Shown one piece after another: positions 1 through 34,133 of a DNA stretch of 34,133 bases; positions within the stretch are counted from its first letter, which is position 1, and each line of letters starts with the position of its first letter. The position numbers were made by a program, and so were the translations under genes. The notes under the pieces are model-generated. The model did not search any database. It worked only from the letters and a program-made list of their open reading frames with translations, and was not told where the DNA came from. Location of the stretch: positions 1 to 34,133 of IMG/VR virus record IMGVR_UViG_3300047668_000825; one strand, given 5' to 3'. The DNA is from a virus.

Positions 1-154
1 AAAGCGTACTTGGAGACAAACTAAGGAAGGGATGGTAGAGGTAATACGAGAAGCCCCGTCAGCAAGTTCTACACCTAGTATTCACGGAGACATAGAGCCT
101 TTTAAGTCGCCTATAGACGGCACTATCGTTAATACTCGCGCTCAGCTAAATGCA
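1..154. repeat. Left copy of the terminal redundancy
   Basis: Bases 1-154 are the same as 33980-34133 except at position 28 (A here, T at 34007). After the mismatch 126 bases match exactly. This shows that the molecule maps as a circle or is circularly permuted and that the window covers one genome length plus overlap. It is most simply an assembly overlap, but a true short direct terminal repeat cannot be excluded. The mismatch changes one codon (GAA/GAT, Glu/Asp) of the gene spanning the junction. Confidence 0.95.
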
Positions 155-352
155 CACAACACAAGGCACGGAGTCAGTAACGACCTTGACTCGCTTCGCG
201 CGCAGACGCAGAAATACTTGGCGTCGCGAGGGCAGGAACAAAAAAATTCAAAACAAGAGCGTATAAACACGCTAATAGAGATGTACGACCGTGCATCTAA
301 CCCAGATTTTAATAGAAATACGCAGTACCACGAAGACAACCAACTACAGTAG
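2..352 (+). CDS. Conserved small head-operon protein, 3' part (gene starts at 33975)
   Basis: This is the main part of a 118-aa gene whose first five bases lie at 33975-33979 at the other end of the window; joined across the junction it begins MAKRTWRQTK. An internal ATG at 32 is not the natural start. The segment IHGDIEPFKSPIDG followed by an N-[TR]-R-x-x-L-N-A-H motif resembles a family of small phage proteins encoded between portal/lysin and scaffold genes in many podovirus-like and siphovirus-like genomes; no biochemical role is known to me. The C-terminal half is polar and probably helical. The stop codon lies inside the ribosome-binding region of the scaffold gene, so the two are probably translationally linked. 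Function is unknown; a minor head or assembly role is inferred from position. Confidence 0.75.
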   Translation, partial: KRTWRQTKEGMVEVIREAPSASSTPSIHGDIEPFKSPIDGTIVNTRAQLNAHNTRHGVSNDLDSLRAQTQKYLASRGQEQKNSKQERINTLIEMYDRASNPDFNRNTQYHEDNQLQ

Positions 353-361
353 GAGTAGTAA
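341..361 (+). repeat. 21-bp translation-initiation repeat, copy 1
   Basis: A 21-bp sequence containing TACAGTAGGAGTAGTAA occurs identically at 341-361 and 3428-3448. In both places the next two bases are followed directly by an ATG (364 and 3451). It contains the Shine-Dalgarno core AGGAG. In this copy it overlaps the last codons and stop of the upstream gene; in the other it is intergenic. Confidence 0.85.
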
Positions 362-363
362 AT

Positions 364-1362
364 ATGCCATCAACAGAGCAAGTAGATTTAGAAGATAATG
401 AAGTCGTAGAAGAAGAAGATATACGGGATAGCATCGCAACCGCGTTTGACGAAGCAGTTGCAGACGATGACTCTGCGCCAGACGAAGTATCTGTCGATAC
501 GTCTTCTGCTGAAATCGTAACAGAAAAAGCACCGTTAGAACCCGCAGCCCAAGCTAGCGATGACTCAACTATTGATTCAGATGCTAAAGCTCCTGCGTCT
601 TGGACTCCTGCGGCCCGCGAAGAATGGGCTAACACACCCAAAACAGTGCAGGAGACTAGCCACAAACGTGAAAGAGAGATGCAGAGCGTAATGCAAGAAT
701 CGGCCCATGCGCGTCAGCATATGAACGCTTTTTCTAATATGATTCAACCTTTTCAGCCTATGTTTCAGGCTCAAGGTGTACGAGACCCTATGCAGGGTGT
801 TTATGATGTACTTCAAACTTCTGCAAAGCTACAAGGCGGCACTCCTGCGGTAAAAGCTGCGACTATGGCTCAGTTAATTAAACAATTTGGCGTAAGCATA
901 ACTGACCTAGACAACGAGCTAGTAGGAAACCCAATACAAGATAATACGCCGCCGCAAGACCCACGGTTCGCGCAGTTATCCGAACAAGTAGCGGGTATGC
1001 AAAGTTATTTTAACCACCAAAACCAATCGGCTCAAAATGACGTCAACACTGAGACTAACGCGTTTTTAACTGAAAACGAATTCGCAAACGATCTACGCCA
1101 GACTATGGCTGATTTTATGGACCAAGCAAGCAATCAAAATCAACGGCTAAGTTTAGACGAAGCCTATCAGCGCGCTATAGCCACACGTCCTGACATACAA
1201 GAAATACTCAGCAACCGTAAAAAAGTTGACTCGGCAGGCAGAAATGTTCGACGAGCGCGCGGCGCAGGAGTAGCGATACCCATATCTAGTGACGGTTCAG
1301 GCGTTACGCCTCCTCCGGTAAATTTGCGCGCGGCTATTGCAGACGCGTTCGATAATGGCTAG
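364..1362 (+). CDS. Scaffolding protein
   Basis: 332 aa. Scaffolding proteins direct procapsid assembly around the portal and are absent from the mature head. The N-terminal ~75 residues are strongly acidic (VVEEEDIRD and similar runs). The middle has a helical, Met/Gln-rich region (HARQHMNAFSNMIQPFQPMF) typical of phage scaffolds next to podovirus-type capsid genes. The C-terminus has a basic cluster (residues ~285-300, NRKK...RRARG), then a short helix ending DAFDNG. Basic helical C-termini bind coat protein in the P22 scaffold; the same role here is inference. The start has AGGAG eight bases upstream. It lies directly before the capsid gene, as expected. Confidence 0.8.
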   Translation: MPSTEQVDLEDNEVVEEEDIRDSIATAFDEAVADDDSAPDEVSVDTSSAEIVTEKAPLEPAAQASDDSTIDSDAKAPASWTPAAREEWANTPKTVQETSHKREREMQSVMQESAHARQHMNAFSNMIQPFQPMFQAQGVRDPMQGVYDVLQTSAKLQGGTPAVKAATMAQLIKQFGVSITDLDNELVGNPIQDNTPPQDPRFAQLSEQVAGMQSYFNHQNQSAQNDVNTETNAFLTENEFANDLRQTMADFMDQASNQNQRLSLDEAYQRAIATRPDIQEILSNRKKVDSAGRNVRRARGAGVAIPISSDGSGVTPPPVNLRAAIADAFDNG

Positions 1363-1447
1363 TATCTCAATACCAAATTACGAAAGTATGTAGCCCCACG
1401 TTAACAGCGAGCGAAAGCCCACGCTAAAACGAGGCGAGACTTAGTAG

Positions 1448-1496
1448 TTAGATACCGTGCAAACCCCACGCCTGTGGCGAGGTTTAAACTATCTAA
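1448..1496 (+). promoter_or_regulatory. Nested hairpin in the capsid-gene leader
   Basis: The 185-base gap before the capsid ATG holds a three-tier inverted repeat: outer arms TTAGATA (1448-1454) and TATCTAA (1490-1496), middle arms AAACC (1461-1465) and GGTTT (1481-1485), and an apical CCAC-GCCT-GTGG stem (1466-1477). A copy of GTTTAAAC (1482-1489) lies on its 3' side. Just upstream, CCCACG occurs twice more (1395 and 1418 regions). It has no U-tract, so it is not a standard terminator. A leader RNA structure that stabilises or regulates capsid mRNA is the likeliest reading. Confidence 0.5.
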
Positions 1497-1547
1497 GGTA
1501 ACGTAACATCTACTTTACTTTAATTCTAATTATTGGAGGTTCGCCTA

Positions 1548-2510
1548 ATGGCTTTCCCAAATGTTTCCGACATCATAGCGACTACTATTGAAAGTCGTAC
1601 CAAGAAAATTGCGGATAATGTAACTGATAATAACGCCCTTCTTAAAAAGATGAGCATGGCCGGTAGAATCAAGACGATTTCCGGTGGCTCTAAGATTTTT
1701 GAAGAACTGTCGTTTGCTGAAAACAGCAACGCAGGGTGGTATTCTGGTTACGATCTGCTTCCTGTAGGTATTTCTGACGTAATAAGCGCAGCTGAATTTG
1801 AACTCAAGCAAGCTGCCGTTCCGGTCGTTATTTCTGGCCTTGAAATGCTACAGAACAGCGGCAAAGAGCAAATGATTGATTTGCTTGAAGCGCGTATCAG
1901 TGTGGCTGAATCCACGCTATCTAACCTTATTTCTGCTGCTTTGTACTCAGACGGTACAGGTTCAGGCGGTAAAGAAATTACAGGACTAGACTTAGCAGTA
2001 CCTGTAGACCCAACTACTGGCACGTATGGCGGTATAGACAGGGCTACATACACATTCTGGCGTTCTAAAGTCTCAACTCTCGGTCTTACCGCAAGCACTG
2101 TTCAAGCGGGTATGAACGGACTTTGGGCACAACTTGTTCGCGGAAGCGATATGCCTGATTGTATAATTATGGATAACAGTATGTGGGAAATTTACGTTGC
2201 GTCGCTACAAGCGCAGCAAAGATTCCACCAAGCTGAAGTCGGTGATTCAGGTTTCCCAACGCTTAAATTCATGGCTACTGACGTCATACTTGACGGCGGA
2301 ATAGGTGGTAATGCTACTAGCAAAACTGCGTATTTCCTTAATAGTAAGTACCTCAAGTACCGTCCTCACGCTTCGCGCAATATGGTTCCTTTGAGTCCTA
2401 ACCGTCGCTACGCTACCAACCAAGATGCTGAAGTCCAGATTTTAGCTTGGGCGGGCAACTTAACTTCTAACGGCGCGCAGTTCCAAGGCCGCTTAATAGA
2501 TAACACATAA
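1548..2510 (+). CDS. Major capsid protein
   Basis: 320 aa, a usual length for an HK97-fold coat protein. It follows the scaffold gene and the sequence resembles a family of phage major capsid proteins: an N-terminal segment with NALLKKM, then a region around residues 95-150 (SGLEMLQNSGKEQ, LLEARI..AESTL, SDGTGSGGKEITGL) and GGIDRATYTFWRSK, which are characteristic of those coats. I chose the ATG at 1548, after GGAGG at 1535-1539, over the in-frame TTG at 1533, because MAFPNV begins where relatives begin and the spacing is right. A structured leader precedes it and a terminator lies one gene downstream at 3044, so this short unit may be transcribed strongly on its own. Confidence 0.9.
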   Translation: MAFPNVSDIIATTIESRTKKIADNVTDNNALLKKMSMAGRIKTISGGSKIFEELSFAENSNAGWYSGYDLLPVGISDVISAAEFELKQAAVPVVISGLEMLQNSGKEQMIDLLEARISVAESTLSNLISAALYSDGTGSGGKEITGLDLAVPVDPTTGTYGGIDRATYTFWRSKVSTLGLTASTVQAGMNGLWAQLVRGSDMPDCIIMDNSMWEIYVASLQAQQRFHQAEVGDSGFPTLKFMATDVILDGGIGGNATSKTAYFLNSKYLKYRPHASRNMVPLSPNRRYATNQDAEVQILAWAGNLTSNGAQFQGRLIDNT

Positions 2511-2537
2511 GCATAGCTAAAGGGCTAGGGGTAAATT

Positions 2538-3038
2538 ATGAGTGATTATAAAGTTATAGACGGGTTTATCGGCACGCAGGCTATTGACAACAATAGCGCT
2601 ACGCAGCTGCATGACTTGGGTCACTGTGTGAGAGCACAAGACCACGCTACCACTGCATACGGTGAAGGCGAGTTTATCTACCTAAAAGGCTTAGCGGCTA
2701 CAGCGGTAGGGTCAGTAGTACGGTACGCAACAGTTAGCTGGATTACTAAGCTAGCGGTTGCTGACGACAAAGGACCAATTGCGTGCGCGATGGCTGCTAC
2801 GGTAGCTGGAGAGTACGGCTGGTACCAAATTTTTGGCACTGGCGTAGGCAAAGTGAAAACTGCTTTTGCGGACAACGCAAACTGCTATCTTACAGCTACA
2901 GCAGGGTCGCTTGACGACGCTGTAGTAGCTGGCGATAGAGTGCATAACTGCATAGGCGGTAGCGCTATTGGAACTCCATCCGCGGGACTAGCTCTTTTAG
3001 AGCTTAACTATCCGCATACGGATGACATAGCAGACTAG
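2538..3038 (+). CDS. Probable head decoration / capsid-associated protein
   Basis: 166 aa, directly after the major capsid gene with AGGGG six bases before the ATG. The protein is rich in Ala, Gly and Thr and predicted largely beta (for example EYGWYQIFGTGVG, residues ~93-105), with no signal peptide or membrane segment. The phrase GWYQIFG after a run of Ala/Val is often seen in small proteins encoded just behind phage coat genes. Position and composition suggest a minor capsid or decoration protein that sits on the head surface. The specific role is inferred, not shown by any catalytic motif. Confidence 0.55.
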   Translation: MSDYKVIDGFIGTQAIDNNSATQLHDLGHCVRAQDHATTAYGEGEFIYLKGLAATAVGSVVRYATVSWITKLAVADDKGPIACAMAATVAGEYGWYQIFGTGVGKVKTAFADNANCYLTATAGSLDDAVVAGDRVHNCIGGSAIGTPSAGLALLELNYPHTDDIAD

Positions 3039-3043
3039 AAAAG

Positions 3044-3066
3044 AGGGGCGAAAGCCCCTGTTTTTT
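3044..3066 (+). terminator. Rho-independent terminator after the capsid unit
   Basis: Stem GGGGC (3045-3049) and GCCCC (3054-3058) closed by a GAAA tetraloop, extended by an A-T pair, and followed after one G by six T (3061-3066). It lies just behind the decoration-protein stop and separates the capsid unit from the downstream late genes. Confidence 0.9.
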
Positions 3067-3097
3067 AACCCCATCGGCAATACGGTGTAAATAAGCT

Positions 3098-3424
3098 ATG
3101 TCGGCACTACTACAGCAAAATGGAAGTCCTATAACGGTAACAGACGGCACAGCTGCGCCAGATCACTACCATCAAGGGATTCCTTATGCTTCTGATACCG
3201 CGCTAGCGGTACACGATGCCGGCTCAATAGACCACTATCACCAAGGGCTACCTTATACTGCCGCAGGAAGACTTGCCGTAGCTATAGATGGCACCGTAGA
3301 TCATTTCGGCAGCGGCGCTGCCCCTTTCAATTCAGCAGGATTACTCGTTCTCGGCACTGGTGCCGTAGAACACTTTAATAGCGGCGTGCCTTATGACTCA
3401 TCAGGACGCGTAGCTAACGATTAA
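3098..3424 (+). CDS. Short repeat protein with H-x2-G-x-P units
   Basis: 108 aa built of four tandem ~23-residue units that begin DHYHQGIPY, DHYHQGLPY, DHFGSGAAPF and EHFNSGVPY, each followed by a Ser/Ala-Gly turn and a hydrophobic strand (LAV, LLVL). Histidine and aromatic residues recur at fixed places, which suggests a repeated beta-hairpin or metal/ligand-binding surface. It is the first gene after the terminator and stands before a structural protein gene. No domain of known function is recognised; a virion surface or tail accessory role is inferred from position. The ribosome-binding site is weak. Confidence 0.6.
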   Translation: MSALLQQNGSPITVTDGTAAPDHYHQGIPYASDTALAVHDAGSIDHYHQGLPYTAAGRLAVAIDGTVDHFGSGAAPFNSAGLLVLGTGAVEHFNSGVPYDSSGRVAND

Positions 3425-3427
3425 ACA

Positions 3428-3448
3428 CAACTACAGTAGGAGTAGTAA
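3428..3448 (+). repeat. 21-bp translation-initiation repeat, copy 2
   Basis: Exact copy of 341-361, here between the repeat-protein stop and the ATG at 3451. It contains AGGAG and ends two bases before the start codon. Confidence 0.85.
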
Positions 3449-3450
3449 CT

Positions 3451-4275
3451 ATGGAAGATAACGAAGGCTTTACCCAAGTAGCTATTGGCACAGAAGGCGC
3501 TAATCGCGCGTTTGCTAATGTCGAACAACAAAAACATGGCTTATTTGCACAGTTTTATATGCACCCAAAACAAAATGCTGTGATGACGCTTGAAAAAGGA
3601 CGTCCTATATACGATGAAACAGAGTATATACGTATTATTGTCCCGGGCGACAAAGCCTCAGTAGTCGAACGCCCGGTTAGAATGGGCAATCACCCTAACT
3701 CTGATAACGTAAAATTCGCTCAAGAATACGCGGCGTTTAAAACAAATAAAGAACAGCACGTAACTGGCACGCCGCTAAAACAGTGGCCTCCTATATCTCG
3801 CTCACAAGCGCTAGAAATGGAATATTTTAATGTACGTACAGTAGAGCAGCTAGCTGAGCTATCTGACGTACACACACAAAAATTTGCGGGGCTAGTTAGC
3901 CTACGCGAGTTAGCCAGACGTTTTATGCAACACGCCAACGCTATGGCTCCGTTAAGCCAGATGCAAGCTGCATTAGATGAAAGCACTAACGCAATTAACA
4001 CGCTAAATACACAGGTCCAAGCTCAAGCGGCAGAGTTAGCTTTGTTTAGAGCTGGCGAAAGCCGCGCTCCTGTTGCTACAGCAGCACCAGCAATTACCGT
4101 TGCACCTACACCTCCACCTACCGCAGCGGTAGTAGAAGATACTCAAGATTCAGACGGTTTGTATACGGATGACATCCTTCCGCTGCAAGAAACAGAAGAA
4201 ACAGAAGAAGCAGTTATTGTTGATGAAACAAAGCTAGCTAAGCCGGCAAAAAAACGGCGTCAAATAGCCAAATAG
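3451..4275 (+). CDS. Conserved structural-operon protein with basic C-terminal tail
   Basis: 274 aa. Residues 30-90 (FAQFYMHPKQNAV, GRPIYDETEYIRIIVPGDK) and 90-150 (QEYAAFKTNKEQHVTGTPL, ALEMEYFNVRTVEQLAEL, HTQKFAGL) match a widespread phage family found between coat and adaptor genes; its role is not established. Residues ~155-200 are a likely coiled coil. The last third is a Pro/Ala/Thr linker followed by an acidic stretch and a basic end, PAKKRRQIAK. That same end, with two changes, closes the ssDNA-binding-like protein encoded at 21869-22531. A virion or assembly role is inferred from position. Confidence 0.6.
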   Translation: MEDNEGFTQVAIGTEGANRAFANVEQQKHGLFAQFYMHPKQNAVMTLEKGRPIYDETEYIRIIVPGDKASVVERPVRMGNHPNSDNVKFAQEYAAFKTNKEQHVTGTPLKQWPPISRSQALEMEYFNVRTVEQLAELSDVHTQKFAGLVSLRELARRFMQHANAMAPLSQMQAALDESTNAINTLNTQVQAQAAELALFRAGESRAPVATAAPAITVAPTPPPTAAVVEDTQDSDGLYTDDILPLQETEETEEAVIVDETKLAKPAKKRRQIAK

Positions 4276-4282
4276 GTGACGT

Positions 4283-5029
4283 ATGGCAGTAACTAGGTTT
4301 GCCACGGTTAACACACTTGTTAACCGTGTAGCCACACAAGTAGGCTTAACACCTGTACCTGACGTATTTGCAGGTGATCCTGCGTTTATACAGCTTACTA
4401 GCCTGTTAACGACGGGCTTGCAAACTTTAATGGAAGACTACGTATGGCAAGAATTAGTACGTAGTTTCCAGCACGTAACTGGAGTAGGAGAAAACGGCGT
4501 AATAGCGCTGCCTGCTGATTTTGGTTACATGATCCCACAAACCGGATGGGAGCGTAGTGACAATGTACCGCTAATAGGTCCGTTGAGCGCACAAGAATGG
4601 ACCTACCTACTTGGGCGAAATCTTGTGAGTTCTACGATCTACGCTTCCTTTCGGTTTGACCAAGGTAGCTTGTACATTTTCCCTAACGCACCGGTACCTA
4701 CAGGCTTGAGCATTAATTTTGAGTATATATCTCGAAATTTAATTCAAATAGCTGGTACAACTCCCATAGAGTACACAGATGTCGCGGCTACAGCTGAAGA
4801 CATTGTAATGTTTCCTCCTAACCTAGTTACCGCGCAGTTAAAAATGTTGTTCTTAGAAGCTAAAGGGTTTGACAGCACTAAGGCTACTGACGCGTTTAAC
4901 TTAGCGTTAAATTCATGGATGGGAAAAGATAACAGCGGAGCTATTTTAAGCGCGTCAGGTATGCGTCGAGGGTTCCCTTTTCTAAACGCCTATAGAAACG
5001 CGCCTGACTCTGGGTACGGAGGCGTATAG
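4283..5029 (+). CDS. Head-tail adaptor / tail-completion protein
   Basis: 248 aa. The N-terminus (VNTLVNRVATQVGL, then SLLTTGLQTLMEDYVWQELVRSFQH) is a helical pattern found in phage connector-type proteins that dock under the portal, and the middle (GVIALPADFGYMIPQTGW, LSAQEW) is common to this family. It is followed by the tail nozzle-like gene with a one-base overlap (TAG/GTG at 5027-5031), so the two products probably assemble together. Start: ATG after AGGTGA. A gp4-like (P22) or gp11-like (T7) function is inferred from gene order and general pattern. Confidence 0.6.
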   Translation: MAVTRFATVNTLVNRVATQVGLTPVPDVFAGDPAFIQLTSLLTTGLQTLMEDYVWQELVRSFQHVTGVGENGVIALPADFGYMIPQTGWERSDNVPLIGPLSAQEWTYLLGRNLVSSTIYASFRFDQGSLYIFPNAPVPTGLSINFEYISRNLIQIAGTTPIEYTDVAATAEDIVMFPPNLVTAQLKMLFLEAKGFDSTKATDAFNLALNSWMGKDNSGAILSASGMRRGFPFLNAYRNAPDSGYGGV

Positions 5030-6657
5030 TGGGACTGCCCAACACACGCCGCGGACAACGCCAATCATCAACAGCTGCAACTATACCTGCGGCTATAATG
5101 GGCATAAATGCGTCTCAAGCGCTTGCGTCTATGGCGCCCGATGAATGTATATACAGCTATAACCTTTTAGCCCAAGACTTAGGTATGGTAGTGCGCGAAG
5201 GCTACGTAGAATGGGCAAATGGCTGGACAGGTGGGGTAGCAAAAACAGTAATAACATTTGAAGGCAACTCAACCGCAGACGATAAGCTGTTTATAGCTAA
5301 CGACGCGGGTATTTGGGACGTAACTACTGAGGGTACAACTGCGCCTACACAAGTTGTAACCTTTCCTTCTACAGCAGGAAATGCAGGTATATGCTCTTTT
5401 GTTAACTTTTCAAATGACGGTAACGCACGTTTTTTACTCGTATGTGACGGTGAAAATGGCTATTACCGTTGGACACAATCTACAAACACGTGGGTAAAGT
5501 ACACGATAGGCTCTGGTGCAAACCAAATAGCGGGCGTTGATCCTGCGCTATTTGATTTTGTAATGATATGGAAAGAGCGAGTATGGTTCATACAAAAAGG
5601 TTCAGCTAACGCATGGTACCTTGACGCAGGCGTGTTTGAAGGCACTGCGGCTAAATTCAATTTTGGCGCACAGTTCCGTTTTGGAGGCGCTTTAAAATCT
5701 TTACATAACTGGACACTAGACGGCGGAAGTGGAATTGACGATCATTTAGTTGCTATATCTTCAGCCGGTGACGTAATAGTGTACCAAGGAACAGACCCTT
5801 CTGACGCCACTAAATTTGGACTGATAGGCTCGTGGCAGGTAGGACAGTTACCCGCGGGCAATCGTATAGCAAGTGAGTTTTCTGGTGAGTTATACATCCT
5901 ATCTATACAAGGGATACTCCCAATGTCTGCGGTGTTAACAAGCGCAAACACTACTGACGCCGATATATACCTTACAGCTAACATATCTCCTTACATACGC
6001 ACGGTACTAACTGAAGAAATAAATTCATTTGGCTGGCATATACATATTCACCCAAAAGAGGGGGTGCTTTACGTAAACTCACCGCCCCGAGAGTCCTATG
6101 AACAGCTAGCGTTCACCTTATACTTTGGCAACAAAGCGTGGTCTATGGTGCGCGGGCTAGATAAAGCACATACCGGAAACTGGCAGGGCGATATATTTTG
6201 GACAGACATAACGCGCAATAAAATGTTTATACAGCGCGGCACAGTAGATAAAGTATATCTGGACCCCGCCACCGACGGACAGCCGTCAGCAATAACTTGG
6301 AATGTACTAACGTCATACCAATCTATGGGGCTGTCTCCAGCGACGTATAAACGTGTTCAGTATATACGCCCTATATTTTTATCTGGCGGAGTGCCCGCGT
6401 TTACTGTAGCTGCCCGATATGATTTCGACATAACAGAAATATCAGGTTCGCCTGCATACGGCATAGCTGGGTCAGGACTTTGGGACACAGCTATATGGAA
6501 CGAGTCGGTATGGGGCGGCGGCATAGAAACCACTGATAATCCCCGTGGCGCCAACGGGCTAGGTAGACATATAGCAGTAGCTTTAAAGGGTGTGTCTTCT
6601 GAAGCTACAACGCTTGCTGCATTTGACATAATATTCGACGAAGGCGGGCTAATGTAA
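5029..6657 (+). CDS. Tail nozzle / packaged-DNA stabilisation-like protein
   Basis: 542 aa, GTG start overlapping the previous stop by one base. The N-terminal region (MGINASQALASMAPDECIYSYNLL, split here as residues ~24-48, followed by GYVEWANGW) is characteristic of a podovirus family related to P22 gp10-type proteins, which form the tail hub or nozzle and hold packaged DNA in. The rest is repetitive beta strands with many Trp and Asn residues, as expected for a beta-propeller. No signal peptide or membrane segment is present. The neighbour upstream is the adaptor, matching the physical order in the virion. Assignment rests on family resemblance plus position. Confidence 0.6.
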   Translation: MGLPNTRRGQRQSSTAATIPAAIMGINASQALASMAPDECIYSYNLLAQDLGMVVREGYVEWANGWTGGVAKTVITFEGNSTADDKLFIANDAGIWDVTTEGTTAPTQVVTFPSTAGNAGICSFVNFSNDGNARFLLVCDGENGYYRWTQSTNTWVKYTIGSGANQIAGVDPALFDFVMIWKERVWFIQKGSANAWYLDAGVFEGTAAKFNFGAQFRFGGALKSLHNWTLDGGSGIDDHLVAISSAGDVIVYQGTDPSDATKFGLIGSWQVGQLPAGNRIASEFSGELYILSIQGILPMSAVLTSANTTDADIYLTANISPYIRTVLTEEINSFGWHIHIHPKEGVLYVNSPPRESYEQLAFTLYFGNKAWSMVRGLDKAHTGNWQGDIFWTDITRNKMFIQRGTVDKVYLDPATDGQPSAITWNVLTSYQSMGLSPATYKRVQYIRPIFLSGGVPAFTVAARYDFDITEISGSPAYGIAGSGLWDTAIWNESVWGGGIETTDNPRGANGLGRHIAVALKGVSSEATTLAAFDIIFDEGGLM

Positions 6658-7100
6658 TGTTTAGCTTTATACCCTTACAAGAGCGCCACTGGCCTTTAAT
6701 ACCCGATGAGGGGAAGCCTACACTAAGTGCAGGCACTAAGGGTATAGTAGCGGTTGATGAGGCTGAAAAGTTAATAGCCGCGTGTACTTTTGATAATTGG
6801 GCGTTTAATTCGTGCCAAATTCACATATACATAGCAAATCCGTTTGTACTAAAACACGGTTTTGCACAAGAAGTGTTTGAGTATGCGTTCAACACGTGTG
6901 GCAAAGGCATTGTTTTAGGTGTTACCGCAGCAGACAACTTAAAGGCATTAAAGTTTATTAAAAATATTGGGCTAACAGAGATATTTAGAATACCCGACGG
7001 TTACAAAGACGGGGTAGATTTTATATTAACTCAGTTACGCAAAGAAGATTGCCGGTGGATAAATCAAAATCCGCGTTTAAACGCTATAGGAGCAAATTAA
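6657..7100 (+). CDS. GNAT-like acyltransferase in the tail operon
   Basis: 147 aa, ATG overlapping the upstream TAA by one base. The fold pattern is that of a GNAT protein: an N-terminal strand (MFSFIPLQERHWPLI), a central strand-helix (CQIHIYIANPFVLKHGFAQEVFEYAF), and a late AADNLKALKFIKNIGL-type segment followed by a strand ending in FILTQL. The acetyl-CoA pyrophosphate-binding loop is not the usual R/Q-x-x-G-x-G/A; KHGFAQ stands in its place, so activity is uncertain. Genes of this type are often found in phage structural operons between tail and ejection genes. The target is unknown. Confidence 0.6.
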   Translation: MFSFIPLQERHWPLIPDEGKPTLSAGTKGIVAVDEAEKLIAACTFDNWAFNSCQIHIYIANPFVLKHGFAQEVFEYAFNTCGKGIVLGVTAADNLKALKFIKNIGLTEIFRIPDGYKDGVDFILTQLRKEDCRWINQNPRLNAIGAN

Positions 7101-7101
7101 G

Positions 7102-10011
7102 ATGGGAAGCAAATCAGCCCCCAGAGCACCAGATTACACTGGTGCCGCAGAAGCTCAAGGCGCGTCGGCACAATCAAACCTACGCGACCAAACTTACGCA
7201 AACAGACCTAACCAGACTACACCGTGGGGGTCAAGTACGTGGACGCCCGGCACTACCACAGACCCTGCAACTGGCGAGTCTGTAACTTCGTGGAACCAAG
7301 ATATAACCTTGTCCGCAGCAGAACAAGACGCGTTTGATTCACAGTCCCGTATACGCGCCGGTCAATCTGGGGTTGCAGAGTCGCTTTTAGGCCGCGCTGC
7401 TACTTCATTTAGCGAACCGGTGGACTACAGTTCGGCGCCGGCGTGGGGCGCGACGCCTACAATGGACTACCGCGCTCCAAATGCCGCGGTCGGCACTGCG
7501 CCTACAGCGTCTGACGTTATAGTTGGTGGGGTTAGCGGTACCGCACCTAAACTAAACGAATCTGGCGTAGCGTCTAACATTATTGCAGGCACCGGACCTA
7601 CAGTAAACGAATCTGGCGTAGCGTCTAACACTGTTGCAGGTACTGGACCTACACTAAACGAATCTGGCGTAGCGTCTACTGTGGGGCGCGGTACTGGACC
7701 TACACTAAACACCGCCGGTGTATCAACTGACGTAGCTCGTGGTACTGGGCCTACTGCAACTACCGGTCCAAGAACATCTGACTTAGCGCGTGGTACGGGA
7801 GCTTTGGTAAACGCAGCCGGCGTAACATCTGACCTACAGCGTGGTACTGGACCAGACGCTTTTACAGGCCCAAGAACATCTGACCTACAGCGTGGAACTG
7901 GTCCACAGGTGCTCAATGATTTGGTAGCGTCTAACGTACAGCGCGGAATAGGACCCCAGCTGTCAGCTCAAGCGGTAACTTCAGATTTGTTGCGCGGCAA
8001 CGTACCTACATCCAGAGACGCAGCTATAGCGTCTACTAGAGCCTTCGGTAGCGGACCCCAGCAGTCGGGTAGCTCATTGTCCGACGCCCAAGGGTTCGCA
8101 AGCGGCCCCGGTGTGGGAGACATAGCTGGAGTTAATACTAATTTCTCTGGCACTGTGGGCACTAACGTATCTAACGATCTCAGCCAGCAGGCCGTAGACG
8201 CGTCCGGCGCCTATAATTCTGATTTTGCTAATGCACAGTTCCAACGCCAGATGTCGCTTCAGAACCCTCGCATGGAGCGCGAAATGGCAGCGATGGACAC
8301 CCAATTACGTAATCAAGGGCTAGCCCCCGGCAGTGAAGCCTACGATAACGCCATAGGTGACCTACGCGACCAGCAGGGCGAAACACGCTCCCGCGCCGCG
8401 CAGGATGCTATGCGCTTAGGTGCTGAAGAACAAAATCGTCAGTTTGGTAGGGAGTTATCTACACGCGCACAAGGCGCAGCTGAAGTAACGGACGAGTTTG
8501 GGCGTAATTTAAGCGCTGCACAGCAACAAAATGATCAGCGCACGCGTGAGTTTCAAGAAAATCAGCAGCGTGACGCACAGCGTTTTGATAAGGAGCTAAA
8601 AGCCGCAGGTTTTAATGACTCCCAACGCCAGCAGATGGTCCAACAGCGGTTATCAGACAACGAACAACAGTTTTCACAACAGTTGCAAGCGGGACAGTTT
8701 GCTAACAACCAACGTGAAATGGACTTTTCACAGCTATTACGCGGTGAAGACCAGAAGTTCTCGCAGCAGGCTACGTCAGCTAGGATGATGGACGAGCAGC
8801 GTCAATCTGATATTGACCAGCAGCTAGCGACCCGCGGACAACAATTTTCACAACAACTTGGCGCGGGGCAGTTTGCAGAGAGCCAGCGTGAAGCGGATAT
8901 TAATCAACAACTAGCCGCTAGGGATCAACGTTTCAACCAACAGCTAGGCGCGGGTCAATTCGCGCAGAGCCAACGTGAAGCTGACCTTGCCAACCAGTTT
9001 GCCGACCGTGGTCAGCAATATGACCAACAGCTTGGCGCTGGACAGTTTGCACAGAGCCAACGTGCAGATGATTTCAATCAACAACTAGCAAGCCGCGGTC
9101 AACAGTTCGACCAACAGTTCAGCGCAAGCCAGAACGCCGATGCTCAGCGTGAAGCTGATCTTGCTAACCAGTTTGCCGACCGCGGGCAACAGTTCGATCA
9201 GCAACTAGACGCCGGACAGTTCGCGCAAAGCCAGCGTGCAGATGACCTTAACCAACAGCTCGCAAGTCGCGGTCAGCAATACGATCAACAACTTGGCGCA
9301 GGACAGTTTACAGAAAACCAACGTGCAAACGATCTTAACCAGCAACTAGCCAGCCGTGAACAGCAGTTCGGTCAGCAGCTTGGTGCAGGGCAGTACGCTG
9401 ACTCACAGCGCGCAGCTGATCTTAATCAACAGCTAGCCAGCCGTGGGCAACAGTATGACCAACAACTTGGTGCAGGGCAGTACGCTGACTCACAGCGCGC
9501 AGCTGATCTTAATCAACAACTATCTAGCCGCGATCAACAGTACAATCAACAGCTTGGCGCGGGGCGTTTTACTGAGGACCAACGCAACACTGGCTACGCT
9601 CAGCAATTAGCTTCAAATGAGCAGCAGTTTGGTCAAGGCATGGCAAACGCGCAGTTATCTGACAGCCAGCGCAGGGACGAGATAGATGGGCTACTACGCT
9701 ACGGCAATCAAGCGTTCAACCAACAGCTATCAGGGTCAAACTACCAGAACAGTGTGCGTCAGGCTCAAATAGCTGAGCAGTTACAAGGTCGCGGGATGGC
9801 TATAAACGAGATAAACGCGCTACTGTCAGGTAATCAGATTGGTATGCCTAGTATGCCCGGATTTTCTAACGCGCAGCTGGCTGAAAGCACGCAGTACGGC
9901 AACGCTGCTGCTAATCAAGGCCAGTTTTTAAATCAACGGTACTCAACGGCTCTAGGGCCTCTAAACGCAGCGATTGGCGCTACCGGATTAGCAATGGGCA
10001 AACCAGGATAA
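7102..10011 (+). CDS. Large repetitive probable ejection / internal virion protein
   Basis: 969 aa. The N-terminal ~100 residues (GSKSAPRAPDYTGAAEAQG, then NQTTPWGSSTW) mark a podovirus protein family encoded just behind the tail genes and thought to be ejected with DNA. Two separate repeat arrays follow: eleven 17-residue Gly/Thr/Pro units (residues ~146-332) and about thirteen 29-residue Gln-rich helical units (residues ~526-902). The first array is probably extended; the second should form long alpha-helices or a coiled coil. The end is a hydrophobic, Gly/Ala-rich segment (ALGPLNAAIGATGLAMGKPG). The role is inferred: position between tail and two further large proteins parallels T7 gp14/15/16 or P22 gp7/20/16. 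Confidence 0.6.
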   Translation: MGSKSAPRAPDYTGAAEAQGASAQSNLRDQTYANRPNQTTPWGSSTWTPGTTTDPATGESVTSWNQDITLSAAEQDAFDSQSRIRAGQSGVAESLLGRAATSFSEPVDYSSAPAWGATPTMDYRAPNAAVGTAPTASDVIVGGVSGTAPKLNESGVASNIIAGTGPTVNESGVASNTVAGTGPTLNESGVASTVGRGTGPTLNTAGVSTDVARGTGPTATTGPRTSDLARGTGALVNAAGVTSDLQRGTGPDAFTGPRTSDLQRGTGPQVLNDLVASNVQRGIGPQLSAQAVTSDLLRGNVPTSRDAAIASTRAFGSGPQQSGSSLSDAQGFASGPGVGDIAGVNTNFSGTVGTNVSNDLSQQAVDASGAYNSDFANAQFQRQMSLQNPRMEREMAAMDTQLRNQGLAPGSEAYDNAIGDLRDQQGETRSRAAQDAMRLGAEEQNRQFGRELSTRAQGAAEVTDEFGRNLSAAQQQNDQRTREFQENQQRDAQRFDKELKAAGFNDSQRQQMVQQRLSDNEQQFSQQLQAGQFANNQREMDFSQLLRGEDQKFSQQATSARMMDEQRQSDIDQQLATRGQQFSQQLGAGQFAESQREADINQQLAARDQRFNQQLGAGQFAQSQREADLANQFADRGQQYDQQLGAGQFAQSQRADDFNQQLASRGQQFDQQFSASQNADAQREADLANQFADRGQQFDQQLDAGQFAQSQRADDLNQQLASRGQQYDQQLGAGQFTENQRANDLNQQLASREQQFGQQLGAGQYADSQRAADLNQQLASRGQQYDQQLGAGQYADSQRAADLNQQLSSRDQQYNQQLGAGRFTEDQRNTGYAQQLASNEQQFGQGMANAQLSDSQRRDEIDGLLRYGNQAFNQQLSGSNYQNSVRQAQIAEQLQGRGMAINEINALLSGNQIGMPSMPGFSNAQLAESTQYGNAAANQGQFLNQRYSTALGPLNAAIGATGLAMGKPG
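7537..8097 (+). repeat. 51-bp (17-aa) tandem array
   Basis: Eleven consecutive units of 51 bp. The encoded unit is GTGPTLNESGVASNTVA, with GTGP the best conserved part. The first three units are close to each other in DNA and protein; later units diverge, some switching to a TGPRTSDL variant that recurs at alternate positions. Confidence 0.85.
8677..9807 (+). repeat. 87-bp (29-aa) tandem array
   Basis: About thirteen units of 87 bp with the pattern QQLGAGQFAQSQR, then D-[LI]-x-x-Q-[LF]-A, then RGQQ[FY]. Bases 9379-9431 and 9466-9518 are identical over 53 bases exactly one unit apart, which indicates a recent duplication. The last two or three units are degenerate. Confidence 0.9.
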
Positions 10012-10016
10012 CTAAA

Positions 10017-11402
10017 ATGGCTGAAAACTACGGATTTTCACTACCTAATATGCCTGCGCCCTCGGTATCGAGGTCTCTACGTATGACGCCAGAAGAACAA
10101 GAGCGCTTACGCCAACTACAAACGCAGCAGATGCAGCAACCGCCGATGCAGCGGGGGTCGGCTCCTTACATGGCCCCGCAGCCAGCCGAGCTTAGTGCGC
10201 GCGGTGCACTGGACGAGATAGCTATAAACGACGCTACGCGCCAACGCGTAAACGACGATAAGTGGCGCGGTGGCGGTCTTGCCTTGCCCGTAGCAATGGC
10301 GCGTAACTTCATAGGCAAAGACAAACGTGAAGCAGGGTTCCGCGACGAAGAAACGCAGCGTCTTACGCAAGCACGAGCGCTTGAAGACGAAACTAATAGA
10401 CGTCTATATTCTCAAGAGCAAGCGCTAGACTTGCGTGATCGTAACCGTGACGTGTCCGATATGCGGTACACCGAAACAGGTTTAAACACCCGCAGCGATA
10501 ACACTATAAACGCTCAGAATTCGCGTAGCGACGCTGACAGGACAGGTAGAGCAGGCGTAGCTGCGTCGAACCAAATTGCACAAGATGACCGGCAGAACGA
10601 TCAGCAAGAGTTTCTAGCAGGTTCAGAAAATACGAAGCCATACTTTGACCGTAACGGCGGCGTAGTCAACGTCAGGCGTGACCCCGCTACCGGCGCGACG
10701 TTTACCGTAGATAGAGATGGCGTGCGGACACCTATAGATACCAGCACCTTGACCCCTTATGAAAGGCTGCCCGGCGATCCTACGCCACGCGCTGCTGACA
10801 GGACGCGTGCAGAAGAAGTTGACTTATCAGATATAAGCGCACAAATAAACGCATCTACTATGGGCCGCATTTTAAGCTCTCCTGTGTTTGAAGAAGCTAC
10901 AGGAACGTTTGACCCTGAGAGATTTTTAGGTAAAAACATACCTACAACTGAATCAGGTCGCGCTATTCAGTCATTAAACATAGACATGGACGACATGAAG
11001 GTTAATGGCGTAGCTCCAATACTCGGCATAATGGGCGTTAACCCTACTGACAAAGACATGGAGTTAGCGCTAGAGACTATGGTGTCAAGCGGCGACCAGC
11101 CCCGCGCGTGGATAGATTATGTACGTAAAAAGTTCGCCCCGCGAGCTAGGGAAGTGGCCCTTATGAGGCTAGCCTCTGGTGAATCAACTAGAGAGGTAAC
11201 CGTCGAAGAAATAAACGCCGCGTACAGCGCGCTAATGAAGTTAGCTGACGACTCTGAAGCCCGCTTGTACCCTGATGAAGTCGCGGAGGCTGCAATAACC
11301 GAGGGTTTTGACCCCACACAAAAAGTGTCTGACCCTACACGCCTCACACCGGGCGACCGCGCTGCGCGTAGAGCGTACATCCAAAGTTTACTGGGTAATT
11401 AA
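10017..11402 (+). CDS. Probable internal virion / ejection protein 2
   Basis: 461 aa, ATG after AGGATAA five bases behind the previous gene. The first half is very polar, rich in Arg, Gln and Asp, with likely long helices (TPEEQERLRQLQTQQMQQ; residues ~100-170 contain many Arg/Asp pairs). A middle segment resembles small beta units (YFDRNGGVVNVRRDPATGAT). The last 200 residues look globular and helical. No enzyme motif is visible. Placement between two other large proteins and immediate abutment to the next gene suggests an ejected core protein. Confidence 0.5.
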   Translation: MAENYGFSLPNMPAPSVSRSLRMTPEEQERLRQLQTQQMQQPPMQRGSAPYMAPQPAELSARGALDEIAINDATRQRVNDDKWRGGGLALPVAMARNFIGKDKREAGFRDEETQRLTQARALEDETNRRLYSQEQALDLRDRNRDVSDMRYTETGLNTRSDNTINAQNSRSDADRTGRAGVAASNQIAQDDRQNDQQEFLAGSENTKPYFDRNGGVVNVRRDPATGATFTVDRDGVRTPIDTSTLTPYERLPGDPTPRAADRTRAEEVDLSDISAQINASTMGRILSSPVFEEATGTFDPERFLGKNIPTTESGRAIQSLNIDMDDMKVNGVAPILGIMGVNPTDKDMELALETMVSSGDQPRAWIDYVRKKFAPRAREVALMRLASGESTREVTVEEINAAYSALMKLADDSEARLYPDEVAEAAITEGFDPTQKVSDPTRLTPGDRAARRAYIQSLLGN

Positions 11403-13904
11403 ATGGCTGAGCTAACCCCCGAAGAAAAAATAGACCTAGAACTAGAACTAGAGCTAATGGACCTAGCGGACGCTGACGAGCGCGCGCTTAGATCGCCTAA
11501 AAACGCGTCGTTCGGCGCGAAAGCAGCCGAAGTAGGCCGTTCTGTGGTGCGTGGGGCACAAAATTTTATAGTGGAACCTCTTGCGGACCTGACTTGGGAC
11601 GTAGGCACAGCGGCCATACCACGGCTTGGCGACAAGCCTATAGACGTTATAGGACGCACACTCAACGAGCTAAACCCGTTTGGTGAAGCTGATGGCGCTG
11701 ATGTAACTCGACAAGAATTTTACGACCGTCCGTTAATGCAGTCACTTACCCAAGAAAAGCTCGACAGAGGTATAAGTGCGCCTCTGGACGTGGCAAAAAC
11801 TGGTGCTGAGTGGGCGCCGGCGTTAATAAACCCTTCGCAGTCCCTCGCGCGTAACGCAGCTACAGTTGTAGTGGGCGGGGGTGGCGCTGGCGGCGGTGAG
11901 TTGGCAGGCGGCGAGATAGGTGAAGTTATAGGGGGTATAACAGGTGCCGTATTGGGCGCTAAGACGCCAGCGGGCATACAAAATATAATAAAGCGCCTTA
12001 GAGACAAGCTAAACTATTCAAAAGAGCAAGCAGAGCAGGCTGTGGCTACGGTTTTTCGTGAAAACGTAAAAAATATAGACGAGGCACAAACTACGGTTGC
12101 ACAACGTGTCGCGGCAGGCGAGAAGGGCACTACAGGGCAGCTAGCAGGCGATGCAGAGTTATTGAGCATAGAGGCTGGGGCTAATACTTCAGTGCCTGCT
12201 ATCACCGCTCAGAGAACTGCGCGTACTGAGCGCTCAGAACAAATTGCTGATGACGTCCGTGGCGCATTTGGTGAGCTACCTCCTGCACAGTCGGGGCTAC
12301 CACAGGCGCAGGCACAAGCTCAGTCTCAAATAGCTGAGCGGATAGGCGCCTCAGAAGGCCGTTTAAACTTAGCTGTAGAAGCTGAAGCTGATGCGGCACG
12401 TATTGCCGAGGCACAAGGAAGGCGTGTAGCGACTGACACATCTACCGTAGCAGCCAGTGAAGAATTGGCTAGCACGCTGACGACTACACAAGCTAACTAC
12501 GACAAAGTGTATAAAACTCCTATGTGGGAACAGTTTGATGCGTTACGCGGCAAGTCGGGCGCAATAGAGACAGCACCGTTCAAAGCACGTTTAACCAATT
12601 TCGTAAAACGGTTGTCGCCCACAGAACGCAGTGTATTTAACGACTCCTACATGAAGGAGATGAATTTTATAGAACAGTTAAATCCGACTGCCAGACCTTC
12701 CGAAATAGCGTTCCTTGTAAGTCGGTTTAAAACTATTACAGGAAATGCACAGCGTACAGGCAGCACAACAGCTACCGAAAAGTTTTTAACCCAGCTAAGC
12801 GCAGGCATGGAAGACTTACTGTTAGCGAGTCCCGAAGCCGGACCCCTCTATCAGAGCGCGGTGAACGCTACAAAAGCGTCAACTGCTCAGTTCAACCAAC
12901 GTACTGTAGGCGCAGCGCGTAGTGACCCAATAGTAGAAACGCTTGGGCAGCGTCTTGTTAAGCCCGGAGACGCCGGCGCAGCAGCAGCCAACGACCTTGC
13001 GGCGTCACCACCTGAAGTCATAGCGCAAACAGGTGAATACCTGAAAGCCCTTGCCGCACGAGAAGGTTTAAACGCAGCTTTTATAGACAAGTACGAAGGC
13101 TTTTTAAGCGTTTTTCCTGACCAAGCGCTTGTGGCTGAGCTACGCAGCGCGGCCAGCGCAGAGACGGGGCTGGTACAGGCGCGCACAGCGGCCACTGAAG
13201 CGGCTGCTGCCGAAGGCGCAGTACAGACGGGGCTGAATAAGTCGGTCATAGGCGAGTTTGCTACCGAGCCGAATAAAACAATGGCAAACTTGCTAGCAGC
13301 CAAAGACCCCGGTGCGCGTTTAGACGAGCTAATAACCGCAATAGACAATCCCGCCGTTGTGCGTGATGCGTTCAGAGAGTCTTTTGTTGGCTCCATGTCT
13401 ACAAGCACTGGCGGCGTGACCAAAGTAACGCCTAAAGCGGTAGAAGATTTCCAAAGAATGTATCCTACGTTACAGAGACTTTTTGCTGACGCACCAACAG
13501 AGCTTCGTGCTATACAGACTGCTGTGGAGCGTACAAAAGTAGACCTGCTGCGCGAGAGCATACCGGGTACCAAGCTAACCAGCGGGTTAGACGAGCTAGA
13601 TAGCCTCTTGGCGTCAGCTGGTGCAGCTACCGTACTAGAGATGGGCTTTACCGGCACGCACGCGCTAATGGTAGGCGGCGCTATCCGACGACAGATTATG
13701 AGTATGCTTGGTAAAGGTCAAATAGACCCTGCTAAAGCAAAGGTGCTCAGCGACATGGTGGCTAACCCACAAGAATTTTTACGTATTTTAGCGACGGCGC
13801 CGCATACACCAAATATGAGCGTGGCCGACCACATCGGAAGCGCTATTACAGCAATGGCTCAGCCGAGTTTTGTAGGCTTCCAATCAGACATAACTCAAGA
13901 GTAA
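11403..13904 (+). CDS. Probable internal virion / ejection protein 3
   Basis: 833 aa, starting directly after the previous stop (TAA then ATG). Mostly helical, Ala/Glu-rich, with a Gly-rich hydrophobic segment at about residues 150-190 (VVVGGGGAGGGELAGG, then GEVIGGITGAVLGA) that could insert in a membrane, and a second weakly hydrophobic stretch near residue 740-755. Such a glycine-zipper-like segment fits a protein that forms part of a DNA-ejection channel across the host envelope. No lytic transglycosylase motif is seen. The name is inferred from position, size and composition. Confidence 0.55.
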   Translation: MAELTPEEKIDLELELELMDLADADERALRSPKNASFGAKAAEVGRSVVRGAQNFIVEPLADLTWDVGTAAIPRLGDKPIDVIGRTLNELNPFGEADGADVTRQEFYDRPLMQSLTQEKLDRGISAPLDVAKTGAEWAPALINPSQSLARNAATVVVGGGGAGGGELAGGEIGEVIGGITGAVLGAKTPAGIQNIIKRLRDKLNYSKEQAEQAVATVFRENVKNIDEAQTTVAQRVAAGEKGTTGQLAGDAELLSIEAGANTSVPAITAQRTARTERSEQIADDVRGAFGELPPAQSGLPQAQAQAQSQIAERIGASEGRLNLAVEAEADAARIAEAQGRRVATDTSTVAASEELASTLTTTQANYDKVYKTPMWEQFDALRGKSGAIETAPFKARLTNFVKRLSPTERSVFNDSYMKEMNFIEQLNPTARPSEIAFLVSRFKTITGNAQRTGSTTATEKFLTQLSAGMEDLLLASPEAGPLYQSAVNATKASTAQFNQRTVGAARSDPIVETLGQRLVKPGDAGAAAANDLAASPPEVIAQTGEYLKALAAREGLNAAFIDKYEGFLSVFPDQALVAELRSAASAETGLVQARTAATEAAAAEGAVQTGLNKSVIGEFATEPNKTMANLLAAKDPGARLDELITAIDNPAVVRDAFRESFVGSMSTSTGGVTKVTPKAVEDFQRMYPTLQRLFADAPTELRAIQTAVERTKVDLLRESIPGTKLTSGLDELDSLLASAGAATVLEMGFTGTHALMVGGAIRRQIMSMLGKGQIDPAKAKVLSDMVANPQEFLRILATAPHTPNMSVADHIGSAITAMAQPSFVGFQSDITQE

Positions 13905-13917
13905 CGAGGATTACGCA

Positions 13918-15396
13918 ATGCCAAGAGACGCGAGCGGTAACTACACACCACCGGCGGGGAACCCCGTAGCGGCTGGCGCTGTTATAACTACGACATGGGC
14001 CAATCCCACAGTAACAGACATAGGCACTGAGCTTACGGCGTCACTAGACCGAAACGGTCAGGGCGGTATGTTAGCAGGGCTTAAAGCGTTTGCGGGTGTA
14101 GTCACGTTGCCGGGTATTTCGTTTACTAGCGAAGTAACCAGTGGCCTATACTATAACACTACCGCTGACCTACGCTTTTCTGTGCTGGGTGCTGACACTA
14201 CACGCTGGGTAGACGACTCTGCTACCGCTGCGGGGTCACAGGAGCCGTTTGAAATATGGAACGGCTCGGCGTGGGTGAAAGCCTTAAGCACGGGCGGGGC
14301 GGTGACAAGCGTAGGCGGCACAGGCACCGTCAACGGTATTACCCTTACAGGCACTGTTACCTCTACCGGCAACTTGACATTAGGTGGTGCGCTGACTGGA
14401 GTTGACCTAACCTCTCAGGTTACAGGTATTCTACCTGTTGCTAACGGCGGTACAGGCAGTAGCTCTACCACCTTCGTGAACTTAACAACAAACGTAACAG
14501 GTACTCTGCCTGTTGCTAACGGCGGTACAGGCATTACTTCTTTTGGGGCCGGAATAGCTGACTTCCTTGGCACCCCGTCTAGTGCAAATCTTGCTACTGC
14601 TGTAACCGACGAGACTGGCTCTGGTGCTTTAGTGTTCGCTACAAGCCCTACGCTTGTTACCCCTGCTCTTGGCACGCCATCTGCTCTTGTGGCTACTAAC
14701 GCCACGGGCACAGCAGCAGGCCTCACAGCGGGTGTATCAACACTCACTAATGCCCTAAAAAGCGCAACTACAACAGTAAGCGTATCTGGCGCAACGGCCC
14801 CCACAGCGGATCAGGTTCTTACTGCTACAAGTGGAACTGCTGCTACATGGCAAGATGCTGGCGGCGGCGGTGCTTGGACGTTAATTTCGGTAACTGATGC
14901 GTCTGCTTCATCCACAATTGATATCACTGGCATAGATAGCACATACGATGACTATATGATCGTTTGTACAAATTATAGAGCGTCTGCTAGTGAAATACCG
15001 CATATGAGAATGAAAATTGGCGGGAGTTGGCGTACAGATTCAAAATATAAATACTTCCAGTGGGTAGTTAGACCTCAAACAGGCGGTGATGCGTTTTATT
15101 TATATAGTAACGGGACAGATGACCAAAGCACAAGTATCAAGTGGACTGAAGAAAGCGCCAATAGTGCTGGTCAATCAGGCCAGTTTATTCACTACTTTTT
15201 TAATGTTAACTCTACAACTGAATATAAAACTTATCAGGGTAATCATGTGATGTACAGAGGCGCGTTATATACAGGCACTGGTGGTGGTATTTATATCAAT
15301 AATACAGGAGCATTGACAGGCGTTAGGTATTACCAGTCATCTGGCACTATTACAGTCGGCAAATTTAAACTATATGGTTTGCAAAAAGCAACATAG
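13918..15396 (+). CDS. Tail fibre / receptor-binding protein
   Basis: 492 aa. The N-terminal ~125 residues probably attach the fibre to the tail. The centre has beta-fibre repeats of the kind VTGTLPVANGGTG, twice, from DNA copies 75 bases apart (14434-14458 and 14509-14533), and a TPALGTPSALVATNATG motif common in trimeric fibres. From about residue 317 a C-terminal domain begins (GAWTLISVTDAS; IDSTYDDYMIV; ends GKFKLYGLQKAT), seen in many fibre tips and likely to bind the receptor. This domain is visibly more AT-rich than the rest of the gene, suggesting exchange. The following chaperone gene supports the assignment. Confidence 0.85.
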   Translation: MPRDASGNYTPPAGNPVAAGAVITTTWANPTVTDIGTELTASLDRNGQGGMLAGLKAFAGVVTLPGISFTSEVTSGLYYNTTADLRFSVLGADTTRWVDDSATAAGSQEPFEIWNGSAWVKALSTGGAVTSVGGTGTVNGITLTGTVTSTGNLTLGGALTGVDLTSQVTGILPVANGGTGSSSTTFVNLTTNVTGTLPVANGGTGITSFGAGIADFLGTPSSANLATAVTDETGSGALVFATSPTLVTPALGTPSALVATNATGTAAGLTAGVSTLTNALKSATTTVSVSGATAPTADQVLTATSGTAATWQDAGGGGAWTLISVTDASASSTIDITGIDSTYDDYMIVCTNYRASASEIPHMRMKIGGSWRTDSKYKYFQWVVRPQTGGDAFYLYSNGTDDQSTSIKWTEESANSAGQSGQFIHYFFNVNSTTEYKTYQGNHVMYRGALYTGTGGGIYINNTGALTGVRYYQSSGTITVGKFKLYGLQKAT

Positions 15397-15406
15397 GAGG
15401 TAGACG

Positions 15407-15688
15407 ATGACCAGATTCCACACAACCACAGAAGGAAATGTTCCGTTTACTCCTGAAGAAGAAGCGGAATGGGACTCAGAACAAGCAGAGTATGCGGCAA
15501 CTGTAGACGATAGAGCTGCTGCTAAAGTACGCACAGAGCGAGACTCTAAACTGGCCGCTACAGATTGGACTGCATCCACTGACGTTACTATGACGCCTGA
15601 GATGACCGATTACCGTCAAGCCTTGCGCGATGTCCCTGCCCAAGCGGGATTTCCTAGCACAGTAGCATGGCCTACTAGCCCGCAGTAA
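15407..15688 (+). CDS. Tail-fibre assembly chaperone-like protein
   Basis: 93 aa with a strong ribosome-binding site, AGGAGG six bases before the ATG. The C-terminal half carries RDSKLAATDWT, then MTDYRQALRDVPAQAGFP and WP near the end, the signature of the phage tail-assembly chaperone family (Phage_tail_APC type). The first half is acidic and Glu-rich. It stands right after the fibre gene, as usual for proteins that help fibre folding or trimerisation. Confidence 0.8.
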   Translation: MTRFHTTTEGNVPFTPEEEAEWDSEQAEYAATVDDRAAAKVRTERDSKLAATDWTASTDVTMTPEMTDYRQALRDVPAQAGFPSTVAWPTSPQ

Positions 15689-15700
15689 TGGAGCAGTCCT

Positions 15701-15955
15701 GTGACAAAAGAAGAGATGGCGAAGTTGGTCGAGCAGTCGGCAGAGCTAGGCGCACAAAAAGCCTTGAGAAATATTGGACTTGGCAGCGAGGATAAAGAAT
15801 TGCTAACAGATGTCTCAGAGCTTAGATCACTGCTAGATTCTTGGCGATCTGCAAAGCGAACGGTTGGTAAAACTATCGTTCAAGCGTTGACTACGCTGTT
15901 CCTAGCCGCACTCATGGCTGGCGCATATTTCAATGTGTTCACGGATAAACAGTGA
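15701..15955 (+). CDS. Small membrane protein, DUF6127-like
   Basis: 84 aa, GTG start preceded by GGAG. The N-terminus (MTKEEMAKLVEQSAELGAQ, ALRNIGLG) and the LRSLLDSWRSAKRTV segment resemble the DUF6127 family of small phage proteins; a single hydrophobic helix occupies residues ~57-78. The cytoplasmic part is helical. It is the first of four consecutive membrane protein genes that end with a holin, so a role in lysis or in membrane anchoring late in infection is plausible but not shown. Confidence 0.65.
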   Translation: MTKEEMAKLVEQSAELGAQKALRNIGLGSEDKELLTDVSELRSLLDSWRSAKRTVGKTIVQALTTLFLAALMAGAYFNVFTDKQ

Positions 15956-15958
15956 TCT

Positions 15959-16444
15959 ATGATTGGCGAAATAGCTCTACTTATAAAGGGATTGGATACC
16001 GCTTTTAATTTAGTGCAGGCATCCCTGAAGAAGAAAAAGCAAGTCGAGCAGATGGGCGCTGAAATATCAGGGTTCTTTGCCAGTAAGGAAGCTGTTGAGG
16101 ACAAGATTGCCGAAGTTAAAGAGCATGACAAGAATGCTTACATTGGCAGTCCTCTGGAAGAAGCAATCCAGATTCAGAACCAAGAAGACCGCATTGCTAA
16201 TATGATGAAGGAGATAGGCCGCGAGTATTCGCGTCAGGGCAAGACTCCTCAGTGGCAGAAAGTCCAGAAGAATGCAGGGAAAATTCAAAAAGAACGAGAC
16301 TTTAATATTGTGCAGGCTAATCGAAGAAAGGTAATCCAAGACAGAAAAGATGCAGACTTCTATCTGGCTGTAAAACTTATTGCTGGATTAGTTATATTAA
16401 TGGTCGCCATTGCGGGTTTAGTTTTTGCACTCGCACTTAACTGA
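15959..16444 (+). CDS. Coiled-coil protein with C-terminal membrane helix
   Basis: 161 aa, starting three bases after the previous stop with no clear ribosome-binding site, so probably translated by coupling. Residues 1-135 are helical and rich in Lys, Glu and Gln; residues ~137-160 (AVKLIAGLVILMVAIAGL) form one strong transmembrane segment at the C-terminus. There is no signal peptide or lipobox, which argues against an outer-membrane spanin subunit. Found between other small membrane proteins ahead of the holin. Function unknown; a lysis-cassette role is inferred from context only. Confidence 0.6.
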   Translation: MIGEIALLIKGLDTAFNLVQASLKKKKQVEQMGAEISGFFASKEAVEDKIAEVKEHDKNAYIGSPLEEAIQIQNQEDRIANMMKEIGREYSRQGKTPQWQKVQKNAGKIQKERDFNIVQANRRKVIQDRKDADFYLAVKLIAGLVILMVAIAGLVFALALN

Positions 16445-16454
16445 GGAATCCAAA

Positions 16455-16589
16455 ATGGAAATGCTAAAAAATGGTCTAGCAAAGATCGGTGGCCCCGTAT
16501 GGCGGCTGATACAGACAAGCAAGCACCACCACATTGGCGCGGTCATTGTGCTTGTAGTGATAGCCGCTGTCGTGTGGGCAGCTGTTTAA
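16455..16589 (+). CDS. 44-aa single-span membrane protein
   Basis: A short reading frame beginning MEMLKNGLAKIGG after GAGGAAT, ten bases behind the previous stop. Residues ~27-44 (IGAVIVLVVIAAVVWAAV) form one transmembrane helix that reaches the C-terminus; the N-terminal part is basic and amphipathic with three consecutive His. Spacing and ribosome-binding site support a real gene. The stop codon falls inside a GTTTAAAC copy (16584-16591). It could be a holin accessory or antiholin; the sequence does not decide. Confidence 0.6.
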   Translation: MEMLKNGLAKIGGPVWRLIQTSKHHHIGAVIVLVVIAAVVWAAV

Positions 16590-16592
16590 ACT

Positions 16593-16967
16593 ATGCTAGC
16601 CGCTATTAGTGCACTGATTGGGCCTGTCTCGGCTATCCTAGACAAAGTAATCCCAGATAAAGACCTGCGGGAAAAGCTGTCGCACGAGATTGCGACTATG
16701 GCAGACAGACAGATGTCTGCTCAGATCGAAGTCAACAAAGTCGAAGCGGCCCATAAGAGCCTGTTTGTAGCGGGCTGGAGGCCAGCCATCGGCTGGATAT
16801 GTGGACTTGCCTTGCTGTATTCAACAATAATATCTCCAATCTTAGGAATCTGGTTTACGGTTCCTGTCGTAGACACTTCGCTTTTGACCACCGTTCTTAT
16901 GGGAATGCTGGGCTTAGGCGCTATGCGTACCTTTGAGAAAACCAAAGGCGTTAGTAGGGAGAAGTAG
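16593..16967 (+). CDS. Holin, 3TM gene-transfer-agent type
   Basis: 124 aa. The pattern QIEVNKVEAAHKSLFVAGWRPAIGW, residues ~43-68, followed by membrane helices at ~65-88 and ~95-111, is typical of the GTA_holin_3TM family; an N-terminal hydrophobic stretch (1-18) may form the third helix or an amphipathic one. Holins open the inner membrane to release the endolysin. It is the last gene of the late operon. The matching lysozyme is far away at 33583, in the head cluster, so the lysis genes are split. Confidence 0.8.
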   Translation: MLAAISALIGPVSAILDKVIPDKDLREKLSHEIATMADRQMSAQIEVNKVEAAHKSLFVAGWRPAIGWICGLALLYSTIISPILGIWFTVPVVDTSLLTTVLMGMLGLGAMRTFEKTKGVSREK

Positions 16968-16989
16968 GTAGCGTTTATACGTTACTACC
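16967..16989. other. Short hairpin holding both convergent stop codons
   Basis: GGTAG (16967-16971) and CTACC (16985-16989) form a 5-bp stem with an inner CGT/ACG. The last base of the holin TAG and the whole stop of the opposing 48-aa gene lie in it. There is no T-run, so it is at best a weak transcription barrier between the converging operons. Confidence 0.35.
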
Positions 16990-17131
16990 GCGCCCTATGC
17001 TGCTTACGTAAAGTTTCCGCGTGACTACTCAGGTCAGCGCGGTTCTCTGCTGGAACCCACACTGTAACCCTTATAAGGCCCTTTGCTTTTTGCTTTGCTT
17101 CAAAACGTTTTTGTGGCTTGAAATCGGTCAT
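16985..17131 (-). CDS. 48-aa conserved small protein (VWVP motif)
   Basis: Minus-strand frame from the ATG at 17131 to TAG at 16985. It begins MTDFKPQKRFEAKQKAKG and continues LIRVTVWVPAENRADL, ending in a basic helix. The pattern of basic helix, G-L-x-R-V-x-V-W-V-P, then a helix, matches a widespread group of very small phage and bacterial proteins that resemble half of a ribbon-helix-helix DNA-binding fold. It lies 42 bases downstream of the primase-helicase. No good Shine-Dalgarno is visible before the ATG, which lowers certainty about the start. A regulatory role is inferred. Confidence 0.6.
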   Translation of the reverse strand: MTDFKPQKRFEAKQKAKGLIRVTVWVPAENRADLSSHAETLRKQHRAR

Positions 17132-17150
17132 AGGGAAAAATTCTGTTTTT

Positions 17151-17170
17151 GTGAATAGGCGACTATATTA
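17151..17170. promoter_or_regulatory. TAGGCGA-type intergenic motif, copy 1
   Basis: GAATAGGCGACTATATT here is close to GAATAGGCGATTATATA at 29442-29458, and TAGGCGACTAT recurs at 24244-24254. The core ATAG-GCGA-CTAT is a small dyad. This copy sits in the short gap between the primase-helicase stop and the 48-aa gene. Confidence 0.4.
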
Positions 17171-17173
17171 GCG

Positions 17174-19681
17174 CTACATTGGCAGCGTGTCTACCACAGC
17201 TTTTGCTATTTTTTGTATGTTAATATTGTCTACGCTTGCCTTCACCATATTTTTTATGTCCTCCGGTACGTCTTTATTCCCCATTTTCAGGTGCTCAGAA
17301 GTGAAGTTAAACCGTTCTGTTATCTGTTTAAACGCCCTTACACGACACACTTTCCCGCCCACTCTCATGTTCATACCCATAGTCAAGCTGACGTCGTTGA
17401 AGCAGTTTCGGTAGAACGCGTCCCTGTGCTCCCGATCGTAGTGCAGTTCGCGCAACACTACGTCTAGTGTGGCACGCAGCTGCGGCACGGTAATGGCATA
17501 CGTCTCTTTCTTGGATAAGTAAGAAGCTATAGCCTCGCACACTCTTGCAGGTAGCGTTTTTCCCTCGTCTATCATGGTAGTTTTTCCTACGCTATCTAGG
17601 GGCAGCATCAACCTGTCGGGGTTTTCCACGACGTGTTCGCGCAGCCAGCGGTACACGTGCTTAGCCCATATCAGTTGTCCGTCCTTGTCGCACAGCTGAA
17701 GCCACTTATTTAATTTAGTGAAATACGCCGTGGGCTTGGGCGTTATAGGGTTGGTTATAACAGACACGCGCCTGTCGTCCTTGGGTATCGCTATGGCGTC
17801 AGCGTGCTGGGTTAGAATCAGGTAGCTGGTACACACGTTAGCCGTCCTGTGCGGCGCGTACTTGATGTTCACCACTGTGGTGATGTTAGTGGTGTCTATA
17901 CGCTGCTTGAGCGTCTCGTAAGCCTTGTGGGGTCCTTTAGAGGTAGTGAAGTCTGCTGATTCTTTAGCCTCAGAAACAGTAACTATCTGCGCGACTTCCC
18001 AATAGTTGTACTTCCCCGCTCCGAGTAGGTCGTCAAAGGGCACGTTAAGCGCGTTATGTGAACCAACTAGCTCGCTGAGCATATTGGCAAGCGTGCTTCG
18101 CCCTATGCCAAACGATGGCGTCACCATCAGTATGCCTGTTCCGCGGAACAGCGGGTTCTGTATTTTCGATGCCAGCCAATCAAGAAAATACTCGCGCTCT
18201 TTTTTGTTAGGCACTAGGTATTGAACGTAGTCTATAAAAGGTTGCACCTCGGCCATGTCGTACTTGCCGTCACCCCACGGAGCGGGCCTGTAGGTGTTGA
18301 TGCACACGGTGGAGTCTCTGGAATTCTGTACAAATCTGTCTTCACCGGGGCGGTGTACGATACCGTGCACATCTTGCCTGTACGGTGACTCTAGCCACAG
18401 CTGCGCGACAGTCATAGACCGAGGCTGAAGCCCCTTGCTGCCGAGTTTAAACGCCATTACAGGCTGGTTAAACTTAGTACGAAACCCGTTTATATCTACT
18501 GGCGTTGGCGTGTTGCCGTCGAGACGCCAAGCGCGGTTGTGTGTCTCGTCAAAACAGTACCTCTCAAATAGCCCAGCAGATGGGTCACGTATGGGTATAG
18601 AGCCAAAATCGCTGTTGCTCAGAATAAAGTGGATAAATTCCTTGGTATGGTTGTCGGCGCAGTGCTCGTGAAAGCAGTTAAAACTGCGTATATAAGGATC
18701 GGCACCGCGGCCAACGGGCTTGTAGCCAGCAGCGTCGTCTCCCGTAGTGTGTCCGTGGCACCACGGGCACCTTATATCTATCCACTCGTTGCCACTATCG
18801 GCAAGCACGCGGTCTTCTCGGTACAGCCACTCTAAAACTGGGTCAATGGCACCGTCTATTGACTGCGCTATAGGCGCATGGGGTAGGTACTTTGTGTGGT
18901 ACTTCGTCGCTAGCGGGGCTAAGGAGCCTTTTACGATCTTTTCCCACGTTACTAGCTCGTCGTTAAGTTCAAAGTTTATATGCTCTAGCAGCTTCTCAGG
19001 CGTCCAGTAGGGGCCTTCCATAGTGTGGAGCTTGACGGGGAACAGCCGCTTGTCAGGGTCTTTCTTACCGTTGACGCCATCAGGCAGTCGGACGATCTTA
19101 GTAGCCATTAGCCCTCCAGCATCGGTGAGCTTCGCCATAGCCGCGGTCTGTATTATTGCCACGGCGTGGTCATAGTTAGTAACAGGCTCGTCAAGCACGT
19201 AACCGTACTGGAAGTTGTCGGGGCTTGACTCGATGATATAGGTGGGTTGGGTCCGTAGCGCTTCAGGTAGGCGGTCAAGCGGTATCTTTGTCCCTATGTC
19301 ATCCAGTACCAGTACGTGAAACGCAGAGAACAGATCGCGCTTGTGCCGCAACGCACCTTCGCTATCTGGCACACAAGTGCTGGCGTTGAAATACATCGCT
19401 CGCGCTTTTGTAGTTCTCCTCATTACTTTGTTGACCAGCGCATCAACTCCACCGGGCGCTGGCATCCCCGGGTTATTGTTAGGAGACGTATAAACTAGCC
19501 TATGCGCTCCGTCTGCTGGTTTCACGTGAAACACAGTATCGAGGAATTCTTGCGCCTGCTCGGGGCTGTACTCGTGCGGTTCGTCACCTATTAAATGCAG
19601 CTTAGGCAGAACTTTTAGCGCTCCGAGGGTGCTGTCTTGTGCTTTTTTTATTTCTTGTGTACTATCCTTAGTGTCAATCAT
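17174..19681 (-). CDS. Primase-helicase (AEP-like primase, zinc site, D5-like SF3 helicase)
   Basis: 835 aa from the ATG at 19681, chosen because AGGAGC stands nine bases upstream; an ATG 48 bases earlier has no such site. N-terminal primase-like region: VLVLDDIG (Asp ~127-128), SSPDNFQYGYVLD and RLPDGVN (~198-204), the pattern of phage archaeo-eukaryotic primases. Cys ~305/308 (CPWC) and 336/341 (CFHEHC) probably bind zinc. The C-terminal helicase has a phosphate-binding loop SFGIGRST (~523-530) in which the usual Lys is Arg, and a DDRR arginine-finger motif. It would open the origin and prime synthesis for the polymerase encoded just upstream. Confidence 0.85.
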   Translation of the reverse strand: MIDTKDSTQEIKKAQDSTLGALKVLPKLHLIGDEPHEYSPEQAQEFLDTVFHVKPADGAHRLVYTSPNNNPGMPAPGGVDALVNKVMRRTTKARAMYFNASTCVPDSEGALRHKRDLFSAFHVLVLDDIGTKIPLDRLPEALRTQPTYIIESSPDNFQYGYVLDEPVTNYDHAVAIIQTAAMAKLTDAGGLMATKIVRLPDGVNGKKDPDKRLFPVKLHTMEGPYWTPEKLLEHINFELNDELVTWEKIVKGSLAPLATKYHTKYLPHAPIAQSIDGAIDPVLEWLYREDRVLADSGNEWIDIRCPWCHGHTTGDDAAGYKPVGRGADPYIRSFNCFHEHCADNHTKEFIHFILSNSDFGSIPIRDPSAGLFERYCFDETHNRAWRLDGNTPTPVDINGFRTKFNQPVMAFKLGSKGLQPRSMTVAQLWLESPYRQDVHGIVHRPGEDRFVQNSRDSTVCINTYRPAPWGDGKYDMAEVQPFIDYVQYLVPNKKEREYFLDWLASKIQNPLFRGTGILMVTPSFGIGRSTLANMLSELVGSHNALNVPFDDLLGAGKYNYWEVAQIVTVSEAKESADFTTSKGPHKAYETLKQRIDTTNITTVVNIKYAPHRTANVCTSYLILTQHADAIAIPKDDRRVSVITNPITPKPTAYFTKLNKWLQLCDKDGQLIWAKHVYRWLREHVVENPDRLMLPLDSVGKTTMIDEGKTLPARVCEAIASYLSKKETYAITVPQLRATLDVVLRELHYDREHRDAFYRNCFNDVSLTMGMNMRVGGKVCRVRAFKQITERFNFTSEHLKMGNKDVPEDIKNMVKASVDNINIQKIAKAVVDTLPM

Positions 19682-19745
19682 GTTTGGTTTGCTCCTGTAC
19701 TTGGTTGATTCTGACTCCGCGCCACACACTCGAAGCCGGTTAATT

Positions 19746-19767
19746 AAGCCCCGTAAGGGGCTTTTTT
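19746..19767. terminator. Hairpin between polymerase and primase genes
   Basis: AAGCCCC (19746-19752), GTAA loop, GGGGCTT (19757-19763), then T-run to 19767. On the plus strand it is a textbook terminator; on the minus strand, where both neighbours lie, the stem is followed only by AATTAA. It is five bases after the polymerase stop, so it probably limits read-through into the primase gene, and may work both ways. Confidence 0.65.
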
Positions 19768-19771
19768 ATAT

Positions 19772-21811
19772 CTATTTCCCGTATCTCTGCATTATGTCAG
19801 GCTTCGCGTGTAGCGGCAGCCCCAACGCCCATTCGGGCGGCGTCTCCATAAGCCTTTGTATCTGTTCCGCAGCTTCAGTTGCTTTCTCAGTGGGAACCTC
19901 TAACCCTATTTCATCATGGCAGTGCAGTACAACTAAATCTGACTCCCGTATGGCCCAACGCAATAACGCGGCACAAAAAGCCTGCGTTACGTTCTCTGCC
20001 AGCAGCCCGCGCCACAATCTGAACCGAGGCCACTCAGGGTCGTTGGCTTTTGGCTTCCAGTTTGCTTTTAGAGCGGTCAGCTGCCGTTTGGTTCCGAATT
20101 CGGACTCTACTAGCTCTACACGTGCTTGGGGGTATGTTATGTAATGGTCGCCCGGTAGCTTACACAGCAGCGAGCCTTCCATTAGCGCGGGCACAAAAGT
20201 ATAGCTTACTTTGCCCGCGGTGAATTCCTGTAGCGGGTTGCGTACTGCTAGAATTGCCGCGCTCTCTAAACGGTTCCAGAAGTCTTCGGCCCACGGATTC
20301 TTGCGCCTCCAGTTACGCACGATAGTCTTTACCTCGTGCTCGGGCAGAAACACACCGTAGTTTCTAGCCATAGCGTTGAACGCCCCCGTCGAGCCGCCGA
20401 AGCCTAGTGACAGCACGACCACTTTTCCTACCTGTCGGATGTCGGTCCCCGCGTCGGCGGCGGCGTCTTCGTAGGCGTCCGCTGGTTTAGCGTCAGCCGG
20501 TGCAGCGTCGTAGGCTCGGAACGCTTCTAACCTTTTTTCTGCGCGAGGGTCGTCAGACAGCCACGGTAACGCACGGCTCTCAATTGCCGACCAGTCGTTC
20601 ACCACAAACGAGTGACCTTCAGCGGGAAGGATCGCTGGCCGCAGCAGCTTTGACAGGGTATCCATAACGGTCCCTTCGTCTAGCTTGCCACCAGACGCCA
20701 TAATAGCGCTCAAACTGTCAGCTTCGTGTGCCTTCCAGCAGTCGCGCCGGAAGTTGTGCAGTTGAAGCCCGCGACTTGTGTAGCGGAGAGTAGCCGCGCC
20801 AGCGTACATGAACGCGCCGCGTACACGGTCGTCCCCAGAGTCAGCTCGCTCCACCATGCGTTTAAACTTACTTACGCTGGACTTGTTACCGTCGTCCAGA
20901 GCGGCAATTACGTTGTACACACTGTCAGGTAGCTCTATGTTGCCAGCATCTGCGCGGCCAAGCAGGTTGGCGCGGATGTCTTTAGCCAGCGAGTTCTTGC
21001 GGTCGTCGTCTTTGAAAACTACGGTCAGCTTTTCAGCTTCGTTAGACAGCTGCGGTAGCAGCCACGTTTTTATGCGGGCGTTCTGAGTGTGTTTGGTAAC
21101 GGCGCCGTCGGTCAGTAGCGCCAGCTCCTTACCTATTGCCGCGGTTTCTACGGCAGCAAAACTTGATGCACACTCAGCTAAGGTGCGGTCGATGCGTAGC
21201 CCCCTGTCGTTTATACGCTCGTTGACTAGCCAATCGCCGTGTTCGGTAGGGGACAGTAGCCGACACGCGTTAACTAGCGCCTTGGTAGCCCTTACGTCGT
21301 CAAGGCAGTACACGCCTAAATCGTGTAGGTCAGCAGCGGATTCCCAAAACTGGCCCGTTTCTTTGTGCGGGATGCACAGCTTGCGGATTAGCGCACTGCC
21401 AGATTGATTCTTCCGATGGCCGGCGTTCAGCGCGCGTGTGGCGTCGTCAAGGTTTGCAGGCAGCGCGTTGACTCGGGCCTGTGCGCTTGTGCAGTACCAC
21501 GCGTCTAAGCGTACCTCGGGGAAGCCGTGGTCAGGTGCCGCTATGCACTCCCATATATGCTGGTCGAATCGGGCGTTGTGTGCAGCAACTAAACCGCCGT
21601 CTTTTAAATGCTGGGATATGACATCGCGCAGGTCGTCGGGCAGCGCGTCCTTGGAAAACCACAGCCACTCGCGTTCGTCAGCTGGATCAACAAAGCAAAA
21701 CGCGCCGCATAAAATCTCTGTCGAAGGGTCTTGGCAGTACGTATCACCGCCTGCGGTCAGTAGGTCTACACGGCTCCGTGTCTCCCAATCCACTATAAGT
21801 AGCTTTATCAT
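19772..21811 (-). CDS. polA: Family A DNA polymerase with 3'-5' exonuclease
   Basis: 679 aa from the ATG at 21811 (MIKLLIVDWETRS); an in-frame GTG at 21835 would add eight residues. Exonuclease motifs: DWE (Asp8, Glu10), AHNARFD, and YCLDD. Polymerase motif A DWSAIESR (~406-413), motif B RQVGKVVVLSLGFG (~459-472), motif C HCHDE (~631-634). In motif B the position equal to E. coli Phe762 is Leu and that equal to Tyr766 is Phe. No 5'-3' exonuclease domain, as usual for phage PolA. It replicates the phage genome together with the primase-helicase and ssDNA-binding-like protein in the same operon. Confidence 0.95.
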   Translation of the reverse strand: MIKLLIVDWETRSRVDLLTAGGDTYCQDPSTEILCGAFCFVDPADEREWLWFSKDALPDDLRDVISQHLKDGGLVAAHNARFDQHIWECIAAPDHGFPEVRLDAWYCTSAQARVNALPANLDDATRALNAGHRKNQSGSALIRKLCIPHKETGQFWESAADLHDLGVYCLDDVRATKALVNACRLLSPTEHGDWLVNERINDRGLRIDRTLAECASSFAAVETAAIGKELALLTDGAVTKHTQNARIKTWLLPQLSNEAEKLTVVFKDDDRKNSLAKDIRANLLGRADAGNIELPDSVYNVIAALDDGNKSSVSKFKRMVERADSGDDRVRGAFMYAGAATLRYTSRGLQLHNFRRDCWKAHEADSLSAIMASGGKLDEGTVMDTLSKLLRPAILPAEGHSFVVNDWSAIESRALPWLSDDPRAEKRLEAFRAYDAAPADAKPADAYEDAAADAGTDIRQVGKVVVLSLGFGGSTGAFNAMARNYGVFLPEHEVKTIVRNWRRKNPWAEDFWNRLESAAILAVRNPLQEFTAGKVSYTFVPALMEGSLLCKLPGDHYITYPQARVELVESEFGTKRQLTALKANWKPKANDPEWPRFRLWRGLLAENVTQAFCAALLRWAIRESDLVVLHCHDEIGLEVPTEKATEAAEQIQRLMETPPEWALGLPLHAKPDIMQRYGK

Positions 21812-21841
21812 GTTGTTGGCCTGTCGTTTAAACACAGAGTT

Positions 21842-21862
21842 AAAAAAAGCCCCGGAGGGCTT
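21842..21862 (-). terminator. Rho-independent terminator after the ssDNA-binding-like gene
   Basis: Read on the minus strand: AAGCCC, loop TCCG, GGGCTT, then five more T. It begins seven bases after the stop of the gene at 21869 and precedes the polymerase start at 21811, so it would attenuate polymerase expression relative to the upstream genes. Confidence 0.8.
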
Positions 21863-21868
21863 AGTTCG

Positions 21869-22531
21869 CTACTTGGCTATCGCTCGCCGGCGCTTTGCAG
21901 GCGCGGCAGCCTCGGGAGCCGGCTCCGCAGCCGCTTCGGGGGCATCGTCGTCGTCCTCCTCATCTGCGTCTTTCAAGCCGTCGAAATCCAGCCAATCTTT
22001 CACGTTGAAAATAGGCGTGTAGATTTTGCCGTACTCTTTGTGCTTGTAAGAGTCCATTTCCAGAGTTATGACGGGCACAATGTGCGTGCCGTCTTTTTCA
22101 ATCTGCTCGATCAACTCGCTGAGCAGCTTATTAAACGCCTTCAAGCCGCCTTTACTGGTGGTTTTGTAAAGCACTTGCGTGCCTGCATCCTCACCGTTTA
22201 AGCACTTCAGGACAAAAGCAATCTGCTTGGTCCACTTCGTCCCGACGTCGGGCAGACTTGTAGCTAACACTGGCACGCCAGCCATCGGCGCCATTTCCTC
22301 ACCGAGCAACTCGCCTTTCCCCCACGCGGCATAGCCTTCGCTTATTGAGCTGGGGTTCACCGCCCATATTGAGTCTTCTTGCACTTCAACGTCGTCGGCT
22401 GAATACACCCACTCCCCTGACTTCAAGAGTCGTAAGAAGGGCTGGTCGCCGGCGTCCATTGATATGCGTGATTTTGCGGCTACTAGAGCGTTGCCGAGTT
22501 CTGTGGGGTTTACTGCGGGTAAATTTGACAT
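21869..22531 (-). CDS. ssDNA-binding-like protein (DUF2815-type)
   Basis: 220 aa, ATG after AGGAA. Residues ~85-185 (PVLATSLPDVGTKWTKQIAFVLKCL; KEYGKIYTPIFNVKDWLDFDG) have the mixed-strand pattern of the phage DUF2815/OB-fold-like group usually found between DUF2800 nuclease and PolA genes; ssDNA binding is inferred from that context. Residues ~187-200 are very acidic, as in SSB tails, but the protein then ends with a basic PAKRRRAIAK. An acidic tail followed by a basic end is unusual, and the same end occurs on the structural protein at 3451-4275. Followed by a strong terminator. Confidence 0.6.
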   Translation of the reverse strand: MSNLPAVNPTELGNALVAAKSRISMDAGDQPFLRLLKSGEWVYSADDVEVQEDSIWAVNPSSISEGYAAWGKGELLGEEMAPMAGVPVLATSLPDVGTKWTKQIAFVLKCLNGEDAGTQVLYKTTSKGGLKAFNKLLSELIEQIEKDGTHIVPVITLEMDSYKHKEYGKIYTPIFNVKDWLDFDGLKDADEEDDDDAPEAAAEPAPEAAAPAKRRRAIAK

Positions 22532-22564
22532 AGTATGTTTCCTGTTTACTTTTACGTTTACGTT

Positions 22565-22579
22565 GAGGCCGACGGCCTC
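22565..22579 (-). other. Perfect short inverted repeat between two replication genes
   Basis: GAGGCC-GAC-GGCCTC in the 56-base gap between the DUF2800 nuclease stop and the ssDNA-binding-like start. No T-run follows on the minus strand, so it is more likely an mRNA stability or processing hairpin than a terminator. Confidence 0.5.
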
Positions 22580-22587
22580 TACGGTTG

Positions 22588-23733
22588 TTAGCTAATCCTG
22601 CCTAGAGCGCTTCGCAGCGCGTCTTTGGACAGTATAGCCGGTCGTTTGTCGCCCTCTCTTGCGAGAGTAGTTCCAGACGATTGGTTTTCAATGTAGTCGC
22701 CTACCCTATCGAAGTCAAGTTTTTTAGCCTTTAAAACTTTCTCGATTTGCGGAGGCGATAGCAGCTTTGGATGCGTGAACACGTCAGTGACTTTCAAAGA
22801 CTTATCGCCTTTTGAGCTTCGCACCATTTTCCGCAGCGTTTTTTCAGCTGCCACGGCGTCTCTCCATTTCCGCACTGCGCGTGAGGCTACCAGTTTAAAC
22901 CCGTTTAACTTTGCCCCGCCTTCTAACTGCTCGTGCGCTTTTGTTTCAACAGACTTTATCCACGCCTTCAGTTGGAGCGCGCTTTCTAAGTTACCGGCCA
23001 GAGTTTCAAGATCGTCTGGTTTTAGAAGCAGAGCCGCTACAGCGGCGCCGGTCTTTTGTGGGCACAGCGATGCCGCTGGGCAGAAGGTGCAGTGTGCTCC
23101 CATGCGGTACTCGGGCGGGCCATCGTACTCAATAGCGTCGAATAGTGACGTGCGGAAGTGTTTAAACGTATCAGCAGGGACTTTCCACACTTTTAGCGTT
23201 TCGTGGTCCCGGCTGGGTATGGGCTGGATAATAACGACAGCCATATCCTTGTTTTTAAACACGTCGGGAATCGTGTGCTGGGCACATAGCGCGTAGAACA
23301 TTCCTTGGGCCGAGTTTTCGGCAGACACTTCAATACCCTGTCCGAATTTCCAATCGACTATATACACTACCGTATTGGACCACGCTATAACGTCAGCTGT
23401 GCCGCCTATGTCGCCTGTCAGCTCAAACGTCTGCTCGGTCATAAAATCGACTACGTTGTACTCGGAACAGAAATTGTCCCACGCAGTGAGCGCCATGTTG
23501 AGCCTGTCTAAGTGTTCAGGTTCAATAGTCACTCCGCATATATCTTTACCCAACACATCTGCTGGCGCGTCCAGCTGGCCGAGCAGTAGCATTTCCATGC
23601 ACTGGTGCAGGGCTGTGCCTTCTTCAGCGTAAGTTGAACTGGGGCCGGCAGGCATATTTTCTGCCAGTGTTGCCCAGCTGGGGCAAGCTACGGTACGCCC
23701 AGCAGTCGAGCCGCCGTATTTATAGTGTTTCAT
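22588..23733 (-). CDS. PD-(D/E)XK nuclease, DUF2800 family, with four-Cys Fe-S pattern
   Basis: 381 aa from the ATG at 23733. The longer in-frame extension upstream encodes only the out-of-frame image of the neighbour's acidic tail and was rejected; GAGG precedes the chosen ATG. Nuclease motifs: GGTADVIAW (Asp114), VYIVDWKFG (Asp127, Lys129), SAQGMFYAL (Gln143). Cys17, then Cys215-x2-Cys218-x5-Cys224 reproduce the arrangement of AddB/Cas4-type nucleases whose termini are pinned by a 4Fe-4S cluster. It probably processes recombination or replication intermediates with the adjacent ssDNA-binding-like protein. It overlaps the upstream gene by 14 bases. Confidence 0.85.
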   Translation of the reverse strand: MKHYKYGGSTAGRTVACPSWATLAENMPAGPSSTYAEEGTALHQCMEMLLLGQLDAPADVLGKDICGVTIEPEHLDRLNMALTAWDNFCSEYNVVDFMTEQTFELTGDIGGTADVIAWSNTVVYIVDWKFGQGIEVSAENSAQGMFYALCAQHTIPDVFKNKDMAVVIIQPIPSRDHETLKVWKVPADTFKHFRTSLFDAIEYDGPPEYRMGAHCTFCPAASLCPQKTGAAVAALLLKPDDLETLAGNLESALQLKAWIKSVETKAHEQLEGGAKLNGFKLVASRAVRKWRDAVAAEKTLRKMVRSSKGDKSLKVTDVFTHPKLLSPPQIEKVLKAKKLDFDRVGDYIENQSSGTTLAREGDKRPAILSKDALRSALGRIS

Positions 23734-23956
23734 AGTCGTCGTCCTCGTCTTCGTCTTCGTCTTCGTAGGGGACTTTGGCCTCGTCAAGCTCATAGAACGC
23801 AATGAGTCCGCTGATAATCGCGGCAATAGATGAGTTTTCCAGCTTTGCTAAGTCGTCTAAACGGTCGTAGACGCTCCAAGATACCGACACGCTAGCCGAG
23901 CCGCGTTTTGTGCGTGTCGGGTTGCGTGAGGTTTGTTCTGCGATTGGTGTTGCCAT
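23720..23956 (-). CDS. Small RHH-like protein with acidic tail
   Basis: 78 aa from the ATG at 23956, which has AGGAGC nine bases upstream; further upstream codons read through the neighbour. Residues 20-56 (SASVSVSWSVYDRLDDLAKLE, then SSIAAIISGLIAFYEL) have the strand-helix-helix outline of ribbon-helix-helix DNA-binding proteins. Residues 65-75 are almost pure Glu/Asp (EDEDEDEDDD). The stop overlaps the start of the nuclease gene by 14 bases, so the two are translationally coupled. Possible roles are an operon regulator or a DNA mimic; neither is shown. Confidence 0.6.
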   Translation of the reverse strand: MATPIAEQTSRNPTRTKRGSASVSVSWSVYDRLDDLAKLENSSIAAIISGLIAFYELDEAKVPYEDEDEDEDDDYETL

Positions 23957-23967
23957 TTTCCTAGCTC

Positions 23968-24216
23968 CTATAAAAAGAATAAAATTAATGTTGAACAGTA
24001 AATACCGAGTGCTAGCCCGACACCCGCAGCTACGAAGCCTACTACCTGCAAGGGGCGTAGCCACCAAGGTTTTTTGCTGCCCCATGAAAATTCCTCGTAA
24101 AAGTCCCACACTTTCATAGTCTGTCGGAGTTCTTCTCTGCGCTGCTTCGAGGGCTTGTAGTCCTCGCCTGCCCGCTTGCGCGCCGCCTGCATATTTTTTA
24201 TCTCGCTAAGGGTCAT
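23968..24216 (-). CDS. 82-aa protein with C-terminal membrane helix
   Basis: Start ATG at 24216 with AGGAGC upstream; the in-frame ATG 51 bases earlier has no ribosome-binding site. Residues 1-50 are basic and helical (MQAARKRAGEDY, KQRREELRQT), then KKPWW at the membrane border, and residues ~53-82 are one long hydrophobic helix (VVGFVAAGVGLALGIY, ending ILFFL). It is the first gene of the minus-strand replication operon on this side of the divergent promoter. It could tether an early complex to the membrane; function unknown. Confidence 0.6.
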   Translation of the reverse strand: MTLSEIKNMQAARKRAGEDYKPSKQRREELRQTMKVWDFYEEFSWGSKKPWWLRPLQVVGFVAAGVGLALGIYCSTLILFFL

Positions 24217-24243
24217 CAGTTTTGCTCCTGTTATTGATTGCCG

Positions 24244-24254
24244 TAGGCGACTAT
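24244..24254. promoter_or_regulatory. TAGGCGACTAT motif in divergent promoter gap
   Basis: The 81-base gap between the divergent starts 24216 (minus) and 24298 (plus) contains TAGGCGACTAT, identical over 11 bases to 17156-17166 and differing by one base from 29445-29455. It is a candidate operator or promoter element for the divergent pair. Confidence 0.4.
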
Positions 24255-24297
24255 GCCATACTGCCAACTAGACCGCAAGAACAACTTAGGAAGTTTA

Positions 24298-24594
24298 ATG
24301 AACGAACGCCAGCTAGAAAAGTGGGCACGCACGCAGGCCATAGGCCGTGGGGTGCTGCCGTATAAATTTAAGTCGCCGGCCAAACGCGGCGTGCCAGATC
24401 AACTGTGGCTCTATAAAGGGCGCGCTGTTTTTATTGAATTTAAGAATCCCAACGGGAAGGGGGTGCTGTCGGCGCTACAGCGTAAGGAAATAAACTTGTT
24501 GCTCGATCAAGGATTTGTAGTGGCAGTCGCTAGCTCGAAAGAAACGGTGCTGGATATACTGAACGTGTTAATTAACAACGGGGAGATTTTATGA
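24298..24594 (+). CDS. VRR-NUC domain nuclease
   Basis: 98 aa. I chose the ATG at 24298 because AGGAAG lies six bases before it and the protein then starts MNERQLEKWARTQAIG as in relatives. The PD-(D/E)XK core of VRR-NUC proteins is visible: GVPDQLWLYKGRAVFIEFKN with Asp34, Glu47 and Lys49, then Gln61 in QRKEINLL. The whole protein is the bare domain, as in many phages, where it probably resolves branched DNA or nicks intermediates. It is coupled by ATGA overlap to the next gene and shares an operon with the SNF2-type helicase. Confidence 0.9.
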   Translation: MNERQLEKWARTQAIGRGVLPYKFKSPAKRGVPDQLWLYKGRAVFIEFKNPNGKGVLSALQRKEINLLLDQGFVVAVASSKETVLDILNVLINNGEIL

Positions 24595-24770
24595 GCAGAG
24601 ATAAGCTGGTTGAAAAAATGGCGCGCGTTATTATATCGCTGGGCGAGGCGGGGGTTGACGGTGAAGTGTGCGCGGAGGCTATGGAGTGTGGGTTCGGGCT
24701 AGACCTGTGCGTGGCGTTTGTGCTGCGCGCGGCAGCTATAGCCGATGTAGAAGTGGTTATCGATCGATGA
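24591..24770 (+). CDS. 59-aa hypothetical protein between nuclease and helicase
   Basis: ATG at 24591 overlaps the VRR-NUC stop (ATGA) and its own stop overlaps the helicase start in the same way. It begins MSRDKLVEKMARVIISLG and ends VEVVIDR; it is helical with three Cys (residues ~27, 33 and 40). Tight coupling on both sides and GC-rich codon use like its neighbours support a real gene. No function recognised; a small partner of the nuclease-helicase pair is possible. Confidence 0.65.
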   Translation: MSRDKLVEKMARVIISLGEAGVDGEVCAEAMECGFGLDLCVAFVLRAAAIADVEVVIDR

Positions 24771-26113
24771 AAAATCCTGAGCTGCTGAGCACCGGCCAAC
24801 AGGACGCCATTACGCACATCTATGAGAACGATGGCGCGTACTTGATAGGCCAGATGGGTTCGGGCAAGTCAGTTACCGCGCTGACTGCGGCATCGGAGTT
24901 GCTGGCGGCGGGGGTGGTGCGGCGGGTGCTGATCGTCGCGCCGCTGCGCGTGTGCAATGACGTGTGGCGGCAAGAGCACAACAGCTGGTCCCACTTGCGG
25001 CACTTGAATGTGAGCATAGCGACGGGGGCTGAGAAAGCCCGTATAAACGCCATTGGAGGGGCGGACTTCAACGTGGTGGTAATCAACTTTGAAAACTTAG
25101 TGTGGTTCTTCAAGCGCTACGGCGCCGATCACAATTTTGATATGTTGGTTATTGATGAGGTAACTAAGATAAAGGCGGGCGGTGCTGGCTTTAAGGCGAT
25201 GCGGAAGCACATAAAGGATTTTCTGGTGCGGGTGGTGATGACGGGCACGCCGGTCGCGGAGTCGTGGGCGGACCTGTTCTATTGTATGTTCGCCTGCGAC
25301 GGCGGCGCGCGGCTGGGGCGGAACAAGCAGACTTTTTTAATGAAATATTTTTACTCTACTGACTATGAGCAGCGCAAGTGGGATATAAGGCCGGAGTGTA
25401 TAAACGCGCTTACAGCGCTGATAAGTGACGTGGTGGTGGTGCTGCCGGATTACACTGATGAGCTGCCGGCGCTGCTGGAGCAAACTGTCTACGTTCATCT
25501 GAACGAGCGCGCGCGCGAGTATTACGATATCTTCGAAGCCGATAGCGTGACCGATGGCGTGACCGCCGACAGCGCGGCTATTCAAGTGGGCAAGCTACAA
25601 CAGATTGCGAGTGGTTTTGTATACACTGACGACGGGCGTACTGTGACGCTATGCGATAGCAAGTTAGTGCGCGCGGGGACTATAAGCCACGTCGAGCAGG
25701 CACAAGGGCGCGCGGTGGTCTACGTTTACCAGTACCGCGAAGAGCTAGAGCGCCTAGCGCGCGCCTTTCCATTGGGGCGCCAGCTGGGAGTGTCTGGGGC
25801 CGATGACGCGGCTACGCTAGCGCTCTGGCGCGCTGGTGCACTGCCGGCGCTGTTCTTGCATCCTAAGAGCGCCGGCCATGGGCTGGACCTGACAACGGGC
25901 GCGACTATGATAATACTGTCACCTATTTGGTCGCGCGATCTCATGCGACAAGTGATAGCGCGCATATGGCGCCGAAACCAGTCGAGAGAGTGTCGAGTCT
26001 ACGTACTGTGCGCGCGCGACACTCTCGACACCGAGATAGTCTCAAGAGAGGCGGGTAAGGGCACGCACCATGAATTGTTAATGTCGCGCCTGAGCGCTAA
26101 GCGGCGCCACTAG
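24767..26113 (+). CDS. SNF2/DEAD-type DNA helicase
   Basis: 448 aa from the ATG at 24767, which overlaps the previous TGA; the longer in-frame extension only shadows the 59-aa gene. Motifs in order: Q-rich entry STGQQDAI, Walker A GQMGSGKS (28-35), LIVAPLRV (Ia), Walker B VIDEVTK (Asp130-Glu131), MTGTP (motif III, 158-162), then the C-terminal lobe with HGLDLTTGA (V) and QVIARIWRRNQ (VI). This compact SNF2-like protein is common in phage replication modules with VRR-NUC and DUF2800 nucleases and may remodel forks or strip proteins. Its stop interlocks with the opposing gene's stop in CTAG (26110-26113). Confidence 0.9.
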   Translation: MKNPELLSTGQQDAITHIYENDGAYLIGQMGSGKSVTALTAASELLAAGVVRRVLIVAPLRVCNDVWRQEHNSWSHLRHLNVSIATGAEKARINAIGGADFNVVVINFENLVWFFKRYGADHNFDMLVIDEVTKIKAGGAGFKAMRKHIKDFLVRVVMTGTPVAESWADLFYCMFACDGGARLGRNKQTFLMKYFYSTDYEQRKWDIRPECINALTALISDVVVVLPDYTDELPALLEQTVYVHLNERAREYYDIFEADSVTDGVTADSAAIQVGKLQQIASGFVYTDDGRTVTLCDSKLVRAGTISHVEQAQGRAVVYVYQYREELERLARAFPLGRQLGVSGADDAATLALWRAGALPALFLHPKSAGHGLDLTTGATMIILSPIWSRDLMRQVIARIWRRNQSRECRVYVLCARDTLDTEIVSREAGKGTHHELLMSRLSAKRRH

Positions 26114-26946
26114 GCCGCTTTTGCTATGTAGTCTGCCACGTATTCCAGCGCCTTATTCAGCGCGCCTTCTGCGGTCTTGTATGGCCGCTCGTCACCATGC
26201 GCTGTCATCGGCGGGAACCATAAGTCGAAATCGGCGCCGCCATCGTCTAACGAGTACCCGTAGGACTCATCTAGCACGCTGGTCAGTCCTTCCACGTTCT
26301 CGAGCTCGCGCCAGCATAGATTACGAAAGAATGAAGCATTAGCCAGCGCAAACGCGACTGTGCCAGTATCCCAATGCGCGTGCGATTCTTTTACGCGTAT
26401 TGTCATTTTCGCATTTAAGGCCGCTTCAGGAGTAGTAAATTTTCGCTGTTGGCCCATGTGATACACCGCGCACACTTCAACACCGTAACCTTGCGATACT
26501 AGGTCGTTAACTACCGCCATTATCGCGCGCCCTTTATTGTATAGCGCGTCAGCTTTTACAAACCACGGCGCCGTAATGCCTACGCCTACGCGAATGAATT
26601 TCTTAGGTACTGCTATCTGCTTGCGATTAAACATACTATTAGGATGGCCGGCCAAATACGCTGGCACGTTAGGAAATGCGCCTACCACGTCAGGAACGTA
26701 TTTCGGTAAGTAGGTAGACTGTGGCGCGTCAATATCAATATTCACTGCGGCCATGTCTTCGGCGCCTTTTTCCCAATACCCGCCATTTTGTGCAGCTTCA
26801 ATAGCCGTATCCAGCGTAAAGGGGTTGTCATCGAAGCTGCTATTCACCGATGAGTCATTTGTGCCGGCGCGCGGCAGTGTATTAGCCAGCGCGATCGCAT
26901 CACCAAAAGCCGATATAGAGTCATAGTTGAATTCGTAATAATTCAT
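26110..26946 (-). CDS. DUF7192-like partner of the AAA+ ATPase
   Basis: 278 aa from the ATG at 26946 with GGAGG nine bases upstream, inside the end of the AAA+ gene's message (gap of four bases). The middle segment FIRVGVGITAPWFVKADAL, GRAIMAVVNDLVSQGYGVEVCAVYHMG, and SHAHWDTGTVAFALANASFF resembles the DUF7192 family of phage proteins, which has a von Willebrand-like alternation of strands and helices. Such proteins commonly pair with MoxR-type ATPases, as here. I see no catalytic motif. The function is unknown; a substrate adaptor for the ATPase is inferred from the MoxR-VWA pattern. Confidence 0.6.
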   Translation of the reverse strand: MNYYEFNYDSISAFGDAIALANTLPRAGTNDSSVNSSFDDNPFTLDTAIEAAQNGGYWEKGAEDMAAVNIDIDAPQSTYLPKYVPDVVGAFPNVPAYLAGHPNSMFNRKQIAVPKKFIRVGVGITAPWFVKADALYNKGRAIMAVVNDLVSQGYGVEVCAVYHMGQQRKFTTPEAALNAKMTIRVKESHAHWDTGTVAFALANASFFRNLCWRELENVEGLTSVLDESYGYSLDDGGADFDLWFPPMTAHGDERPYKTAEGALNKALEYVADYIAKAA

Positions 26947-26950
26947 CGTT

Positions 26951-28081
26951 CTATACCTCCGCCGCTTTGCGCTGGTCATCGGTAAACTCAACGTAAATCA
27001 CTGAGTCGCGCACGTCATCGGCAGTCTTGCCGCCGGCCATTGATTTGGCGCAACGGATAGTGTCGCGCGGTGAGAGTATGATGCTTAGCTTGCGTTTTGC
27101 TATGTGCTTTCGTACTGCTTTTATCTCACTGTATACAGTGTCGAATAACTGCCGCGCGTCATCGGCGCCGCCGTACTGTTTAAACGCTTCGCGCCCTAGT
27201 CTCAATTCCAGCTGCTCATCGTATCCAATTTCCAGCTTAGCGAATCTATTGCGGCTGGCACCATCTAGCGGCGCGCGTCCTATATACTCTCTAGTGGCGC
27301 CTTTTCCGATAGTGTTGGCGCATCCAATAGCTAGAAATCCCTCACCTTTTTTGAGCGCTATAGGTGAGTCAGGGAAGGTATAAGAGCCATTTGACATAGC
27401 ATCATTCAGCGCCAATATTGCTTCAGGCGCGCTGGCGTCCATCTCATCAAACAAGAACAGAGCGCCGGTTTCAAAAGCGGTGCGAAATGCCGTTGTGTGA
27501 TAGGCGCCGCCGGCGTCAACAAAGCCGATTAACTCATGCTTAGAGAGTATCGCGCCGGACTTGTAGAAGTCTTTATCTAGCGCGGTCGCTGCCTGTTCTG
27601 CTAGTGTCGTTTTGCCTGAGCCGGCGGGACCGTACAAATACACGTGCTCGTCATTGTTCAATTCAAAGAGCACATCTTCCAGCGCCTTATGCGCGCCGCT
27701 TATAGTCTTTACAGTGTCGCGATTTATTACCTCAATTGTGATAGTCGGGCTGGCGTGCTTTTCTATCATTGCTTGAATCTGATTTTCATCAATTTGGGAC
27801 TCGGGATTGAATCCTTGTAGCTTAGCGTCAATTATCGCCGCTATGGCCGTTTCCAGCGCGTTACGTGCCGGCGCTGGTGCTGGCGCTGGTGTCGGCGCTG
27901 GTGTAGGCGCTGGTGTAGGCGCTGGTGTAGGCGCTGGTGTAGGCGCTGGTGTAGGCGCTGGCGTAGGCTCAGGCGTGCCGGCTATTTCAGCATAGGCGGC
28001 GCGGATAGCGTCACAGCTCATTGTGCGCGTGCTATAACCTTTTTCGATTAAGGCTAGTTTCATTTTTTGCATTGAATTCAT
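26951..28081 (-). CDS. MoxR/CbbQ-like AAA+ ATPase with PTPA linker
   Basis: 376 aa, ATG after AGGAGC. Residues 1-35 form a small helical domain; residues ~36-72 are a run of PTPA repeats; the AAA+ core follows: Walker A GPAGSGKT (151-158), Walker B LFLFDEMDA (Asp212, Glu213), sensor 1 GCANT (~253-257), arginine fingers SRNRF (~276-280). This order is that of the MoxR/CbbQ branch, which remodels or inserts cofactors in partner proteins. The next gene encodes a DUF7192-like probable partner. The linker comes from a 12-bp tandem array and its length is likely to vary between relatives. Role in infection unknown. Confidence 0.85.
   Translation of the reverse strand: MNSMQKMKLALIEKGYSTRTMSCDAIRAAYAEIAGTPEPTPAPTPAPTPAPTPAPTPAPTPAPTPAPAPAPARNALETAIAAIIDAKLQGFNPESQIDENQIQAMIEKHASPTITIEVINRDTVKTISGAHKALEDVLFELNNDEHVYLYGPAGSGKTTLAEQAATALDKDFYKSGAILSKHELIGFVDAGGAYHTTAFRTAFETGALFLFDEMDASAPEAILALNDAMSNGSYTFPDSPIALKKGEGFLAIGCANTIGKGATREYIGRAPLDGASRNRFAKLEIGYDEQLELRLGREAFKQYGGADDARQLFDTVYSEIKAVRKHIAKRKLSIILSPRDTIRCAKSMAGGKTADDVRDSVIYVEFTDDQRKAAEV
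27870..27977 (-). repeat. 12-bp minisatellite coding the PTPA linker
   Basis: Nine consecutive 12-bp units, five of them exactly GGCGCTGGTGTA on the plus strand (27894-27953), flanked by near copies. Read on the minus strand they give Pro-Thr-Pro-Ala or Pro-Ala-Pro-Ala. Length is a multiple of three, so slippage keeps the frame. Confidence 0.9.
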
Positions 28082-28108
28082 TTTATTTGCTCCTGATTTT
28101 ATAATGGA

Positions 28109-28684
28109 TTAACTACGGATTATATTGATGGTGGCGCGTGCACATACTGGGCACTCGGCATCGAGCGCTATTCTGTCGGCCCACTTGCGCGACAGATTCG
28201 CTTGAAAGCCACAGCTGTCGCAAACGATCTTGTTGTTGTTGCGTCCCTTCTCTTTCGGTTTCAGATTCAGCTTAGCGTGAGGTATTGGTCCGAGAATTTT
28301 AACGGCGCTCTCTAATACCTCGCGTAGTTGTGGCCCAGCTGTCGTAGCGGTGAATTTTCCTTCTAAGCCGGCCGCTCTTGCTACCTTTGCAAAGTAATTT
28401 CTATGGCCGCTAGCGCAATCGTCTAGCGCGTGTATCAATTCATGTACCAGTACGCCTAGAATTTCGATGCTGTCGTCAATGTGCGCGGTGATGAAAATCT
28501 CATTGTGGCCATCATCGCTGATACGCCTAACGTGGCAAACGCCTAAACGTTTAGACGCCATCGGCGCGACAGATACTCGCACCGGCGGCGCGCTGTGCGG
28601 CGCTATGACTTCATCGGTTAGAATTACGTCAAATAGAATATCGACTGATCTATTTAACCATTGCTCTCTTGTGATTATTTCCAT
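28109..28684 (-). CDS. SprT-like zinc metalloprotease
   Basis: 191 aa, ATG with AGGAGC upstream. Catalytic HELIH at residues 81-85 followed by GH at 93-94 is the SprT/Spartan-type HExxH site; a C-terminal zinc ribbon has CDSC (155, 158) and CPVC (178, 181). Cellular SprT/SPRTN proteins degrade DNA-protein crosslinks; phage members are common beside replication genes but their targets are not known. It is the first gene of the leftward operon starting in the 28.7-29.5 kb control region and its promoter-like sequence is at 28759-28788. Confidence 0.85.
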   Translation of the reverse strand: MEIITREQWLNRSVDILFDVILTDEVIAPHSAPPVRVSVAPMASKRLGVCHVRRISDDGHNEIFITAHIDDSIEILGVLVHELIHALDDCASGHRNYFAKVARAAGLEGKFTATTAGPQLREVLESAVKILGPIPHAKLNLKPKEKGRNNNKIVCDSCGFQANLSRKWADRIALDAECPVCARATINIIRS

Positions 28685-28758
28685 CGGTGGTGCTCCTGTT
28701 TTAAAGTGTTATATATGGCCCCTTTTTTGAGGCCGGTTTTTGTGCTGGTGTGGCCTGT

Positions 28759-28788
28759 AGTATAGCAAGGTTTAAACAATAGATGCAA
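28759..28788 (-). promoter_or_regulatory. Leftward early promoter candidate
   Basis: On the minus strand, -35-like TTGCAT (28788-28783), 18-base spacer, -10 TATACT (28764-28759; five of six consensus bases). A GTTTAAAC copy lies inside the spacer (28770-28777), a good place for an operator. It would give a leader of about 70 bases before the SprT-like gene. Confidence 0.5.
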
Positions 28789-28820
28789 TTTATACTGTCT
28801 ATTTATACGCGTTTAAAAAA

Positions 28821-29088
28821 TGTTACAAATGTTACGGACTGAAAATCAGCTTGTAACATTTATTCTCTATATAAATCATATACTTATATCAATAGTTACA
28901 AATGTTACATACTTTCTAGGATTTTCTAGGGGCTGATATAAGTGTTTCCAAAGTGGTGCTATATGTTCTGCTCAGGGGAGTTTTGTACACAAAGTCCGTA
29001 ACATTTGTAACAAATGGCGTAAACTATTGAAAACTATAGAGAATAAATGTTACAGTCGATTTTTTTTACTGTAACATTTGTAACATTT
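28821..29088. repeat. Iteron-like GTTACA/TGTAAC repeat cluster
   Basis: Sites in alternating orientation: TGTTACAAATGTTAC (28821-28835), GTAACATTT (28853-28861), GTTACAAATGTTAC (28895-28908), GTAACATTTGTAAC (28998-29011), AAATGTTACAGT (29045-29056), and GTAACATTTGTAACATTT (29071-29088). Within double sites the half-units repeat with a 9-bp period. Two pairs form long inverted repeats: 28827-28835 with 28853-28861, and 29045-29056 with 29068-29079 (12-bp arms). A further TGTTACAG is at 29231. Likely binding sites for an initiator or regulator. Confidence 0.75.
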
Positions 29089-29253
29089 TCCGCCATTTAC
29101 GTGGGATTTTAGACAGTACGCCACGTTCTAACCGTTTAGATACTAGGGTCAGGGTTAAATTATAATCGCTTATAAACGCGCTCAGTGCGTCTAATTACGC
29201 GTCATAGTGTTTAAACGTTTTAACTAAACGTGTTACAGCTGACTAGAATAACC

Positions 29254-29267
29254 ATAACAATTGTTAT
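29254..29267. promoter_or_regulatory. 14-bp perfect palindrome, operator candidate
   Basis: ATAACAATTGTTAT, a perfect palindrome with no spacer, in the control region about 240 bases before the small terminase gene. Dimeric regulators bind such sites; which protein would do so is not known. Confidence 0.45.
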
Positions 29268-29431
29268 ACGTAGCACGCTAGGTTAACGCGCCGCGCGCGC
29301 CGCGCTCTCACGTTTAAACGGTCGGGGGGCTATAGTGTTCGACATGGCACGTTTAAACACCCATAGGGTACCCCCCGGGTCGGTTTAGACTAATGCGCCA
29401 TAGCTATAGCCGGGGACCATTCCATAAAAAT

Positions 29432-29460
29432 TTGGTTTTGAGAATAGGCGATTATATAGT
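29432..29460 (+). promoter_or_regulatory. Rightward late promoter candidate with TAGGCGA motif
   Basis: TTGGTT (29432-29437), 17-base spacer holding GAATAGGCGATTA, and -10 TATAGT (29455-29460; five of six). The spacer motif is shared with sites at 17156 and 24244. It would start transcription about 37 bases before the small terminase ATG. Confidence 0.45.
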
Positions 29461-29468
29461 GCAAAAAA

Positions 29469-29497
29469 TTGCAATTTGACTTATAAGCACCTATATT
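29469..29497 (+). promoter_or_regulatory. Second rightward promoter candidate, leaderless position
   Basis: TTGCAA (29469-29474), 17-base spacer, -10 TATATT (29492-29497). The expected start point is about 29504, which is the A of the small terminase ATG; no Shine-Dalgarno precedes that ATG. Confidence 0.4.
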
Positions 29498-29503
29498 TAC
29501 GCA

Positions 29504-29995
29504 ATGCAAATAACCGAAGCACAAAAGTACCTCCCACCCGAGTTACTGCTGGATGAGTATCACCCGGCAAACACTCCGTTCTTTAAAAACCTACGCCAGC
29601 TTGAGCAGGCGCTGGTTGCGGCGTCCCATGACGCTGGCGCTCGTGGCACCGCTATAGCCAAGATGCACCTACGCGGCATGAAAAACGTAGACATAGCAAA
29701 AGAGTTCGACACGACCGGCGACTCTATATCCCACACACTACACAGCAAGAAAGTAGCGAAGATAACTTCACTCTTGTTCTACTTGCAGCAGCTACGCGAA
29801 GGCCCTAACTTAGAGCAGCGCAAGCGAACCTTGTGGGAGATAACGCAAGACAACCAGCACGATGAGCCTAAGACGTCTATATCAGCTATTCAGGAGATGA
29901 ATCGTATGGACGGTATAGGTAAGGACACGAAGGACACTAAGATAGAAGTCACTATAAACAACCAGCTGCTGCCGAAAGGCGCGCTTGACCAGTAA
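29504..29995 (+). CDS. terS: Terminase small subunit
   Basis: 163 aa. Small terminases bind the packaging site and recruit the large subunit. Residues ~55-82 (MHLRGMKNVDIAKEFDTTGDSISHTL) form a helix-turn-helix as in many TerS proteins; residues ~85-110 look like an oligomerisation helix, and the C-terminal tail is polar. It is followed by one tiny gene and then the large terminase, the usual order. The ATG has no visible ribosome-binding site; a promoter-like sequence ends seven bases upstream, so its message may be leaderless. It is the first gene of the late operon. Confidence 0.75.
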   Translation: MQITEAQKYLPPELLLDEYHPANTPFFKNLRQLEQALVAASHDAGARGTAIAKMHLRGMKNVDIAKEFDTTGDSISHTLHSKKVAKITSLLFYLQQLREGPNLEQRKRTLWEITQDNQHDEPKTSISAIQEMNRMDGIGKDTKDTKIEVTINNQLLPKGALDQ

Positions 29996-30007
29996 ACGGA
30001 GAAAATA

Positions 30008-30157
30008 ATGCCTGTAGTAAACGGAAAAGAGTACGCCTACACCCCCGCGGGAATAGCAGCGGCACAGAAGGCTAAGTCAAAACAGCAACCCGGTATGCCA
30101 AAAGAGAAAGCGATGGCTGCTGCGTTACGCACGGCGGGCAAAATACGTAGTGTCTGA
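30008..30157 (+). CDS. 49-aa conserved small phage protein
   Basis: ATG at 30008 after GGAG, stop at 30157, overlapping the large terminase GTG by eight bases. It begins MPVVNGKEYAYTPAGIAAA and is rich in Ala, Lys and Gln. Tiny proteins with the V-N-G-K-x-Y-x-Y-T-P-x-G-x-A-A pattern are frequent in phage packaging clusters. Overlap and ribosome-binding site support a real gene. Function is unknown; basic charge would allow DNA binding. Confidence 0.7.
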   Translation: MPVVNGKEYAYTPAGIAAAQKAKSKQQPGMPKEKAMAAALRTAGKIRSV

Positions 30158-31487
30158 GTTTACCTTAGACTACGTACCAAGACAGGCGTTCAGGCCGTTT
30201 CATCAGCGTAGCGAACGCTGGGCGGCGCTGGTGTGTCACAGGCGTGCGGGCAAGACGGTAGCGTGTATACACGAAGCCGTAGTGCGCGCGCTGTATACAA
30301 ACAAGAAAAACGCGCGTTACGCGTATGTCGCACCGTACTACAAGCAAGCTAAGGACGTAGCGTGGCAGTACCTTAAAGAAGCAACCAAAGGTATTGCGGT
30401 TGAAACACGCGAAAGCGACCTGCGAGTGATACTGCCCAACAACCAATGGATAACGCTGTACGGGGCCGACAATCCTGACGCGCTGCGAGGCATCTATTTA
30501 GACGGGGTGATCTTGGACGAGTACGGCGACTGTCGCCCATCCTTGTGGGCTGAGGTGCTGCTGCCCACCCTAACTGACCGTAAAGGCTGGGCCGTGTTCA
30601 TCGGCACGCCAAAAGGTAAAAATCACTTTTACGAAATAATACAGCGCGCCATACGTGAAGACACGTGGTTCAATCTGACCTTGAAGGCTAGCGAGTCAGG
30701 GCTATTAGACGACGAAGACCTGCTAGAGCTAAAGGCGCTAATGGAAGAGTCACAGTTCGCGCAAGAGTTTGAATGTGACTTTACCGCCGCGGTAAAAGGC
30801 ACCTATTACGCGTCTATGATCCAGAACATGGAGGCTGAGGGCAAGATAGGCAAAAAGCCAGACCTGTACGACCCTATGGAGCCTGTCCACGCCAGTATGG
30901 ACCTCGGGCGTAAAGACAGCACGGCAGTGTGGTTCTGGCAAGAGCACGGAGACACTATAAATTTGATCGACTATATAGAACTCCGTGGAGAGATAATTGA
31001 AGACCACATTAAAATGTTCCGAAGCAAGCCGTATAAACTTGAGCGCCTATGGGTACCACATGACGCGGTAGCCCACACCGTCCAAACACGTAGGTCGTCT
31101 ATAGAGCAGTTCCAAGACGCTAATCTTCCTGTGGCAAAAGTGCCGCACCTTGGCAGGCAACAAGGTATTGATGCAGCTAGAATGATGCTGCCGCAGTGCA
31201 GGTTTGATTCTAATAAGTGCCATGACGGTATTGAAGCGCTTAGATCGTATAAAAAAGAGTTTAATGAGCTAACTAAAACCTTCCGCGAGACGCCGCTGCA
31301 CAATTGGGCGTCTGACGGAGCGGATTCGTTTAGATATTTGAGCTTGGTTGCTAAGCAGAAAAAGAATACACTATCCGAGCCTGCGCCTACCAAACTTGAC
31401 GACAAGCAGGTAGCTTACACCTTAGATGACCTATACGCCTCTCAGTCTAAAGGCCCTGTATTGTCGATAACTCGCCGGAGAATGTAG
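30150..31487 (+). CDS. terL: Terminase large subunit
   Basis: 445 aa, GTG start overlapping the upstream gene by eight bases. ATPase: Walker A CHRRAGKT (29-36), Walker B GVILDEYGD (Asp123, Glu124), coupling-type IGTPKGKNHF (151-160). Nuclease: first Asp in HASMDLGRKDST (Asp251), second in WVPHDA (Asp305), third probably in ASDGADSFRY near the C-terminus. It drives DNA into the prohead through the portal and cuts the concatemer. The circular map of the window agrees with headful packaging, though it does not prove it. It is followed by the portal gene after two bases. Confidence 0.95.
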   Translation: MSEFTLDYVPRQAFRPFHQRSERWAALVCHRRAGKTVACIHEAVVRALYTNKKNARYAYVAPYYKQAKDVAWQYLKEATKGIAVETRESDLRVILPNNQWITLYGADNPDALRGIYLDGVILDEYGDCRPSLWAEVLLPTLTDRKGWAVFIGTPKGKNHFYEIIQRAIREDTWFNLTLKASESGLLDDEDLLELKALMEESQFAQEFECDFTAAVKGTYYASMIQNMEAEGKIGKKPDLYDPMEPVHASMDLGRKDSTAVWFWQEHGDTINLIDYIELRGEIIEDHIKMFRSKPYKLERLWVPHDAVAHTVQTRRSSIEQFQDANLPVAKVPHLGRQQGIDAARMMLPQCRFDSNKCHDGIEALRSYKKEFNELTKTFRETPLHNWASDGADSFRYLSLVAKQKKNTLSEPAPTKLDDKQVAYTLDDLYASQSKGPVLSITRRRM

Positions 31488-31489
31488 CA

Positions 31490-33577
31490 ATGCCCCCTGA
31501 TAATTCAGTTTCAGACCAAGGAACAATAGAATCTTTAAAAGATTTTAAAAAGAACAAAGATGACCAGTGGGCTAGGTGGTATCAGGAGTTTGAAGCTGCT
31601 GACAAAGCTAGCAAAAAGTGGACCCGGCAAGGAAACAAAACTGTTGCTAGGTATTTAAACGACCGTAAAGATTCTGAAGTAGGCACGTTTCGTTTAAACC
31701 TCTTTCATTCCAATATAAACACTGTACGCGACTTAATGTTTGGCAAACTGCCTGAAATTACGTTTTCACGTAAGAATATGGACTTCAATGACGACGTAGC
31801 GCGCGTAGCGGGCATGATATACGAGCGTATGCTAAACGCAGACATAGGCACTCCTAACGATCAGTATTCTGAGGCGCTAAAACAGAACCTTGAAGACAGA
31901 CTGCTCCCCGGTCTGGGCGTATCACGGGTTAGATACGATTTTAATGAAGAAAAAGAGCAGATAGCCGCAGTCTACGACATGAAGACCGGCGTAGAAATGG
32001 CCCCCGCTCAAGATATTGACCAAATAACCGACGAACGCGCTCCAATCGACTACGTACACTGGCGTGACTTTAAATGGTCGCCGTGCCGCACGTGGGCGGA
32101 CTCTCGATGGGTGGCTTTTAAAACGCTACTAACTAGAGATCAACTTGTAGTGCGCTTTGGCGACAAGTTAGGGAATAAAATACCGTTAACTTCGTCCAAC
32201 TACTCAAGAGAAGAAAGAAACTACCCAGAAATTAACGAAGAGCGGTTAGATGCGTTTAAACGTGCTGAGGTATGGGAAATTTGGGACAAAGCCGCGCGTG
32301 AAGTAATTTGGTGGTGTGCGGACTTAAAACAAGTGCTAGACACAAAAGATGATCCGCTAGGGCTAACAGGTTTTTATCCTAATCCCGAGCCTATGACATC
32401 CAATGTGACTACTACAGCGTATATGCCCATCCCTGACTATGCTATGGCTGAAGACCTGTACCTAGAAATAGACGCCTTAGAGTCCCGTATCGTACTTATC
32501 ACTGAAGCTGTAAAAGTAGTAGGCGTATACGACCAAGCATCAATAGGCGTCAAACGCTTAATGAGCGAAGGCGTTGAAAACGACCTTATACCCGTTGATA
32601 ACTGGGCTATGTTTGCAGAAAAGGGCGGACTACAAGGCTCTATTCAATGGCTACCTATAGAAGAAGTCGCGGGCACTTTAGAAAAACTCGTCGCACGGCG
32701 TAATGATTCGATGGGGTTGTTAGCCCAAGTAACGGGTATGGCCGACATAATGCGCGGCGGCGGTGAAGCTGGCGGAAGCGTAAGCGCTACTGAACGCGTA
32801 CTTGAGTCACGTTTTGGGTCTGTCAGGATTCAAGCGTTACAAGATGAGTTTGCTAAATACGCTACAGACTTAATACGCCTGCGCGCAGAAGTAGTAAGCA
32901 ATCATTTTTCAGATGAATCTATTGTCCAGCAGTCCAACATTGCTAACTCTTCTGACGCAGAGCTTATAGGCCCCGCGCTTGAGCTAATAAAAACCAGAAC
33001 TGATCTTATCTGGCGTATTCAAGTTAAACCTGAGTCCGTGGCTATGGTTGACTATGCACAGCTTAAAGAAGAACGTACTTCGTACATAACAGCTCTAGCG
33101 ACGTTTATGCAGTCCGCCGCACCGTTAGTACAGATGGACCCTCAAGCCACACCTGTGCTACTTGAGATGTTGAAGTGGGGGCTAGCAGGATTTAAAGGCA
33201 GTAACGAAGTAGAAGGCGTACTTGATCAAGCTATTAAAACTATGCAGTCAGCGCAGGGCAAAGAAGAGGGCCAAGAAGAGCCGTCTCCCGAGCAGATAAA
33301 AGCACAACAACAAGCTGAAAAACTTGGGTTTGAAAAATACAAGCTAGAAGAATCAGCTAAACTTGAACGTGAAAAAATGCAGCATCAAAGAGAAATGGCC
33401 GGGATGGAAGCTCAAATTAATATAGAGCAGACACAGGTAGAGGCCCAAAAAGACCTACAGAAAGAGCAGGCTCAGTTTGAGTTTAATATAGAAGAAGAGA
33501 TAAACGAAACTGATGAGTTTATAAAGCGCGAGCGCGCTCGCCAAAGTTACACGCACGAATCAAGGGATCGGGACTAA
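31490..33577 (+). CDS. Portal protein
   Basis: 695 aa, in the size range of podovirus portals. The N-terminus (DQWARWYQEFEAADKASKKW) and the segment FHSNINTVRDLMFGKLPEITFSR, then GLGVSRVRYDF and PIDYVHWRDFKWSP, are characteristic of this portal family. Residues ~420-450 (MADIMRGGGEAGGSVSATER) are also typical. The last ~110 residues are a charged coiled coil rich in Gln, Glu and Lys, which may form the barrel inside the head. It forms the dodecameric ring to which terminase and the adaptor bind. Confidence 0.9.
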   Translation: MPPDNSVSDQGTIESLKDFKKNKDDQWARWYQEFEAADKASKKWTRQGNKTVARYLNDRKDSEVGTFRLNLFHSNINTVRDLMFGKLPEITFSRKNMDFNDDVARVAGMIYERMLNADIGTPNDQYSEALKQNLEDRLLPGLGVSRVRYDFNEEKEQIAAVYDMKTGVEMAPAQDIDQITDERAPIDYVHWRDFKWSPCRTWADSRWVAFKTLLTRDQLVVRFGDKLGNKIPLTSSNYSREERNYPEINEERLDAFKRAEVWEIWDKAAREVIWWCADLKQVLDTKDDPLGLTGFYPNPEPMTSNVTTTAYMPIPDYAMAEDLYLEIDALESRIVLITEAVKVVGVYDQASIGVKRLMSEGVENDLIPVDNWAMFAEKGGLQGSIQWLPIEEVAGTLEKLVARRNDSMGLLAQVTGMADIMRGGGEAGGSVSATERVLESRFGSVRIQALQDEFAKYATDLIRLRAEVVSNHFSDESIVQQSNIANSSDAELIGPALELIKTRTDLIWRIQVKPESVAMVDYAQLKEERTSYITALATFMQSAAPLVQMDPQATPVLLEMLKWGLAGFKGSNEVEGVLDQAIKTMQSAQGKEEGQEEPSPEQIKAQQQAEKLGFEKYKLEESAKLEREKMQHQREMAGMEAQINIEQTQVEAQKDLQKEQAQFEFNIEEEINETDEFIKRERARQSYTHESRDRD

Positions 33578-33582
33578 TAAAA

Positions 33583-33975
33583 ATGTCTGAAATGCTTGAT
33601 AGAGTAATGGTCAATGAGGGATTTGAAGCCAAGCCCTATCAGGATACGCTTGGAATATGGACCATAGGACACGGGCTAACTTATCTAACGAGCGAAGAGT
33701 CACGCGCTATAGTCGCGTCACGTCTGCACGATCTAGGTAAGCAGCTAATAGCTAATAAACCGTGGCTTGAAGGCTACCCGACTGAAGTGTGTGAAATAGT
33801 AACAGAAATGTGTTTTCAAATGGGGCCTTCCAGAACGTACAAGTTCACTAAGATGTTTGCGGCGCTTCAGCAGCACGATTTCCGCGAAGCTGCGGCACAG
33901 ATGCGCGACAGTAATTGGAATAAACAAACACCCGAGCGCTGCGAGCGCATGGCAAAACGGATGGAGATGACATAA
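33583..33975 (+). CDS. Lysozyme, GH24 (T4-type)
   Basis: 130 aa, ATG at 33583 six bases behind the portal stop, with only a weak ribosome-binding site. The catalytic triad of T4-type lysozymes is complete and correctly spaced: Glu12 in VNEGF, Asp21 in YQDTLGIWTIGHG, Thr27 in the same segment. No signal-anchor is present, so export needs a holin, or the enzyme is carried in the virion. The gene sits between portal and head-assembly genes and not with the holin at 16593. It degrades peptidoglycan. Its stop overlaps the next ATG by one base (taATG). Confidence 0.85.
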   Translation: MSEMLDRVMVNEGFEAKPYQDTLGIWTIGHGLTYLTSEESRAIVASRLHDLGKQLIANKPWLEGYPTEVCEIVTEMCFQMGPSRTYKFTKMFAALQQHDFREAAAQMRDSNWNKQTPERCERMAKRMEMT

Positions 33976-34133
33976 TGGCAAAGCGTACTTGGAGACAAAC
34001 TAAGGATGGGATGGTAGAGGTAATACGAGAAGCCCCGTCAGCAAGTTCTACACCTAGTATTCACGGAGACATAGAGCCTTTTAAGTCGCCTATAGACGGC
34101 ACTATCGTTAATACTCGCGCTCAGCTAAATGCA
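33975..34133 (+). CDS. Conserved small head-operon protein, 5' part
   Basis: Start of the 118-aa gene whose body is at 2-352 on the circular map. The ATG overlaps the lysozyme stop by one base. The frame runs to the window end without a stop and matches 2-154 with one amino-acid difference (Asp in this copy, Glu in the left copy, at residue 11). Confidence 0.8.
   Translation, partial: MAKRTWRQTKDGMVEVIREAPSASSTPSIHGDIEPFKSPIDGTIVNTRAQLNA
33980..34133. repeat. Right copy of the terminal redundancy
   Basis: Equal to bases 1-154 except at 34007 (T against A at 28). See the left copy for interpretation. Confidence 0.95.

What the first reader, a model, noticed from the sequence alone, without database searches (positions are those of the whole stretch)
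28821..29238. Alternating GTTACA/TGTAAC iterons: likely origin or master switch
Seven related sites lie between the divergent operons, alternating in orientation, several as doubled half-sites with a 9-bp period. Two pairs form inverted repeats, one with 12-bp arms around an 11-base T-rich spacer. No gene explains them, and the region is AT-rich. Iterons next to early genes usually mark an initiator or regulator binding region. A small extra match (GTAACAT) lies in the capsid leader near 1502.
Basis: partly seen in the sequence, partly recalled or inferred. Interest (0 to 1): 0.7.

Follow-up and report, generated by a model that had tools for sequence, protein, structure and literature searches.

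The report
Phage replication origin with mirrored repeats
The repeats are almost certainly the spot where this bacterial virus starts copying its DNA: ten copies of a short word in a mirror-image layout that matches the mapped origins of a Streptococcus phage and of an E. coli phage satellite, so it is a new example of a known kind of origin, and the layout looks usable for finding such origins in unannotated viruses.

Summary
Ten GTTAC units (28821-29085) form six blocks, A(>>) B(<) C(>>) | D(<<) E(>) F(<<), with a 9-bp period inside the tandem blocks and one exact dyad centre at 28953 for all three block pairs. No shuffled genome reproduces this (0/100), nor do 69 control loci (638 kb).

The same signed layout and spacing occur in two origins with experimental support: the Streptococcus phage Sfi21 ori (also GTTAC) and the ori of the E. 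coli satellite EcCICFT073 (iteron TCTACC). Arrays with this core are widespread: at least 120 viral contigs against 5 for a reversed control. Where a superfamily-3 primase-helicase gene lies within 5 kb, the array is usually directly 3' of it (28 of 33). Relatives of the window phage carry such arrays with diverged iterons, at the same place or at the 3' end of their primase gene.

Best explanation: the phage's replication origin, bound by its 851-aa primase-helicase (17174-19729). The binding protein is inferred, and origin activity was not measured. 'Master switch' is disfavoured as the sole function. New member of a known kind; unusual in lying about 9 kb from the initiator gene, beside the terminase operon.

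The parts
28821..28838 (+). Block A: two tandem iterons TGTTACAAA TGTTACGGA (>>)
28853..28858 (-). Block B: single opposed iteron GTAACA (<)
28860..28893 (.). AT-rich segment (85% AT) between B and C, candidate unwinding element
   Evidence: for composition; role inferred
28894..28911 (+). Block C: two tandem iterons AGTTACAAA TGTTACATA (>>)
28910..28997 (.). Central spacer, 59% AT; dyad centre of all blocks at 28953
   Evidence: symmetry from block coordinates and (I1)
28998..29012 (-). Block D: two tandem iterons GTAACATTT GTAACA (<<)
29048..29053 (+). Block E: single opposed iteron TGTTAC (>)
29071..29085 (-). Block F: two tandem iterons GTAACATTT GTAACA (<<)
   Evidence: E and F also make the 12-bp-arm inverted repeat 29045-29079 (I18)
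29231..29237 (+). Isolated TGTTACA outside the dyad; may be a weak extra site or chance
17174..19729 (-). Inferred initiator: 851-aa primase-helicase (AEP/RepB-type primase region, SF3/DUF5906-like helicase region, C-terminal tail)
   Evidence: role as iteron binder inferred
19772..21835 (-). Family A DNA polymerase, probable extender of the primers
28109..28684 (-). SprT-like gene, first gene of the leftward replication operon next to the array
29504..29995 (+). First gene of the rightward late operon, probable small terminase (no family match; position before TerL, 58% identical relative at the same place in L006)
30150..31487 (+). Terminase large subunit, used to find relatives

Best explanation
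The array is the replication origin of this phage, of the iteron type used by replicons with a superfamily-3 primase-helicase initiator (Streptococcus phage Sfi21 ori, SaPI/PICI ori). Proposed mechanism: the 851-aa primase-helicase (17174-19729) binds the 9-bp GTTAC iterons, probably through its C-terminal tail. It assembles as two complexes, probably hexamers, facing each other on the two mirror-image half-origins A-B-C and D-E-F. It melts the neighbouring AT-rich DNA, loads itself, unwinds outwards, and its primase domain makes the first primers, which the phage family-A polymerase extends in both directions. Shown here: anatomy, exact dyad, non-randomness, identity of layout with two experimentally supported origins, association of such arrays with these initiator genes, turnover of the iteron word with retention of layout. 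Inferred: binding by this protein, double-hexamer loading, melting site, bidirectional start. A side role in repressing the two flanking promoters is possible.
For: Signed layout: window >><>><<><<; Sfi21 annotated origin ><<>><<><>< with the same GTTAC core and near-equal offsets ([quoted passage not shown] EcCICFT073 ori >><>>><<><< (PMC6092414: plasmid maintenance needs both pri and ori); L114 and L107 same layout. Layout kept with other iterons: L370 GTTCCT directly 3' of a VapE helicase and L383 TCCGGG. Conserved at the same locus in L006 and L013. Arrays widespread: at least 120 viral contigs vs 5 reversed control, 35 genome contigs; in whole genomes the reversed control gave 0. SF3 primase-helicase within 5 kb in 33 of 70 non-redundant arrays, array on its 3' side in 28. 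Record-level match to DUF5906 or VapE: 21 of 39 array records vs 4 of 45 controls. Inner spacer 68% AT vs 52% locus mean, 66 of 70 above. Homologues of the window's own primase carry an array with another iteron directly 3' of the gene (L084/L086), and a structural-gene relative, G040, has one over the 3' end of its primase gene.
Against: No origin activity, binding or read-depth data. The window array is about 9 kb from its primase gene, unlike the usual directly-3' position. Its central spacer is only 59% AT; the AT-rich stretch lies between B and C. 27 of 70 arrays have neither a detected helicase nor a terminase within the fetched 5 kb (fragments and weak detection explain some; several have a helicase elsewhere in the record). 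Most of the closer homologues of the window primase (L390-L397) show no exact-hexamer array in the available DNA. C-terminal domains of array-adjacent helicases could not be aligned to the window's and the structure model was unusable. Control records were relatives by terminase or AAA gene, not random.
Confidence: 0.88

Rival explanations
1. Operator or master switch: the iterons bind a regulator that controls the divergent leftward (replication) and rightward (terminase) promoters, and replication starts elsewhere.
For: The array lies exactly between divergent operons. A weak promoter-like match overlaps block E at 29027-29056, but matches are no more frequent than in shuffles. Some array loci have a MazE/AbrB-like gene next to them (L236).
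Against: In L013 the genes on both sides read the same way. In 28 of 33 loci the array is directly 3' of a primase-helicase gene. The layout equals two experimentally supported origins.
Confidence: 0.06
2. Packaging site (pac/cos) bound by the small terminase, whose gene starts about 420 bp to the right.
For: Terminase genes lie within 5 kb of 17 of 70 non-redundant arrays, and the window array is beside the terminase operon.
Against: 26 arrays have a helicase but no terminase nearby against 10 the other way, and helicases are much closer (mostly 0-170 bp vs 174-4560 bp). In G040 the array is at the primase gene, with none upstream of its terminase.
Confidence: 0.03
3. Origin, but the iterons are read by a different protein (a host factor or a small phage protein), and the primase-helicase is recruited by it.
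For: The same TGTTAC core is used next to helicases of several sequence families whose C-terminal parts do not align. The primase gene is 9 kb away.
Against: In SaPI and SCCmec systems the initiator helicase itself binds the iterons through its C-terminal domain (PMC7581432). Among array neighbours the helicase families stand out by closeness and number; no small protein family is shared as widely across unrelated loci.
Confidence: 0.12

Closest known systems
Streptococcus thermophilus phage Sfi21 origin of replication (302-bp element 3' of orf382 primase, NC_000872)
   Same: GTTAC core; 11 GTTAC units in 298 bp; tandem, opposed and mirrored blocks at near-identical offsets; AT-rich middle. 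Full phage, not a satellite.
   Different: 8-bp instead of 9-bp tandem period; directly 3' of its putative primase; the outer blocks are inverted pairs rather than tandems.
E. coli PICI EcCICFT073 origin
   Same: Same signed order >><>>><<><<, 9-bp period in most tandem pairs, two iteron sets.
   Different: Iteron TCTACC, shorter central spacer, directly 3' of pri, in a satellite.
SaPI origins with Rep/PriRep1 initiators
   Same: Short iterons in two sets bound by an AEP/SF3 initiator helicase (described in PMC7581432). D5-type array neighbours match PDB 7ola over most of their length.
   Different: SaPI iteron sequences not examined here; that 7ola is SaPI5 PriRep1 is from memory.
Bacillus phage phi105, region 3' of its DNA primase
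   Same: TGTTAC pairs flanking an AT-rich core, 9-bp period.
   Different: Only six units; outer blocks reduced; directly 3' of primase.
Phage P4 ori/crr with alpha protein
   Same: Primase-helicase with a winged-helix origin-binding domain reading repeats (PMC4234260, PMC10516667).
   Different: Repeat sequence and layout not compared here; P4 repeat details are from memory.
NrS-1 phage primase-polymerase
   Same: Closest solved structure to the window protein's helicase part (PDB 6k9c; identity of 6k9c as NrS-1 from memory and PMC7102993).
   Different: NrS-1 uses two copies of an 8-nt recognition site (PMC7102993), not an iteron array; the window protein has R in place of the Walker A lysine.

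Membership tests
SF3 primase-helicase iteron origin (SaPI/PICI/Sfi21 type) | Two sets of short iterons facing each other | tested here: met
   Blocks A-B-C and D-E-F, dyad centre 28953
SF3 primase-helicase iteron origin (SaPI/PICI/Sfi21 type) | Iteron sets flank an AT-rich region | tested here: inconclusive
   Whole array 71% AT; B-C gap 85%; central C-D spacer only 59%. Other arrays: inner spacer 68% vs 52%
SF3 primase-helicase iteron origin (SaPI/PICI/Sfi21 type) | Replicon encodes an SF3-type primase-helicase | tested here: met
   851-aa protein; PHROG primases, DUF5906 just under cut-off, PDB 6k9c E=8e-15 with its alignment
SF3 primase-helicase iteron origin (SaPI/PICI/Sfi21 type) | Array directly 3' of the initiator gene (typical, not invariant) | tested here: not met
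   Array about 9 kb from the gene, no hexamer array at the gene's 3' end. 5 of 33 surveyed loci also depart from the 3' position, so treated as typical rather than defining
SF3 primase-helicase iteron origin (SaPI/PICI/Sfi21 type) | Initiator binds the iterons | not testable with these tools
   Needs a binding assay
SF3 primase-helicase iteron origin (SaPI/PICI/Sfi21 type) | Replication starts there / supports a plasmid in cis | not testable with these tools
   Needs read depth, 2D gels or a plasmid test; skew is dominated by gene direction
PICI (as an element) | Satellite that depends on a helper phage for its particle | tested here: not met
   The window carries terminase, portal and capsid relatives and many further late-size ORFs; it is a phage, not a PICI
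pac/cos site | Travels with terminase genes | tested here: not met
   26 vs 10 loci favour helicase over terminase; G040 array is at the primase

The most novel reading that the evidence does not exclude
The six-block signed layout (>> < >> | << > <<), independent of the iteron word, is a general loading platform for SF3 primase-helicases in phages, satellites and integrated elements of many bacterial phyla: the word changes (GTTAC, GTTCCT, TCTACC, TCCGGG, AGGGA, GTTGCC) while the geometry is kept, so origins can be called in unannotated genomes by geometry alone. [quoted passage not shown] these data say it is shared widely by ordinary phages.
Probability: 0.6. Interest if true: 0.6.

Novelty: new member of a known kind. 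Interest (0 to 1): 0.46.

Why it matters
Origins of most environmental phages are unmapped. The window shows a recognisable signature that ties an uncultured phage to origins with experimental support, and an any-word geometry detector found it with no hits in shuffled DNA or in 638 kb of control loci. That gives a directly testable rule for locating origins and pairing them with their initiators, and suggests a fixed geometry of two facing helicase complexes whose spacing is conserved while the recognised word changes. It also bears on origin-based phage resistance, as reported for the Sfi21 element (PMC6356513).

Tried and rejected
Direct DNA similarity of the region to sequenced phages: no match. 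GC/AT skew for an origin: only follows gene direction. AlphaFold model of the primase: mean pLDDT 33, discarded, so no fold search was run. Profile comparison of C-terminal domains between helicase families and the window protein: no significant similarity. Archaeal array hits (L235, L236, L215, L216): no helicase identified, left undecided. Some hits of the single-strand triple pattern lie in coding tandem repeats (long phage proteins, e.g. L097, L157), so only the inverted pattern was used for statistics. Literature searches for GTTAC iterons found no paper describing them as a phage origin class; the 1998 Sfi21 origin paper itself is not held, only papers citing it. EcCICFT073 was located by trial in the CFT073 genome.

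Full report
WHAT IS THERE. The region 28821-29085 holds ten GTTAC/GTAAC units in six blocks: A 28821+28830 (>>), B 28853 (<), C 28894+28903 (>>), D 28998+29007 (<<), E 29048 (>), F 29071+29080 (<<). The pairs A-F, B-E and C-D share one centre, 28953, so the array is one interrupted palindrome of about 265 bp; the repeat finder reports the 99-nt arms as 74% complementary. All four 9-bp GTTAC doublets of the window are here, and the hexamer count (9 in 300 bp) exceeds every one of 5000 shuffles (maximum 4). A detector for the full six-block layout with any 5-mer finds only this site in the window, nothing in 100 shuffled genomes, nothing in 2000 local shuffles and nothing in 69 control loci of 638 kb.

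SURROUNDINGS. Left (minus strand): SprT-like, AAA, DUF7192, DUF2800/exonuclease, nucleotidyltransferase-like, family-A polymerase and, last, the 851-aa primase-helicase at 17174-19729. Right (plus strand): probable small terminase, a 49-aa ORF, TerL, portal. The right operon is therefore late, not early. No ORF covers the array.

RELATIVES BY STRUCTURAL GENES. L006 (TerL 79%) and L013 (TerL 56%) have GTTAC arrays upstream of their terminase genes, each with its own 9-mer (TGTTACGAG, TGTTACCTA). In L013 the genes on both sides read in the same direction, so the array is not tied to a divergent promoter pair. L008 (TerL 61%) has at this place a 9-bp array with another core (AGGGGCAAT). G040/L014 (capsid 69%, TerL 54%) has instead an array of GTTGCCA iterons, ordered >> < >> | <<, over the 3' end of its DUF5906 primase gene.

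RELATIVES BY PRIMASE. Homologues of the window primase in L084/L086 (about 31% identity) carry a two-orientation array (core AGGGA) directly 3' of the gene. Closer homologues L390-L397 (33-37%) share the exonuclease-polymerase-primase module but show no exact-hexamer array in the DNA held; several of these loci are cut off.

HOW COMMON. Around 70 non-redundant arrays, further GTTAC units are about ten times commoner than control words (227 vs 19 at 30-250 bp), and the inner spacer is AT-rich (68% vs 52%).

WHICH GENE GOES WITH IT. A Pfam scan of all large neighbours, made without choosing families beforehand, ranks DUF5906 first and VapE-like third, with other primase domains high and terminase next. 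In 33 of 70 arrays an SF3 primase-helicase gene lies within 5 kb, and in 28 of these the array is on its 3' side, mostly within 170 bp. DUF5906 or VapE matches occur in 21 of 39 array records against 4 of 45 control records. Starting instead from VapE genes in a bacterial class, with no regard to arrays, 3 of 12 genes above cut-off have an array immediately 3': two with TGTTAC and one (L370) with TGTTCCTAC in the same six-block layout; L383 shows the layout with TCCGGG near a further, weaker match.

YARDSTICKS. The EcCICFT073 origin, for which plasmid maintenance requires both pri and ori (PMC6092414), lies directly 3' of pri and reads >><>>><<><< with iteron TCTACC. The Sfi21 record annotates a 302-bp origin 3' of its primase; it holds 11 GTTAC units at offsets 0 8 31 75 83 159 167 213 226 232 246, against 0 9 31 73 82 176 185 227 249 258 in the window. 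PMC6356513 reports, citing Foley et al. [quoted passage not shown] Phage phi105 has TGTTAC pairs around an AT-rich core directly 3' of its primase.

MECHANISM. In SaPI and SCCmec systems the initiator helicase binds iterons with its C-terminal domain and is thought to load as two hexamers (PMC7581432). P4 alpha and relatives carry a winged-helix origin-binding tail (PMC10516667). By analogy the 851-aa protein reads the GTTAC units and the mirror-image halves load two facing helicases. This is inference: the C-terminal domain could not be classified.

ALTERNATIVES. A pure operator is disfavoured by 3'-of-helicase placement and by L013. A packaging site is disfavoured by the helicase/terminase distance comparison and by G040. 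A different reader protein with the primase-helicase recruited to it remains possible; it is a variant of the origin reading, so its probability overlaps with that of the best explanation. Repression of flanking promoters as a second role is not excluded.

VERDICT. Replication origin of a known kind, with high confidence; the initiator assignment is probable. The distance of 9 kb between origin and initiator gene is unusual, though a minority of surveyed arrays also lie away from the 3' end of the gene. The broader lesson, that geometry is conserved while the iteron word turns over across phages and satellites, extends what PMC6092414 described for PICIs only.

Noticed in passing
window, 19 sites (e.g. 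1482, 7075, 12361, 28770, 29209, 29312, 29351, 32254): The palindrome GTTTAAAC occurs 19 times against about 0.5 expected, the most over-represented 8-mer of the window, spread through genes and intergenic DNA; also frequent in L008, L009 and L396 but absent from the G040 stretches read. Meaning unknown.
   Followed up: partly
window 17174-19729, residues 541-546: The primase-helicase Walker A motif reads GIGRST, with arginine where the catalytic lysine normally is; homologues L083, L085, L086 also have G-I/T-GRS.
   Followed up: no
L008:787-890 and L009:311-415: About ten tandem copies of an 11-bp unit aggtCATGACt (containing the palindrome GTCATGAC) lie upstream of the terminase genes of two relatives; not seen in the window.
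   Followed up: no
L236:238-485 and L235 (Thermococcus MAGs): GTTAC inverted arrays occur in archaeal contigs, one beside a MazE/AbrB-like gene, with no primase-helicase identified; could be a different use of the same word.
   Followed up: partly
L349-L353: The reversed control pattern hit five viral contigs that all share one 105-bp span, apparently one phage family with its own inverted repeat.
   Followed up: no
L097, L145, L157 and similar: Runs of GTAACAnnn in long phage proteins (tandem coding repeats such as GGTAACACT) mimic the single-strand iteron pattern and are probably not origins.
   Followed up: partly
window about 27651-28000: CCAGCG/CAGCGC occurs ten times in 350 bp inside the AAA ATPase gene, and GGCGCTGG is 24-fold over-represented in the window.
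   Followed up: no
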